Source: Mycolicibacterium tusciae JS617 (GTDB lineage: Bacteria > Actinomycetota > Actinomycetes > Mycobacteriales > Mycobacteriaceae). Taken from it: 64,000 nt of DNA. Location: the NCBI RefSeq assembly GCF_000243415.2, contig NZ_KI912270.1, forward strand, positions 2,604,001 through 2,668,000, given 5' to 3'. The notes below the pieces were generated by a model that saw only the letters and a program-made list of their open reading frames with translations, did no database searches and was not told the origin of the DNA. A program made the position numbers and the translations under genes. Every line of letters starts with the position of its first letter. Positions within the stretch are counted from its first letter, which is position 1. Positions 1-64,000 of the stretch are shown in pieces.

Positions 1-115
1 CGCGCTCGCCGCGGGAGTCTTCGATGTCCTGGCGGATGGAATCCAGCTCAACGGCCAGACTCTCGATGTCCGCTTCGGACAGATGTGCAAATTCGGGGAC
101 GTCAGTGATTGCCAT
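1..115 (-). CDS. desA3: Fatty acid desaturase DesA3, N-terminal 38 residues only
   Basis: Only the first 38 codons lie in the window and the gene continues past position 1. The translation begins MAITDVPEFAHLSEADIESL, which matches my memory of the mycobacterial stearoyl-CoA delta-9 desaturase DesA3, a membrane di-iron enzyme that makes oleoyl-CoA. The histidine boxes lie outside the window. A strong ribosome binding site (AGAGGAGGG, about 122-131) precedes the ATG. The reductase that supplies electrons is encoded directly upstream on the same strand, as in M. tuberculosis Rv3230c-Rv3229c. An operator-like repeat lies at 136-170. Identity rests on a short N-terminus plus gene order. Confidence 0.85.
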   Translation of the reverse strand, partial: MAITDVPEFAHLSEADIESLAVELDSIRQDIEDSRGER

Positions 116-135
116 CGTCAACCCTCCTCTCAAGT

Positions 136-170
136 ACCTACGTTATCGTAACCTACGTACCCGTAGGTTA
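136..170. promoter_or_regulatory. Operator-like repeats over the desA3 promoter
   Basis: A 22-bp motif at 136-157 recurs with two mismatches at 1352-1373 upstream of the reductase gene. It overlaps a perfect inverted repeat with 9-bp arms, TAACCTACG at 149-157 and CGTAGGTTA at 162-170. On the minus strand TAACGT (140-145) fits the mycobacterial -10 pattern TANNNT and would give a short leader carrying the desA3 ribosome binding site. A TetR-type repressor is a plausible ligand; its identity is not shown here. Confidence 0.55.
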
Positions 171-184
171 CTGGTCAGTAAACC

Positions 185-1348
185 TTAGATGTCCAGTACG
201 CAATCGCCCGAAGCTGCGGAGACACAGGTCTGTATTCGGGTGCCGGGTTCATGTTCGGCCCCCGTCCGCAGGTCGCGGACGTGCCCGTCGAGCAGGCCCA
301 CGACACAGGATTGGCAGATGCCCATCCGGCAGCCGAATGGCATCCGCACACCGACACCCTCGCCGGCGTCCATCAACGGCGTCGCGGCGTCCACCGCCAC
401 TGTCTTGCCGCTACGCGCGAACTCCACGGTGCCGCCCTGCCCATGTGCTGCCGCCTTCGACACGGCGAAACGCTCCAGGTGCAGCAGGTCGGTGATGCCG
501 GCGGCCGACCAGGCGTGCTCGGCGGTGTCGAGCATGCCCTCGGGTCCGCACGCCCAGGCCTGGCGCTCACGCCAGTCGGGCACCTCGTCGTCGAGGCGCG
601 ACAGGTCTAGGCGGCCCTGGGTCCGGGTGGCGCGCAACCGCAGCTGGTAGCCGTCATGCCCGCGTTCAAGATCCGCCAGCTCCGTCGCGAACAGCACGTC
701 GGATTCCGTTGGCGCCGAATGCAGGTGGACGACATCGGTGATCTGCCCGCGACGGGTCAGCGTCCGCAGCATCGACATCACCGGCGTGATACCTGAGCCG
801 CCGGTGATGAACAACACCTTTGCGGGTGCGGGGTTCGGCATCACGAAGTTGCCCTGCGGCGCGGCCAGTCGCACGATCGTGCCGGGTGCCACCCCGCCGA
901 CTAGGTGAGTCGACAGGAACCCCTCGGGCATGGCCTTGACCGTGATGGTGATGGTGCGCCTTGACCCCGATACCGCCGGGCGAGCGCCGCCGGCCGTGAC
1001 CGGGCTCGAGGTCAGCGAGTAGGACCGCCACCGCCAGCGTCCGTCGACCAGCACGCCGATGCCGATGTACTGGCCGGGCTGATAGTTGAAGGAGAAACCC
1101 CACCCCGGCTTGATCACCAGGGTCGCCGAATCCTCGGTCTCGCGGCGGACCTCCACGACGCGGCCACGCAGTTCCCGCGCCGACCACAACGGGTTCGCGA
1201 GTTTCAGATAGTCGTCGGGCAGCAGCGGCGTGGTGATCCGCGCGGCGACGGTGCGCAGCGCGTGCCAGGCCGGATGCTTCTCACCGACGACGCCCGCCCG
1301 TGCCGTGTCGGCGACATTGGCCGAGACCTTGATATTGTTCTTGGCCAT
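185..1348 (-). CDS. NADPH oxidoreductase partner of DesA3 (FAD plus 2Fe-2S)
   Basis: This 387-residue ferredoxin-NADP-reductase-type protein should pass electrons from NADPH to the DesA3 desaturase. It has the FAD-binding RSYS motif near residues 108-111, the nucleotide-binding GGSGITPV near 183-190 and a C-terminal plant-type 2Fe-2S domain with cysteine pattern [11 protein letters not shown] near 333-345. It corresponds to M. tuberculosis Rv3230c and has the same position upstream of desA3. Seven bases separate the ATG from a TANNNT -10 (TACCGT, 1356-1361), so the mRNA is probably leaderless, and the shared operator motif covers that -10. Confidence 0.92.
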
Positions 1349-1351
1349 GCA

Positions 1352-1373
1352 ACCTACGGTATCGTAACTTACG
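1352..1373 (-). promoter_or_regulatory. Operator-like motif over the reductase promoter
   Basis: This 22-bp sequence, core TATCGTAAC, matches the site at 136-157 at 20 of 22 positions. It overlaps the predicted -10 hexamer TACCGT (1356-1361, minus strand) and ends only a few bases from the ATG. A bound repressor would block the promoter directly. The pairing with the desA3 site suggests one regulator controls both genes. Confidence 0.55.
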
Positions 1374-1420
1374 GCTGCGTATACAGTCGTTCACCGTAGC
1401 TTTGGTCACACCCGGCGGGC

Positions 1421-1918
1421 TCAGAGCAGTTCGAGCAGGAACGGTAGCTCCTGCGACGCATACCAGGCCAGGTCGTGATCCTGCGCATCCCCGACCACAA
1501 ACTCCGCGTCTTCGTCACCGAGGTCGGCCTCGTCTACCGCCTCGATCGCGGCTAGCACGGCCGTCTCCGCATCGGCGTTGTCGACATATGCGGCGATCAC
1601 GTCGGCGAGCGCGATCGGGCCGGACAACCGCACCACCGCGTCGTCGAGATCGGGCCGGGGCGTCGGGTCGGCGACCTCGGCGACGACCACCGCCCGGCGC
1701 GGCGGCAGGGTCGACGAACCTTCCCCGGCGAGGAGCCGCAGCGACGCCAACGCGGCCTCGCGCAGCGCCACTTCGGCCAGTTCGTCGTCATCGCCGTGGG
1801 CGTACGCCTCGCGCAGAGTCGGTGTCACCGCGAACGCCGTTCCACTACGGGCGTGCAACAACTGGTCAGCGACCAGCTGCTGCAACATGGCCAGGGTCGC
1901 TGGGACGTACACACGCAC
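1421..1918 (-). CDS. DUF6912 conserved protein (Rv3231c-like)
   Basis: This acidic 165-residue cytoplasmic protein begins MRVYVPATLAMLQQLV and has no membrane segment. It corresponds by position and length to M. tuberculosis Rv3231c and to family DUF6912; no function is known to me. The chosen start is a GTG six bases downstream of TAACCT (1925-1930 on the complement), which fits a leaderless promoter. It lies directly upstream of the desaturase reductase on the same strand, 72 bases away, so a link with lipid metabolism is possible but unproven. Confidence 0.75.
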   Translation of the reverse strand: MRVYVPATLAMLQQLVADQLLHARSGTAFAVTPTLREAYAHGDDDELAEVALREAALASLRLLAGEGSSTLPPRRAVVVAEVADPTPRPDLDDAVVRLSGPIALADVIAAYVDNADAETAVLAAIEAVDEADLGDEDAEFVVGDAQDHDLAWYASQELPFLLELL

Positions 1919-1953
1919 GCGGGAAGGTTAGCGCTCTTTTGCCGAAATCGAGC

Positions 1954-3687
1954 TCAGCCGTCGCTGTGGGGATCCTTCTCCACCGCGATCACGAAGTCGT
2001 CACCGTGTTGGGTGACGCCGGAGACGACGGCGTTGTTGACCGCTTCGGTCGCATATTGGTGCCGGACCACCTTCGGGTCGTTGCGCAGATCCTTCACCAA
2101 TGACACCGCCAGGCCGATCATGACGACCAGGAATGGCAGGGCAGCGATGATGGTGATGGTCTGCAGGCCCGTCAGCGCGTCCTCCCCGCCAACGAGCAGC
2201 ATCACCGCCGCCACCGCACCCATGGCGACGCCCCAGAAGATGACGGTGCCCCGGCCCGGCTTGATCGTTCCCCGTTCGGACAGCGAACCCATCACGATCG
2301 AGGCTGCGTCCGCCCCGGAGACGAAGAAGATGGCGACCAGCACCATCACCAGAATGCTCGCGATCATCGCGATCGGATATTGGTCCAGCAGCCCGAACAG
2401 CTGCGCTTCGATGCTGCCTTCACCCGCGAGGTCGACACCTTCCTGTTGGATCTTGATCGCCGCCCCACCGAACACCGCGAACCACACCAGCGAGACCATG
2501 CTCGGCACCAACAGCACGCCCGCGACGAACTGACGGATGGTGCGCCCCCGTGAAATGCGCGCGATGAACATGCCGACGAACGGCGTCCACGACACCCACC
2601 ACGCCCAGTAGAAGATGGTCCAGGACTGCAGCCAGGTGTTGACCTCGGCACCCTCGGCGCCGGTGCGCGCCGACATCATCGCGATGTCGCCCAGGTAGCT
2701 GGCAATTGCGGTCGGCATCAAGTTGAGGATGAAAACCGTTGGCCCGACCACGAATACGAACAACGCCAGCACCAAAGCCAGCACCATGTTGATGTTCGAC
2801 AGCCATTGGATACCCCGGGCGATTCCCGAAACCGCGGACAGTACGAATGCGACCGTGAGCACCGTGATGATCACGATCAGGATCGTGTTGCCGGCTTCGC
2901 CGATGCCAGCGACGATCTGCAGACCACTGCGAATCTGCAATGCCCCCAACCCAAGCGATGCGGCGGATCCGAAAAGGGTGGCGAAAATCGCCAGCATGTC
3001 GATGACCTTGCCCCACGGACCATTCACCCGGGGGCCGAGCAGCGGCTCGAATGCCGCGCTGATCAGCTGTAGACGACCCTTGCGATACACGCCGTAAGCG
3101 ATCGCCAGTCCGACGACCGCGTAGATCGCCCACGGGTGCAGAGTCCAATGAAACAACGTGGTCGCCATCGCGGTCTGGACCGCCTCCGGATTTCCCGCCG
3201 CCCCGGTGCCGGGAGGCGGCGTGGTGAAGTGCGTCAGAGGCTCGGCGACGCCGAAGAACATCAGACCGATGCCCATGCCGGCAGAGAACATCATGGCGAC
3301 CCAGGAGACGCCGTTGAACTCGGGCTCTTCGTCGTCGCGGCCCAGCGGGATCGTGCCGTATCGGCCCAGCGCAAGCCAGAGCACGAAGATCACGAACCCC
3401 GACCCGGTCAAGACGAACAACCAGCCCGTGTTGTCCATGACCCAGGTCAGTGCACTGCCTGAGGCGTTGGCCAGCGACGGGGTGCTGACGAAGCCCCACA
3501 CCAAAAACCCGAGGGCAATGACGGCCGTGATACCGAATACGGCCCAGTCCACTCCCCGCGAGCGCGTGTAGGCGGCTTCTTCGACGGGTACATCGAGGAC
3601 CGGATGGGGAATGACCTCGTCAGTCGGCGACGAGAAGGCCCGTCCTACAGGAGTGTGCGTTTTTCGGTTCTCGGAGCCAAGGGTCAC
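1954..3687 (-). CDS. BCCT-family betaine/choline/carnitine transporter
   Basis: This is a polytopic inner-membrane transporter of the BetP/OpuD family, expected to have 12 helices and to import compatible solutes such as glycine betaine with sodium or protons. The glycine-rich SAGMGIGLMFFGVAEP segment and the tryptophan-rich WTIFYWAWWVSWTPFVGMF segment are diagnostic. The chosen start is the GTG of VTLGSENRK, giving about 577 residues; a TTG at 3720 or another GTG is also possible. It is an insertion relative to the tuberculosis order, where I recall ppk2 nearby. The exact substrate cannot be read from sequence. Confidence 0.88.
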   Translation of the reverse strand: MTLGSENRKTHTPVGRAFSSPTDEVIPHPVLDVPVEEAAYTRSRGVDWAVFGITAVIALGFLVWGFVSTPSLANASGSALTWVMDNTGWLFVLTGSGFVIFVLWLALGRYGTIPLGRDDEEPEFNGVSWVAMMFSAGMGIGLMFFGVAEPLTHFTTPPPGTGAAGNPEAVQTAMATTLFHWTLHPWAIYAVVGLAIAYGVYRKGRLQLISAAFEPLLGPRVNGPWGKVIDMLAIFATLFGSAASLGLGALQIRSGLQIVAGIGEAGNTILIVIITVLTVAFVLSAVSGIARGIQWLSNINMVLALVLALFVFVVGPTVFILNLMPTAIASYLGDIAMMSARTGAEGAEVNTWLQSWTIFYWAWWVSWTPFVGMFIARISRGRTIRQFVAGVLLVPSMVSLVWFAVFGGAAIKIQQEGVDLAGEGSIEAQLFGLLDQYPIAMIASILVMVLVAIFFVSGADAASIVMGSLSERGTIKPGRGTVIFWGVAMGAVAAVMLLVGGEDALTGLQTITIIAALPFLVVMIGLAVSLVKDLRNDPKVVRHQYATEAVNNAVVSGVTQHGDDFVIAVEKDPHSDG

Positions 3688-3742
3688 CGGTAAGCCATTC
3701 CCCACGCGGGCGCATCTCAATCAAGATCGGCGAGCCCGTTGT

Positions 3743-5152
3743 TTACCGCGCAGCTTCCAGCAGTTCTTCGAGCGATTCGCGCAGCAGGCTCGGCAGCACG
3801 TCCACGTCGCTCATCGCGTCGCGGTCGGCGTTGATGCCGAAGTAAAGCATGCCGTGGTACGAGGTGACGCCGATGGCCAGGACCTGGTTGTGCAGCAATG
3901 GTGGCACCGAGTACGTCTCGAGCAGCTTGGTGCCCGCGACGTACATCTGCTTCTGTGCGCCCGGCACGTTGGTGATCAAGAGATTGAACTGCCGCGCCGA
4001 GAAGTCCGTCGCGACGCGAATTCCCATGGCGTGCAACGTCGGTGGCGCGAAGCCCGACAAAGTGACGATGGTCCTGGCATCTACCAGGCTGGCAGCGGTG
4101 GAATGAGACTCGGTGGCGTGCGCTATTTGCGATAGCCGGACCACCGCGTTGCCCTCCCCCACCGGCAGGTCCACGAGGAACGGCGACACCGCACTGATCG
4201 CCTGCCCCGGCCCCGTCGTGTCGAGGTCGGCGTCGGGATACACCGACATCGGAGCCGTCGCGCGCATCGTGGTCATCGCCGTCACCGGCTCACCGCGCGA
4301 CAACAGCCAGTTTCGCAGCGCGCCCGCGACGACCGCCAGCACGACGTCGTTGACGTCACAGTCGTAGCGGGCCCGCACCATTCGAAAGTCCTCCAGGCTC
4401 CCGCTGGCCACGGCGAACCGACGGTTACGTGACACCGTGGTGTTCAGCGGGCTGCTTGGCGCGGTGCCGCGAGCGAAAGTTCGTGCCGCGTCGACGAACC
4501 GACGGCTGACGTCCGCCAACTGACCTGCGTTGGTGGCCATCCCGGTGACCGCCGAGCGGAGCTCGCCGAGTTGTTCGGCGGGACGGGTCACCCACTCGCC
4601 GACCGCCCCCAACACCAACCGGCGGTCGCTGGGCTCGCGCGCGGGAATCCAGATGTCCTCGCCGAACTCCGGCCGCTTCTGCGTGCGGTCCGCGATGACA
4701 TGCCCGATCTCCAGCGCTGTCATGCCGTTCACCAGCGCCTGATGGGACTTCGTGTAGATCGCGATCCGGTTCTTTGCCAGGCCCTCGATCAGATACATCT
4801 CCCACAGCGGCCTCGACTTGTCGAGGGGTCGCGAGCCCAGCCGCGCGATCAGTTCATGTAATTGCCCGTCGCTGCCCGGAGACGGCAGGGCGGAACGGCG
4901 GATGTGGTAGGTGATGTCGAAGTCGGGGTCGTCGACCCACACCGGGCGGGCCAGACCGACCGCCACTTCGCGAACCTTCTGGCGGTAGCGCGGAATCTGC
5001 GGGAGCCGTTGTTCGACGGTTTCGAGCAGGGTCTCGTAGCTCAGGCCGTTGCGTGGCTTGCGCAGGATCGACAGCGAGCCCACGTACATCGGCGTCGACG
5101 TGTTCTCCTTGTGGAAGAACGCCGCATCGGAGGCCGACAACCTGGTCACCAT
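3743..5152 (-). CDS. WS/DGAT-like acyltransferase with a degenerate active site
   Basis: This 469-residue protein belongs to the wax ester synthase/diacylglycerol acyltransferase family, which makes triacylglycerol or wax esters. PLWEMYLIEGL (about 115-125), NDVVLAVVAGAL and NLLITNVPGAQ are family motifs. The catalytic HHxxxDG is replaced by SHQALVNG at 136-143: the second histidine is kept, but the first His and the Asp are not. It occupies the place of Rv3233c/Rv3234c (tgs3), which appears split in M. tuberculosis but is intact here. Activity is uncertain because of the motif. Confidence 0.85.
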   Translation of the reverse strand: MVTRLSASDAAFFHKENTSTPMYVGSLSILRKPRNGLSYETLLETVEQRLPQIPRYRQKVREVAVGLARPVWVDDPDFDITYHIRRSALPSPGSDGQLHELIARLGSRPLDKSRPLWEMYLIEGLAKNRIAIYTKSHQALVNGMTALEIGHVIADRTQKRPEFGEDIWIPAREPSDRRLVLGAVGEWVTRPAEQLGELRSAVTGMATNAGQLADVSRRFVDAARTFARGTAPSSPLNTTVSRNRRFAVASGSLEDFRMVRARYDCDVNDVVLAVVAGALRNWLLSRGEPVTAMTTMRATAPMSVYPDADLDTTGPGQAISAVSPFLVDLPVGEGNAVVRLSQIAHATESHSTAASLVDARTIVTLSGFAPPTLHAMGIRVATDFSARQFNLLITNVPGAQKQMYVAGTKLLETYSVPPLLHNQVLAIGVTSYHGMLYFGINADRDAMSDVDVLPSLLRESLEELLEAAR

Positions 5153-5340
5153 CGCCGCGACGCCCCCTTGTTGACTACGCGGTTCTCGTCCGCGGTGGTT
5201 TCATCTCCAACGTAGCGACAGATCGTGTCACTGCGCATCACAGGTGCGTCGAACCCCCTGCAAACCGTGCGATCATGAACGAATCTGCGACTCTCCGGCA
5301 GATGACGTCCATTTCCCCGTCGATCGCCGGAGAGCATTTC

Positions 5341-5856
5341 ATGACAACATCCCACACCCCTGCGCCGGGGCCTCCCCTGGTTTCGCCGGTGGTGGACTAC
5401 GAGCCACCGCCGGTCGGCATGTCGGCGTGCCGATCGACACCGACATTGCGTCGACGCGTAGCGCGAACGTCGCCCATGCCGGCCGAGCGGCCCGCCGTTC
5501 GGCAACCAGCTCCACCGCGCACTGCGGTCACCTTCGCCGACGCTGCGTTGCGCCGGGTACTCGAAGTGATCGACCGGCGCAGGCCGGTCGCGCAGCTGCG
5601 GCCGCTGTTGGCTCCGGCGCTGATCGACACGGTGATCGAGCTCAGCCGGTCATCGCATGCCGGGGCCGGCCGGACGCAGCGTGTGAGTACGGTCGCCAGG
5701 CTCTGCCGGTTGCGGCTTCGCATGGTCGACGGTGCCGAAGGCAGTCAGGCCGAGGTCTTCGGGACCTACACCACCGGGCCGCGCGTGCGTGCGCTGGCGG
5801 CACGTATCGAACTCGACGGAGATCGCTGGCGCATCGTCGCCCTGCAGGTCGGTTGA
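5341..5856 (+). CDS. Rv3235-like conserved protein
   Basis: This 171-residue protein has a proline- and arginine-rich first half and a conserved C-terminal part (RRVLEVIDRRRPVAQLRPLL onward) typical of the DUF6459/Rv3235 family, usually found next to secA in actinobacteria. The ATG at 5341 is chosen because GGAGAG lies six bases upstream. It is transcribed divergently from the acyltransferase gene, with 188 bases between them. Function is unknown; position between the acyltransferase and secA1 matches M. tuberculosis. Confidence 0.75.
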   Translation: MTTSHTPAPGPPLVSPVVDYEPPPVGMSACRSTPTLRRRVARTSPMPAERPAVRQPAPPRTAVTFADAALRRVLEVIDRRRPVAQLRPLLAPALIDTVIELSRSSHAGAGRTQRVSTVARLCRLRLRMVDGAEGSQAEVFGTYTTGPRVRALAARIELDGDRWRIVALQVG

Positions 5857-5905
5857 CTCGCTGACGCGGCGCCACGTTGAAACGCATCGCCGCCGTGCTC
5901 GAGCC

Positions 5906-8761
<2,856 letters not shown>

Positions 8762-8782
8762 GCTATTCCTCAAGCTTTCCAA

Positions 8783-8813
8783 ATGGGTTGAATCTGTATA
8801 GAGCTCAACCCAT
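8783..8813. promoter_or_regulatory. Inverted repeat in the secA1 leader or promoter
   Basis: Perfect 9-bp arms ATGGGTTGA (8783-8791) and TCAACCCAT (8805-8813) flank 13 bases containing TATA-like sequence, 21 bases upstream of the secA1 GTG. On the minus strand this could be an operator around the -10 region or a hairpin in the leader. No regulator is identified. Confidence 0.4.
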
Positions 8814-8837
8814 GGTAGCGACGTGACACCGCCGGAC

Positions 8838-8862
8838 CCTGTCAGGCCAAACGAATGACAGG
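8838..8862 (-). terminator. Short hairpin after hpf
   Basis: CCTGTCA (8838-8844) and TGACAGG (8856-8862) form a 7-bp stem with an 11-base loop one base downstream of the hpf stop codon. There is no U-tract, so any termination would be of the U-less mycobacterial type and probably weak; some hpf transcripts may read into secA1. Confidence 0.4.
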
Positions 8863-8863
8863 C

Positions 8864-9541
8864 CTAGGCGAGCCGGATAAGCCCGTAGTCGTAGGCGTGG
8901 CGGCGATACACCACACAGGGCTTGTCGCTTTCCTTGTCATGGAAGAGGAAGAAGTCGTGGCCCACGAGCTCCATCTGCGACAACGCATCGTCGACGGTCA
9001 TCGGCGTATCGGGATGCTCCTTGATACGCACGATGCGTCCGGGTTCGTGGTCGTCGAGCATCGCCCCGTCGACCTGCGATGACTCCGAACCATCCCCGCC
9101 CAGCGCATCGGGCAGCGGGCCGATCGCGGTGGCCTCGGCCAGTGAGACCGGGGTCTTGTCGCCGTAATGGATCTTGCGGCGGTCCTTGCTGCGTCGAAGT
9201 CGGTTCTCGAGTTTGCAGACCGCGGACTCCAGGGCGGCATAGAAGCTGTCAGCGCAGGCCTCGCCCCGGACTACGGGGCCGCGGCCGCGCGCGGTGATCT
9301 CGACGTGCTGACAGTTCTTACGCTGACGCCGATTCTTTTCATGGTCCAGTTCGACGTCGAAGAGGTAAATGGTGCGGTCGAGTCGTTCGAGGCGGGACAG
9401 TTTGTCTGAGACGTAGACGCGGAAGTGCTCGGGAATCTCGACGTTGCGGCCCTTGACGACGATCTCGGCTCGCAGCTCGGCTTCGGGCGTCTCATCGGTG
9501 ACCAGCATCGCTTGGTCCGAGTCAATGGAATGGGTTGACAT
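8864..9541 (-). CDS. hpf: Long-form ribosome hibernation promoting factor
   Basis: This 225-residue protein is a long-form HPF, corresponding to Rv3241c (RafS in M. smegmatis as I recall). The N-terminal S30AE domain (about residues 28-125) binds the decoding region of the 30S subunit, and the C-terminal domain (about 165-225, ending VVYRRHAYDYGLIRLA) mediates dimer contacts or hibernation. The ATG at 9541 (MSTHSIDSDQAML) is chosen from family length; AAACGAG upstream is a modest ribosome binding site. It lies between comF and secA1 on the same strand. Confidence 0.92.
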   Translation of the reverse strand: MSTHSIDSDQAMLVTDETPEAELRAEIVVKGRNVEIPEHFRVYVSDKLSRLERLDRTIYLFDVELDHEKNRRQRKNCQHVEITARGRGPVVRGEACADSFYAALESAVCKLENRLRRSKDRRKIHYGDKTPVSLAEATAIGPLPDALGGDGSESSQVDGAMLDDHEPGRIVRIKEHPDTPMTVDDALSQMELVGHDFFLFHDKESDKPCVVYRRHAYDYGLIRLA

Positions 9542-9865
9542 ACTTGGCAACTCGTTTCTCTTTGCGTCCGCACGCGTCAGCGTGCCTGGCTGGCTTTGGA
9601 AACGCGCCGGAGGCCCCGCATGAATGTATGCCTTTGTCGCGGCCCGCCGGTGCAAGGTGTCGTCTACTCACCTCCTACCGCTTGTGGGCGATGCCGGCGC
9701 CAACTGGTGATGCGCCGCCGTGAGGCATTCACGGGTGGTTGATGCCGACGGTAGTCCGTAATCACCCGGTCGTGCCACAAAATGCAGCCACTTTTCGAGA
9801 CCTGTTTTCAGTTCTTCACATCAACTTGATGTCGGGGTAATTGCCGCAGCCGTCACGTGGCGTGG
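9542..9865. other. 324-base intergenic region upstream of hpf
   Basis: No convincing gene is seen. On the minus strand it should hold the hpf promoter and a long leader, including GGTAGGAGGTGAG (about 9668-9680), which looks like a ribosome binding site but has no conserved ORF after it. A perfect 15-bp palindrome lies at 9818-9832. Confidence 0.5.
9818..9832. promoter_or_regulatory. 15-bp palindrome between comF and hpf
   Basis: ACATCAACTTGATGT is perfectly symmetrical about its central base. It lies 34 bases past the 3' end of comF and 277 bases upstream of the hpf start. It could be an operator; no promoter element that fixes its role was identified. Confidence 0.35.
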
Positions 9866-10513
9866 TCAGGCGTTGGCGATAGCCAGCACAGCGACCACGG
9901 TCACCCCGGCCGTTTGCAGGACACGGACGGATTCACACGCCGTGGCGCAGGTCGTCACGACGTCGTCGACGACCACCACCTCGCCGGCATCCCCGCCCCG
10001 ACCCGTTATGGGGCGTACCACCTTCACCCGCCCCGCGATGTTGCGCTGGCGGTCGGAGCTGGAGAGGCCGACGGAGTCGGCGACCAGAGCCCGCGCGCGC
10101 AACGCCTGAATCACGGTGACGTCGCGTCGTCCCGACGTGGCGGCGCGGGCGACGCGCGCGACCGGATCCCCACCGCGGCGCCTGGCCGCCCATCGGCGCG
10201 TCGGCGCGGGGACCACGGTCAGCGGCGACGCGACGATACCCCAGGCCAGCAGATGAGCCAGCCCGCCGCGAAGCGCACCGGCCAGCGGTTCCACCAGGTC
10301 GGCGCGGCCATGCTCCTTGACGGCGACAATGGCTGCGCGCCGTGCACCCGCATAGCGGCCCAGCGAGAAGACGGGCACGCCGGGATCTACGCGCGGGCTG
10401 ATCAGGTGCGGCTCGTCGGGTCTGACGGCCAAATCCCTGGCGCAGGCGTCACACCATCGCGTCGAGCGCGCACCGCAGCCGCCACATTCCAGCGGGAGGA
10501 CCAGATCGAGCAT
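9866..10513 (-). CDS. ComF-family phosphoribosyltransferase-like protein
   Basis: This 215-residue protein matches Rv3242c and the ComF/GntX family, whose role in actinobacteria is unclear (DNA uptake in competent bacteria). An N-terminal zinc-ribbon-like cysteine set (C10, C13, C21, C24) precedes a type I phosphoribosyltransferase domain with the PRPP loop VVVVDDVVTTCAT near residues 178-190. The ATG at 10513 is chosen because the family begins just before the first cysteine pair. It diverges from the DUF2252 gene. Confidence 0.85.
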   Translation of the reverse strand: MLDLVLPLECGGCGARSTRWCDACARDLAVRPDEPHLISPRVDPGVPVFSLGRYAGARRAAIVAVKEHGRADLVEPLAGALRGGLAHLLAWGIVASPLTVVPAPTRRWAARRRGGDPVARVARAATSGRRDVTVIQALRARALVADSVGLSSSDRQRNIAGRVKVVRPITGRGGDAGEVVVVDDVVTTCATACESVRVLQTAGVTVVAVLAIANA

Positions 10514-10562
10514 GTCCGCAGTGTGGCGGTGGCCTGTGACACTTCGGGGTACTCCCTCCGGC

Positions 10563-11870
10563 ATGCAGGACGAGCGCGAGTCGGTCATCGTCAACTGCCT
10601 GGTGGAGGCGTTCTCCGAGCTGATGGAGGCAGACCCCGATGCGTTCCGGACCAAGTTCCGCAAGATGGCCGCCGAACCGTTCGCTTTTTATCGCGGCAGC
10701 GCGTGTGTGTTCTATGCCGACGTCGTCGACCGCAAGGACAGGTGGGCGGACGAGCGGACCTCACGCGTCTGGATCCAGGGCGACCTGCACGCCGAGAACT
10801 TCGGCACCTATATGGACGGCGCGGGAAAGCTGATATTCGACGTCAACGACTTCGACGAGGCGTTCGTCGGTCATTTCACCTGGGACCTGCAGCGGTTCGC
10901 GGCGAGTATCGCGCTGATGTGCTGGCAGAAAGCTTTATCCGATGACGACATTGGCAATCTCATCGCGACGCTGGTCGAGTCGTACCTCGGCCAGGTGCGG
11001 TGGTTCCTCGCCAACGATGACGACTCGACCTTCTCGCTGAACTTGGACACGGCGCGCGGCGCGGTGCTGTTGGCGCTGCAGGATGCCCGGCAGTCGACGC
11101 GCCACGCAATGCTCGATCGAATGACCCGTGTCGACGAATCGGATCGCCGGTTTCGTGACGCCCCCGGTGTACGCCGCCTCGACGAGGGTGAATACGCGAA
11201 GGTGGAGGCCGCATTCGAGGCCTACCAGGACACGATCCCGAAATCGAAGCGGTTCCGCGAAATCGCCTACGACGTCAAGGACATCGTGGGCAGGACGGGA
11301 TTCGGAATCGGCAGCGCGGGCCTGCCCAGCTACAACGTGCTTGTCGAGGGATTCAACCAGGCGCTCGACAACGACATCGTGCTGTCGATGAAGCAGGGCA
11401 ATGTGGCCGCGCCGAGTCGGGTCGTCGACGACGAGGAGGTGCACAGCTATTTCAAGCATCATGGCCACCGCACGGCCGTTTCGCAGCGTGCGCTGCAGGC
11501 CCACGCCGACCCCCTGCTCGGCCATACCGAGATCGACGGAACCGGCTTTGTCGTCGCCGAACTCTCGCCGTATGAGGCCGATCTCGATTGGACCGAACTG
11601 ACCGAACCCGACGAGCTAACGGAAGTGATCGAACAACTCGGCCGTGCGGTCGCCAAGGTGCACTGCGTCGGCGACGCCGACAGCGATCAGGATTTGGTGA
11701 AGTTCCAGACCGAGGACGCGATCGTCGAGGTGATCGCCGACCGCGACGACGAATTCGTCGGCGACATGGTGTCATTCGGTCTGGAGTATGCGGCAACCGT
11801 TCGTGACGACCATCGACATTTTGTGGAAGCCTTTCGCGGGGGCCGCATTCCCGGCGTCACGTCCACCTGA
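10563..11870 (+). CDS. DUF2252 protein, kinase-like fold
   Basis: This 435-residue protein belongs to family DUF2252. It contains GDLHAENFG (73-81) and DVNDFDE (93-99), resembling the catalytic loop and metal-binding Asp motifs of aminoglycoside-phosphotransferase/kinase-like enzymes, so phosphotransfer to an unknown small molecule is plausible. The ATG at 10563 gives usual family length; an in-frame ATG at 10512 overlaps the comF start and is less likely. It is an insertion relative to M. tuberculosis. A strong hairpin follows its stop codon. Confidence 0.75.
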   Translation: MQDERESVIVNCLVEAFSELMEADPDAFRTKFRKMAAEPFAFYRGSACVFYADVVDRKDRWADERTSRVWIQGDLHAENFGTYMDGAGKLIFDVNDFDEAFVGHFTWDLQRFAASIALMCWQKALSDDDIGNLIATLVESYLGQVRWFLANDDDSTFSLNLDTARGAVLLALQDARQSTRHAMLDRMTRVDESDRRFRDAPGVRRLDEGEYAKVEAAFEAYQDTIPKSKRFREIAYDVKDIVGRTGFGIGSAGLPSYNVLVEGFNQALDNDIVLSMKQGNVAAPSRVVDDEEVHSYFKHHGHRTAVSQRALQAHADPLLGHTEIDGTGFVVAELSPYEADLDWTELTEPDELTEVIEQLGRAVAKVHCVGDADSDQDLVKFQTEDAIVEVIADRDDEFVGDMVSFGLEYAATVRDDHRHFVEAFRGGRIPGVTST

Positions 11871-11876
11871 TTTGGC

Positions 11877-11915
11877 GATTTCGGCGTGTTTGGTCCCGCT
11901 CAGCACGCCGAAATC
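11877..11915. terminator. Bidirectional hairpin between DUF2252 and Rieske genes
   Basis: Perfect 12-bp arms GATTTCGGCGTG (11877-11888) and CACGCCGAAATC (11904-11915) with a 15-base loop lie between two convergent genes. The same arms flank the second insertion-sequence copy. A U-less intrinsic terminator, or a dispersed palindromic repeat acting as one, is likely. Confidence 0.75.
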
Positions 11916-11935
11916 ACCACTCTCGCACGGGGTCC

Positions 11936-12391
11936 TCAAGCCAGGACGATCGAATCCCCTTGAACCGTCACGGCCTTTGACTCCAGTGGCTCCGTTGCGG
12001 GCCCCGCTGCGACAGAACCATCCAGGTTGAACTTGCTGCCATGGCAAGGGCAGTTGATGGTTCCGTCGACCACCTCGTTCAGCGCGCATCCGGCATGCGT
12101 GCAGGTCGACGAAAAGCCCTTGAAATCGCCCGCCGCCGCCTGCGTCACGACGACCTCACCGAGGATGACACCGGAGCCGACTGGCACATCCGAGGTTTTG
12201 GCGATGACGTTATCGGGTTCCGGCGCCGTCCCGCCTGTCGTCGGCGGAGCCTTCGTCGTCGTGGCGGTGTCGCCGGACGCCTCCGGCTTCTTGCCATAGG
12301 TCGTGCAGGCGGCGAGCACGGATGCGACCAGCCCGACCCCCGCACCGATCAGGACCTTCTGCCGCGGGACGCGAAAATCGGTAAATGACAT
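11936..12391 (-). CDS. Rieske 2Fe-2S lipoprotein
   Basis: This 151-residue exported protein has a lipobox LAAC with acylated Cys29, a Thr/Pro-rich linker to about residue 60 and a Rieske domain. Cluster ligands are C97-x-H99 and C114-x-x-H117, with C102 and C116 placed for the usual disulfide. It should sit on the outer face of the membrane as a small electron carrier. It is the last gene of a three-gene group with a DUF6529 membrane protein and a secreted protein. Its partner and substrate are unknown; it is not the QcrA subunit, which is larger and membrane-spanning. Confidence 0.85.
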   Translation of the reverse strand: MSFTDFRVPRQKVLIGAGVGLVASVLAACTTYGKKPEASGDTATTTKAPPTTGGTAPEPDNVIAKTSDVPVGSGVILGEVVVTQAAAGDFKGFSSTCTHAGCALNEVVDGTINCPCHGSKFNLDGSVAAGPATEPLESKAVTVQGDSIVLA

Positions 12392-12405
12392 AGAAAACCT
12401 CTCCA

Positions 12406-12972
12406 CTAGAACGTGATCCCGCTCGTCTGGAAGAACCACAGGGCTGAGGTCAACCAGACGTAGACAAGACCGAAGAACAGCAACCCGCCCGCGATCGGGA
12501 TCACCCATCCGCGGAGGCCGTTACGGGTCAGCAGGATCATCTTCGTCACGAAGATGCCGTAGAACAAGCATCCGAACAGTGAGTGGAAGAGCACCCGGCT
12601 GTCAGTCTCGGCGAATCCCAGCGCATACAGGCAGTGCACGGCGACAGGAACGCTGGCGAGCACCGCCAACCGTCCCGACCAGACGTGCGCAGCGCGCATC
12701 CACGCCGGCGCCCTGCCGCCCGGAATCAGCCGGTACATCGCAAAGGCGGACACCAGCTGAAACAGCCCGAGCACCACCGCAAGGGTCGCCAGCCAAGCCT
12801 TCACCGCGGTGCCGCTGGAGAACCCGGCGATGCTGACCGAAAAGAACTGGGGCTCATGGACTTTGCCGAACACACCCAGCCCGACCGCGACCAACGCACC
12901 GATGAGGACGGCGGCCAGCACCGCCGCGTCGCCGTGGGACGTTTTGATCCGCTGTGTTGTGAGCTCAGACAT
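12406..12972 (-). CDS. DUF6529 membrane protein, possible haem-binding subunit
   Basis: This 188-residue protein has about five hydrophobic helices (roughly 15-35, 56-80, 100-120, 128-148, 155-180). Histidines at 96, 113 and 130, in or near adjoining helices, resemble the ligands of b-type haem membrane proteins, but this is inference. The ATG at 12972 overlaps the stop codon of the upstream gene by eight bases (ATGTCTGA), indicating translational coupling; a GTG at 12981 is also possible. It lies 14 bases before the Rieske lipoprotein start, so membrane-to-outside electron transfer is the simplest idea. Confidence 0.75.
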   Translation of the reverse strand: MSELTTQRIKTSHGDAAVLAAVLIGALVAVGLGVFGKVHEPQFFSVSIAGFSSGTAVKAWLATLAVVLGLFQLVSAFAMYRLIPGGRAPAWMRAAHVWSGRLAVLASVPVAVHCLYALGFAETDSRVLFHSLFGCLFYGIFVTKMILLTRNGLRGWVIPIAGGLLFFGLVYVWLTSALWFFQTSGITF

Positions 12973-13600
12973 CGCTGGCACCCCGCACCCGTGCCGCGGT
13001 GACGGTGCGCCCGCCGATCACGGCGCTGCCGTCGTTCTCCAGACCCGGTGCGGGGGCGGTCGATCCGTCGTCCTGTCGCAGCACCCCGGTCGCCTTGCCG
13101 GAAGAGTCGACGATCCAGCTGCTGCGGACCCCGCCCTGCTCGTACACATACAGCCCTGCCGGTGGCTGCGCGGTTTCGGCTCTGAAGTCCCACTTCTTCT
13201 CACCGATCCACAGGGTTCCGACGACTGCGGCCCCGTCCAGGCGACCCTCCAGCCGGCCGGTGCCGTCCTTGCTCACAAGGCTCACTGCGCCATTGACGGC
13301 GGACCCGCGCATCCATGACTCGATCGAGGTGCCATCGCAGGCGTACGCCACGGCCCTGTCGCCCTCGACGGCGATATCCAAGGTGATGGTGCCGTTGGCG
13401 GTCGGGACCTTGCCCACGTAGTCCGCCTTGGCCGGAAACGCCGGTGCAGGGGGCGTGGCAGCAGTGGTGGTCAATGGCGTCGGCGCGGCGACCGGCGTAC
13501 CGGGCACCACGGACTCCTCCTGGGCAATGTTGACGGTCAGGATGCCTACACCCACTGCCGCAACCGCGGCGAGGGTGATCAATGGACCGCGAACCTTCAT
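12965..13600 (-). CDS. Secreted or membrane-anchored protein of unknown function
   Basis: This 211-residue protein has one N-terminal hydrophobic segment (about 7-25) followed by a Pro/Thr/Ala-rich linker and a soluble domain from about residue 55. I recognise no enzyme motif. The ATG at 13600 is chosen because AAGGAG lies six bases upstream. It is the first gene of the group with DUF6529 and the Rieske lipoprotein, so it probably acts outside the membrane in the same process. The group is absent from the tuberculosis order between Rv3242c and lpqB. Confidence 0.65.
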   Translation of the reverse strand: MKVRGPLITLAAVAAVGVGILTVNIAQEESVVPGTPVAAPTPLTTTAATPPAPAFPAKADYVGKVPTANGTITLDIAVEGDRAVAYACDGTSIESWMRGSAVNGAVSLVSKDGTGRLEGRLDGAAVVGTLWIGEKKWDFRAETAQPPAGLYVYEQGGVRSSWIVDSSGKATGVLRQDDGSTAPAPGLENDGSAVIGGRTVTAARVRGASDV

Positions 13601-13706
13601 CGTCGTCTCCTTGGCTGTAGCCAACGCTTTCTAGCGTCGGTTTGTCAGCACAACGGGCGTCGACGGCGCTTGGTTCAGTGCGACTTCGAGAGAGTATTTT
13701 CCAGAC

Positions 13707-15491
13707 TCAGCCCGGCAAGACCGGTAACGCACCGGGGACCATCAGCGGACGCACCTCCGACCACACCGGGTCGTTGTCGGCCACCGAACCGGTCAGTTGC
13801 AGCACGCCGCGCTGATCAGCGACGTAGACCGTCGACGGGTTCGCCGCCACGGTGGTGACCGGCATCCGCAGATTCCGGCTGGGTCCGTCGGAGTTGACGC
13901 CGTCGAGGTTGACGTATGACACCGGATGCTGCGGATCCGTGCGGCTGACGACGATGTCGTCGCCGGTACGCCAGGACAACGAGACGACCGTGTTGCCGAG
14001 CCCGAACCCCAGCCGGCGCGGGTATGTCAGCGCATATCCGCCCCCTGGCGTCTGCTCCACCCCGGCCATGATCACCTGACCGTCGATGATCATCGCGGCG
14101 CGTGCTCCGTCCCTGGACAGTTGCAGTTCGCGGATCGCGCCGGGAAACCTCGATGACACCGGCGTGGAGTCGACCGGTATGCGCGCGGGTTGCCCGGACG
14201 CATCCTGGATGACACGCACCACGTTGGTGCCGTCGACCACCACCCAGACGGCGTCGTCGAGAGCCCAGCTGGGCCGCGTCAGGTTGCGTCCGTCCAGCGC
14301 CTGCGATGCGTTGCCGCCGAGTGGGCCGACCCATAGCGACGCCGCCATGTCGGGTGCGCCCGGCCGCAATGTCACGATCGATGCGACGTTCTGGCCGGTC
14401 CGCGACACGGCTGCCGCCGTCTGATCGGGCGTCTGCCCGAATGCCCCTGGGACGCGTGGCGCGCGGGGGCCGTCCAGGAACACGAGCGAACCACCCATCA
14501 ACCCGTGCAGACCCGCCGCCGCTCCAGGGAACGCTCCCGGATCGGTGGCCGCCACATCGGAGGTCTCCCACCCGTCGGCGAACCGGTCATCGAGCGCGGC
14601 GCCGTCGGCGGTGATCACGTACGGGCCGTTGATAGCGGCGCGCGACAACGTCCAGATGATCTGCGCCGCAAGCAGTTGGCGACTGTGCGGATCTGTGGTC
14701 GACAGGTTGTCCAGGTCGATCCGCGCACCGCCATACCCGCGGCCGACGCCGGTCTTGCCGCCGTCGGCGCGAGTCACCGGTCCGCGCAGCTTCAGAGGCG
14801 GCCCCAGCAGGTTGCGCACGCTTTTGGCCAACTCCGGGCGCGGGCCTGCGATGAGCTTGCTGACGAGTTCGGTGGCCAACTGGTCCGGGTCGGATACCGC
14901 GACGTAACGCGGATCGGGCACCACGGTGGTGCCGGTCGGGTCGGCGAAATACAGGGTGTTGCGTTTGTAGGTCGACTGAAACTGTTGCCAGTCAAGGAAA
15001 ACCCCGTTGGGCAGCTTGTCGATACGCCAGCCGTCGGGCGTCTTGACCAGTTCGATCGGCCCCGGATCGGGCAACGCGCCCTCACCCGTCTCGAAAACAC
15101 CCAGGTCCGACAGCGACCCGAGAATGTCAGCGCGCATGCGCACCGTAACCCGGTCCGCTCCACGGGTTTCGACGAACACGACATTGTCGATCAGCAGCGC
15201 GCTGCCAGCGTCATCCCATGCGCCCGAACCCGATTCGGTGAGGAACTGTCGCGCCGCCAGGTGCCGGTTGGCGGGATCGGCAGTGGCTTTGAGGAACTCG
15301 CGCAACAGCACGTCGGGATCCATCCCGGGCGTGGGCTTGGGCAGACTGGGCGGCGCGGGACGGTCGACGGTGCCGATCGCCTGCGGTGACGAGGAACTCG
15401 GCACCCCGGCGCAACCCGCAAGTGCGAACACCAGCAGCAAAACAGCGGCCAGACCGCGGACGCAGGACGCTATCCGGCCTGCGCGCTTCAC
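13707..15491 (-). CDS. lpqB: Lipoprotein LpqB, partner of MtrB
   Basis: This 594-residue lipoprotein (lipobox LAGC, Cys27) contains a GerMN domain (about 60-330) and a C-terminal beta-propeller-like half. In mycobacteria LpqB interacts with the sensor kinase MtrB and modulates MtrAB signalling of cell-wall state and division. The GTG start at 15491 overlaps the mtrB stop codon (GTGA), so the three genes form a coupled operon mtrA-mtrB-lpqB. Confidence 0.95.
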
Positions 15492-17134
15492 ACATTCTCC
15501 GATTCACGCGCGGTCGGTCGCGGGGCACGTTCGGGTCCAACAGGTTTCAGCGGAAGTGGACTTGTCGTGACCTTGTGTCCCCGCATCAACGGCAAGGTGA
15601 GCCGGAAGCAGGCGCCCTTGCCGGGCTCACCCCAGGCCTCCAGCCGGCCCTGGTGCAGTCGGGCGTCCTCGATGCTGATGGCCAGACCCAGGCCGGTGCC
15701 ACCGGATTGACGCACCCGCGAGGGGTCCGAGCGCCAGAACCTACTGAACACCAGCTTCTCCTCGCCCGGCCGCAACCCGACGCCGTAGTCGCGGACAGTC
15801 ACCGCGACGGTGTCCTCGTCCACACCCATCCGGATGCGCACCGGCTTGTGCTCCGCGTGATCGATGGCGTTGGCGATCAGGTTGCGCAGGATGCGCTCGA
15901 CCCGGCGCGGGTCGACCTCGGCGATAACGTCGTCCGACGGCATGTCGACGATGAGCTCGATGTCGGCGTCGGCAGCCAGATGGCCGACGTTGTCCAGCGC
16001 GCTCTGCACCGTCGCGCGCAGATCCACCGCCTCGACGGACAGTTCGGCGACACCGGCGTCGTGGCGCGAGATCTCCAAGAGGTCGTTGAGCAGTGTCTCG
16101 AAGCGGTCGAGTTCGTTGACCATCAACTCGGTGGACCGCCGCAGCGCCGGGTCGAGTTCGTCGCTGTGGTCGTGGATCAGATCGGCGGCCATGCGGACCG
16201 TCGTCAGCGGGGTGCGCAGTTCGTGGCTGACGTCGGAGGTGAACCGCCGCTGTAGATTGCCGAACTCCTCGAGTTGGGTGATCTGGCGGTGCAGGCTCTC
16301 GGCCATATCGTTGAAGGACACGGCCAGCCGGGCCATGTCGTCCTCGCCGCGTACCGGCATGCGTTCGGTCAGGTGCCCTTCGGCGAACCGTTCGGCGATC
16401 CGGGAGGCCGAACGCACCGGCAGCACGATCTGGCGGGCCACCACGAGCGCGATCATGGCGAGCAGGAACAGTAGGACGACGGCGCCGGTGGCCATGGTGC
16501 CGCGCACCAGAGTGATGGTGGACTCTTCGTTGTTCAGCGGAAAGATCAGGTAGAGCTCGAGATTCGTCACCGTCGACGTAGAAGACGAGGTCGGGCTGCC
16601 GATGATCAGCGCCGGGCCGGAGAAACCGTCGGTATGCACGGTCGCGTACTGATAGCTGACCTGGCCGGCCTTGACGAAGTCGCGAAGGGCGTTGGGGATT
16701 TGCTGCACCGGTCCCGCCGCGGTGGCGGCACGCGGTCCGTCGCCGGGTACCACCAGGACCGCATCGAAGGCGCCAGCCAGACCGGGGCCCGCATCGGCAG
16801 TGCGGTCGATCAGGGTGTTGCGGGCCAACTGCAGGCTGCTGTCCAGCGAGCGCGTCTCCTCGCCACCGACGATGTCGCTAACAGTGTTGCGCGCCCGGTC
16901 GATCTCCTCGGTGGCCGCCCGCACCTTGACCTCGAGGATGCGGTCGGTGATCTGACTGGTAAGCACGAAGCCGAGCGCCAAGATGACGGCCAGCGATAAG
17001 CCGATCGTCAAGGTGACGACGCGCAACTGCAGGGAGCGCCGCCAGGCGAGACTCATCGCTCGACCCAGCGCACCCAATCCGCGTAATAGTGGTGCCGAAC
17101 GCCGATGGATGCGCCGCCTCGAGCTCCAAATCAC
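15488..17134 (-). CDS. mtrB: Sensor histidine kinase MtrB
   Basis: This 548-residue membrane kinase has two transmembrane helices (about 39-60 and 213-235) flanking an extracytoplasmic sensor region, then HAMP, HisKA with phospho-acceptor His304 in SHELRTPL, and HATPase with N box (about 418-424) and GTGLGL (479-484). It phosphorylates MtrA and is linked to septum and cell-wall homeostasis. The GTG start overlaps the mtrA stop codon (GTGA). Confidence 0.97.
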
Positions 17135-17817
17135 GGAGGTCCGGCCTTGTATCCCACTCCTCGAACTGTCAACACCACCTGCGGGTTCTCCGGGTCCTTC
17201 TCAACCTTGGCCCGCAAACGCTGGACATGCACGTTCACCAAACGGGTGTCGGCCGGGTGTCGGTATCCCCACACCTGTTCGAGCAGCACATCACGAGTAA
17301 ACACCTGCCGCGGTTTACGCGCCAACGCCACCAAAAGGTCGAATTCGAGCGGAGTCAGGGAAATCTGCTCGCCCAGGCGGGTGACCTTGTGAGCAGGGAC
17401 ATCGATGTCCACATCGGCGATCGACAGCATCTCAGCGGGCTCGTCCTCGTTGCGGCGAAGACGGGCGCGTACACGGGCGATGAGTTCCTTCGGCTTGAAC
17501 GGCTTCATCACGTAGTCATCGGCACCGGACTCCAGGCCTAGGACCACGTCGACGGTGTCGGTCTTGGCCGTCAGCATGACGATCGGCACGCCGGAGTCCG
17601 CGCGCAGCACGCGGCACACGTCGATGCCGTTCATCCCGGGCAACATCAGGTCCAGCAGCACCAGGTCGGGCCGCAGTTCGCGGACCGCGGTCAGCGCTTG
17701 GGTGCCGTCACCGACGACCGCGGTGTCGAAGCCCTCCCCACGCAGCACGATGGTGAGCATCTCGGCGAGCGAAGGGTCGTCATCGACAACCAGAATCCTT
17801 TGCCTCATGGTGTCCAT
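17131..17817 (-). CDS. mtrA: Response regulator MtrA
   Basis: This 228-residue OmpR-type regulator has a receiver domain with Asp56 as phosphorylation site in LLDLMLPG and a C-terminal winged helix. The sequence is almost that of M. tuberculosis MtrA, an essential regulator of replication, cell division and cell-wall genes. The start [14 protein letters not shown] is chosen by that comparison; an upstream in-frame start at 17838 is less likely. Direct repeats at 17855-17870 lie upstream. Confidence 0.97.
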
Positions 17818-17854
17818 GGTGTCACCAGATCGCGACAAACCCTGGCTACCACAC

Positions 17855-17870
17855 GCGTGTTTTGCGTGTT
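17855..17870 (-). promoter_or_regulatory. Direct heptamer repeat upstream of mtrA
   Basis: On the minus strand AACACGC occurs twice, nine bases apart (17864-17870 and 17855-17861), about 40 bases upstream of the mtrA start. MtrA binds direct repeats in other actinobacteria, so autoregulation is possible, though this sequence is not a close match to the motif I remember. Confidence 0.25.
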
Positions 17871-17950
17871 GACCCGGCGCGGCACCGCCCAGACTGATGC
17901 CAGATCGCTATTGCCGACGAAATCGTCGATCTCCCCGCAGTCTCGAGGGA

Positions 17951-18583
17951 CTAAAGCTGCGACAATTCCGCCGCCAGCGCCGCAGCGTCCACGTCGGGCG
18001 GGACGACCTTCCATCGTCCGCACCAATTGCCTGCGGCCAGCGCGGCGTAGACCTCGGCGGTGCGGCGCTGCAGGCCGTCGTCGCGTTCGTAGGCGTCCTT
18101 CGCGCGGTCGACCTCCTCACGGGCACGGTTGTCGGCACGCGCGGCGGCGAGCTCGACCGGCACTGCGAGCAGTATTTGGGCGTCGGGCTCGGGGAGCTCG
18201 AGCCGGCCGTATTCCAGGTCGCGCACCCATTCGACGACGTCGCCGTCGGCGCCCTGGTGTAGTCGGGCCGCGCTGTAGGCCGCGTTGGAGGCGACGTAGC
18301 GGTCGAGGATCACGACGTCATTAGCGGCGGTGAGCTGACCGATGTCGGCTTTGCCGCCGGCACGGTCGATGGCAAATAACACCGCCATCGCGTAGACGGA
18401 CTCGGCCAGGTCACCGTGCTTGCCGTGCAGCGCCTCGGCGGCCAGGTCGGCTTCCACCGACTTGCCGTACCGCGGGAAGGCAAGGGTGGCGACGGATTTC
18501 TGCGCGCCCTCGAATGCGGTGCGCAGACCGTTGGTCAGTGTGCGCTTGCCTGCGCCGTCGACGCCTTCGATCACGATGAGCAC
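17951..18583 (-). CDS. tmk: Thymidylate kinase
   Basis: This 210-residue enzyme phosphorylates dTMP to dTDP for DNA synthesis. The P-loop GVDGAGKRT (8-16) has Arg where most kinases have Ser, as in M. tuberculosis Tmk, and the DRYVASNAAYSAAR segment is the nucleoside-binding DR(Y/H) motif. Translation starts at GTG 18583 (VLIVIEGVDG). It is upstream of mtrA with a 133-base gap, matching Rv3247c-Rv3246c. Confidence 0.95.
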   Translation of the reverse strand: MLIVIEGVDGAGKRTLTNGLRTAFEGAQKSVATLAFPRYGKSVEADLAAEALHGKHGDLAESVYAMAVLFAIDRAGGKADIGQLTAANDVVILDRYVASNAAYSAARLHQGADGDVVEWVRDLEYGRLELPEPDAQILLAVPVELAAARADNRAREEVDRAKDAYERDDGLQRRTAEVYAALAAGNWCGRWKVVPPDVDAAALAAELSQL

Positions 18584-18671
18584 GCGGGCAGCGTAACGCG
18601 GGGCCGATGAGTTCTGCCGCCGCCGACGGTCTGTCTCCCATGACCCATCCGTACGGCTGGAGGATGACGCA

Positions 18672-19358
18672 ATGACGATGCATAACGTCGGGACGCGCGA
18701 ACAGTGGCGGGCCGCCTACGAACGGCAGTTGGCAGGAGAAAAGGAACTGACCCGCCGCGCCACCGAGCTCGCCTCAGATCGGCAAAACCTGCCGTGGGTG
18801 CCGGTCTCCAAGCAGTACCTGTTCGACACCACGGCAGGCCAGCGCACACTCGCCGAACTGTTCGACGGCCGCTCACAGCTGATCGTGCGCCATTTCATGC
18901 ACGGGCCCAACACCCCGGAGGGCTGTCCGGGGTGCACCTTCGAAACGGACAACTTGGTCGGCGCGGTGCCGCACCTGGCCCACCGGGACGTGACGTTCCT
19001 GCTCGCGTCGCGCTCGCCGCTACCGGTCCTCACCGCGTACAAGCAGCGGATGGGCTGGGACGTGGAGTGGGTGTCTTCCGGCGGTAGTGACTTCGACGCC
19101 GACTTCTTCGAGTACATGCACGTCCCGACGCCGCGCCGTGACTACGGGGCGGGCAGCGGCAGCATGCTCGACGCGATGGAGCTGATGGCGCTGAGCTGCT
19201 TCGCGCTCGAGGACGGCGTCGTCTTCCACACGTATTCGACTTACGATCGCGGCACCGAAGCACTGAACGCGACGTGGCAGCTGCTGGACCGTGCGCCCAT
19301 GGGCCGCGGTGACGACTTCTCCGACTGGCCGCGCAAACGCGACGAGTACGACACCTAG
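18672..19358 (+). CDS. DUF899 thioredoxin-like protein
   Basis: This 228-residue cytoplasmic protein belongs to DUF899, a thioredoxin-fold family with no settled function. GPNTPEGCPGCTFETDN holds a CxxC pair typical of the family. The ATG at 18672 has GGAGG nine bases upstream. It is not in the tuberculosis order here, so it is accessory. It runs convergently into the DUF2254 gene with a 17-base gap. Confidence 0.8.
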   Translation: MTMHNVGTREQWRAAYERQLAGEKELTRRATELASDRQNLPWVPVSKQYLFDTTAGQRTLAELFDGRSQLIVRHFMHGPNTPEGCPGCTFETDNLVGAVPHLAHRDVTFLLASRSPLPVLTAYKQRMGWDVEWVSSGGSDFDADFFEYMHVPTPRRDYGAGSGSMLDAMELMALSCFALEDGVVFHTYSTYDRGTEALNATWQLLDRAPMGRGDDFSDWPRKRDEYDT

Positions 19359-19375
19359 CAGCCGGCCGGAATCAG

Positions 19376-20713
19376 TCAGACATCGTGTTCTGCGGGATCG
19401 GTGTGGGTCTCACTCGAGATCGCCTGCAGGCGTTGTAGATCAGTCGGGTGAAGGTCGCCGCGCTCGGCCACCACCTCCATCAGCAACCGGATCTGCTTCC
19501 GCAGCGCGGGAATGTACTGCTCGCAACCCACGGTCTGAGCATGTTCGATCAGCATGCGAAGCACACGCAACAGCGTGGCGACCACGTGGGGCTGGCTCAC
19601 CGAGCTCTGGCGGATCTGTTCAAAGGCGTGCGAGATGTACTCCTCGTGGGACAGCTCCCATGGCCGCAGAAGAATCCTGTCGCCGGCTCCGCTGACCGAC
19701 TGTGGCGGCATGTCCGCCACCAGCAGTTTGCGCATGAAGCTGCCCAGGCGCAGCACAACGTCGGCGGCCGTCGTTGGATCGTTGATGGCGGGACTGAGCG
19801 CTCGCAGGGCGATGTCGACCAGTTGTCGGATGCCGAAGTCGATGTCTTGTTGCATCGTTCGGATATCGGCGATCTCGACCGTCGACAGCAGCTTGCGCTC
19901 GACGCGTTGTGGGTCCGACGGCACTGGCCATAGAGTCATGAGGACCTCGCCGCGGTGAATGTATGCACCTGTGCGGGTCTCCAATCGCACGACCGTCGAC
20001 GGCGGGACCGCGGCCAAGATGTATCTGCTTGCGGCCTGCGTCACCCACCCGTCGCTGCCCGCGTGCACGGTCAGGTGGCCGTCGGGCACGCTAGTCGAAA
20101 CAGCCGGCGCCGGCAGCTCCGCGCGGGCTTGCCGTGCCTGCTCATCGATCACCCCGTCGGCCTCCGCGGCGATGGTTCGCACCACCTCACCGACCTGCAG
20201 CCCATAGGCCAACCGGTTCAGGTAGGCGATGATCATCAGAACGGCCGCGACCGCCAAGACGATCGCCGCCGTCATCGAGATGCGAGGCGCGTTCGACGTT
20301 GCCTCACCGCTGATATGGCGCAGCGTCAGCACACAGAACACGAACGTGGCCACCAGCAGCCCGATGACGAGTTGGCTGAAGCGGTCCCTGATGAACGATC
20401 GCATTACTCGTGGGGAGAACTGGCTGCTGGCCAGTTGCAGGCTCACCACCGTCAGGGAGAACACCACTCCCGCAGTGGTGATCGTGGCTCCCGCTACGGT
20501 GCTGAGCAGCCAAGTGGCGGCATTGCTGTTCATCTCCATGGTCAACGGCAGCGACGCGTCCACTCCGACGACATCGTCGAGGTATGCCGCGGCTTCGGCC
20601 AGCACGACACCGCCCACCAATACGAGCGCCGGTAGCGCAAAGAGGCTCTCTCGAAAGTTGTAGAGGGCGGTCGAGATTCGCAACGCCGACGGCCACTCAA
20701 TACGGCGCGTCAT
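19376..20713 (-). CDS. DUF2254 membrane protein
   Basis: This protein of about 445 residues matches DUF2254: four N-terminal transmembrane helices (about 20-180 in total) and a large soluble C-terminal half. The segment TTAGVVFSLTVVSLQLASSQ is typical. Function is unknown. The ATG MTRRIEWPSALR is chosen because upstream sequence to 20806 is low-complexity; the start is uncertain. It is another accessory gene between tmk and sahH. Confidence 0.8.
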   Translation of the reverse strand: MTRRIEWPSALRISTALYNFRESLFALPALVLVGGVVLAEAAAYLDDVVGVDASLPLTMEMNSNAATWLLSTVAGATITTAGVVFSLTVVSLQLASSQFSPRVMRSFIRDRFSQLVIGLLVATFVFCVLTLRHISGEATSNAPRISMTAAIVLAVAAVLMIIAYLNRLAYGLQVGEVVRTIAAEADGVIDEQARQARAELPAPAVSTSVPDGHLTVHAGSDGWVTQAASRYILAAVPPSTVVRLETRTGAYIHRGEVLMTLWPVPSDPQRVERKLLSTVEIADIRTMQQDIDFGIRQLVDIALRALSPAINDPTTAADVVLRLGSFMRKLLVADMPPQSVSGAGDRILLRPWELSHEEYISHAFEQIRQSSVSQPHVVATLLRVLRMLIEHAQTVGCEQYIPALRKQIRLLMEVVAERGDLHPTDLQRLQAISSETHTDPAEHDV

Positions 20714-20835
20714 CGCGGGCCGGCCGCTGCGGCGAGCTCCGCGGTCACGAGCAGCATGACTTCTCCCCGGTAGTCGATGCGTGGCTTCCTGCCGTGACAT
20801 ACCCAAAGTCTCCGGACCTCAAGAATCGCCGATGC

Positions 20836-22152
20836 TTAGAAGCGCCCGCAGTTCGGGGCCGTCGGCAATCCGTTGAATCGGTCGGCGATCCACTGCATGG
20901 CCGGTTCCCCGTCGACCAGCATGGGCAGGCCGTGGTTGACCATCGCCTTGTTCAGGAACGGAGGTTGCTCGTTGGTGCGCGCCTCCACGTCCGCACCCTG
21001 GGCGCACCAGTCGCGCCCGAGCTGCATCGCCGGCGCCCATGGAACCAGCGGGTCGAACCGGTTGGCGTTGATCAGCACCGGTGCATTGGGTTTCGTGCGT
21101 CCCAGCTTCTGCTCGTCGAACATCGACTTGTACGGCTCCTTTTCGACGAGCGCGAAAATGTCCTCGTTGAAGTAGGGCTGCAGGTGGCGGAACATGAATT
21201 TTGTGAGCGTCTCGGCCACACACTGGTCCTGCACCTTGAAGAGCATGTCGGCGCCGCGCGGGGTCAGCGTCGCCCGAATTGCCGCCTCATGTTCGGGGTA
21301 GGCCGTGATCACCCCATTCAGCGCATAACCCACGGCTCCCATCAGCAGGCTGCCGTCAATGAAGGGGAACAGCGCCTTCAAGTCGGCCGGCGGCGCGCCG
21401 GCGTAGCTGCCGACTATGTCGAGTTCTGGCGCGTACAAATCGGCCATCTCCGCCGCGGATGCCGCCGCGCCCCCGCCCTGCGAGTACCCCCAGAACGCCA
21501 GCGGGCCGTCCGGGGTCAGCGAGGTGTTCGGCAGGTTCTTGGCGGCGCGGGCCGCATCAAGCATCGCGTGGCCCTGTGACACCCGGTTCGCGTAGGTGTG
21601 CAGTCCCGGCGTGCCGAGGCCCTCGTAGTCGGTCATGACAATCGCGAAGCCGCGCGCGACCATCGTCGCGACGAACAACTCCTCGTAGTTGAACGCGAGG
21701 TCGAGATACGGCGACCAGTGGATGCCCTGATTGAACTGTCGCGACGGCGCGCACTGGTCGCCTTGACCCTGGGTGCCTGGACCGTAGACGATCAGCGGCC
21801 GCGGCCCGCCGAACGGCCACGGTGCATGCGGCTCGAAGTAGGTGCCCGTGACGACATTCGGGTTGCCCCGAGCATCGTTGCTGCGGTACATGATTCGCGT
21901 GCCGTCGGCCATGATCATGCCCAACTCGCCCGACGGTTCGAGCACCAATCGCGACGGTTCGGTGCGGATCAGATCGCCCGGCTGCCCCGGCGGTAGTGGA
22001 TCCGGCGGCGTATAGAAGGCTTGGTACTCATCCTCGTTGAAGTACGGGTGATGGTCGTCGATCGTCGGATCGTCGGCGTGAGCCTGCGGGACAAGACACC
22101 CTGCGAGAGCAATGAGAACGACAACGACGATTCCCCCGACGCCCCGGCGCAC
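20836..22152 (-). CDS. Secreted lipase of the LIP family
   Basis: This protein of about 438 residues is an alpha/beta hydrolase of the secretory lipase family. The nucleophile elbow GYSQGG and a late NHGLPM histidine are seen; Cys residues suggest disulfides. The N-terminus (VRRGVGGIVVVVLIALAGC) is an export signal that could be a lipoprotein signal (LAGC) or be cleaved after AHA. The GTG at 22152 is preferred; an in-frame start at 22197 is possible. The likely substrate is an ester or lipid. It is accessory relative to M. tuberculosis at this site. Confidence 0.8.
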   Translation of the reverse strand: MRRGVGGIVVVVLIALAGCLVPQAHADDPTIDDHHPYFNEDEYQAFYTPPDPLPPGQPGDLIRTEPSRLVLEPSGELGMIMADGTRIMYRSNDARGNPNVVTGTYFEPHAPWPFGGPRPLIVYGPGTQGQGDQCAPSRQFNQGIHWSPYLDLAFNYEELFVATMVARGFAIVMTDYEGLGTPGLHTYANRVSQGHAMLDAARAAKNLPNTSLTPDGPLAFWGYSQGGGAAASAAEMADLYAPELDIVGSYAGAPPADLKALFPFIDGSLLMGAVGYALNGVITAYPEHEAAIRATLTPRGADMLFKVQDQCVAETLTKFMFRHLQPYFNEDIFALVEKEPYKSMFDEQKLGRTKPNAPVLINANRFDPLVPWAPAMQLGRDWCAQGADVEARTNEQPPFLNKAMVNHGLPMLVDGEPAMQWIADRFNGLPTAPNCGRF

Positions 22153-22205
22153 ACTCGGACCGTAACAGAATCGGTATGCCCGACGGCGAGCGTGCAAAAA
22201 CCGAA

Positions 22206-22253
22206 ACTGCGGCCAGATCGCGAAATCCGTGTGGATCGCGATCTGGCCGCAGT
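22206..22253 (-). terminator. Strong hairpin after sahH
   Basis: Perfect 17-bp arms (22206-22222 and 22237-22253; core GGCCAGATCGCG) surround a 14-base loop in which ATCC and GGAT can also pair. It lies 19 bases past the sahH stop codon and before the lipase gene. No U-tract follows. It is a likely terminator and the longest perfect stem noticed in the window. Confidence 0.75.
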
Positions 22254-22272
22254 CTCGATGGCTATCGGAGAA

Positions 22273-23751
<1,479 letters not shown>

Positions 23752-23877
23752 GAATTCTTAGAGCCCTTCTTCATTCGTCTTTGCCTGTGGGCGCACAGGT
23801 GCGCGGAAACGCGACACCTATGCCGAGAACCCCTAGCCTGCGGGCTCGCGGGACAGGCGCGAAAGGCGCTCTGACAG

Positions 23878-24525
23878 CTAAGAGGTATCTAGGACACCGT
23901 AGCGCTCGGCGAACGGCGTCATCAAACGGGCCAGGTCATGGGCGACATCGTGCCCGCGAGCGGGCGATGTGCCGGAGCCCGCCTCGGGCGGCATCGACAC
24001 ATAGCTCATGGCGAGGCGAACGATCGCCCTCGCCAGCACTCCGGCGTCCTCTTCGCCGCATTTCACCCAGCTATCAATGAATGTCGAGGTCAGCCGCTGC
24101 GAGCAGTGCGTGATGATCGGCCCGCTGTCGGTGGTGATCAGCTGCAACAGGTCGGGTTTGACATCACCGGTCAGCAGCGAGATCACCAGAGGGTCGGCGG
24201 CCGACTCGGTGAAGAAGTCGCGGAAACCCTGGACGAAGGCCGCGTGGACGTCGCCCTCGTTGCTCACGATCGCGTCGTCGATCTGGTCGACGAGACGGTC
24301 GGCCAGGCGCAGCGCGTAGGCCTGGGCCAGACCGAGCCGCGAGCCGAATTCGTTGTAGATGGTTTGACGGCTGATGCCCGCAGCCTTGGCGACGTGCGAC
24401 AGCGTTATGGCCGACCAGTCTCGGGTGAGGAGTTCCTCTCGCATGCCATCCAGAATCGAATCGCGCAGCAGCACCCTCGACGCCTCCGCGTACGGGATGC
24501 GCTGCGCGCTTCGTGGGCGGCTCAT
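23878..24525 (-). CDS. TetR regulator of the alkane hydroxylase operon (AlkX-like)
   Basis: This 215-residue TetR-family protein has an N-terminal helix-turn-helix (ITLSHVAKAAGISRQTIYNE, about 41-60). It corresponds to Rv3249c, which controls alkB-rubA-rubB. The ATG at 24525 (MSRPRSAQRIPYAEASR) is chosen from family length. An in-frame GTG at 24612 overlaps the rubB stop codon (GTGA) and would add 29 residues made largely of two copies of a 10-residue repeat encoded by the tandem repeat at 24537-24596. A palindrome before alkB (26241-26250) is a likely target. Confidence 0.85.
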   Translation of the reverse strand: MSRPRSAQRIPYAEASRVLLRDSILDGMREELLTRDWSAITLSHVAKAAGISRQTIYNEFGSRLGLAQAYALRLADRLVDQIDDAIVSNEGDVHAAFVQGFRDFFTESAADPLVISLLTGDVKPDLLQLITTDSGPIITHCSQRLTSTFIDSWVKCGEEDAGVLARAIVRLAMSYVSMPPEAGSGTSPARGHDVAHDLARLMTPFAERYGVLDTS

Positions 24526-24536
24526 CCTCGCGACCC

Positions 24537-24596
24537 TATCTTTCCCCGTCGCTTCGCTCGCCCAGGTATCTTTCCCCGTCGCTTCGCTCGCCCAGG
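24537..24596 (-). repeat. 30-bp tandem duplication at the rubB/tetR junction
   Basis: Two identical 30-bp units (24537-24566 and 24567-24596) lie between the rubB stop codon and the chosen TetR start. The unit length keeps the reading frame, so an upstream GTG could translate through it. Similar start-proximal repeats occur at three other junctions in the window. Confidence 0.9.
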
Positions 24597-24608
24597 CCAC
24601 GTTCGCCG

Positions 24609-24791
24609 TCACGAACGAGCGACCTCCACCATTTCGAAGTCCGCCTTGGCCGCACCGCAGTCCGGGCAGCTCCAGTCGTCGGGAATGTCGTCCCAGCGCG
24701 TCCCCGGGGCGATGCCGTCCTCCGGCCAGCCCTTGGCCTCGTCGTACTCGAAACCACACTGCACGCAGATGAACAGTTTGTAGTCGCTCAT
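24609..24791 (-). CDS. rubB: Rubredoxin RubB
   Basis: This 60-residue iron carrier has two CxxC pairs (FICVQCGF and WSCPDCGA) that bind one Fe(Cys)4 centre. It passes electrons from a reductase to the alkane hydroxylase AlkB. Its ATG overlaps the rubA stop codon (ATGA), so alkB-rubA-rubB is a translationally coupled operon. It matches Rv3250c by position. Confidence 0.93.
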
Positions 24792-24961
24792 TGATTCACT
24801 CCTATCTCTTCGAAGTCGACCTTTTCGCGTACGGCGCAGTCCGGGCAGCACCAGTCCTCGGGGATGTCGTTCCATGCGGTGCCCGCGGGAAATCCCTCTC
24901 GCGGTGCACCTTTCGTCTCGTCGTAGGTGTAGTCGCAGCCGGGGCAGCGGTAGACGCTCAT
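24788..24961 (-). CDS. rubA: Rubredoxin RubA
   Basis: This 57-residue rubredoxin has Cys pairs CPGC (7-10) and CPDC (39-42). It and RubB are likely electron donors to AlkB. Its ATG overlaps the alkB stop codon (ATGA). It matches Rv3251c. The two rubredoxins differ enough to suggest division of roles, as described for AlkG1 and AlkG2 types; which is which was not resolved. Confidence 0.93.
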
Positions 24962-26178
24962 GCCGCCGCCTGCGCTCCGTACTTGGCCAACACCTTGTCG
25001 CGGACGCGCGGGTGGATGTTGACCCGGGTGATGTCGCCGTCGTAGTGATCGAGCACCCGGTGGTCCATCACCTTGCGCCACAGCGGCGGGAAGTACGTCA
25101 GGCCGATCATCGACGCGTAGCCACTGGGCAGATTCGGCGCACCCTCCATGCTGCGTAGCGTCTGGTAGCGCCGCGTCGGGTTGGCGTGGTGATCGCTGTG
25201 CCGCTGCAAGTGATACAGGAACAGGTTGGTCACGATGTGATCTGAGTTCCAGCTGTGCACCGGTGCGCACCGCTCATACCGACCGCTTTCGGTTTTCTGC
25301 CGCAGCAGCCCGTAGTGCTCGAGGTAATTCACAGTCTCCAGAAGCGTGAACCCGAACACCGCTGAAATGAGGATGTACGGGATCAGCGCCACCCCGAACA
25401 CCGCGATCAGCACGCCGTAGAACACGACCGACATCGCCCAGGCGTTCAGCACGTCGTTGGACCAGTGCCACTTGCTCTTGCCGGCCCGCTCGAGCCGCTT
25501 GGCCTCCAGTTCCCACGACGACTTCGCGCTCCCCCACACGCTGCGCGGCAGAAACTCCCAGAACGTCTCGCCGAAACGGGCCGACGCGGGATCCTCCGGG
25601 GTTGCGACGCGGACGTGATGTCCCCGGTTGTGCTCGATGTAGAAGTGGCCGTAGAGCGTCTGAGCCAGTGTGACCTTGGCCAGCCACCGTTCCAGTTCAT
25701 CCTTCTTATGACCCATCTCGTGCGCGGTGTTGATGCCAACCCCTCCGAGCATGCCGACCGACAGCGCGAGACCGATCTTGGCCGGCCACCCCAGCCCACC
25801 GTCGAACCCGAGCCAGCTCAGGTTCGACGCCGTGAACAAGTAGGCGCCAAAGATCACGCTCGCGTACTGGAACGGAATGTAGATGTAGGTGCAGTAGCGG
25901 TAGTACTTGTCGTTTTCGAGCCGCTCCATCGCCTCGTCGGGCGCATTTTGCCCGTCGGGCCCGAATCGCAGGTCCAGAGCAGGCAGCAGGATGTACAGCA
26001 GGATCGGGCCGATCCAGAACGGCACCTGGGCCACCGCATGCCAGCCCCACTGATTGAAGGCCCACACCAGCGGCATCATCACGAACAGCGCCGTCGGTGC
26101 GATCAGCCCCATCAGCCACAGGTAGCGCTTCTTATCGCGCCACTGTTCGATCTCGAGCTCTGACATTTGCGTGGTCAC
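24958..26178 (-). CDS. alkB: Alkane 1-monooxygenase AlkB
   Basis: This 406-residue integral-membrane di-iron enzyme hydroxylates medium- to long-chain n-alkanes at the terminal carbon. The histidine boxes HEMGH (153-157), EHNRGHH (182-188) and LQRHSDHH (324-331), plus NYLEHYGL (284-291), are all intact. Translation starts at GTG 26178 with AGAGGAGG about eight bases upstream. The promoter has a palindrome at 26241-26250 near the -35 region. An insertion sequence lies 145 bases upstream of the start codon and is transcribed toward this operon. Confidence 0.96.
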
Positions 26179-26217
26179 TGGGAGCCTCCTCTGTGAGTGC
26201 CGTCACGACTGCACTTG

Positions 26218-26250
26218 ACTATAGAACCGATTTTGTCGGCTGTCTAGACA
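26218..26250 (-). promoter_or_regulatory. alkB promoter and palindromic operator
   Basis: On the minus strand TATAGT (26218-26223) is a good -10 hexamer. The perfect palindrome TGTCTAGACA (26241-26250) lies 17 bases upstream of it, overlapping the -35 position, with TTGT and ACAA just outside. This is the layout expected for repression by the TetR protein encoded downstream of rubB. The untranslated leader would be about 30 bases. Confidence 0.6.
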
Positions 26251-26289
26251 CAAAGCCATCGTTTGTAAAGTAACCGAGGCCGCGCTCAA

Positions 26290-26302
26290 GCGATTTCGGT
26301 GC
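26290..26302. terminator. Left half of a hairpin split by the first IS copy
   Basis: GCGATTTCGGTGC pairs perfectly with GCACCGAAATCGC at 27676-27688. Removing the element and one target copy would leave a 13-bp stem with a 27-base loop. Before insertion this was probably the terminator of the permease gene (minus strand). Confidence 0.65.
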
Positions 26303-26308
26303 CCGAAC

Positions 26309-26323
26309 GTTCGATGAGCGATT
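26309..26323. repeat. Target site duplication, left side, IS copy 1
   Basis: GTTCGATGAGCGATT is repeated exactly at 27655-27669, directly outside both ends of the element. The 15-bp length is the same as for the second copy. Confidence 0.95.
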
Positions 26324-27654
26324 TGTGGTGTCTCGGGACATCGCTGACACTTTTGTCTTGGGACATCGCTGACACTCATGGTGCCGGTTTGGGCTCGCGA
26401 GTGCGATAGGTACGGGTGTTTGGTTCGGCGGGTTGGTGGTAGCGGGCGGGGTCGGCGGTGAATGCGCGGACGAGTCGGTTGCCGCTGAAGATCGCGATGT
26501 GGTCACCGTCGCGGATGACGTCGCATTCGTGGCCGGCCCAGCGCAGGCCGACGTTGATCCTGTAGGGCGCAGCGCACACGTAGCCCGACTGCTCGCCGAC
26601 GGTGTGGTGGCTGACGAACACGGGTGCGGGAAGTGGGCGGTCGGCTGGGCGGGCCTTGGCGGTGGCGTGAAACGCCTCGGCCGGGGTGGCTCCACGCAGC
26701 GCACGGTGGGGCCGTTGGTGGTTGTAGAAGCTGCGGAACTCCTCGAGCAGGTCGTTGAGTTCGGCGACGGTGGCCGCCGGGTCCCGCGCGGACAGCCACT
26801 TCTTCAGTGTCTGCCAGAACCGCTCGATCTTGCCGCAGGTCTGCGGATGAAACGGTGCCGAGTTGATCGTGCGCACACCAAGGGCGCGCAGGTTGATCTC
26901 GAACGCCGATTCATGCGCATGGAATCTACCGGTGTAGACGATTCCGTTGTCCGACAACGACATCGACGGTATCCCACACTCGTCGATACCAGCCATGATG
27001 ACCGACCAGACGAGGTCACCGTCGGCGTCGCCGGCATCGGCGCGCAACCCCACGGCATAGCGGGAGTGGTCATCGAGGCTGCCCGCGATGGCCACCGCAC
27101 TGCCACCGGCAAGCCACCATCCGGTCCAATCTGACTGCCAGCATTCATTGGGCCGCGCGAACACGAACCGCTTCGTCGCCGACTTCGGACGTTTCTGCGG
27201 CTGCGGGGTGATCAGCCCGCGGCGGGTCAGGATCTGCCACACCGTCGACGGCGACGGCACTGCCTGCACACCGTCGCGTTGCAATGACCACACGATCGAT
27301 TGGGCGCCGTGATCTCGCCCCTGCTCGATCAACTGTTTGCGGCGGCGCACCACCAGGTCCTCGACCTCGGGGCAGGTCTGACCCGGCGAGGTCAATGGCC
27401 GTCGGGACCGATCCTGCAGCCCGTCGATCCCACCGTCACGGAAGCGCCCACGAAACTTGTAGAACGTCTGCCGACTGATGTGCTCGCGGCGACAGAACTC
27501 CGCCACGTTGTCCACTTGCCCGGCCAACGCCGCAGCCATCCGAATGTCCATTGCCGTCACCTTCTGGGCCATGAACCATCGTGGTCGAGGCCCTACTCAG
27601 GTGTCAGCGATGTCTCAAGACATACCGGTGTCAGCGATGTCCCCGAACAGGACA
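26324..27654 (-). mobile_element. IS481-family insertion sequence, copy 1
   Basis: This 1331-bp element has imperfect terminal inverted repeats of 27 bp (22 of 27 matching) that begin TGT and share GGGACATCGCTGACAC. A second copy of that 16-base core lies just inside the left end (26360-26375), and a related inner copy lies near the right end. It carries one transposase gene and is flanked by 15-bp direct repeats. Copy 2 (39130-40460) is the same length; the only difference noticed is one base (27445). Confidence 0.95.
26376..27572 (-). CDS. IS481-family transposase, copy 1
   Basis: This 398-residue transposase has an N-terminal helix-turn-helix (NVAEFCRREHISRQTFYKF, 22-40) and an rve/RNase H-like domain with catalytic acidic residues in WQSDWTGW, SLSDNGIVY and GKIERFWQTLK. 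It cuts and joins the terminal repeats. It is intact, so the element may be active. Its stop codon abuts the inner copy of the terminal motif. Residue 43 is Arg here and His in the other copy. Confidence 0.95.
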   Translation of the reverse strand: MAQKVTAMDIRMAAALAGQVDNVAEFCRREHISRQTFYKFRGRFRDGGIDGLQDRSRRPLTSPGQTCPEVEDLVVRRRKQLIEQGRDHGAQSIVWSLQRDGVQAVPSPSTVWQILTRRGLITPQPQKRPKSATKRFVFARPNECWQSDWTGWWLAGGSAVAIAGSLDDHSRYAVGLRADAGDADGDLVWSVIMAGIDECGIPSMSLSDNGIVYTGRFHAHESAFEINLRALGVRTINSAPFHPQTCGKIERFWQTLKKWLSARDPAATVAELNDLLEEFRSFYNHQRPHRALRGATPAEAFHATAKARPADRPLPAPVFVSHHTVGEQSGYVCAAPYRINVGLRWAGHECDVIRDGDHIAIFSGNRLVRAFTADPARYHQPAEPNTRTYRTREPKPAP

Positions 27655-27669
27655 GTTCGATGAGCGATT
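27655..27669. repeat. Target site duplication, right side, IS copy 1
   Basis: GTTCGATGAGCGATT is identical to 26309-26323. Confidence 0.95.
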
Positions 27670-27675
27670 GCGCGC

Positions 27676-27688
27676 GCACCGAAATCGC
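27676..27688. terminator. Right half of the hairpin split by IS copy 1
   Basis: GCACCGAAATCGC complements 26290-26302. It lies two bases from the permease stop codon (27691), so in the minus direction it is the proximal arm of the presumed permease terminator, now separated from its partner by the element. Confidence 0.65.
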
Positions 27689-27690
27689 AG

Positions 27691-29160
27691 TTACGTGACT
27701 TGCGTGGACTCCGACTCCCGCCGGCCGAGCAGCGAGTGCCGCCGGCCGTAGGCGAAATAGACGACCACGCCGAGGGCCATCCAGATGAGGAACCGGATCC
27801 AGGTCAGCGCGGTGAGGTTGAGCATGAGCCAGACGCACGCAAGGATCGCCGCGATCGGCAGCAACGGCACACCGGGCGCCCGGAAGCCGCGCTCGAGGTC
27901 GGGTCGCTGACGACGCAACACGATCACACCCCCGGAAACCAGCACGAACGCGAAGAGCGTGCCGATGTTGACCATCTCCTCGAGCTTGCCGATCGGAAAC
28001 ACCGTCGCCGTCACGGCCACCAGCACACCGACGATCAGCGTGATGCGCACCGGTGTGCCGTGCGTGCCGGTCTTGGCGAGCGATCGTGGCAAGAGTCCGT
28101 CGCGTGACATCGCGAACAGCACCCGCGTCTGCCCGAGCACCAGCACGATCACCACGGTGGTGAGCCCGGCCAGCGCGCCGATAGAAATGACCTTCGCCGC
28201 CCAGTCGATGCCGTTGACAGCGAATGCCGTTGCGAGGTTTGCCTTTTCACCAGCCTCGCGGAGTTCGGTGTAGCTGATCATGCCGGAGATCACCACGGCC
28301 ACCGCGATGTAGAGAACCGTGACGATCGCCAGCGAGGCGAGGATGCCGCGCGACACGTCACGCTGCGGGTTCTTGGTTTCTTCCGCGGTGGTGGCGACGA
28401 TGTCGAAGCCGATGAACGCAAAGAACACGATGGACGCACCCGCCAGCACGCCGTACCAGCCGTAAGTGCTGCCCCCGGCGCCGGTCAGCAATGAGAACAG
28501 CGACTGCTCGGTTCCCGAACCGCCTTCACCGGGCTGGGCGGGCGGGATGAACGGGGTGAAGTTCTCCATCTTGATGTAGAACGCGCCGACGGCCACGACG
28601 AGCAGCACCACCGCCACCTTGATCACCGTGATCGCCAAGCTGACCTTCGCGGAGAGCTTGGTCCCCCACGCCAAGATGACAGTCACAAACACGATGATCA
28701 GCAGGGCGCCCCAATCCAATTTCAGCCCAGCCAAATCCGCGGTGCCACCGCCGAAACCGAAGACGGTGCCCAGATAGCTCGACCAGCCCTTGGCCACCAC
28801 GGCCGCCGCCACGGCGAACTCGAGGATCAGGTCCCATCCGATGATCCACGCGACGAACTCACCGAACGTCGCGTAGGAGAACGTGTAGGCACTGCCCGCC
28901 ACGGGCACAGTCGAGGCGAATTCTGCGTAGCACATAGCGGCCAGACCGCAGGCGATCGCGGCGAAGACGAACGAGATGGAGATCGCCGGGCCGGTGATGT
29001 TTCCGGTCGTCGACGCCGTGATCGTGAAGATGCCTGCGCCGATCACCACCGAAACGCCGAAGACGGTGAGATCCCACCAATTCAGGTCTTTTCGCAGGCG
29101 AGTGTCGGGTTCGTCAGTGTCGGCGATCGACTGCTCAACCGACTTCGTCCGCCATGCCAT
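27691..29160 (-). CDS. APC-family amino acid permease (Rv3253c-like)
   Basis: This 489-residue transporter has about 12 to 14 helices and the cationic-amino-acid-transporter pattern (VIGAGIFTITASTTG near the N-terminus; GFDIVATTAEETKNPQRDV in the middle). It probably imports a cationic or neutral amino acid. The ATG at 29160 has GGGAGG about nine bases upstream. It is divergent from the FAD oxidoreductase gene with 53 bases between. Confidence 0.88.
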   Translation of the reverse strand: MAWRTKSVEQSIADTDEPDTRLRKDLNWWDLTVFGVSVVIGAGIFTITASTTGNITGPAISISFVFAAIACGLAAMCYAEFASTVPVAGSAYTFSYATFGEFVAWIIGWDLILEFAVAAAVVAKGWSSYLGTVFGFGGGTADLAGLKLDWGALLIIVFVTVILAWGTKLSAKVSLAITVIKVAVVLLVVAVGAFYIKMENFTPFIPPAQPGEGGSGTEQSLFSLLTGAGGSTYGWYGVLAGASIVFFAFIGFDIVATTAEETKNPQRDVSRGILASLAIVTVLYIAVAVVISGMISYTELREAGEKANLATAFAVNGIDWAAKVISIGALAGLTTVVIVLVLGQTRVLFAMSRDGLLPRSLAKTGTHGTPVRITLIVGVLVAVTATVFPIGKLEEMVNIGTLFAFVLVSGGVIVLRRQRPDLERGFRAPGVPLLPIAAILACVWLMLNLTALTWIRFLIWMALGVVVYFAYGRRHSLLGRRESESTQVT

Positions 29161-29213
29161 CGGCTTTTCCTCCCGTGGTCTGTCTCGGGAATGTACCGAG
29201 TACTGTCCACCCA

Positions 29214-30554
29214 GTGGGGCGGAGTTATAAACACGCAACCGTCATTGGGGCCAGCCTGGGGGGGTTGTGCGCCGCCCGGGTCCTCGCCGATGTCAGTGAG
29301 CGGGTGACCGTCTACGAGCGCGACGAACTGCCAGACGGCCCGGTGAACCGGACCGCCGTCCCACAGGGCAGGCATGTCCATCTGCTGATGGCGCGCGGGG
29401 CCCAGGAATTCGAGAGCCTTTTTCCCGGCCTGCTCGACGACATGGTGGCCGACGGTGTGCCGATCCTGGAGAACCGGCCCGACTGCATCCATTTCGGCGC
29501 CGCCGGGCATGTGCTTGGCACGGCGCATCGGTTGCAGGACGAGTTCACCGCCTACGTCCCCAGCCGTCCACAGCTCGAGTGGCAGATCCGCCGCCGCGTG
29601 ATGGCGATCGAGAACGTCGAGATCATTGGTGCGGGGGTCACCGAGCCGACCTATGACACCGCGCAGGGGCGCGTGACCGGAGTGCTGCTCGATTCGGGTG
29701 ACGCCGTGCCCGCCGATTTCGTCGTCGACGCGACCGGCCGCGGCACCCGGCTGCCCGCATGGCTCGACAAGTGGGGCTACCAGCGTCCCCGCGAGGAGAC
29801 CGTCGACGTCGGGATCGCCTACACCAGCCATCAGTTCCACGTGCCCGAGGGCCTGCTCGCCGAGAAGGTCGTGGTGGCCGGCGCCTCCCGCGCACAACCG
29901 GTCGGCATCGGCATGCTGCTCTACGAAGATGGCAACTGGAACGTCACGACCTTCGGCGTCGCGAAGGTCGAGCCGCCGCAGACCGTCGCGCAGATCCTCG
30001 ACCTCGCCGACGAGATCCTGCCCGCACATGTGTCGGCCGCGCTGCGGCAAGGCACACCGCTCGGCGAGATGGCGTTCCACAAATACCCGACCAGCCGGTG
30101 GCGCCGCTATGACAATCTGGAGCGCTTTCCCGCAGGCATCGTCCCCTTCGGCGACGCCGTGGTGAGCTTCAATCCGACGTTCGGGCAGGGCATGACCATG
30201 ACGGCCATCCAGGCGACGAATTTACGTGCGGTGATCGAATCCGGCGCGCCCGACATCGCCCCCCATCTCGCGAAGGCGACGGCGAAGACGACGTGGCCGG
30301 TCTGGGTGATGACCGCCATCGGCGACCTCGCGCTGCACAATGCGACCGGCGAGTCCAAGTGGTGGTACAAGCCGGTGGGTGAATTGTTCGATCATTTCCT
30401 CGGCGCCGCCGAGACGGATCCCGTGCTGGCCGAATGGTTTCTGCGTAGATTCAGTCTTCTCGACAGCCTCTATATGGTTCCGTCGCCCCGCCTCGTTGGT
30501 CGCACCATCCGGCACAACATGAAGCTGTGGCTGGCAGAGAAGCGCTCGGCGTAG
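29214..30554 (+). CDS. FAD-dependent oxidoreductase (Rv3254-like)
   Basis: This protein of about 446 residues resembles squalene-epoxidase/halogenase-type flavoproteins. The N-terminal FAD motif ATVIGASLGGLCAARVL and the later GDAVVSFNPTFGQGMTM, which binds the FAD ribityl chain, are clear. Substrate is unknown. The GTG at 29214 (VGRSYKHATVIGAS) is chosen because it lies just before the Rossmann fold; GTG or ATG codons further up toward 29154 would overlap the permease start. Confidence 0.8.
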   Translation: MGRSYKHATVIGASLGGLCAARVLADVSERVTVYERDELPDGPVNRTAVPQGRHVHLLMARGAQEFESLFPGLLDDMVADGVPILENRPDCIHFGAAGHVLGTAHRLQDEFTAYVPSRPQLEWQIRRRVMAIENVEIIGAGVTEPTYDTAQGRVTGVLLDSGDAVPADFVVDATGRGTRLPAWLDKWGYQRPREETVDVGIAYTSHQFHVPEGLLAEKVVVAGASRAQPVGIGMLLYEDGNWNVTTFGVAKVEPPQTVAQILDLADEILPAHVSAALRQGTPLGEMAFHKYPTSRWRRYDNLERFPAGIVPFGDAVVSFNPTFGQGMTMTAIQATNLRAVIESGAPDIAPHLAKATAKTTWPVWVMTAIGDLALHNATGESKWWYKPVGELFDHFLGAAETDPVLAEWFLRRFSLLDSLYMVPSPRLVGRTIRHNMKLWLAEKRSA

Positions 30555-30560
30555 CCGCCC

Positions 30561-31787
30561 CTAGATCCCGACCGTCGCCCTGAAGATTTTGGTCGGAACG
30601 TCGGCGGCAAGACGGATCGGCCCGTCGTCGGCAGCGACCCACGCGGCTGATCCTCGGTTCAGCGTGACGCTGCCCCCCTTGGCATGCACGATTGCGGACC
30701 CCTCGGTGCACAACAGGATCTGAGGTCCGTCATGCCGGCTCGGCGCGTCGATCTCGTGTCCAAGGTGCTCGCCGTCGATACGCACCTCCGAGACCGCGAA
30801 TTCCGGTGCAGGAGTGTCGTAGACCGATTCGAGGCCGTCGTTGGTGATCTTGGGCCGGATCAGATCCTCGCTCGCCGGGGTGAAGTCGAGCACACGCAGC
30901 AGCTCGGGCACGTCCACGTGCTTGGGGGTGAGCCCGCCACGTAATACGTTGTCGGAGTTGGCCATTACCTCCACCCCCACGCCGTGCAGATAGTTGTGCA
31001 GGTTTCCTGCCGGCAGATAGATCGCCTCACCCGGGGCCAGGGTGATCCGGTTCAGCAGCAGGCTGGCCAGCACACCTGCGTCACCCGGATAGCGCTCGCC
31101 CAGTTCCAGTACGGTCCTGGCCTCCGCGGCGAATGTCTTACTGCCCGAACGCACATAATGAATCGCACCTTCGATCACCGCTGGCACCAACACGTCGAGA
31201 TGAGGTTGCGGCGCGGTGATCCATGTGGTGAACAACGCCCGCAAGCCGTCGGCATCGGGCTGGCCGGCCAGCAGGTCAACAAATGGGTCGAGGTCTGCCA
31301 CCGCGAGGGCGCGCATCAGATCGACGCTGCGCTCGGCGGGGCGGAATCCGGCGAGCGCCTCGAATTCCCCTACGGCGACCAGTATTTCGGGCTTGTGGCT
31401 GGGGTCGCGATAGTTGCGGTTTGGCGCGTTCACCGGGATTCCGAGCCGGTCTTCACGTGCGAAGCCCTCCGCCGCCTGACGTGCACTTGGATGCGCTTGC
31501 AGCGAAAGCGGCTCGTCGGCGGCGAGCACCTTGAGCAGGAACGGCAGCGTGTCGCCGAATCTGCCGCGCACACCCGCACCGAGCTGTCCCTCCGGATCGT
31601 CGCGCACCGTGTCGAGCAGGGACCGCTCACCGTCCTCGGTTTCCAGCCACGCCGGATCGCCCGGATGGGCGCCGAACCACAGTTCAGCCTCGGGATGCGC
31701 CGTTGGACTTGTCCGTCCGGTGAAATCGGCGATTGCAGTGCGCGATCCCCACGCATAAGTCCGCACTGCCCCACGTAGCAGGTTCAC
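30561..31787 (-). CDS. manA: Mannose-6-phosphate isomerase
   Basis: This 408-residue zinc enzyme interconverts fructose-6-phosphate and mannose-6-phosphate, the entry to mannose for GDP-mannose, PIMs, LAM and mannosyl polysaccharides. QAHP (97-100), SHKPEI and YIPAGNLHNYLHG hold metal and substrate residues of type I isomerases. The GTG start lies four bases after the Rv3256c-like stop codon. The operon order manB, Rv3256c-like, manA matches M. tuberculosis. Confidence 0.95.
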   Translation of the reverse strand: MNLLRGAVRTYAWGSRTAIADFTGRTSPTAHPEAELWFGAHPGDPAWLETEDGERSLLDTVRDDPEGQLGAGVRGRFGDTLPFLLKVLAADEPLSLQAHPSARQAAEGFAREDRLGIPVNAPNRNYRDPSHKPEILVAVGEFEALAGFRPAERSVDLMRALAVADLDPFVDLLAGQPDADGLRALFTTWITAPQPHLDVLVPAVIEGAIHYVRSGSKTFAAEARTVLELGERYPGDAGVLASLLLNRITLAPGEAIYLPAGNLHNYLHGVGVEVMANSDNVLRGGLTPKHVDVPELLRVLDFTPASEDLIRPKITNDGLESVYDTPAPEFAVSEVRIDGEHLGHEIDAPSRHDGPQILLCTEGSAIVHAKGGSVTLNRGSAAWVAADDGPIRLAADVPTKIFRATVGI

Positions 31788-31791
31788 GTGC

Positions 31792-32904
31792 TCAACCCCG
31801 GACCAACTTCAGATAGACCGCCGTCATCTCCATCCGGACGGCCAGCATCGCCAGTTGCTCTTCCAGACGTCCGGGTCCGCGACCGGCGGCGACCGCAGGT
31901 GTGCGCTCGATGTCGGAGACGCCCAACGCTTCCGGCACATCCTCGGCGTTGATCACATCGACACCATCGAGACCCGCGACCCTGGCGGCGACCACTGCCC
32001 GCTCGGCGTCGGTCGCGAGCACGAACGTTCGCACTCGCGGCGGGAGCGGGCCGTCGATCTGCTCGTCGTGAAAGATCGACTGCCCAGGATCGGCGGCGGA
32101 TGAGCCACCCATTCCGTTTCGCAACGCCACCACCGCGTCGGCCAGACTCACCGCGGCCACGGCTCGATGCGCGACCCGCAACATCACTGCGGCGACGTGT
32201 CGGGCCAACACCAGCGTCGCCGCGTTGTCACCGACGATGACGACCTCGCCCCCCGACATCCGCTCGGCCAATGACTTCGCGGGATTGGTGACCAGTTCGC
32301 GTCCAGCGCTGTTGCGCAAGGCTTCCGCGTCCAACTCGTCGGCCAGTGCCGCGAGATCCACCCGCAGTCCCGGGTCAACCATGGCCACGATCGCCAGGCC
32401 TGCGGCCAGGTAGCGGGAGAAACCGAACTCGTCTGGCACCCACACCCGCGGAGCCAGCGCGACGGAACGTCCCGCGGTGGCGTCACGCAGCGGTCCCTCA
32501 TACGGCGCGACCACGACGACGCGAGCGCCACGACGAACTCCGGTGGCGGCGGCCGATACCAGCGCAGGATCGGACGGGTCGTCGCCGGCGACGATCAGTA
32601 CATCCAATGCGCCTATCCACGGTGGCACTTCGGGGGCGACGACGATCGGCGCGGCCACCGAGCCACCCAGCGCGGCGGCGAGCAAGGTGCCTGCGGCTTC
32701 GGCGTTTCCGCGACCCGCCACCCAGACGACCGTGCGGGGCGGCTCGTTGCTCTGCAGTTGATCCAGTTCGCCCTCGTCGAAGGCCGCGGCGGTGGCACGC
32801 ACCTGGGCACCGGCCATCGCCACGGCCCGCAGCGAACCGTCGCGGTCGGCGGCGAGCAGTCCGTCCACGTCGTCGAGGTCGACGATCGATCCGGTGGCGT
32901 TCAC
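31792..32904 (-). CDS. TobH/SIS-like protein (Rv3256c-like)
   Basis: This 370-residue protein resembles the sugar-isomerase (SIS) and phosphoglucose-isomerase C-terminal-type family called TobH. It is Ala/Val-rich without membrane segments. Its GTG start overlaps the manB stop codon (GTGA). Always lying between manB and manA, it probably has a role in mannose metabolism, but catalytic function has not been established to my knowledge. Confidence 0.8.
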   Translation of the reverse strand: MNATGSIVDLDDVDGLLAADRDGSLRAVAMAGAQVRATAAAFDEGELDQLQSNEPPRTVVWVAGRGNAEAAGTLLAAALGGSVAAPIVVAPEVPPWIGALDVLIVAGDDPSDPALVSAAATGVRRGARVVVVAPYEGPLRDATAGRSVALAPRVWVPDEFGFSRYLAAGLAIVAMVDPGLRVDLAALADELDAEALRNSAGRELVTNPAKSLAERMSGGEVVIVGDNAATLVLARHVAAVMLRVAHRAVAAVSLADAVVALRNGMGGSSAADPGQSIFHDEQIDGPLPPRVRTFVLATDAERAVVAARVAGLDGVDVINAEDVPEALGVSDIERTPAVAAGRGPGRLEEQLAMLAVRMEMTAVYLKLVRG

Positions 32905-34301
32905 TCTGACACCTCGGATGCCGCCTCGGTGCGTGCGGCAATCCTCGTCGCGATCTGCGCGACGATGTCGTCGACTTCCTCGGCGGTCCGCGCTTCGACG
33001 TTGAGCCGCAACAACGGCTCCGTGTTGGACATGCGCAGGTTGAACCACGATCCATCGCCCAGATCGACCGTCACTCCGTCGAGGTGGTCGATCGAGTGGA
33101 CACGCGCAACGAACGACGACAACACGTCGTCGACGCACGCCTCGGGGTCGGTGACCGTGTAGTTGAGCTCGCCGGACGCTTCATAGCGCTGGTAGTCGGC
33201 CATCAGGTCGGACAATGGTCGATTCTGCTCGCTGAGTGCCGCCAGCACGTGCAAGGCCGCCAGCATGCCGGAGTCGGCGCCCCAGAAGTCACGGAAGTAG
33301 TAGTGCGCCGAATGCTCTCCGCCGAAGATCGCACCGGTGTCGGCCATCAGGCCCTTGATGTAGGAGTGTCCGACGCGCGAGCGCAGGGGGGTGCCCCCAC
33401 GTTCGGCGACGAGTTCGGGGACGGCCCGGGAGGTGATCAAGTTGAAGATCACCGTCGCCCCGATCTCACGCTCCAGTTCCCGCGCGGCGACCAATGCGGT
33501 CACCGCTGACGGTGAGATCGGCTGTCCCAACTCGTCGACCACGAAGCACCGGTCGGCGTCACCGTCGAACGCCAGACCGATATCGGCACCGGCCGCCAGC
33601 ACGTGCGCCTGCAGGTCGACGAGGTTCGCCGGGTCCAGCGGATTGGCTTCATGGTTGGGAAAGTTGCCGTCGAGTTCGAAGAACAGCGGAGCCAGCGTGA
33701 TCGTCGGAATCGGTCCCAACACAGCGGGAGTGGTGTGGCCGGCCATACCGTTGCCCGCATCGACGGCGACCTTCAGCGGCCGCAACCCGGCCAGGGTGAC
33801 CAACGACCGCAGGAACTCGCCGTAGTCGACCAGAACATCTCGGTCGGACATCGAGCCGCGGGGCCCGTCGTGGGCGGGCACCCCGGCGATGACTTCCTCG
33901 CTGATCGCGGTGAGACCGGTGTCCTTGCCGACGGGCTTGGCGCCTGCCCGACACAGCTTGATGCCGTTGTAGGCCGCCGGGTTGTGGCTTGCGGTGAACA
34001 TGGCACCTGGACAGTCCAGCAGGCCCGAGGCGAAATACAGCTGATCGGTGGAAGCCAGGCCGATGCGCACCACATCGAGGCCCTGCGCGGCGACGCCTTC
34101 GGCGAACGCCTCCGCGAGCGACGGTGAGCTGTCGCGCATGTCGTAGCCGATGACCACTTGGGTGGCGTTCTCGTCGCGCATGAGCCGGGCGAACGCACTG
34201 CCGATCTCGCGGACAAACTGCTCGTCGAGTTCTTCGCCGACCAGGCCGCGAACGTCATACGCCTTGATGACGCGGCGGACAGCCGCGGCGGGCCGGGACA
34301 T
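32901..34301 (-). CDS. manB: Phosphomannomutase/phosphoglucomutase
   Basis: This 466-residue alpha-phosphohexomutase converts mannose-6-phosphate to mannose-1-phosphate. The phosphoserine loop TASHNP (103-108, Ser105) and metal-binding FDGDADR (245-251) are intact. It corresponds to Rv3257c (also called pmmA). Product feeds ManC (40507-41583) to make GDP-mannose. Confidence 0.95.
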   Translation of the reverse strand: MSRPAAAVRRVIKAYDVRGLVGEELDEQFVREIGSAFARLMRDENATQVVIGYDMRDSSPSLAEAFAEGVAAQGLDVVRIGLASTDQLYFASGLLDCPGAMFTASHNPAAYNGIKLCRAGAKPVGKDTGLTAISEEVIAGVPAHDGPRGSMSDRDVLVDYGEFLRSLVTLAGLRPLKVAVDAGNGMAGHTTPAVLGPIPTITLAPLFFELDGNFPNHEANPLDPANLVDLQAHVLAAGADIGLAFDGDADRCFVVDELGQPISPSAVTALVAARELEREIGATVIFNLITSRAVPELVAERGGTPLRSRVGHSYIKGLMADTGAIFGGEHSAHYYFRDFWGADSGMLAALHVLAALSEQNRPLSDLMADYQRYEASGELNYTVTDPEACVDDVLSSFVARVHSIDHLDGVTVDLGDGSWFNLRMSNTEPLLRLNVEARTAEEVDDIVAQIATRIAARTEAASEVSE

Positions 34302-34387
34302 AAAACTCCTTGAGACGTGGACGCTGGCGCCAGCCTAACCGGCGAACGGAAGAGGCAGGTCCGGTAGTGCGCGCCGAGCGTCGACGC

Positions 34388-34807
34388 TTACTCGGGAGGG
34401 TCTGGCAACACCCGCAGGTGGCCCCGCCGTCGCCCGTTGGGGTCGGCCCGTCGGGCCGGCGGCGCCATGAGCGCCCCGCCGGGCATCCCGGTGACCGGAT
34501 CGGAAAACCCCGCGGCCACTCCGTTGATCGGGGCAGAGACATCGCGCCCTTCACGCACCGCGTCGGCCAGCGCCACCAGGTCATCCTCGTCGGGGTGGCT
34601 CGGCAGTGGACCCGCGTGGCGAACCAGCTCCCAGCCGCGCGGGGCAGTGATTCGGCCGGCGTGCAGCACGCACAGATCCCACGAGTGCGGCTCGGACACC
34701 GTGGCCAGCGGGCCGACGACTGCCGTCGAGTCGGAGTAGACGAAGGTCAGCGTCGCAACTGCATAGTGGGGGCACCCGGGCCGGCAGCAGCGACGGGGAA
34801 CGTTCAC
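34388..34807 (-). CDS. DUF3499 protein (Rv3258c-like)
   Basis: This 139-residue protein carries Cys residues near the N-terminus (CCRPGCPHYA) and WDLCVLHAGR, suggesting a small zinc site. The family is DUF3499, found across actinobacteria next to manB and whiB2-type genes. Function is unknown. It starts at GTG 34807 and diverges from the Rv3259-like gene; 173 bases separate them. Confidence 0.8.
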   Translation of the reverse strand: MNVPRRCCRPGCPHYAVATLTFVYSDSTAVVGPLATVSEPHSWDLCVLHAGRITAPRGWELVRHAGPLPSHPDEDDLVALADAVREGRDVSAPINGVAAGFSDPVTGMPGGALMAPPARRADPNGRRRGHLRVLPDPPE

Positions 34808-34980
34808 AGCGAGAATCTATCGTGCGCAAACGGCGCACGCCGCCGGACACGCGCGCATCTGAGTGTCGATCTCCAACCGTTACGATCTGTGTCGTTGCGG
34901 ACGATTTGCGTATTTGGACGAAGGAGCACGCGATAACCGGCATCGGGCGCCGACACTTGCGATCACGCCGCGGCCGCGAG

Positions 34981-35403
34981 ATGCGCGGGCCGCTCATTCC
35001 GGCGACGGTGCCCGGCTGGCGCAGCCGCGCCGAACTGTTCGACATGGCCGTGCTGGAGGCTTATGAGCCGATCGAACGCCGATGGCAGGAACGCCTGTCG
35101 GCACTCGACATCGCCGTCGACGAAATCCCCCGGATCGCACCCAAGGATCCCGAAAGCGTCCAGTGGCCCGCCGAGGTCATCGCCGACGGGCCTGTCGCGC
35201 TGGCCCGGCTGATCCCGGCCGGTGTCGATGTTCGCGGTAACGCGACGCGGGCGCGAATTATGTTGTTCCGCAAGCCGATCGAGCGACGGGCCAAAGACAC
35301 CGTCGAGCTCTCAGAGCTACTGCATGAAATCCTGGTGGCGCAGGTGGCCACCTATCTGGGAGTCGAACCCTCCGTTATCGACCCCACGATCGAGGATGTG
35401 TGA
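34981..35403 (+). CDS. Zincin-like metallopeptidase family protein lacking HExxH (Rv3259-like)
   Basis: This 140-residue protein matches Rv3259, assigned to a metallopeptidase-like family. The expected zinc motif HExxH reads HEILV in LLHEILVAQVATYLGV, so the second histidine is missing and catalytic zinc binding is doubtful. The ATG MRGPLIPATVPGWRSR is chosen from the tuberculosis protein; longer upstream ORF sequence is poorly coding. It converges on whiB2 with a nine-base gap. Confidence 0.75.
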   Translation: MRGPLIPATVPGWRSRAELFDMAVLEAYEPIERRWQERLSALDIAVDEIPRIAPKDPESVQWPAEVIADGPVALARLIPAGVDVRGNATRARIMLFRKPIERRAKDTVELSELLHEILVAQVATYLGVEPSVIDPTIEDV

Positions 35404-35412
35404 ACGGGCCCC

Positions 35413-35829
35413 TTAGATCACTCCGCGCTTGAGGCGGCGGCGCTCACGCTCGGAGAGGCCGCCCCAGATGCCGAAGCGTTCATCCTTGGCCAGCGCGTAG
35501 TCGAGGCACGCGTCGCGCACCTCGCAGCCCTGGCAGATGCGCTTGGCCTCGCGGGTCGAGCCACCCTTCTCCGGGAAGAATGCCTCGGGGTCGGTTTGCG
35601 CACACAATGCCTTCTCTTGCCAGAGGTCGTCCTCCGGCGTGAGCATTGCCGGCAATGCCGGGATTACCGGCGCCACATCAATCGGGGCAGGCACCAGACT
35701 TAACTGGGGACGCCGCGGCGTCTCGAACGGTGCCGGTCCGGTATTGGTGTGCGGCGCGCTGTCAACTGAGCCGAGTACCCGGTCGTCGAACCGGACCACA
35801 TGATCGAAATCGCTGAACTCAAAAGACAT
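35413..35829 (-). CDS. whiB2: WhiB2 iron-sulfur transcriptional regulator of division
   Basis: This 138-residue WhiB protein has cluster-binding Cys76, Cys99, Cys102 and Cys108 and the GIWGG turn (120-124), followed by a basic tail RERRRLKR. WhiB2/WhmD is essential for septation in mycobacteria. The long N-terminal extension is typical of WhiB2. The ATG at 35829 has AGGAGG directly upstream. Confidence 0.95.
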   Translation of the reverse strand: MSFEFSDFDHVVRFDDRVLGSVDSAPHTNTGPAPFETPRRPQLSLVPAPIDVAPVIPALPAMLTPEDDLWQEKALCAQTDPEAFFPEKGGSTREAKRICQGCEVRDACLDYALAKDERFGIWGGLSERERRRLKRGVI

Positions 35830-36122
35830 TTTCCGCCTCCTCACCTGATGTCGTAGATCCGTGAATAGAGCCCCATTGTGTTCTGTGCGGCCATCTCGAT
35901 TCGAACATATGATCGAATCTCGGTCTGCGACACCGAAACCGGCCGGCCAACCGCGAAATGACACTGGTGTGATTACACACGCGCTAGCTGCCGTGGTCAA
36001 GCGTTGGAACAGAAATTCATACCATTCCGTGACCCGAATTCGGCGCGTCGAAATATCGGCGTGTCTGTCACACCCTCGGCCACCTGCCCTCGCTCGGCCC
36101 CGACGGCCTAATGTCGGTCACT
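35830..36122. other. 293-base divergent promoter region, whiB2/fbiA
   Basis: No gene is seen. It should hold the whiB2 promoter and leader on the minus strand and the fbiA promoter on the plus strand. On the fbiA side TAATGT (36109-36114) fits a leaderless -10. Confidence 0.5.
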
Positions 36123-37124
36123 GTGAAGGTCACGGTTCTGGTCGGCGGTGTGGGCGGCGCCCGCTTCCTGCTCGGCGTGCAGCACCTGTTGGGGCTGGGG
36201 CAGTTCGGGGATTCTGCGGACCCCTCACCACACGAGTTGACCGCGGTCGTGAACGTCGGTGACGACGCGTGGATGTTCGGCGTACGGATCTGTCCTGACC
36301 TCGACACCTGCATGTACACGTTGGGCGGCGGCATCGACCCAGAGCGTGGCTGGGGCCATCGCGACGAAACCTGGCACGCCAAGGAAGAACTCGCCGCCTA
36401 CGGTGTGCAGCCCGACTGGTTCGGCCTCGGCGACCGCGACCTCGCCACCCACCTTGTGCGCAGTCAAATGTTGCGTGCCGGATATCCGCTGTCACAGGTA
36501 ACCGAGGCGTTATGTGGCCGATGGTCGCCCGGTGCGCGATTGTTACCCGCCAGTGACGATCGCAGCGAAACTCATGTTGTCATCACCGATCCCGAGGACG
36601 GCGAGAAGCGGGCGATCCACTTCCAGGAGTGGTGGGTGCGCTACCGCGCGCAGGTACCCACCCACAGCTTCGCGTTCGTCGGCGCCGATACGGCGACTGC
36701 CGGTCCCGGTGTTGTCGAGTCCATCGAAACCGCCGACGTCGTCTTGGTGGCTCCGTCCAATCCGGTGGTGAGCGTCGGATCGATCTTGAATATCGCAGGC
36801 ATCCGCGGTGCGCTGCGCACGACGACGGCACAGGTCATCGGCTACTCCCCCATCATCGCCGGTAAGCCGTTGCGCGGCATGGCTGACGAATGCCTTTCGG
36901 TCATCGGTGTGGCCAGTACCTCCGAAGCGGTCGGCACCCACTACGGGGCCCGCAGCGGCACCGGCATCCTCGACGGCTGGCTCGTACACGAGGGAGACCA
37001 CGCCGAGATCGACGGCATCGAGGTGCGCGCGGTGCCGCTGTTGATGAAGAATCCCGCGACGACGGCCGAAATGGTGCGCGCCGGGTTGGACCTGGCCGGG
37101 CTGAAGTTGGATCCACGCCAATGA
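36123..37124 (+). CDS. fbiA: F420 biosynthesis FbiA (CofD-type transferase)
   Basis: This 333-residue enzyme transfers the lactyl-phosphate-type group (from the EPPG/LPPG nucleotide intermediate) to the deazaflavin Fo, forming dehydro-F420-0 or F420-0. [15 protein letters not shown] starts the family fold. The GTG at 36123 is chosen because the known protein begins MKVTV and TAATGT lies eight bases upstream; an in-frame ATG at 36111 would add four residues. It overlaps fbiB (ATGA). Confidence 0.95.
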
Positions 37125-38470
37125 CGGAACACGGATCTGCCGCAGCCATCGAAATGATCCCTGTGCCAGGGCTTCCCGAGTTCCGCCCGGGCGACGATCT
37201 CACCGCCGCCATCGCGTCTGCGGCGCCCTGGCTACGCGATGACGACATCCTGGTGGTCACCAGCAAGGTGATATCCAAGTGTGAGGGCCGCATCGTAGCC
37301 GCACCCGTCGACGCCGACGAGCGAGACGCCCTGCGGCGCAAGCTGATCGATGCGGAGGCAGTGCGAGTACTGGCACGCAAGGGCAAGACCCTGATCACCG
37401 AGAACGCTATCGGTCTGGTTCAGGCGGCAGCCGGTGTGGACGGTTCCAACGTCGACTCGGCCGAACTCGCACTGCTGCCCACCGACCCCGACGGCAGTGC
37501 CGCGGCGTTGCGGGACGGACTGCGCCAACGCCTCGGCGTCACCGTGGGGGTGGTGGTCACCGACACCATGGGCCGAGCGTGGCGGAACGGACAGACGGAC
37601 GTCGCGATCGGCGCGGCCGGCCTGACGGTGCTGCATGGGTACGAGGGGTCGGTAGACCGGCACGGCAACGAGTTGATCGTCACCGAAATCGCCGTCGCCG
37701 ACGAGATCGCCGCCGCGGCCGACCTCGTCAAGGGCAAGCTGACCAACCTCCCGGTGGCGGTGGTGCGCGGGCTGTCCCTGCGAGACAACGGCTCCAACGC
37801 CGGCCACCTGGTGCGCGCCGGTGAGGACGATCTCTTCTGGCTGGGCACCGAGGAGGCGATAGCGCTCGGTCGCCTCCAGGCCCAGCTGTTACGGCGGTCG
37901 GTGCGCGCCTTCAGCAGTGAGCCCGTGGCACCCGAGAAGATCGAGGCCGCCGTCGCCGAGGCACTCACCGCTCCGGCGCCACATCACACCCGTCCCGTCC
38001 GCTTCGTATGGATGCAGGATCCGGCGGTGCGGTTGGCCCTGCTCGACCGGATGAAGGCGAAGTGGCGTGCCGACCTCACGGGCGACGGCCGACCGGCCGA
38101 CGCCGTCGAGCGCCGCGTCGACCGCGGCCAGATCCTCTACGACGCACCCGAACTCGTCATCCCTTTCTTGGTGCCCGACGGCGCGCACAGCTACCCCGAC
38201 GCCGAACGCACCGCCGCGGAGCACACGATGTTCACCGTCGCCGTCGGCGCCGCGGTCCAGGCTCTTCTCGTCGCGCTTGCCGTGCGGGGTGTGGGCAGCT
38301 GCTGGATCGGATCCACCATCTTCGCCGCTGGTCTGGTGCGTGACGAGCTCGGCCTGCCGCAAGACTGGGAGCCGTTGGGCGCCATCGCGATCGGCTATCC
38401 CGAAGAGGGTTCCGGGCTGTCGGGACCACGCGATCCGGCGCCGACGGACGACCTGCTGGTGCGGCGATGA
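37121..38470 (+). CDS. fbiB: F420 gamma-glutamyl ligase/reductase FbiB
   Basis: This 449-residue fusion has an N-terminal CofE-type F420:gamma-glutamyl ligase (about 1-245) and a C-terminal FMN nitroreductase-like domain (about 250-449). In mycobacteria it adds the poly-glutamate tail and reduces dehydro-F420-0. The ATG overlaps the fbiA stop codon. Its own stop codon lies in the first unit of a 32-bp tandem repeat. Confidence 0.95.
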
Positions 38471-38562
38471 GCGCTTGCGCGAAGAGCAGAGGACTCAGAT
38501 GAGCGCTTGCGCGAAGAGCAGAGGACTCAGATGAGCGCTTGCGCGAAGAGCACAGGACTCAG
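38467..38562 (+). repeat. Three 32-bp tandem repeats at the fbiB/NUDIX junction
   Basis: Units at 38467-38498, 38499-38530 and 38531-38562 each begin ATGAGCGCTTGCGCGAAGAG; the third has a CACAGG variant. Unit 1 contains the fbiB stop codon within ATGA. Each unit ends AGAGGACTCAG or ACAGGACTCAG, a possible ribosome binding site, followed by an ATG. The repeat thus makes four ATGA-type start sites in a row. Confidence 0.95.
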
Positions 38563-39099
38563 ATGAGCCTGCACTCGTCGGCGGTCGAGACGTTGACCCA
38601 ATGGCAGACACCCGATCCGGGTCAGGACACGCTGCGCCACGCCGTGCTGGCGTTCCTGGCCGCGCGTCCCGACGGATGCCTGCGCTCATGCGAGCCCGGG
38701 CATGTGACCGGCTCGGCTTTGGTGGTCGACCACACGGGAACTCACGCCCTGTTGACGCTGCACCCGCGGTTCGGCCGCTGGCTGCAACTCGGCGGGCACT
38801 GCGAAGAATCCGACGCCGACATCGTCGCCGCCGCACTGCGGGAGGCCACCGAGGAGTCGGGCATCGACGGCCTGGAGATCGATCCGATGCTGGCCGCGTT
38901 GCACGTGCACCCCGTGAGGTGTTCGCTCGGCGTGCCGACTCGCCACCTCGATATGCAGTTCGTCGTGCACGCCCCTGCGGGTGCTGAAATCGCCCGCAGC
39001 GCCGAGTCGTTGGACCTTCGATGGTGGCCGCTGGCTGCGCTGCCTGATGACTGCGACTTCGGGCTCACCCAGCTGGCGGCCGCGGCCCGCAACAGGTGA
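38563..39099 (+). CDS. NUDIX hydrolase
   Basis: This 178-residue protein has a NUDIX box reading GGHCEESDADIVAAALREAT followed by EESGI, with the core REATEESGI intact. It probably hydrolyses a nucleotide diphosphate derivative; substrate is unknown. The ATG at 38563 follows the third 32-bp repeat unit. Position after fbiB suggests cotranscription with the F420 genes, but a role in F420 is only a guess. Confidence 0.85.
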   Translation: MSLHSSAVETLTQWQTPDPGQDTLRHAVLAFLAARPDGCLRSCEPGHVTGSALVVDHTGTHALLTLHPRFGRWLQLGGHCEESDADIVAAALREATEESGIDGLEIDPMLAALHVHPVRCSLGVPTRHLDMQFVVHAPAGAEIARSAESLDLRWWPLAALPDDCDFGLTQLAAAARNR

Positions 39100-39109
39100 T
39101 TTCGGCGTG
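39098..39109. terminator. Left arm of the hairpin split by IS copy 2
   Basis: GATTTCGGCGTG pairs with CACGCCGAAATC at 40481-40492. It overlaps the last two bases of the NUDIX stop codon. Removing the element restores a two-tier hairpin between convergent genes, with an inner palindrome that is the target site itself. Confidence 0.7.
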
Positions 39110-39114
39110 CGCAG

Positions 39115-39129
39115 TCACGCTCAGCGTGA
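39115..39129. repeat. Target site duplication, left side, IS copy 2
   Basis: TCACGCTCAGCGTGA recurs at 40461-40475. Except for its central base the target is a palindrome. Confidence 0.95.
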
Positions 39130-40460
39130 TGTGGTGTCTCGGGACATCGCTGACACTTTTGTCTTGGGACATCGCTGACACTCATGGTGCCGGTTTGGGC
39201 TCGCGAGTGCGATAGGTACGGGTGTTTGGTTCGGCGGGTTGGTGGTAGCGGGCGGGGTCGGCGGTGAATGCGCGGACGAGTCGGTTGCCGCTGAAGATCG
39301 CGATGTGGTCACCGTCGCGGATGACGTCGCATTCGTGGCCGGCCCAGCGCAGGCCGACGTTGATCCTGTAGGGCGCAGCGCACACGTAGCCCGACTGCTC
39401 GCCGACGGTGTGGTGGCTGACGAACACGGGTGCGGGAAGTGGGCGGTCGGCTGGGCGGGCCTTGGCGGTGGCGTGAAACGCCTCGGCCGGGGTGGCTCCA
39501 CGCAGCGCACGGTGGGGCCGTTGGTGGTTGTAGAAGCTGCGGAACTCCTCGAGCAGGTCGTTGAGTTCGGCGACGGTGGCCGCCGGGTCCCGCGCGGACA
39601 GCCACTTCTTCAGTGTCTGCCAGAACCGCTCGATCTTGCCGCAGGTCTGCGGATGAAACGGTGCCGAGTTGATCGTGCGCACACCAAGGGCGCGCAGGTT
39701 GATCTCGAACGCCGATTCATGCGCATGGAATCTACCGGTGTAGACGATTCCGTTGTCCGACAACGACATCGACGGTATCCCACACTCGTCGATACCAGCC
39801 ATGATGACCGACCAGACGAGGTCACCGTCGGCGTCGCCGGCATCGGCGCGCAACCCCACGGCATAGCGGGAGTGGTCATCGAGGCTGCCCGCGATGGCCA
39901 CCGCACTGCCACCGGCAAGCCACCATCCGGTCCAATCTGACTGCCAGCATTCATTGGGCCGCGCGAACACGAACCGCTTCGTCGCCGACTTCGGACGTTT
40001 CTGCGGCTGCGGGGTGATCAGCCCGCGGCGGGTCAGGATCTGCCACACCGTCGACGGCGACGGCACTGCCTGCACACCGTCGCGTTGCAATGACCACACG
40101 ATCGATTGGGCGCCGTGATCTCGCCCCTGCTCGATCAACTGTTTGCGGCGGCGCACCACCAGGTCCTCGACCTCGGGGCAGGTCTGACCCGGCGAGGTCA
40201 ATGGCCGTCGGGACCGATCCTGCAGCCCGTCGATCCCACCGTCACGGAAGTGCCCACGAAACTTGTAGAACGTCTGCCGACTGATGTGCTCGCGGCGACA
40301 GAACTCCGCCACGTTGTCCACTTGCCCGGCCAACGCCGCAGCCATCCGAATGTCCATTGCCGTCACCTTCTGGGCCATGAACCATCGTGGTCGAGGCCCT
40401 ACTCAGGTGTCAGCGATGTCTCAAGACATACCGGTGTCAGCGATGTCCCCGAACAGGACA
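39130..40460 (-). mobile_element. IS481-family insertion sequence, copy 2
   Basis: This 1331-bp element has the same ends, orientation and length as copy 1 and 15-bp target duplications. One base difference was noticed (40251 T versus 27445 C). Near identity points to recent transposition. The two copies are direct repeats 12,806 bp apart. Confidence 0.95.
39182..40378 (-). CDS. IS481-family transposase, copy 2
   Basis: This 398-residue transposase is identical to copy 1 apart from His at residue 43, immediately after the helix-turn-helix. The catalytic Asp, Asp and Glu motifs are intact. No frameshift or internal stop codon is seen. Confidence 0.95.
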   Translation of the reverse strand: MAQKVTAMDIRMAAALAGQVDNVAEFCRREHISRQTFYKFRGHFRDGGIDGLQDRSRRPLTSPGQTCPEVEDLVVRRRKQLIEQGRDHGAQSIVWSLQRDGVQAVPSPSTVWQILTRRGLITPQPQKRPKSATKRFVFARPNECWQSDWTGWWLAGGSAVAIAGSLDDHSRYAVGLRADAGDADGDLVWSVIMAGIDECGIPSMSLSDNGIVYTGRFHAHESAFEINLRALGVRTINSAPFHPQTCGKIERFWQTLKKWLSARDPAATVAELNDLLEEFRSFYNHQRPHRALRGATPAEAFHATAKARPADRPLPAPVFVSHHTVGEQSGYVCAAPYRINVGLRWAGHECDVIRDGDHIAIFSGNRLVRAFTADPARYHQPAEPNTRTYRTREPKPAP

Positions 40461-40475
40461 TCACGCTCAGCGTGA
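40461..40475. repeat. Target site duplication, right side, IS copy 2
   Basis: TCACGCTCAGCGTGA is identical to 39115-39129. Confidence 0.95.
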
Positions 40476-40480
40476 CCAGC

Positions 40481-40492
40481 CACGCCGAAATC
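40481..40492. terminator. Right arm of the hairpin split by IS copy 2
   Basis: CACGCCGAAATC complements 39098-39109 and matches the right arm of the intact hairpin at 11904-11915. It lies 14 bases past the 3' end of the manC-type gene. Confidence 0.7.
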
Positions 40493-40506
40493 GCACTCAG
40501 TTGCGT

Positions 40507-41583
40507 TTAGACGTCGGTCGAGTAGCGAATTCCGCCGTCGGGGATCGTGACGCCCGGCCACACCCGCGCACCGCGCAGCAGCTCACAGCGCGCGCCGATG
40601 TCGGCGCCGTCGCCGATCACGCCATCGCGGATCAGCGCGCGTGGCCCGATGCGGGCACCAAAGCCGATGATCGAGCGTTCGATCACCGCACCCGCGCCGA
40701 CCTTGGCGCCGTCGAAGATCACCGCGCCGTCCAATCGTGCGCCGCCGGCGATCTCGGCGCCGCGACCGACCACCGTGCCGCCGATCAGCAGCGCACCGGG
40801 CGCGACGCTTGCGCCGTCGTGGACCAGCTCCTCGCCGCGGTGCCCATGCAGCGCCGGTGACGGCACGATTCCGCGGACCAGGTCGGCGGAGCCACGCACG
40901 AAATCCTCGGGTGTGCCCATGTCACGCCAGTAGGTGGCGTCGACATAGCCACACACCCGAAGCCCGTCGGCAAGCAGCGCCGGGAACACGTCGCGCTCAA
41001 CGGACAGCGCGCGCCCCTTCGGGATGCGCTCGATGACCTCGCGCTTGAACACGTAACTGCCGGCGTTGATCTGGTCGGTGGGCGGGTCCTGCGTCTTCTC
41101 CAGGAACGCGGTGACCACTCCATCGGAATCTGTCGGCACGCAGCCGAACGCCCGCGGATCGCCGACGCGGACAAGGTGCAGGGTCACATCGGCGTCGTTG
41201 GTCTCGTGGCTGTCAAGGAGCGCGCGCAGATCGGCACCGGACAGCACATCACCGTTGAAAACCAGCGCGGTGGAATGCCTCAGCTTCGACGCCACGTTGG
41301 CAATGCCGCCGCCGGTGCCCAGGGGCTCCCTCTCGACGACATACTCGATCTGCAGGCCCATTTTCGATCCGTCGCCGAACTCCGACTCGAACACCGCCGC
41401 CCTGTACGACGTGCCGAGCACGACATGCTCGATGCCGGCTTCCGCGATCCTCGACAACAGGTGGGTCAGGAACGGCAGACCCGCGGTCGGCAGCATCGGT
41501 TTGGGGGCCGACAGCGTCAACGGGCGCAATCGGGTGCCCAGACCGCCGACCAATATGACGGCATCCACTTCCGCCGGATTCAT
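40507..41583 (-). CDS. manC: Mannose-1-phosphate guanylyltransferase (Rv3264c-like)
   Basis: This 358-residue sugar-nucleotide pyrophosphorylase has the signature VILVGGLGTRLRPLT near the N-terminus and left-handed beta-helix hexapeptide repeats after about residue 255. In M. tuberculosis the orthologue makes GDP-mannose from mannose-1-phosphate and GTP; it is named manB or manC in different sources. The start and the wbbL stop share one base (TGATG). It forms an operon with rmlD and wbbL. Confidence 0.88.
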   Translation of the reverse strand: MNPAEVDAVILVGGLGTRLRPLTLSAPKPMLPTAGLPFLTHLLSRIAEAGIEHVVLGTSYRAAVFESEFGDGSKMGLQIEYVVEREPLGTGGGIANVASKLRHSTALVFNGDVLSGADLRALLDSHETNDADVTLHLVRVGDPRAFGCVPTDSDGVVTAFLEKTQDPPTDQINAGSYVFKREVIERIPKGRALSVERDVFPALLADGLRVCGYVDATYWRDMGTPEDFVRGSADLVRGIVPSPALHGHRGEELVHDGASVAPGALLIGGTVVGRGAEIAGGARLDGAVIFDGAKVGAGAVIERSIIGFGARIGPRALIRDGVIGDGADIGARCELLRGARVWPGVTIPDGGIRYSTDV

Positions 41584-42479
41584 CAGCCCAGTCCCCCCTT
41601 TGCCTGCTTACGCCGAGAATTGCGCACCACCAGGCCTGCGCGCGCACTGAGAGCGGCCTTGATTGTCCACCGCAGCGGCGCCTGTGACCAGTGCGGATAC
41701 CGATCCGCCAGGAAAGTGTAGGTACTGGTGTGGTGGGCGGCCAAGTTGCGGGCAGGATCACGCCCTGTCGCGTGGCCCTTGTCGTGCAAAATCTCAGCCG
41801 ACGGCACGTACACGTTCTGCCAGCCCGCGCGGCCCAGGCGATCTCCTAGGTCAACGTCTTCCATGTACATGAAGTAGCGCTCGTCGAACCCGGCTACCTC
41901 ATCGAACGCCGCCCGCCGCAGCAACAGACACGAGCCGGACAGCCATCCGACGGGCCGTTCGCTGGGCACAAGCCTGGCCTGCCGGTAGGCCGCGGTCCAG
42001 GGATTGGAGCGCCACAGCGGCCCGACGACCGCGTGCATGCCGCCCCGGATCAGGCTGGGCAGATGGCGCGCCGACGGGTACACCGTGCCGTCCGGATCGC
42101 GGATCATCGGTCCCAACGCACCCGCCCGCGGCCAGCGCGCCGCCGCGTCCAAGAGGATGTCGATGCTGCGCGGCCCCCACTGGACATCGGGATTGGCGAC
42201 GATGAAAAACTCCGAGATCGACTGAGCTGAAGTATCTTTGGAGAACTCGTCGACGGCGCGGTTCACCGCGCTGCCGTAGCCGAGGTTTGCACCCGTGCGC
42301 AGCAGGCGCACGTTGGAATAATGTTGGAGCGCCTCCTCGGGCGCGCCGTCGGTGGACCCGTTGTCGGCCATGATGACCGTCACCGCACGATCGGTGGCAT
42401 GCGACAACGACGCCAGGAACCGGTTCAGATGTGGCCCCGGTGAATACGTCACCGTCACGACCACTAATTCGCCGCTCAC
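41583..42479 (-). CDS. wbbL: Rhamnosyltransferase WbbL
   Basis: This 298-residue GT2-family enzyme adds rhamnose from dTDP-rhamnose to decaprenyl-PP-GlcNAc, making the linker between peptidoglycan and arabinogalactan. ADNGSTDG binds nucleotide, and MEDVDLGDRLG holds the acidic catalytic or metal motif. The GTG at 42479 opens the third copy of a 26-bp tandem repeat; two upstream copies carry alternative start codons. It is essential in mycobacteria. Confidence 0.93.
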   Translation of the reverse strand: MSGELVVVTVTYSPGPHLNRFLASLSHATDRAVTVIMADNGSTDGAPEEALQHYSNVRLLRTGANLGYGSAVNRAVDEFSKDTSAQSISEFFIVANPDVQWGPRSIDILLDAAARWPRAGALGPMIRDPDGTVYPSARHLPSLIRGGMHAVVGPLWRSNPWTAAYRQARLVPSERPVGWLSGSCLLLRRAAFDEVAGFDERYFMYMEDVDLGDRLGRAGWQNVYVPSAEILHDKGHATGRDPARNLAAHHTSTYTFLADRYPHWSQAPLRWTIKAALSARAGLVVRNSRRKQAKGGLG

Positions 42480-42531
42480 GCGCCGGCCACTAATTCGCCG
42501 CTCACGCGCCGGCCACCAATTCATCACTCAA
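42454..42531 (-). repeat. Three 26-bp tandem repeats at the wbbL start
   Basis: In the minus direction units run 42531-42506, 42505-42480 and 42479-42454. They begin TTGAGTGATGAATT, GTGAGCGGCGAATTAG and GTGAGCGGCGAATTAG. Each starts with a possible initiation codon; the third is the chosen wbbL start. The first is diverged and the last is partly overwritten by coding sequence. Confidence 0.85.
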
Positions 42532-42554
42532 GGTCGTCACTCACGGCGTAGAGA

Positions 42555-43421
42555 TTAACCGGCGTGCTTGGCGAGCGCGGCGGCCAGCGCTTCGCGCCAT
42601 GGCCGCAGTGGAGTCAGCCCCGCTTCGGCCGACAGCGCAGAAGACAGCGCCGAGTACGGGGGCCGCGGCGCGGGCCGCGGATGGTGGTCGCTGCCGACGG
42701 GGCGAACCCGGGCAGGATCGGCGCCCACAGCCTCGAATACCGCCTGCGCCTGCTCGTAGCGACTGACCTCGCCTCCATTGGCGGCATGCAGCAGCGGTTC
42801 GGAAATGTTGCCTTCGGCCACCTCGAGCAGCGCGCCCACCAGGTCGGCGGCATAAGTCGGCGAACCAATCTGGTCGGCCACCACGTCCACCGGCTGATCC
42901 CCTGCGGCCAGCCGGCGCATCACGGCCACGAAGTCGCCTCCGTCTCCGCCCTCGTAGACCCACGCCGTTCTGACAATATGCGCGTCGGGCATCGCGGCGA
43001 GCACCGAGAACTCACCTGCCAGTTTGGTCCGGCCGTAGACGCCCTGCGGTCCGGTCTCGTCGTCAATCTCATACGGGCGCCCCTTTGCGCCGTCGAACAC
43101 GTAATCGGTGGAGATATGAATGAAGTCAGCTCCCGCGCGTGCACAGGCTTGAGCGATATTGGCAGGCCCGACCGCGTTGACGGCGTGAGCGCGCGCTTCG
43201 TCGGACTCTGCCGCGTCGACCTTGGTGTACGCCGCACAGTTGATCACCACATCGCCGGGTTCGATGAATCGCTCGGCTGCGCGGGCGTCGGTGATATCCC
43301 ACTCAGAAGACGTCAGCGCCAGCACATCGCGGCCTCGACTACCCGCCTGAACTGCCAATTCACGCCCGACCATGCCGCCGGCGCCGGAGATAACGATTCG
43401 ACCATTTTCTCGAAAACCCAT
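42555..43421 (-). CDS. rmlD: dTDP-4-dehydrorhamnose reductase
   Basis: This 288-residue short-chain reductase makes dTDP-L-rhamnose, the donor for WbbL. The Rossmann motif GAGGMVGRE (13-21) and the YGRTK catalytic Tyr-Lys pair are clear. The ATG MGFRENGRIVISGAGG is chosen from fold position. It is divergent from the LCP gene with 67 bases between, and feeds wbbL in the same operon. Confidence 0.93.
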   Translation of the reverse strand: MGFRENGRIVISGAGGMVGRELAVQAGSRGRDVLALTSSEWDITDARAAERFIEPGDVVINCAAYTKVDAAESDEARAHAVNAVGPANIAQACARAGADFIHISTDYVFDGAKGRPYEIDDETGPQGVYGRTKLAGEFSVLAAMPDAHIVRTAWVYEGGDGGDFVAVMRRLAAGDQPVDVVADQIGSPTYAADLVGALLEVAEGNISEPLLHAANGGEVSRYEQAQAVFEAVGADPARVRPVGSDHHPRPAPRPPYSALSSALSAEAGLTPLRPWREALAAALAKHAG

Positions 43422-43488
43422 AGTGCCGAGTCTGGCACGCCGACCCGCGCTACCCACTCTGCGCCCTTTTCGCAAGTAACCTGGGCTG

Positions 43489-44952
43489 ATGCCCGCTCGT
43501 ACTCTCCGTGTCATCGCCGTGTCGATGGCATTGGCGATCGTCGTCGGTACAGGCGTCGCATGGGGCAAGATCCGATCGTTTGAATCCGGCATCAATCACA
43601 TCTCGCCCATCTCGCTGGGCGGCGGCGGTGAAGACGGTGCGATCGACATCCTGCTGGTCGGCGTGGACAGCCGCACGGATGCGCACGGAAACCCGCTGAC
43701 CCAAGAAGAACTGGCCACGCTGCGGGCCGGCGATGATGAGGCGACCAATACCGACACCATCATCTTGGTGCGGATCCCCAACAACGGGGAGTCTGCGACC
43801 GCAATCTCGATCCCGCGTGACTCCTACGTCGAAGCGCCAGGTGTCGGGAAGATGAAGATCAACGGCGTCTACGGTTCGGCTCACTTCGAGAAGCTGGTCG
43901 AGCTGGTCGAAGAGGACGGTTTGGACAAGGCACAGGCGGAGCCGCAGGCTGTCGAGGCCGGCCGCGAAGCGTTGATCAAGACGGTGGCGAGTCTGACCGG
44001 CGTCACCGTCGACCACTACGCCGAGATCGGGCTCCTCGGATTCTCCCTCATCACCGACGCCCTCGGCGGCGTCAATGTGTGCTTGAAGAATCCTGTCTAC
44101 GAGCCACTTTCGGGAGCAGACTTTCCTGCGGGTTGGCAGAAGCTCAGTGGCCCACAGGCGCTGAGCTTCGTCCGCCAGCGCCACGATCTGCCCCGCGGCG
44201 ACCTCGACCGGGTGGTACGCCAGCAGGCGGTGATGGCATCGCTTGCCCACGAAGTGATCTCAAGCAAGACGCTGTCCAGCCCGTCGACCCTGAACAGGCT
44301 CGAGGATGCGGTACAGCGCTCGGTGGTGCTCTCCGACGGCTGGGATGTCATGGAATTCGCGGAGCAGTTGCAGAAGCTCGCGGCGGGCAACGTCGCCTTC
44401 GCCACGATTCCCGTGCTCCAGGAGAACGGCTGGAGCGACGACGGAATGCAAAGCGTGGTGCGGGTTGACCCCTCCGATGTCAAGGATTGGGTCGACGGAC
44501 TGCTGCACGACCAGGACGAGGGCAAGACCGAGGAACTCGCGTACACGCCGGAGAAGACGACTGCCGATGTCGTCAACGCCAGCGACATCAACGGGCTTGC
44601 CTCCGCGGTCTCGAACGTACTGACCAACAAGGGCTTCTCGGCCGGTAGCACAGGCAACCACGAGGGCGGCCCGGTGACGAACAGCCAGGTGCAGGCTGCC
44701 ACGGCCGACGACCTTGGCGCGCAGGCGATCTCCAAGGATTTGGGCGGGCTGCCTATCGTCGAGGACTCTTCGGTGGCTCCCGGGTCGGTGCGGGTCGTGC
44801 TGGCCGCCGACTACACGGGTCCCGGTTCGGGTCTCGACGGTATCGACCCGACGCTGACCGCCGACCCGGTGGCAGCCGGGCCCACCGAGGAGGATCCGCT
44901 GGCGTCGCCGATCATCACCGCAGGTTCCAACGACCCGGAGTGCGTCAACTAG
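43489..44952 (+). CDS. LytR-CpsA-Psr ligase (Rv3267/Lcp1-like)
   Basis: This 487-residue protein has an N-terminal membrane anchor (about 7-25), an LCP catalytic domain (about 60-260, with ILLVGVDSRTD and SIPRDSYVE) and a C-terminal LytR_C domain (about 360-450). It attaches arabinogalactan to peptidoglycan outside the membrane. Its neighbours rmlD and wbbL make the linker it transfers. It corresponds to Rv3267. Confidence 0.93.
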   Translation: MPARTLRVIAVSMALAIVVGTGVAWGKIRSFESGINHISPISLGGGGEDGAIDILLVGVDSRTDAHGNPLTQEELATLRAGDDEATNTDTIILVRIPNNGESATAISIPRDSYVEAPGVGKMKINGVYGSAHFEKLVELVEEDGLDKAQAEPQAVEAGREALIKTVASLTGVTVDHYAEIGLLGFSLITDALGGVNVCLKNPVYEPLSGADFPAGWQKLSGPQALSFVRQRHDLPRGDLDRVVRQQAVMASLAHEVISSKTLSSPSTLNRLEDAVQRSVVLSDGWDVMEFAEQLQKLAAGNVAFATIPVLQENGWSDDGMQSVVRVDPSDVKDWVDGLLHDQDEGKTEELAYTPEKTTADVVNASDINGLASAVSNVLTNKGFSAGSTGNHEGGPVTNSQVQAATADDLGAQAISKDLGGLPIVEDSSVAPGSVRVVLAADYTGPGSGLDGIDPTLTADPVAAGPTEEDPLASPIITAGSNDPECVN

Positions 44953-44954
44953 AC

Positions 44955-45659
44955 GTGACCACAATCAGTTCGGCCATCCTCGATCCGCTCATGGCTTCCG
45001 ATCCCGCCGGTCCTCGGATCACCTACTACGACGACTCGACCGGCGAGCGAATCGAGTTGTCCACCGCCACATTGGTGAACTGGGCGGCCAAAACCGGCAA
45101 TCTGCTGCGCGACGAAATGGGTGCCGGACCGTCGCACAGAGTCGCGGTGCTGTTGCCCGCGCATTGGCAGACGGCCGCGGTGTTGTTCGGGATCTGGTGG
45201 ATCGGTGCCGAAGTCGTCACCGGCGGGGCTGCCGACATCGCGCTGTGCACGGCCGAGCGGCTCGGCGAGGCCGACGACGCCGTCGGGATGGGTGAGATCG
45301 CGGTGCTGTCACTGGACCCGTTCGGCAAGCCGGTGCCCGATCTTCCTGTGGGCCTGACGGATTACGCGACCGCGGTGCGCGTGCACGGCGACCAGATCGT
45401 CCCCGAGCGGAATCCCGGCGCCGCGCTGGATGGCCGGTCGGTGACCGACGTGCTGTCCGGTGCGCAGGCGGCCGCTGCCGCCCAAGGTCTCACCGCAGAC
45501 GACCGCCTGTTGTCCACGGCCGACTGGACGAACGCGGATGACCTGACTGAGAATCTGCTGGCGGTTTTTGCGATCGGTGCGTCGCTGGTGCAGGTGGCGA
45601 ATCAGGATGCCGCAGCGATGGATCGACGCCGACAAACGGAGAAGATCACCCGGGGTTGA
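44955..45659 (+). CDS. TIGR03089 family protein (Rv3268-like)
   Basis: This 234-residue protein resembles the N-terminal part of adenylate-forming enzymes (VNWAAKTGNLL, HWQTAAVLFGIWWIGAEVV) but lacks the full AMP-binding core, as in TIGR03089. Function is unknown. The GTG start lies two bases after the LCP stop codon, so the two are cotranscribed. Confidence 0.8.
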   Translation: MTTISSAILDPLMASDPAGPRITYYDDSTGERIELSTATLVNWAAKTGNLLRDEMGAGPSHRVAVLLPAHWQTAAVLFGIWWIGAEVVTGGAADIALCTAERLGEADDAVGMGEIAVLSLDPFGKPVPDLPVGLTDYATAVRVHGDQIVPERNPGAALDGRSVTDVLSGAQAAAAAQGLTADDRLLSTADWTNADDLTENLLAVFAIGASLVQVANQDAAAMDRRRQTEKITRG

Positions 45660-45682
45660 GCCAAAAGTGTCACGCTGAAATC

Positions 45683-47095
45683 ATGATCAATCGACGGCAG
45701 TTCATGGTCGCGGGCGCGCTATCTGTGGCGGGGGCGACAGCAGCCTGCTCGCCGTCACCATCGGGCGTCCCCGCTGCCCCGGACCTCACCCTGGCTGCCG
45801 GTGAGACCGAGATCGACATCGGCGGCGCCACCCTGAAGACCTGGGCATACGGAAATAAGGTCCCCGCTCAAGAGATTCGCGTGCGCAAGGGTGAGCGACT
45901 GCGGGCCGCATTGACCAACGCCATGCCGCAGGACGTCACTGTGCACTGGCACGGCATTGCGATCGTCAACGATATGGACGGGGTACCGGTTCTGACCCAG
46001 GACGCGGTGCCGAACGGGCAGACATTCAACTACGACTTCGTGGTGCCCGACGCCGGAACCTATTATTTCCATTCACATGTCGGCACCCAACTCGACCGCG
46101 GCCTGTACGGCCCGTTGATTGTCGAGGACCCCAACGAGAAGGTCGACTACGACGACGAACTCGTTGTCGTGCTGGATGATTGGATCGACGGCACCGGCAC
46201 GAACCCCGATCAGGTCTTCGAGAACCTACGCAAGACGGGTATGAAACCGATGGGGCCCGGCGGCCCGGGCGTGAGTCCGACCAGCCCGCTCGGAAAGGAC
46301 GGCGGCGATGTCACGTACCCCTACTTCATCATCAACGGCCGCGGACCAGGAGGTCCGGAGGTCGTGGATTACCGGATGGGCCAACGGATCCGACTGCGGG
46401 TGATCAACGCGGGCTCCGATACCGCGTTCCGGGTGGCGGTGCCCACCACGTCCATGCGGGTCATTCAAACCGACGGCTACCCGGTGGTGCCGGTCGAAGC
46501 GGAGTCCGTGATTCTGGGCATGGGCGAACGGGTGGACGCGATCATCACCGTGAGCGAGTCGCTTCCGGTGATCGCCGTACCGGAGGGCAAACAGGGCCAC
46601 GCCCGGTTGAACATGCGGGTCAACCACGCGCCCACCGCGGTGAACATCGACGAGTTCGTGTCGTCGGTACGCGCTCAGATACCGCTGAACACCGCCACGC
46701 TGTCACCAACCCCGGAGGTGACTCTGCCGGCAAAGGAACCCGATCAAATCATCGACGCGCACCTGGCCGGGCCCGTCAACGGTTACACCTGGCCGATCAA
46801 TCAGAAGCTGTACGACCCACCGCGCGACGGCATCGCCGTGAAGCCGAACCGACGCGTACGGATCCGCTACATCAACGACTCGATGATGTTTCACCCGTTG
46901 CACCTACATGGCCACACGTTTCAGGTGATGAACGGCCGCATTCCGAGGGCCCGCAAGGACACTGTGCTGGTGCCGCCAATGCAGACCGTCGAGGTCGACT
47001 TCGACACTGACAACCCGGGCCGGTGGATCACCCACTGCCACAACACCTATCACCTCGAGGCGGGGATGGCGACATTCCTCGAGTACGAGCGCTGA
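45683..47095 (+). CDS. Tat-exported multicopper oxidase lipoprotein
   Basis: This 470-residue protein has a twin-arginine signal (RRQFM at 4-8) ending in lipobox AAC (Cys22) and two visible cupredoxin regions with copper ligands HWHG (88-91), HSH (130-132), HPLHLHGH (404-411) and HCHNTYH (451-457). It probably oxidises Cu(I), Fe(II) or phenolics outside the membrane, like mycobacterial MmcO. It occupies the slot where M. tuberculosis carries Rv3269-Rv3273, including the metal ATPase ctpC. Confidence 0.9.
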   Translation: MINRRQFMVAGALSVAGATAACSPSPSGVPAAPDLTLAAGETEIDIGGATLKTWAYGNKVPAQEIRVRKGERLRAALTNAMPQDVTVHWHGIAIVNDMDGVPVLTQDAVPNGQTFNYDFVVPDAGTYYFHSHVGTQLDRGLYGPLIVEDPNEKVDYDDELVVVLDDWIDGTGTNPDQVFENLRKTGMKPMGPGGPGVSPTSPLGKDGGDVTYPYFIINGRGPGGPEVVDYRMGQRIRLRVINAGSDTAFRVAVPTTSMRVIQTDGYPVVPVEAESVILGMGERVDAIITVSESLPVIAVPEGKQGHARLNMRVNHAPTAVNIDEFVSSVRAQIPLNTATLSPTPEVTLPAKEPDQIIDAHLAGPVNGYTWPINQKLYDPPRDGIAVKPNRRVRIRYINDSMMFHPLHLHGHTFQVMNGRIPRARKDTVLVPPMQTVEVDFDTDNPGRWITHCHNTYHLEAGMATFLEYER

Positions 47096-47097
47096 GC

Positions 47098-48261
47098 CTA
47101 CTTCAGCAGTGCGCGTGACATCACGACGCGTTGAATTTGGTTGGTGCCCTCGTAGATCTGGGTGATCTTGGCGTCGCGCATGAACCGCTCGACGGGGAAG
47201 TCGACGGTGTAGCCGTAGCCGCCGAACAGCTGCACGGCATCGGTGGTCACCGACATCGCGACGTCAGAGGCGTAGCACTTGGCCGCCGAGGAGATGAATC
47301 CCAGGTCGGGCTCGCCACGTTCGGCACGCGCCGCGGCGGTGTACACCATCAGCCGGGCCGCCTCGATCTTCATCGCCATATCGGCGAGCATGAACTGCAC
47401 GGCCTGAAAATCGGCGATGCGTTGCCGGAACTGCTTGCGCTCCTTGGTGTATTCGATCGCCGCCTCCAATGCACCCTGGGCGATGCCGACGGCCTGGGCG
47501 CCGATGGTCGGTCGGGTGTGATCCAGGGTCGCCAGCGCGGTCTTGAAGCCGGTGCCCTCGTCGCCGATGATGCGGTCACCGGGTATGCGGCAGTCTTCGA
47601 AGTACAACTCGGTCGTCGGGGAACCCTTGATGCCCAGCTTGCGTTCCTTTGCCCCGACGGCGAACCCAGGATCATCCTTATGCACGACGAACGCCGAGAT
47701 ACCGTTGGCGCCCTTGTCCGGATCGGTCACCGCCATCACCGTGTACCAGGTGGAGTGCCCGCCGTTGGAGATCCAGCATTTGGCGCCGTTGAGGACCCAG
47801 TCGTCACCGTCGCGGCGCGCACGGGTGCGCATGGACGCCGCATCGCTGCCCGCTTCACGTTCCGACAGTGCATACGACGCCGCGGCTTCGCCGGCCGCGA
47901 TGCTGGGCAGCACCTGCTGCTTGAGTTCCTCGGACCCCCGTAACAGCAGACCCATCGTGCCCAGCTTGTTGCAGATCGGGATCAACGACGAGGACGCACA
48001 CACCCGCGCGACTTCCTCGATGACGATGCACGCCGCCACCGAGTCCCCGCCCTGGCCGCCGTACTCCTCGGGGATGTGGATCGCGGCCATCCCCGATGCG
48101 GTCAGCGCCGCAAGGGCCTCATCGGTGTAGCGCGCCTTCTCATCGACGTCCGCGGCGTACGGCGCGATCTCCTTGTCGCACAGGTCGCGCAGCACCGCGC
48201 GCAACTCGAGGTGCTCGTCAGCAAGCTTGAAAGCATCAAACGACGGGTTTCCGATGGCCAT
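47098..48261 (-). CDS. fadE25: Acyl-CoA dehydrogenase FadE25
   Basis: This 387-residue flavoenzyme performs the first oxidation of fatty-acyl-CoA in beta-oxidation or branched-chain degradation. Family signatures include SEREAGSDAASMRT and YEGTNQIQR near the C-terminus. It matches Rv3274c. Its 3' end is two bases from the multicopper oxidase stop codon, so little terminator space exists. Confidence 0.93.
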   Translation of the reverse strand: MAIGNPSFDAFKLADEHLELRAVLRDLCDKEIAPYAADVDEKARYTDEALAALTASGMAAIHIPEEYGGQGGDSVAACIVIEEVARVCASSSLIPICNKLGTMGLLLRGSEELKQQVLPSIAAGEAAASYALSEREAGSDAASMRTRARRDGDDWVLNGAKCWISNGGHSTWYTVMAVTDPDKGANGISAFVVHKDDPGFAVGAKERKLGIKGSPTTELYFEDCRIPGDRIIGDEGTGFKTALATLDHTRPTIGAQAVGIAQGALEAAIEYTKERKQFRQRIADFQAVQFMLADMAMKIEAARLMVYTAAARAERGEPDLGFISSAAKCYASDVAMSVTTDAVQLFGGYGYTVDFPVERFMRDAKITQIYEGTNQIQRVVMSRALLK

Positions 48262-48324
48262 GGCAACTCCTTGCTACTCGCCGGTAACTTTACCGTCCCG
48301 TCGTCCTGATCCGATTCGCGGCTG

Positions 48325-48837
48325 CTACTGCCCGAGCAGTCGATCGCGCAGCGCCGCGTCCTTTTGCAGGACCAGCTGGGCCAGTTCGCCCTGAAAATCC
48401 TCGACGCGCCGGCGCAGCGCGGCATCCGAGGAACCGAGGATCCGCACGGCCAGCAGTCCCGCGTTGCGGGCACCGCCGATCGATACCGTGGCCACGGGCA
48501 CACCGGCAGGCATCTGCACGATCGACAGCAGCGAATCGAGACCGTCGAGTTTGGCCAGTGGCACCGGAACGCCGATGACGGGCAGCGGTGTCGCCGAGGC
48601 CACCATGCCGGGTAAGTGCGCGGCTCCGCCGGCACCAGCGATGATGACCTCGATGCCGCGCGCGGCGGCCGTCTTCGCGTACTCGAGCATGCGATCGGGG
48701 GTGCGATGCGCCGACACGACTCCGACCTCGAACGGCACGTCGAACTCGGCCAGCGCGTGCGCCGCGTCCTCCATTACCGACCAGTCGCTGTCGCTGCCCA
48801 TGATCACGCCGACGCGTGGCTCAGCAGTGTCAGGCAT
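48325..48837 (-). CDS. purE: N5-carboxyaminoimidazole ribonucleotide mutase PurE
   Basis: This 170-residue enzyme converts N5-CAIR to CAIR in purine synthesis. [10 protein letters not shown] at the N-terminus and [12 protein letters not shown] hold substrate and catalytic residues. The ATG at 48837 overlaps the purK stop codon by eight bases (ATGCCTGA); an ATG six bases upstream is also possible. It is coupled to purK. Confidence 0.95.
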
Positions 48838-50050
48838 GTCCATCCCATCCGTCTGTCCATTCCGCATGCGACAACCAGTGTGCGGCCCGCACCGCGCGTT
48901 CCCGCACATCCGCGACATACGCCGCGTCATCCGGCGACCCACCTGGCCCGCCGAGGACGTTGACGTGGCCGATCTTGCGGCCAGGGCGTTCACCCTTGCC
49001 GTACAGATGCACCTTTGCCTCCGGTATCCGGCCGAACAGATGATGCAGTCGCTCGTCCATGGCCATCGTCGGAATCTCCTCGGCACCAAGCACATTCGCC
49101 ATTACAGTCACCGGCGCGATAGGCGACGTGTCGCCCAGCGGATAGTCGAGTACCGCACGCAGATGTTGCTCGAATTGACTGGTGCGCGCACCGTCCATCG
49201 TCCAGTGGCCGGAATTGTGTGGCCGCATCGCCAATTCGTTCACCAGCAGCCCGCCCTCGACGGTTTCGAACAGCTCGACCGCCAGCACGCCGACGACACC
49301 GAGTTCATTGGCCAGCCGCAACGCCAGCCCTCCCGCGGCGCCTGCGAGTTCATCGTCCAGCTCGGGGGCGGGAGCGATGACCTCCACACAGATTCCGTCA
49401 CGCTGCACGGTGTGCACGACCGGCCACGCCGCACCCTGGCCAAACGGCGAGCGCGCCACCAGCGCGGCGAGTTCGCGCCGCATCGTCACCTTCTCCTCGA
49501 CGAGGACATCGACGCCGGCCGTCAGATACTCGGCGGCCACCTCGCGGGCGTGGGCCGTGTCGCGTGCCAGCGTCACCCCTCGCCCGTCGTAACCGCCGCG
49601 GACGGTCTTGATCACCAGCGGTGCGTCCGACCGCGCGGCGAACTCATCCACATCCGACGGTGATGTCACGGCCGCGAAGCGCGGCACCGGCGCCCCGAGC
49701 GCCTCCAGTCGCCGCCGCATCACCAATTTGTCCTGGGCGTGTATCAGCGCCGTCGGCGGCGGCGCGACATTCACGCCTTCGGCGATCAGCTTCTCGAGCA
49801 TCTCGGTCGGCACATGTTCGTGGTCGAACGTCAACGCATCGGCGCCGATCGCCGCGCGTCGCAGCGCATCGAGGTCGTCGTGCGAACCGATCACCACATC
49901 CGGAGTCACCTGCGCCGCCGGATCATCAGGTGTGACGGCCAACACACGTAGCGTCTGACCGAGCGCGATCGCGGCCTGGTGAGTCATCCTGGCCAGCTGT
50001 CCGCCGCCGATCATGGTCACCACAGGGGGCGCAGTCGGGTTGCGTGGCAC
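48830..50050 (-). CDS. purK: N5-carboxyaminoimidazole ribonucleotide synthase PurK
   Basis: This 406-residue ATP-grasp enzyme carboxylates AIR with bicarbonate. GGGQLARM at the N-terminus and the [20 protein letters not shown] segment are typical. Its product is the PurE substrate. It diverges from gtrA. Confidence 0.95.
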
Positions 50051-50141
50051 GGACCTATGTTGTCATGAGCGGGATTGGTTTACCGACTCCTGACCTGCAC
50101 GGGTACGCGTGACGCGGCCGGTTTCCGTAGACTGCCCTGTT

Positions 50142-50825
50142 GTGTCCTTCACCGATGCCACGATCGCGCGGCTGCCAAGCCCGATCCGGCCGTACTTCGA
50201 ACGGCACCACGAGCTCATCAAGTTCGCGATCGTCGGCGCCACCACCTTCGTCATCGACTCGACCGTCTTCTTCACGCTGAAGCTCACGGTGCTGGAGCCG
50301 AAGCCTGTGACGGCGAAGATCATCGCCGGCGTCGTAGCGGTCATCGCGTCCTACATCCTCAACCGGGAATGGAGCTTCCGCGATCGCGGCGGCCGGGAAC
50401 GGCACCACGAGGCGCTGATGTTCTTCGCGTTCAGTGGCGTCGGCGTGCTGCTCTCGATGGCCCCGCTCTGGTTCTCCAGTTACGTGCTGATGCTCCGTGT
50501 TCCCGAAGTGAGCCTGACGGTGGAGAACATCGCCGACTTCGTCGCGGCCTACATCATCGGCAACCTGCTGCAGATGGCATTCCGCTTCTGGGCGTTCCGA
50601 CGCTGGGTGTTCCCGGACGAGTTCGGGCGCAACCCGGACAAGGCGCTAGAGGCCACGCTCACGGGCGGGGGCATCGCCGAGGCCGTGGAGGATGTCCACG
50701 ACCCAGCACTGCACAGGATCGACGCGGACGGCAACGTGACGCCGCTGCGCAGGCCCACCCGGGGCAGGCGACGACCAACTCAGCTCGGTGACTCCTCCGA
50801 GCCCAGGGTGTCGAAGACTTCGTGA
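50142..50825 (+). CDS. GtrA-family membrane protein (Rv3277-like)
   Basis: This 227-residue protein has four helices typical of GtrA (about 25-45, 55-75, 90-110, 125-150) and a long hydrophilic C-tail. GtrA proteins are thought to flip or bind prenyl-linked sugars. The GTG at 50142 lies eight bases after TAGACT (50128-50133), fitting leaderless expression. Its last 46 bases overlap the convergent PH-domain gene. Confidence 0.85.
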   Translation: MSFTDATIARLPSPIRPYFERHHELIKFAIVGATTFVIDSTVFFTLKLTVLEPKPVTAKIIAGVVAVIASYILNREWSFRDRGGRERHHEALMFFAFSGVGVLLSMAPLWFSSYVLMLRVPEVSLTVENIADFVAAYIIGNLLQMAFRFWAFRRWVFPDEFGRNPDKALEATLTGGGIAEAVEDVHDPALHRIDADGNVTPLRRPTRGRRRPTQLGDSSEPRVSKTS

Positions 50826-51298
50826 TATAGCAGCGAGTGGACCTCTTCCACTCGCGGAATGTCCATGAATTCCAGCGGGTCTTGAGACGCTGACTCGATG
50901 ATCAGCGTGCCGGTGCGCAGCATGCGATCAAGCACACCGTGGCGGAATTCGACGCTGTTTATCCGGGCCAGTGGGATGTCGATGCCCGAACGGGTGAGCA
51001 GCCCATGGCGGAACATCACCCTGCGGTCGGTGATGACGAAATGTGTTGTCCACCAGTTGAGGAACGGCCATATCGTCAGCCACCCGACGATGATCAGCCA
51101 CACGACGGCGATCACGATCATCACGACGTTGCGAGCGGTGGGATCCCAGTTGGTGGTGTTGACGTAGCCGGCGGCGAACGTCGCGACCGCGGTGATCACC
51201 AACAGGACCAGGACGGGGCCGATCAGCCGCTTCCAATGGGGGTGGCGGTGCAGCACCACATGCTCGTCATTGGCGAGCACTTTCTCCGGGTATCCCAT
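50780..51298 (-). CDS. PH-domain membrane protein (Rv3278c-like)
   Basis: This 172-residue protein has two helices (about 26-48 and 58-82) followed by a bacterial PH domain (bPH2; TTHFVITDRRVMFRHGLLTR). Function is unknown. The ATG MGYPEKVLANDEH is chosen from the family. It lies downstream of birA on the same strand with 22 bases between, and overlaps gtrA at the 3' ends. Confidence 0.85.
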   Translation of the reverse strand: MGYPEKVLANDEHVVLHRHPHWKRLIGPVLVLLVITAVATFAAGYVNTTNWDPTARNVVMIVIAVVWLIIVGWLTIWPFLNWWTTHFVITDRRVMFRHGLLTRSGIDIPLARINSVEFRHGVLDRMLRTGTLIIESASQDPLEFMDIPRVEEVHSLLYHEVFDTLGSEESPS

Positions 51299-51320
51299 AA
51301 GCGAAGACCCTATTCCCTGA

Positions 51321-52127
51321 TCAGCTCCCCGCGGGTCGCAAGTGCACGATGTCACCCGCGGCCACCGTTGCCGCCCCGCCATCGGTGTCGATGGTGAGCC
51401 GGCCCTGATCGTCGATATCGCGCGCGACCCCGACGATCTCGCGCTCACCGGGAAGAATCGCGCGCACCGGCAATCCGAGGGTAAGGCTCCGGGCGCGGTA
51501 GTCGTCGACCAGCTTCGGGTCGGCGCCACCGGCACGACGCCACGCGTCGATCCGACGCCCCAATGCGTTCAGTAGCCCGACGATCACGCGCTGGCGATCC
51601 GGTGCCGTCACCCCGAGGCCCACGAGCGAGGTGACGCCGTCGACGCCCACCTCGTCAGCGCTCAGCGACACATTGAGGCCGATCCCGACGACGACCGCCC
51701 GCTGCCCGGCGGCGACCTCAGCGAGGATTCCCGCCAATTTCCCGCCACCGGCGAGCACGTCGTTGGGCCATTTCAATCCGGCGTCCACGCCGAGGCCCGT
51801 CACCGTGTCGACGATGGCCACCCCGGTCGCCAGCGGAAGCCATCCCCAGGCGTCGGTGGGCACCCCTGCCGTGTCGATCGCCACCGACATCGTGATCTGT
51901 GCGTACTGCGCCGCCGCCCAACTGCGCCCCTGCCTGCCCCGTCCGGCGGTCTGGTGCTCGGCGATCAGGACAGTGCCCGCGATGGGTGCCCCGCTACTGG
52001 CCCGTGCGATCAGGTCGGAATTGGTGGATCCGGTCTCGGCGACCACCTCGACGGTTCGCCACTCATCGCTGCCTCCGATGGCGGCACGTAACGCGGTTTC
52101 GTCGAGAGGGGCGCGGTCGGCAGTCAC
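51321..52127 (-). CDS. birA: Biotin-protein ligase BirA
   Basis: This 268-residue ligase makes biotinyl-AMP and attaches biotin to AccA3-type subunits. It lacks a DNA-binding domain. GSTNSDLIAR, GRGRQGRSW and KWPNDV are active-site motifs. The GTG at 52127 is six bases from TATGTT (52134-52139), fitting a leaderless mRNA. It diverges from accD5 and lies 6 kb from its substrate gene accA3. Confidence 0.95.
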   Translation of the reverse strand: MTADRAPLDETALRAAIGGSDEWRTVEVVAETGSTNSDLIARASSGAPIAGTVLIAEHQTAGRGRQGRSWAAAQYAQITMSVAIDTAGVPTDAWGWLPLATGVAIVDTVTGLGVDAGLKWPNDVLAGGGKLAGILAEVAAGQRAVVVGIGLNVSLSADEVGVDGVTSLVGLGVTAPDRQRVIVGLLNALGRRIDAWRRAGGADPKLVDDYRARSLTLGLPVRAILPGEREIVGVARDIDDQGRLTIDTDGGAATVAAGDIVHLRPAGS

Positions 52128-52222
52128 GCGCCAAACATAGGTGACGCGGCACAACCCCGCTTAAGGAGATATTAAGGACGCGCCGTCCGTGCCGTCCCGA
52201 TCGTTCGTTAGCATCGACCCTC

Positions 52223-53863
52223 ATGACGAGCGTTAGCGATCAATCGGTCGAGCCCGCGGGCGAGCACGAGATCGACATCCACACCACCGCGGGCAAGCTG
52301 GCCGATCTGCGCAGGCGCGCAGAAGAAACGCTGCACCCCGTCGGCGAGGCGGCCGTGGAGAAGATTCACGCCAAGGGCAAGCTGACCGCCCGGGAACGCA
52401 TCCTCGCGCTGCTGGACGAGGGCTCGTTCGTCGAACTCGACGCACTGGCCCGGCACCGCAGCACGAACTTCGGGCTGGCTGACAAGCGCCCGTTCGGCGA
52501 CGGTGTGGTCACCGGCTACGGCACCATCGACGGCCGCGAGATCTGCATTTTCAGCCAGGACGTCTCGGTGTTCGGCGGCAGCCTCGGCGAGGTCTACGGC
52601 GAAAAGATCGTCAAGGTCCAGGAACTCGCGATCAAGACGGGCCGCCCGCTCATCGGCATCAACGACGGTGCAGGCGCGCGCATCCAAGAGGGTGTGGTGT
52701 CACTCGGCCTGTACAGCAAGATCTTTCACAACAACATCATGGCCTCTGGGGTGATCCCGCAGATCTCGCTGATCATGGGCGCCGCCGCCGGCGGCCACGT
52801 GTACTCCCCCGCACTGACCGACTTCGTCGTCATGGTCGACCAGACCAGTCAGATGTTCATCACCGGACCGGATGTCATCAAGACGGTCACCGGTGAGGAC
52901 GTCACCATGGAGGAACTGGGCGGCGCGCACACGCATATGGCGAAGTCCGGCACCGCGCATTATGTGGCGACCGGCGAGCAGGACGCGTTCGACTACGTCC
53001 GCGACCTGTTGTCATACCTGCCCAGCAACAATTACGCCGACCCGCCGCGCTACCCCGCGACGGTTCCGGCGGGTGCGATCGAGGACAACCTCACCGATGA
53101 GGACGTCGAGCTGGACACGTTGATCCCCGATTCGCCGAACCAGCCCTACGACATGCACGAGGTCATCACCCGCATCCTCGACGACGACGAGTTCCTCGAG
53201 GTGCAGGCCGGCTATGCCGGAAACATTCTGGTCGGCTTCGGCCGTATCGAGGGCCGCCCGGTGGGCATCGTGGCCAACCAGCCGACCCAATTCGCCGGCT
53301 GCCTGGACATCAACGCCTCGGAGAAGGCCGCACGGTTCATCCGCACGTGCGACTGCTTCAACGTCCCGATCGTGATGCTGGTCGACGTACCGGGCTTCCT
53401 GCCGGGCACCGAACAGGAATACAACGGCATCATCCGCCGCGGCGCGAAGCTGCTCTATGCCTACGGCGAGGCCACCGTCGCCAAGATCACCGTGATCACC
53501 CGTAAGGCCTACGGCGGCGCGTACTGCGTCATGGGCTCCAAGGAGATGGGCGCCGACGTCAACGTGGCCTGGCCGACCGCGCAGATCGCGGTGATGGGCG
53601 CCGCAGGTGCGGTCGGGTTCGTCTACCGCCAAGAGCTGGCCCAGGCCGCCAAGGAGGGCAAGGACGTCGATGCGCTTCGCCTCGAACTGCAGCAGACCTA
53701 CGAGGACACCCTGGTGAACCCGTACATCGCTGCCGAACGCGGTTATGTCGACGCGGTGATCCCGCCATCGCATACCCGCGGCTATGTCGCCACCGCGCTG
53801 CGCCTGCTTGAGCGCAAGGTGACGCAGGTGCCGCCGAAGAAGCACGGGAACATTCCACTGTGA
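52223..53863 (+). CDS. accD5: Acyl-CoA carboxylase beta subunit AccD5
   Basis: This 546-residue carboxyltransferase makes methylmalonyl-CoA from propionyl-CoA, for methyl-branched lipids, as part of AccA3-AccD5-AccE5. Oxyanion segments [10 protein letters not shown] and [15 protein letters not shown] are intact. The ATG at 52223 lies eight bases after TAGCAT (52209-52214), a leaderless layout. Its stop codon overlaps accE5 (GTGA). Confidence 0.96.
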
Positions 53864-53937
53864 GCGGGGCGAACGATTCAACAGCTGTGAGCGGGGCGAA
53901 CGATTCAACAGCTGTGAGCGGGGCGAACGATTCAACT
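53860..53937 (+). repeat. 27-bp tandem repeats at the accE5 start
   Basis: Units at 53860-53886 and 53887-53913 are identical, begin GTGAGCGGGGCGAACGATTC and end AACAGCT; a shortened third unit covers 53914-53937. Unit 1 contains the overlap of the accD5 stop and accE5 start. In frame the repeat encodes [14 protein letters not shown] copies. Confidence 0.95.
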
Positions 53938-54171
53938 GTGACCGAAGGGCAGCACGCCCCCGAGCCGCACATCCAGGTCGTCAAGGGACGCCCGACCGAA
54001 TTGGAGATCGGCGCGGTCATCGCTGTGCTCGCCGCCGCTTCCGGGACCCCTGGCGAGCCACGGGAGCAGGAAGAAAACCTGTGGGGCCATCCGGTCGACC
54101 GGCTGCGCTATTCGTTCTTCAGCTGGCAGAAGGTGACGCTGCAGGGACGGACTCACCTGCGTCACCGATGA
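53860..54171 (+). CDS. accE5: Acyl-CoA carboxylase epsilon subunit AccE5
   Basis: This small protein (103 residues from GTG 53860, or 77 from GTG 53938) stabilises the AccA3-AccD5 complex. The conserved part begins near [19 protein letters not shown]; the first 26 residues are a repeat of [10 protein letters not shown] recall a repetitive N-terminus in the tuberculosis orthologue as well. Four in-frame GTG codons could serve as starts. The stop codon overlaps maf (ATGA). Confidence 0.85.
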
Positions 54172-54797
54172 CGCGACTAGTTCTCGCGTCAGCGTCAGCC
54201 GGTCGCCGTAAGGTGTTGCGCCAGGCCGGAATCGATCCACTCGTCATCGTGTCCGACATCGATGAGGACGCGTTGATCGCCTCGCTCGACCCGGGCCTAC
54301 CGCCGGAAGCCGTAGTGGCCAAGCTCGCCAACGCCAAGGCGCTCAGCGTCGCGGCACAGCTACCCGAGGACCTGCTCGCCGACTGCCTGGTGCTCGGCTG
54401 CGATTCGATGCTCTACCTGAAAGGCACGCTGCGCGGAAAGCCCGGTTCCGCGGAAGCTGCTCTGCGCCAATGGGAGTCGATGGCCGGATCGGTTGGTCAC
54501 CTGCTGACCGGTCATGCACTGTTGCGCCTCACCGCAGGCGTCATCACCCACACCGAGGGCGACACCGGCAGCACCACGGTGCATTTCGGTGAGCCTTCAG
54601 ACCAAGACCTGGCCCGCTATGTCAAAAGCAATGAACCCATCAATGTCGCGGGCGCGTTCACGCTCGACGGGCTCGGGGGTTGGTTCATCGACCGAATCGA
54701 GGGCGACCCCTCCAACGTCATTGGGGTCAGCTTGCCGCTTGTTTACCGCTTGGTTCGCAACGCAGGGCGAAACATCACAGACTTTTGGTCGTACTGA
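54168..54797 (+). CDS. Maf-like nucleoside triphosphate pyrophosphatase
   Basis: This 209-residue protein matches Rv3282. [14 protein letters not shown] at the N-terminus and [16 protein letters not shown] are Maf motifs; family enzymes hydrolyse non-canonical NTPs. It is coupled to accE5 (ATGA). [18 protein letters not shown] near the C-terminus is typical. Confidence 0.93.
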
Positions 54798-54841
54798 TCT
54801 GGATCGAAGGACGCGCGCAGAACGACGATGCGCCGACTCGG

Positions 54842-55213
54842 TTACTCACAGCCGCCCGGCCGGGCCACTTCGAACTCAACTTCGGCAGGCTCGTCGGTAG
54901 TTTCCAACGCCCCTTCCGCTGAGGGCGACTGCCCGCACACCCTCCAGTTGGTGTAGTTGTACACCACCGTGGCCGGACCGTCGGAGGCGAAGCTAAACGC
55001 CACCGCGTCCTCGGAGCCAGCAGCTTCCAGCGTCGCGTCTATCGCATTCTGCAGCATGCTGCCCTCAACGTCGGGCATCTCCCACGTCGCTGCGTCGGAT
55101 TCCTCCGCCGCCGCGGTCGGCGCTGCGACTCCGGCCACTGTCACTAGCAGCGCGAAGCATGCTGCCGCCGCCGCGACGTTCCCAGCCTGCCTCGTCAATC
55201 CCTTGAGCTTCAT
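54842..55213 (-). CDS. Secreted PASTA-like protein, paralogue A
   Basis: This 123-residue protein has a signal peptide (cleavage probably near AAA-EES, residues 33-36) and one PASTA-like domain: WEMPDVEGSMLQNAID, VVYNYTNWRVCGQSP and a final RPGGCE. Two cysteines probably form a disulfide. Two similar genes follow in tandem. No partner or ligand is known; PASTA domains bind peptidoglycan fragments in some kinases. Confidence 0.75.
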   Translation of the reverse strand: MKLKGLTRQAGNVAAAAACFALLVTVAGVAAPTAAAEESDAATWEMPDVEGSMLQNAIDATLEAAGSEDAVAFSFASDGPATVVYNYTNWRVCGQSPSAEGALETTDEPAEVEFEVARPGGCE

Positions 55214-55329
55214 GCCGGGGACGCTAGAGATGGCTGTGGACGAACCGTGAAACGCTAGGTAACAATTCGATTACAACCTCCGGTGGCGGCCGATCTGGGC
55301 GCGTGGGCTAGGCGCCGCTCGCTCCGGTT

Positions 55330-55698
55330 CTAACAGCCACCTGGCCGAGCCAATCGGAAGTAAACCGAAGCAGGCTTACCTGTAATCTTCACGGCCTTTT
55401 CCGCCGCGGGCGACTGCCCGCACACCCTCCAATTGGTGTAGTTGTACACCACCTCGGCCGGACCGCTGGAACCGAAGCTAAACCTCACGGCATCCTCGGA
55501 GCCCGCAGCTTCGACCGTCGCGTCTATCGCATTCTGCAGCATGCTGTCCGTGACGTCGGGCATCTCCCATGTCGCTGCGCCGGACTCCTGTGCCACCGCT
55601 GAGGGTGCAGTGACCACGAGACCTGTGACCACCATCCCGAACGAAGCCGCCCCCACTGCGGCGTTTCGCACCTGCCTCTTGAATCCCCTGAGCACCAT
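55330..55698 (-). CDS. Secreted PASTA-like protein, paralogue B
   Basis: This 122-residue protein is closely similar to paralogue A (WEMPDVTDSMLQNAID, VVYNYTNWRVCGQSP, ending RPGGC) with a signal peptide ending near AVAQES. The two share most of the mature sequence, so they arose by recent tandem duplication. A 116-base gap separates them. Confidence 0.75.
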   Translation of the reverse strand: MVLRGFKRQVRNAAVGAASFGMVVTGLVVTAPSAVAQESGAATWEMPDVTDSMLQNAIDATVEAAGSEDAVRFSFGSSGPAEVVYNYTNWRVCGQSPAAEKAVKITGKPASVYFRLARPGGC

Positions 55699-55796
55699 GC
55701 AAAGAACCCTAGTAGTGCTACAGACAAGCTGTCAGTCGTTGCGTAACAATTCGAGGACGACTTCGGGTTGCCCGGCGGTCGATCTGAACGCGTGGG

Positions 55797-56165
55797 TCAA
55801 GCGCCGCACTGCCCCCCGCCTGGCCGCTTCACCTCCAGCGTCACGGACTTCGTCTTCGCCGAGAGCTTGCTCCCCGTTGCCGGCGACTCCCCGCACACCA
55901 CCCAGTTCTGCAGGTTGTACACGGGCTCGTGATTGGGAGCGACGATCGTGAAAGTCAGAGGCATTTGTTCCACGTCCACTTCGACCTCCTGTTCCGCCCG
56001 AGACAGGATCTGATCCTCGAGGTCCGGCATCACCCACAGCGGGTCCGGTTCCCCGTACTGAATCAACCCGTCGTCGGCGTGCGCTCCGGCCGGTCCCGCG
56101 GCAACGACCGCGCCACCCAGTAGTGCGCACGCAGCGGCCATTGCTGCAACAAGATTCTTCGTCAC
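55797..56165 (-). CDS. Secreted PASTA-like protein, paralogue C
   Basis: This 122-residue protein is a diverged member of the same set (LWVMPDLEDQIL, VYNLQNWVVCGESP, RPGGGQCGA) with a signal peptide ending near AHADD. GTG 56165 has GAGGGG seven bases upstream. It is upstream of A and B on the same strand; the three may be one transcript. Confidence 0.75.
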   Translation of the reverse strand: MTKNLVAAMAAACALLGGAVVAAGPAGAHADDGLIQYGEPDPLWVMPDLEDQILSRAEQEVEVDVEQMPLTFTIVAPNHEPVYNLQNWVVCGESPATGSKLSAKTKSVTLEVKRPGGGQCGA

Positions 56166-56390
56166 GGTGAGCCCCTCGCATCGCTATCCGATCAGCCAGA
56201 CAACCACCGGTTTCCACAGTTAGGTACCCGCGGAGCCGCTTTGCCCCACAGTCTGCTGACGTCCAGGTAACTGTAAGGCCGCCGCTGGTCAGACGCTCTG
56301 TTCCCCAGCGAATCAACAGGATTCGCGCAGGACTCGCGCAGCGAGGGTTGGCCGTTGCTCCGGCACTTCGGCGCCAGCCTGATGCCGCTT

Positions 56391-56440
56391 AGATCTGGAC
56401 ACGATCGCATCCAGATCTGCCCGCACGTGCCCGGTAGGCT
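56391..56440 (+). promoter_or_regulatory. sseA promoter with inverted repeat
   Basis: Perfect 9-bp arms AGATCTGGA (56391-56399) and TCCAGATCT (56410-56418) lie 16 bases upstream of TAGGCT (56435-56440), a TANNNT -10. The start GTG is seven bases further. The repeat overlaps the -35 position and looks like an operator. Confidence 0.6.
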
Positions 56441-56447
56441 CGGTGAC

Positions 56448-57335
56448 GTGCCGCTACCTGCTGATCCCAGCCCCACTCTGCAGTCCTACGCCCACCCGGA
56501 ACGCCTGGTCACCCCCGACTGGCTGTCTGGCAACCTGGGCCGGCCCGGGTTGGCCATCGTCGAATCCGACGAGGACGTGCTGCTCTACGACACGGGCCAC
56601 ATCCCGGGCGCGGTGAAGATTGACTGGCACGTCGACCTCAATGACCCGACGGTCCGCGACTACATCGACGGCGCCCAGTTCGCCGAGCTGATGGACCGCA
56701 AGGGCATCGCCCGCGACGACACCGTCGTGATCTACGGCGACAAGAGCAATTGGTGGGCGGCCTATGCGCTGTGGGTGTTCACGTTGTTCGGCCACCCCGA
56801 CGTGCGACTGCTCGACGGCGGACGCGACCTGTGGATCTCCGACGGCCGCGACACCAATCTCGACGTGCCGGCCAAGCAGACCACCGGCTACCCCGTCGTC
56901 GAGCGTGACGACGCACCGATTCGCGCCTATAAGGAGGACGTGCTGGACGTGCTCGGCGCCCGGCCGCTGATCGACGTCCGCTCACCGCAGGAGTACACCG
57001 GCGAGCGCACCCACATGCCCGACTACCCCGAGGAGGGCGCGCTGCGGGGCGGTCACATCCCGACCGCGAGGTCGATCCCGTGGGGCAAAGCGGCCAGAGA
57101 CAACGGCCAGTTCCGCAGTCGCGCCGAACTCGACGAGCTGTACGGCTTCCTCTCCCCCGATGACAAAACCGTCGTCTACTGCCGAATCGGCGAGCGAAGC
57201 AGCCATACGTGGTTCGTGCTGACGCACCTGCTCGGCCACGAGGGTGTCCGCAATTACGACGGCTCCTGGACCGAGTGGGGCAACGCTGTGCGGGTGCCCG
57301 TGGCTGTCGGGGAAGAACCGGGCGAAGCGCCATGA
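56448..57335 (+). CDS. sseA: Thiosulfate sulfurtransferase SseA (rhodanese)
   Basis: This 295-residue protein has two rhodanese domains. The second has the catalytic loop CRIGERSS with Cys245; the first has GDKSNWW at the equivalent place and is inactive, as usual. It corresponds to Rv3283. The GTG at 56448 ([20 protein letters not shown]) is chosen from the tuberculosis protein. The SufE-like gene follows seven bases later. Confidence 0.95.
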
Positions 57336-57342
57336 CGGGCCG

Positions 57343-57777
57343 ATGACTTCAGCCGTCCCACCACCCCGCCCTATGCCGGCCGCGCTGGCCGAGGTGGTAT
57401 CGGAGTTCAAGGAAATGCAGGGGCAAGACAAGCTGCAACTGCTTCTCGAGTTCGCCGGCGAGCTGCCCCCGCTACCCGCCGACCTCGAAGAGGCCGCCAT
57501 GGAACCGGTGCCCGAATGCCAGTCACCGCTGTTCCTCCACGTCGACGCCGCCGACCGCGACAACGTCCGGTTATATTTCAGCGCGCCCGCCGAGGCCCCG
57601 ACCACCCGTGGTTTCGCTTCCATCTTGGCCGCCGGCCTCGACACCCAAACCGCCGACGACATCCTCGCGGTGCCGGACGACTTCTACAGTGAGCTCGGGC
57701 TGGCCGCGCTGATCAGCCCGCTGCGGCTGCGCGGCATGTCGGCGATGCTGGCACGGATCAAACGCCGCCTGCGATAG
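57343..57777 (+). CDS. SufE-like sulfur acceptor protein (Rv3284-like)
   Basis: This 144-residue protein matches the SufE family, which takes sulfur from a desulfurase. The catalytic Cys59 is in [11 protein letters not shown]. It is coupled in position to sseA, so both probably act in sulfur transfer. The ATG at 57343 is chosen by family. Confidence 0.88.
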
Positions 57778-59969
<2,192 letters not shown>

Positions 59970-59971
<2 letters not shown>

Positions 59972-60018
59972 TTTGTGTGCGGTGCCGTGCGCTGAGCGCA
60001 CGGAATTGCACACAGATC
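59970..60018. terminator. Two-tier hairpin between accA3 and the NmrA-like gene
   Basis: Outer arms GATTTGTGTGC (59970-59980) and GCACACAGATC (60008-60018) pair with one G-U, and an inner stem CCGTGCGC (59985-59992)/GCGCACGG (59996-60003) has a TGA loop. It lies between convergent genes and overlaps the accA3 stop codon. It resembles the hairpins that took the insertion elements. Confidence 0.75.
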
Positions 60019-60022
60019 GCGG

Positions 60023-60721
60023 CTAGTCCGGTGTGACGAGGCTGTTGCGCTGCAGGGCTGTGCCGAAGTAGGTGGCCTCCGGGTCGACGACGACGGTCTT
60101 CGTGTCGTCACCCTGCCGGGCCAGCGACTCGCGCGCCATCTGTTCGAACGGGATCTTCTGCGGCCCACCGATATTCACGACGCCATTGAGCGGCCCTCCG
60201 ACGGCGGCGCGCGCGACGTCGGAGGCGACCCTGTCCGCCGGAATGGGTTGGATCAGCGCGTCGGGGACACGCACCTCATCGCCGACGGTCATCGATCCGG
60301 TGATGGCGTCAGTGAACTCGGCGAACTGGGTGGCGCGCACGATCGTGTAGGGCATACCGGATTCGATGAGCAACTTCTCTTGGGCGACCTTGGCCCGCAG
60401 GTAGCCGCTGTCCGGGAGACCCTCCACCCCGACGATCGACAACACCACATAGTGGCCGACCCCCGCGTTCTTCGCGGCCGCAACCACATTCGTGGTCGCC
60501 TTGGTGAAGAACTCCAACACCGCCCCGTCTTCGAACGACGGAGAGTTCGTGACGTCGACAATCGCGTCCGCGCCTGCCAACGCTTCGCCCAGGCCCTCAC
60601 CGGTGAGCACGTCCGCACCAGATCCGCGCGAAGCCGCGACCACCTCGTGCCCGTCGGCCGCCAATAGGCTGGCCACCTTGGTGCCGATCAGACCGCTGGC
60701 ACCCATCACTGTGATCTTCAT
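60023..60721 (-). CDS. NmrA-like NAD(P)-binding protein
   Basis: This 232-residue atypical short-chain dehydrogenase has the N-terminal nucleotide motif MGASGLIGTKVASLL but no clear YxxxK catalytic pair, as in NmrA-like sensors or epimerases. Role unknown. It diverges from the 109-residue gene with 22 bases between. Confidence 0.8.
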   Translation of the reverse strand: MKITVMGASGLIGTKVASLLAADGHEVVAASRGSGADVLTGEGLGEALAGADAIVDVTNSPSFEDGAVLEFFTKATTNVVAAAKNAGVGHYVVLSIVGVEGLPDSGYLRAKVAQEKLLIESGMPYTIVRATQFAEFTDAITGSMTVGDEVRVPDALIQPIPADRVASDVARAAVGGPLNGVVNIGGPQKIPFEQMARESLARQGDDTKTVVVDPEATYFGTALQRNSLVTPD

Positions 60722-60743
60722 AGGCCATGCCTACCATCGACCT

Positions 60744-61073
60744 GTGGAGCCCGTCGAGATCAATGCAGGCGCTTGGTACCTGCGAGCGCTGCGGGACGAC
60801 GAGTTGATCGACGACCGCCCCGCACTCGCCTCGATGGGTGAGTCCGACCCCGGCTATATCGCGCGCTGCACCGCGCAGTGGGCGGCCGACGCCGGTTACA
60901 CGTGGGCGGTCTGCGAACCGACGACCGGCGAGATGCTGGCAGAGGTGCGGGTCGATCCGATCGCCGCCACGTTGACGACCAGGACGCGTGACGGCCACGA
61001 CGACGCCGCCGCAATCGCCGAGCAGTCAGTTCGCCGATTCGCGATGGCGATGCTCGGGTTGACCGTCACCTAA
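60744..61073 (+). CDS. Conserved hypothetical protein, possible GNAT-like fragment
   Basis: This 109-residue protein begins VEPVEINAGAWYLRALRDDE and resembles the N-terminal region of some acetyltransferases, but no acetyl-CoA loop is seen. GTG 60744 lies six bases after TACCAT (60732-60737), a leaderless layout. Its last eight bases overlap the convergent NTP-transferase gene. Confidence 0.6.
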   Translation: MEPVEINAGAWYLRALRDDELIDDRPALASMGESDPGYIARCTAQWAADAGYTWAVCEPTTGEMLAEVRVDPIAATLTTRTRDGHDDAAAIAEQSVRRFAMAMLGLTVT

Positions 61074-61626
61074 ACCGATCGCCTGCTCCGCCGGGGGTGT
61101 CGATGTCGCGACCGGTCGCCAGGTCGGAACAGTCCACTTCGACGACGTCGCGGCGCGCCGAAAGAAAAGCCCGCGCACCCTCGTCGCCCCGCAATCCGCG
61201 CAGCAGTTCGGCCCAGTACTTGTTCGCCACGACGACAGGATGGCCGGGCGCGTCGCCGTAGATCGCTCGAGCCAATCCCGACGACGACGATTGCGCCGCC
61301 GTCAGAACCCGGGCCACCACGTCGGCGCCCACATCGGGCGCGTCGACGGTGTGCAGTACGGCGAAGTCGGCCTCGACGGCGCAAATACCCGCGCGCAACG
61401 AGGCGGAAAGCCCGTCTGCCCAGTCGGGTGCGACGACGGGGCGGGCTGGCGCAGGCACATCTACGATCGCCGCGCCCAACACAACGACGACATCGTCACA
61501 GCCGCCCCGGTGCAATGCGGCGACAGCGGTGATCAGCCACTCACCATGGGCGGCAAGCACTTTCGGCATACCGAACCGCGTGCCCGCTCCGGCCGCGAGC
61601 AACACACCGGCGGCGGTGGGTGGCAT
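61066..61626 (-). CDS. MobA-like nucleotidyltransferase
   Basis: This 186-residue protein has the NTP-transferase signature LLAAGAGTRFGMPK near the N-terminus, like MocA/MobA molybdenum-cofactor cytidylyl- or guanylyltransferases. HTVDAPDVGADV is the metal-binding segment. The ATG at 61626 is chosen; an upstream TTG at 61662 is possible. No molybdopterin genes are nearby, so substrate is uncertain. Confidence 0.75.
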   Translation of the reverse strand: MPPTAAGVLLAAGAGTRFGMPKVLAAHGEWLITAVAALHRGGCDDVVVVLGAAIVDVPAPARPVVAPDWADGLSASLRAGICAVEADFAVLHTVDAPDVGADVVARVLTAAQSSSSGLARAIYGDAPGHPVVVANKYWAELLRGLRGDEGARAFLSARRDVVEVDCSDLATGRDIDTPGGAGDRFR

Positions 61627-61898
61627 GTGCACAAGTGTGGGCCTACCAGGCGTTTCTGACAAACTCCGGTCAAACTCAGCGCTGTGAACTGGTGTTATTA
61701 CGTCCTCGTAGTTCCGATTGTCATCACCGAGCCTTGGGGGGTAGGCTCAAGAGAGGTTGAAATCACAGCCAGCTGCAAACGTCATCGACGGGCAGAGCGG
61801 TTTGACCGCACTGCAGCGAGGCTTTCAAAAACGCAGGGCCGAATTTTTTGACGTGAGCCACAGTACGAATCAATGCATTCACCACTGATGGAGTCACA

Positions 61899-62342
61899 AT
61901 GTCCAGCACAACCCATGCCCAACCGGTGACCCCGGAATCCCTCATCGAACGCGCCGAGTCGCATATGGCGCATTTCGCCACCCGATGGTTACCGCCGAAC
62001 ACCGCGGTGATCACGGCACACGGCGAGATCGACGCGGCGAACGCACAGGCGCTCGTTGACTACGCAATGCGACACGGCGATCGCATCGACCGCTTGGTAC
62101 TCGACATGAGCGGGGTCGAATTCTTTGGTACTTCCGGCTTTTCGGCGTTACATACCCTGAATGTCCGCTGCGCGGGTGAAGCCATCACCTGGGCATCGGT
62201 GCCCAGCGCCTCCGTCACACGGCTGCTGCGGATCTGTGATCCCGATTCGACTCTGCCGTTCTACAGCGGCGTCGACTCCGCGCTGTCGGCGGTACAGGGT
62301 GAGCCGCGCCGCCTACTGCAGCTGGTCCCGCAGACGCGTTAA
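61899..62342 (+). CDS. STAS-domain anti-anti-sigma-type protein
   Basis: This 147-residue protein has a STAS domain (about 35-135) with VLDMSGVEFFGTSGFSALH, where Ser79 occupies the usual phosphorylated position. Proteins of this type bind anti-sigma kinases such as RsbW. GGAG lies upstream of ATG 61899. It converges on sigF and overlaps its 3' end by 30 bases, so a role in SigF control is likely by context, not proven. Confidence 0.82.
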   Translation: MSSTTHAQPVTPESLIERAESHMAHFATRWLPPNTAVITAHGEIDAANAQALVDYAMRHGDRIDRLVLDMSGVEFFGTSGFSALHTLNVRCAGEAITWASVPSASVTRLLRICDPDSTLPFYSGVDSALSAVQGEPRRLLQLVPQTR

Positions 62343-63101
62343 CGATTTCGCCAGGAGCCGGGACACGTGCATCTGTGAGATGCCTACCCGCTCGGCGATC
62401 TGGGTCTGCGTGAGCGATTCGAAGAAGCGCAGCAGCAGCACCGTTCGTTCCCGTTCTGGCAGCGCTGCTAGCAACGGCCGCAACGCTTCTCGGTTCTCGA
62501 TCTGGTCGAGGCCCAGGTCGACGTCGCCGATCGTGTCGGCGATGGCGGGCGCGTCCTCGTTTCCTCCACCGCCACTGTCGATCGACAGCGTGTTGTAAGA
62601 GCTGCCGGCCACCAAGCCCTCGATGACCTCGTCGCGGTCCATCTCCAGTTCGATGGCAAGTTCGGAGGCGGTGGGTGCGCGACCGAGCCGCTGGGACAGT
62701 TCGGCAGTCGCGGCGCCCAGCCGCAGGTGCAGTTCCTTGAGCCTGCGGGGCACCTTCACTGACCAACTGTTGTCCCGGAAGTGCCGTCGGACCTCTCCCA
62801 TGATCGTCGGCACGGCGAATGACACGAAGTCCGAACCGGCGTTCACGTCGAAGCGGATCACCGCATTCACCAGGCCCACGCGGGCGACCTGGACGAGGTC
62901 GTCGCGGGACTCCCCGCGTCCGTCGAAACGGCGGGCGATGTGGTCTGCCAATGGCAGGCAACGCTCGACGATGCGGTCGCGTTGCCGCTGAAAGGCCGCC
63001 GTATCTTGGGGTATGTCCGCGAGTTCGCGGAACATGTCGGCGACATCCGCATACTCAGAATTCGAACGCGACGACGAACCCTTTGACGTCGAAGGGCTCA
63101 C
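62313..63101 (-). CDS. sigF: RNA polymerase sigma factor SigF
   Basis: This 262-residue SigB/SigF-type factor has region 2 (DLVQVARVGLVNAVIRFD), region 3, and region 4 helix-turn-helix TQTQIAERVGISQMHVSRLL (about 236-255). It directs stress and stationary-phase genes. The GTG start overlaps the rsbW stop codon (GTGA). A SigF-type promoter upstream of rsbW suggests autoregulation. Confidence 0.95.
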   Translation of the reverse strand: MSPSTSKGSSSRSNSEYADVADMFRELADIPQDTAAFQRQRDRIVERCLPLADHIARRFDGRGESRDDLVQVARVGLVNAVIRFDVNAGSDFVSFAVPTIMGEVRRHFRDNSWSVKVPRRLKELHLRLGAATAELSQRLGRAPTASELAIELEMDRDEVIEGLVAGSSYNTLSIDSGGGGNEDAPAIADTIGDVDLGLDQIENREALRPLLAALPERERTVLLLRFFESLTQTQIAERVGISQMHVSRLLAKSLTRLRDQLQ

Positions 63102-63532
63102 TGCAACGAGCTCGCTCGCCTCGTCGTCATGGATATCCCGAATACCTGTCCTTCCTCAGGTCCCTGGCCATCCTGGAAGGTGCGTACGTCATCGGTCAGC
63201 GAGCTCAGCACGTGCCAGCTGAAACTGCCCGGGGCCAGGATGTCGGGACTCTTGCACGTCGCCGAGGCGTGGATGACGACCGCGTCGTCGCGCGGATCGA
63301 CAACCAGCAAGAGTGTGGAATCGGGGACGGCGCAGCGGATGAGGCGCGTGCACGCTTCGTCGACCGCCAAGCGCAGATCTGCGACGGAGTCGAAGTCCAG
63401 ATCCTCATACGTGGCCACGGCGGCGACGAGGGTGCGCAACACGGCAAGGTTTTCGAGCGTGGCGGCAACCCGAAGCTCGACCGATCCTGCATTCCGTATA
63501 TGCCCGTTGTTCGTATTAGCAACGTCGGCCAT
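63098..63532 (-). CDS. rsbW: Anti-sigma F factor RsbW/UsfX
   Basis: This 144-residue GHKL-type protein binds and inhibits SigF. The N box reads DEACTRLIR, with Arg where kinases have Asn; M. tuberculosis UsfX is similar as I recall. The ATG MADVANTNNGH is chosen by comparison with UsfX. It is coupled to sigF by GTGA. Confidence 0.92.
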   Translation of the reverse strand: MADVANTNNGHIRNAGSVELRVAATLENLAVLRTLVAAVATYEDLDFDSVADLRLAVDEACTRLIRCAVPDSTLLLVVDPRDDAVVIHASATCKSPDILAPGSFSWHVLSSLTDDVRTFQDGQGPEEGQVFGISMTTRRASSLQ

Positions 63533-63561
63533 TTGACCTCCCGGCAATGTCGAAGCGAGGT

Positions 63562-63587
63562 TACCCCAGGTCTTCTCCCAGCTAACC
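63562..63587 (-). promoter_or_regulatory. SigF-type promoter of rsbW-sigF
   Basis: On the minus strand GGTTA (63583-63587) and GGGTA (63562-63566) are separated by 16 bases, matching the SigF pattern GGTTT-N16-GGGTA at nine of ten positions. It lies 30 bases upstream of the rsbW ATG. Confidence 0.75.
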
Positions 63588-63653
63588 ACGGGCGGTCCCG
63601 TAACCCGTCAACGATGACGTGTGGCAAGCCGCCACGCCGGGTAATCCCCGGTC

Positions 63654-63821
63654 ATGAAGCAGATGGAGTCGCACGGCCGGCTCGGCGGCGCGGACTCGGA
63701 CGCCATCCGATCTCTGCGTCGGATCATCGTTACGGCCGGGCTGATCCTGGTTGGACTGATCTTGATACTGGTGGCGATTTACACCGGGGCGTTCCTCATC
63801 CTGGCTCCGATGATGCAGTGA
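63654..63821 (+). CDS. Small membrane protein, 55 residues
   Basis: This ORF begins MKQMESHGRLGGADSDAIRS and has one strong transmembrane helix (about 24-45). No family is recognised. GGGTA at 63639-63643, ten bases upstream of the ATG, could be a SigF -10, though the -35 is poor. It diverges from rsbW-sigF, where M. tuberculosis has usfY, but I see no clear similarity to it. Confidence 0.5.
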   Translation: MKQMESHGRLGGADSDAIRSLRRIIVTAGLILVGLILILVAIYTGAFLILAPMMQ

Positions 63822-63902
63822 GGCCGCAGATGTCGTCGTCCGTATTGGAGCGTGGTTCGCCATGGTCTGGGTTCCATACCCTCACCAGGTCGGGCGCCAA
63901 AC

Positions 63903-64000
63903 ATGCGGCTTCGCCGTAGCGAACTACGCGGCCCGGGACTGCGCCGGGTTCGACGGGGCCGCGGCTTCTCCTACTACGACCCCGACGGCGCCCCGATCAC
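63903..64000 (+). CDS. DNA topoisomerase IB, N-terminal fragment
   Basis: The last 98 bases encode MRLRRSELRGPGLRRVRRG and continue RGFSYYDPDGAPIT, a pattern I recognise as the start of actinobacterial eukaryote-like topoisomerase IB. The rest, including the catalytic Tyr, lies beyond the window. No strong ribosome binding site is seen, so the start is not certain. Confidence 0.7.
   Translation, partial: MRLRRSELRGPGLRRVRRGRGFSYYDPDGAPI

Follow-up and report, generated by a model that had tools for sequence, protein, structure and literature searches.

Three tandem 32-bp units separate fbiB from a NUDIX-domain gene in Mycolicibacterium tusciae JS617 (positions 38467–38562 of the window, the 64,000-nucleotide stretch of DNA analysed here), raising the question of where such a repeat comes from and what it does between two genes. 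The three units proposed in a preliminary description of this DNA were confirmed by the sequence and by TRF (period 32, 3.2 copies, 98% matches); units 1 and 2 are identical, and unit 3 differs from them by a single G-to-C substitution (AGCAGAGG to AGCACAGG) (Table 1). The fbiB stop codon TGA (38468–38470) falls inside the first ATGA, at the head of unit 1, and unit 3 runs directly into the NUDIX ATG at 38563. Every unit reads as an ATG, ten codons and a TGA (36 bases), with the TGA inside the next ATGA, which makes 32 bases the spacing at which 11-codon ORFs join at −4. The four ATGs (38467, 38499, 38531 and 38563) do change frame as first described, but "rotating" through all three frames fits better than "alternating", since 32 equals 2 mod 3. 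It was also correctly noted that the first ATG lies in the NUDIX frame and meets a stop codon within one unit (38500–38502, overlapping the unit 2 ATG). The ribosome-binding-like unit ends are present as well (AGAGGA in units 1 and 2, ACAGGA in unit 3), but they are weak and fall in positions 20–31, the variable part of the family described below.

Table 1 Features at the fbiB–NUDIX junction (positions in the window).
Feature	Position	Strand	Description	Evidence
fbiA/CofD-like gene	36111..37124	+	upstream of fbiB	Pfam CofD, gene calls
fbiB (F420 gamma-glutamyl ligase + nitroreductase domain)	37121..38470	+	stop in first ATGA	Pfam F420_ligase, Nitroreductase
Repeat unit 1	38467..38498	+	mini-ORF 38467–38502, 11 codons + TGA	sequence, TRF
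Repeat unit 2	38499..38530	+	identical to unit 1; mini-ORF 38499–38534	sequence, TRF
Repeat unit 3	38531..38562	+	one substitution; mini-ORF 38531–38566; TGA overlaps NUDIX ATG (ATGA 38563–38566)	sequence, TRF
NUDIX-domain protein gene	38563..39099	+	putatively coupled downstream gene	Pfam NUDIX

The fbiA/CofD-like gene overlaps fbiB through an ATGA at 37121–37124 that carries no repeat. Two near-identical IS481-like insertion sequence copies also lie in the window (26324–27619 and 39130–40425), one of them a short way 3′ of the NUDIX gene; 1295 of 1296 aligned bases are equal over the stretch compared, which is truncated.

The unit recurs elsewhere in the genome, as had been proposed for a check. 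The pattern TGAGCGCTTGCGCGAAGAGCA (bases 2–22 of the unit) has 73 copies at up to three mismatches, the three of the junction included (19 forward, 54 reverse), and its reversed pattern has 0 matches in the same 7.3-Mb genome at the same threshold; the full 32-bp unit occurs once more at up to three mismatches. A 1.25-Mb sample of the genome that includes the window (60 stretches of up to 20 kb each, 45 around copies and 15 elsewhere) held 87 copies of the 19-base core in 64 arrays at up to four mismatches, whereas 40 shuffled cores averaged 6.35 matches and reached 27 at most; tandem arrays with spacings of 31–33 bp were present at ten of its loci. CGATGAGCGCTYGCGCGAAGAG opens the element and gives way to about 10 bases that are specific to the locus: when positions were tallied across 159 cores, which had been picked with similar patterns, bases 0–18 were near-invariant except for T/C at position 9, and bases 20–31 varied. 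From locus to locus the last third of the unit differs, but the units of one array mostly have it in common, and therefore one copy seems to arrive at a locus and then multiply locally. The same core stands at unrelated junctions (rpsS–rplV, parA–parB and upstream of a nitronate monooxygenase gene), so nothing about the element is F420-specific. The repeat belongs to a dispersed family and is not a product of chance.

Two further observations were made in this genome. Three element copies (L042, + strand, 7576; L048, − strand, 10746; L053, − strand, 6707) follow the same TGGTGCACCA sequence about 1.5 kb past the end of a called gene, an arrangement that points to upstream genes being paralogs. 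In L035–L094 and the window, the 45 nt behind stop codons are also enriched in a second motif, GATTTGTGTGCGTTT-like.

The exact core GATGAGCGCTYGCGCGAAGAG was found in 175 of 297 Mycobacterium genomes (reversed control, 0), and 105 of the 297 hold two exact cores 6–18 bases apart. Across the order, 46 of 298 genomes and 12 of 76 genera (Mycobacterium counted) have the core, with none among 20 genomes from other genera of the same family; it occurs in families f2, f6 and f12, and one f4 genome has one match. We read 20 stretches from ten genomes of other families. Tandem units in f12 (9-Mb genomes) and f6 are mostly 32 bp long, with the upstream stop at the element in 8 of 9 loci, and in f2 the core forms part of spacings of about 80–100 bp; at four f2 loci (L316, L318, L321, L325) these longer units include further parts resembling GAGCATCGCAGCGAG and GAGGAGCGGAGCGA. 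Phages and plasmids were dropped as candidate carriers after the core gave no match at E 0.01 in 50,697 phage and 72,556 plasmid records. None of the papers searched has the core in any of six spellings, and among the matches listed in word searches no title or abstract opening describes such a unit.

This dispersal bears on the simplest account of the array, an ordinary minisatellite produced by slippage of a sequence born at this junction without any mobile element. Linkers that are locus-specific and largely common within an array do argue for local multiplication, and the window also holds a similarly built 26-bp array of unrelated sequence, but the presence of a 19-base core at dozens of unrelated loci, and in 175 of 297 Mycobacterium genomes, makes a local origin of the first copy difficult to accept. 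As a full explanation the minisatellite is thus very improbable; we hold it refuted for the origin of the first unit and keep it for the multiplication step. The element resembles VNTR/minisatellite loci in its locus-specific tandem units and differing copy number, and is unlike them in being a dispersed family, often at a fixed place relative to stop and start codons.

We compared occupied and empty junctions at 41 loci with NUDIX relatives (11 named loci and 30 others, the M. tusciae genome included, from 30 of 56 genomes with a match), 34 of which also have fbiB; two of the loci (L103 and L112) have identical FbiB–NUDIX sequences and probably represent one genome. Direct −4 overlaps were seen at 24 of the 34 fbiB–NUDIX junctions, other distances (−53 to +8) at seven, and the element at three, with 3 copies in M. 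tusciae, 2 in genome G027 and 25 in G013. The predicted copy-number variation among relatives was therefore borne out, with 0, 2, 3 and 25 copies at this one junction, in a comparison of species with one genome each. The G013 array, known from one draft assembly of about 160 contigs, reads as 25 consecutive 11-codon ORFs; 24 of its copies are identical and the last is different at its end. M. neglectum, the sister in the tree, has gcggcg followed directly by ATGAGTCTGCAC, where M. tusciae has gcggcg, the three units and then ATGAGCCTGCAC. On a tree of FbiB plus NUDIX (34 rows), three changes are needed and three are forced by the well-supported branches; they may be one gain and two losses.

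Other junctions differ in the same way. At rpsS–rplV, 4 of 25 genus loci are occupied, as is locus L195, and the 21 unoccupied ones comprise nine at −4, seven at −1 and five others; single inserts measure 32–35 bp, and L195, for example, has 35 bp between the flanks that are joined in L263 as cggcg and ATGACTTCC. At parA–parB, M. tusciae has four copies and G005 two diverged ones (the pattern counts one), and the other 26 genus loci, whose spacers vary widely, have no element at up to four mismatches. The empty rpsS–rplV and parA–parB sites show a difference, not its direction. At occupied sites, the insert follows the final upstream codons and precedes the start codon of the downstream gene.

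The two bases before ATGA are CG in 68 of 70 canonical junctions, where outside M. tusciae the search pattern dictated the base at −1 and left that at −2 free; in the M. tusciae genome, where the search did not ask for CG, it precedes ATGA in 13 of 14 canonical junctions, compared with 15 of 70 element-free ATGA overlaps.

Copy numbers of 0–25 at fbiB–NUDIX itself could be read, in line with the tuning proposed in the preliminary description, as a regulatory tuner, in which copy number would be selected as a rheostat of downstream expression that sets the NUDIX enzyme against F420 synthesis. The 24 identical G013 copies indicate an array that is recent or homogenised, which would suit such selection, and other arrays stand between genes whose ratio may matter, e.g. 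parA–parB. However, 31 of 34 fbiB–NUDIX junctions have no copy, 24 of them being bare −4 overlaps; the unit is tied to no gene class, and neutral slippage would yield the same pattern. We therefore regard selected tuning as possible, though on balance doubtful.

We then asked of each junction whether the ORF opened by the element reaches the downstream start through −4 or −1 overlaps, restricting the set to junctions at which the element TGA serves as the upstream stop and a gene on the same strand begins within 110 nt. This strict walk succeeded at 10 junctions in the M. tusciae genome (1 fused, 1 dead), at 24 in 12 other genomes (1 dead, 10 beyond the fetched stretch) and at 6 in other families (2 beyond the stretch); six further arrays had no such downstream gene. 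With the 12 walks that left the fetched stretch set aside, 40 of 43 junctions were chained (failures: 1 fused, 2 dead), versus 7 of 24 element-free pairs that have an RTGA stop and lie 15–45 nt apart (9 fused, 8 dead; Fisher p = 8e-8). Widening the control gap to 15–110 nt gave 17 chained, 20 fused, 18 dead and 3 beyond the stretch. Furthermore, measured from the last copy, the frame of the downstream gene is the coupled one in 26 of 34 cases in M. tusciae (p = 3e-7; one third expected) and in 47 of 65 cases in the 12 other genomes (p = 3e-10; one third expected), a set fetched after the idea of coupling had formed. These walk, frame and period statistics treat loci as independent, some of them being orthologous, and the other-genome loci (L136–L215) were the first among the matches listed, chosen with GATGAGCG in the pattern. 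The gene caller was crude, missing genes and starts, and in-element TTG starts (TTGC) were left out; it placed the upstream stop at the element TGA in 14 of 53 M. tusciae arrays and 39 of 81 others.

Two variants of the walk were abandoned. Walks begun at +1 or +2 in the element are not independent frame controls, as the +1 walk re-enters the same chain and the +2 walk is the downstream frame; a permissive walk was replaced by the strict one, having also succeeded in 36 of 58 ordinary pairs. Shine–Dalgarno matches of at least four bases precede 25 of 45 coupled starts compared with 31% of 1073 called genes, and five-base matches are alike (18% vs 16%); we conclude nothing from Shine–Dalgarno strength.

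Array periods were compared by location as well. Of 30 junction arrays, 23 have a first period of 2 mod 3, versus 1 of 10 arrays inside or antisense to genes (p = 3e-4 for 2 mod 3 versus all other periods), eight of which are at 0 mod 3 (one 51-bp spacing set aside). The remaining seven junction arrays include five at 0 mod 3, of which four still chain and one fuses to the downstream gene, and two at 1 mod 3, both facing an opposite gene; 13 other intergenic arrays are mixed (7 at 0 mod 3, 6 at 2 mod 3). Within the 1.25-Mb sample, all 26 arrays of other sequence in called coding sequence have 0 mod 3 periods, and 7 of the 9 arrays with a 2 mod 3 period are the element. A 31-bp last spacing ends the walk at parA–parB in M. 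tusciae.

Some arrays were also noted individually. Arrays of 30 and 33 bp lie inside or antisense to called genes at L141, L149 and L051, where by eye the core reads DERLREE-like in one frame. The 26-bp tandem unit of other sequence (42461–42522, − strand), which precedes a glycosyltransferase-like gene, is bounded by GTGA, reads by eye as a 9-codon ORF ending in the next GTGA, and appears to have arisen by duplication of the start of the gene itself. Where a carboxyl-transferase gene and an acyl-CoA carboxylase epsilon-like ORF overlap by GTGA, a 27-bp array (53858–53936, 2.9 copies) lies in frame and adds repeats to the N-terminus of the ORF.

The frame and period preferences also weigh against the element being a conserved DNA or RNA signal (a protein-binding site, a recombination site or an RNA structure) whose reading frames are incidental. 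Such a signal would account for the near-invariant core and variable linker, with the selection of those cores by similar patterns kept in mind, and for the palindromic TCGCGCGA variant. RNA folding, however, is not unusual (z −1.49 to 0.34 at five junctions), and we found no Rfam match and, by simple consensus, no terminator-like or promoter-like site, so that this reading is quite improbable; a structured RNA regulator, a terminator and a promoter were dropped on the same findings.

Mycobacterial interspersed repetitive units (MIRUs), reportedly going back to Supply et al. in 1997, are the obvious comparison, and the preliminary description had likened the array to the DTGA-site members of that class. 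According to a review, MIRUs seem to be mobile, with insertion at start codons and −4 coupling of their internal ORF (PMC12548453); they measure 40–100 bp and occupy 41 locations in H37Rv (PMC2734929). The two have much in common: units that are dispersed as well as tandem, RTGA stop/start overlaps, an internal ORF leading to the next gene at −4, and copy number that differs between relatives. For the 32-bp element, 24 of 31 unoccupied fbiB–NUDIX loci are −4 overlaps, copy-number variation was seen between species only, and the −4 overlap of the internal ORF with its neighbours was read from sequence, with MIRU-type loci as the positive control: at 14 of 20 such loci, mini-ORFs of 16–19 codons lead into an ORF of at least 60 codons, two others read through in frame, and four gave no walk. 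The likeness therefore held for the ATGA stop/start site, the small overlapping ORF and the tandem units, but not, as far as tested, for length and sequence. Periods of 29–33 bp, mostly 32, lie below the MIRU range (tandem MIRU-type loci are mostly 50–57 bp), into which only the f2 units of about 80 bp holding the core would fit; the mini-ORF has about 11 codons instead of about 16–19, and beyond the terminal RTGA its sequence is no more like the MIRU-type unit than shuffles are.

Could the element nevertheless descend, by truncation or divergence, from the 53-bp MIRU-type unit? It shares the architecture, only 29 of 2000 shuffles score as high as its local alignment to the 3′ part of that unit, and the two are distributed near-complementarily in the genus. 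We found a MIRU-type core pattern, searched at up to two mismatches, in 146 of the 297 Mycobacterium genomes. At a threshold of at least five matches, both cores are abundant in 4 genomes, the 32-bp core alone in 114, the MIRU-type core alone in 72 and neither in 107 (p = 1.6e-14, a value that ignores phylogeny and compares patterns of different stringency); with at least one match, 35 have both, 140 and 111 one only, and 11 neither. Without the common terminal RTGA, however, 601 of 2000 shuffles score as high, and the MIRU-type pattern has 0 matches in the M. tusciae genome (G000) at up to two mismatches. The 32-bp core also occurs outside Mycobacterium, to which the MIRU comparison is confined. 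Descent from a true MIRU thus seems unlikely, and the two families look built alike.

Taken together, the array is probably a local expansion of a MIRU-like mobile coupler that would keep the downstream gene coupled, as judged from sequence comparison. Both the mobility and the coupling of the element are what we infer. Mobility is read from presence and absence at orthologous junctions, with a forced minimum of three changes; among the loci compared we saw no transposition event or enzyme, and no mobilising gene for the element was identified. The element would enter CG-ATGA overlaps by some route; it occupies stop/start junctions that are bare few-base overlaps in most relatives. At canonical junctions its ATG opens an ORF, most often 11 codons long, which ends in an overlap with the following start; upstream gene, mini-ORF(s) and downstream gene thereby form one chain of overlapping ORFs. 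It may survive there because ribosomes that end the upstream gene restart at each overlapping ATG and reach the downstream gene. The ATGA at both unit ends would serve as direct repeats, through which slipped-strand or recombinational duplication could multiply units without breaking the chain. Each extra termination-restart probably passes fewer ribosomes, and copy number may thus lower NUDIX expression; its effect may also be neutral. Against the coupler stand the many copies away from canonical junctions, some inside or antisense to genes, which it explains only as decay, other insertions or caller error. Known translational coupling by −4 overlaps or short upstream ORFs likewise uses ATGA overlaps and a mini-ORF that delivers ribosomes (PMC12548453), whereas here up to 25 mini-ORFs stand in series and are built from repeats.

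More tentatively, and less likely than not, the element may represent a second class of translation-coupling mobile repeat of about 32 bp, found in MIRU-poor mycobacteria and in other families of the order, which would enter CG-ATGA overlaps and grow into relays of up to 25 coupled 11-codon ORFs, with the number of termination-restart steps setting the ratio between the products of neighbouring genes. MIRUs are widely used typing markers, and the 32-bp element could give VNTR-like typing loci for species without MIRUs. To our knowledge, the effect of MIRUs on translation and their way of moving are still open; with a shorter, abundant counterpart in mostly MIRU-poor mycobacteria, the way of insertion would become testable in harmless laboratory strains, as would the cost of serial termination-restart, given a natural series of 0, 2, 3 and 25 copies at a single junction.
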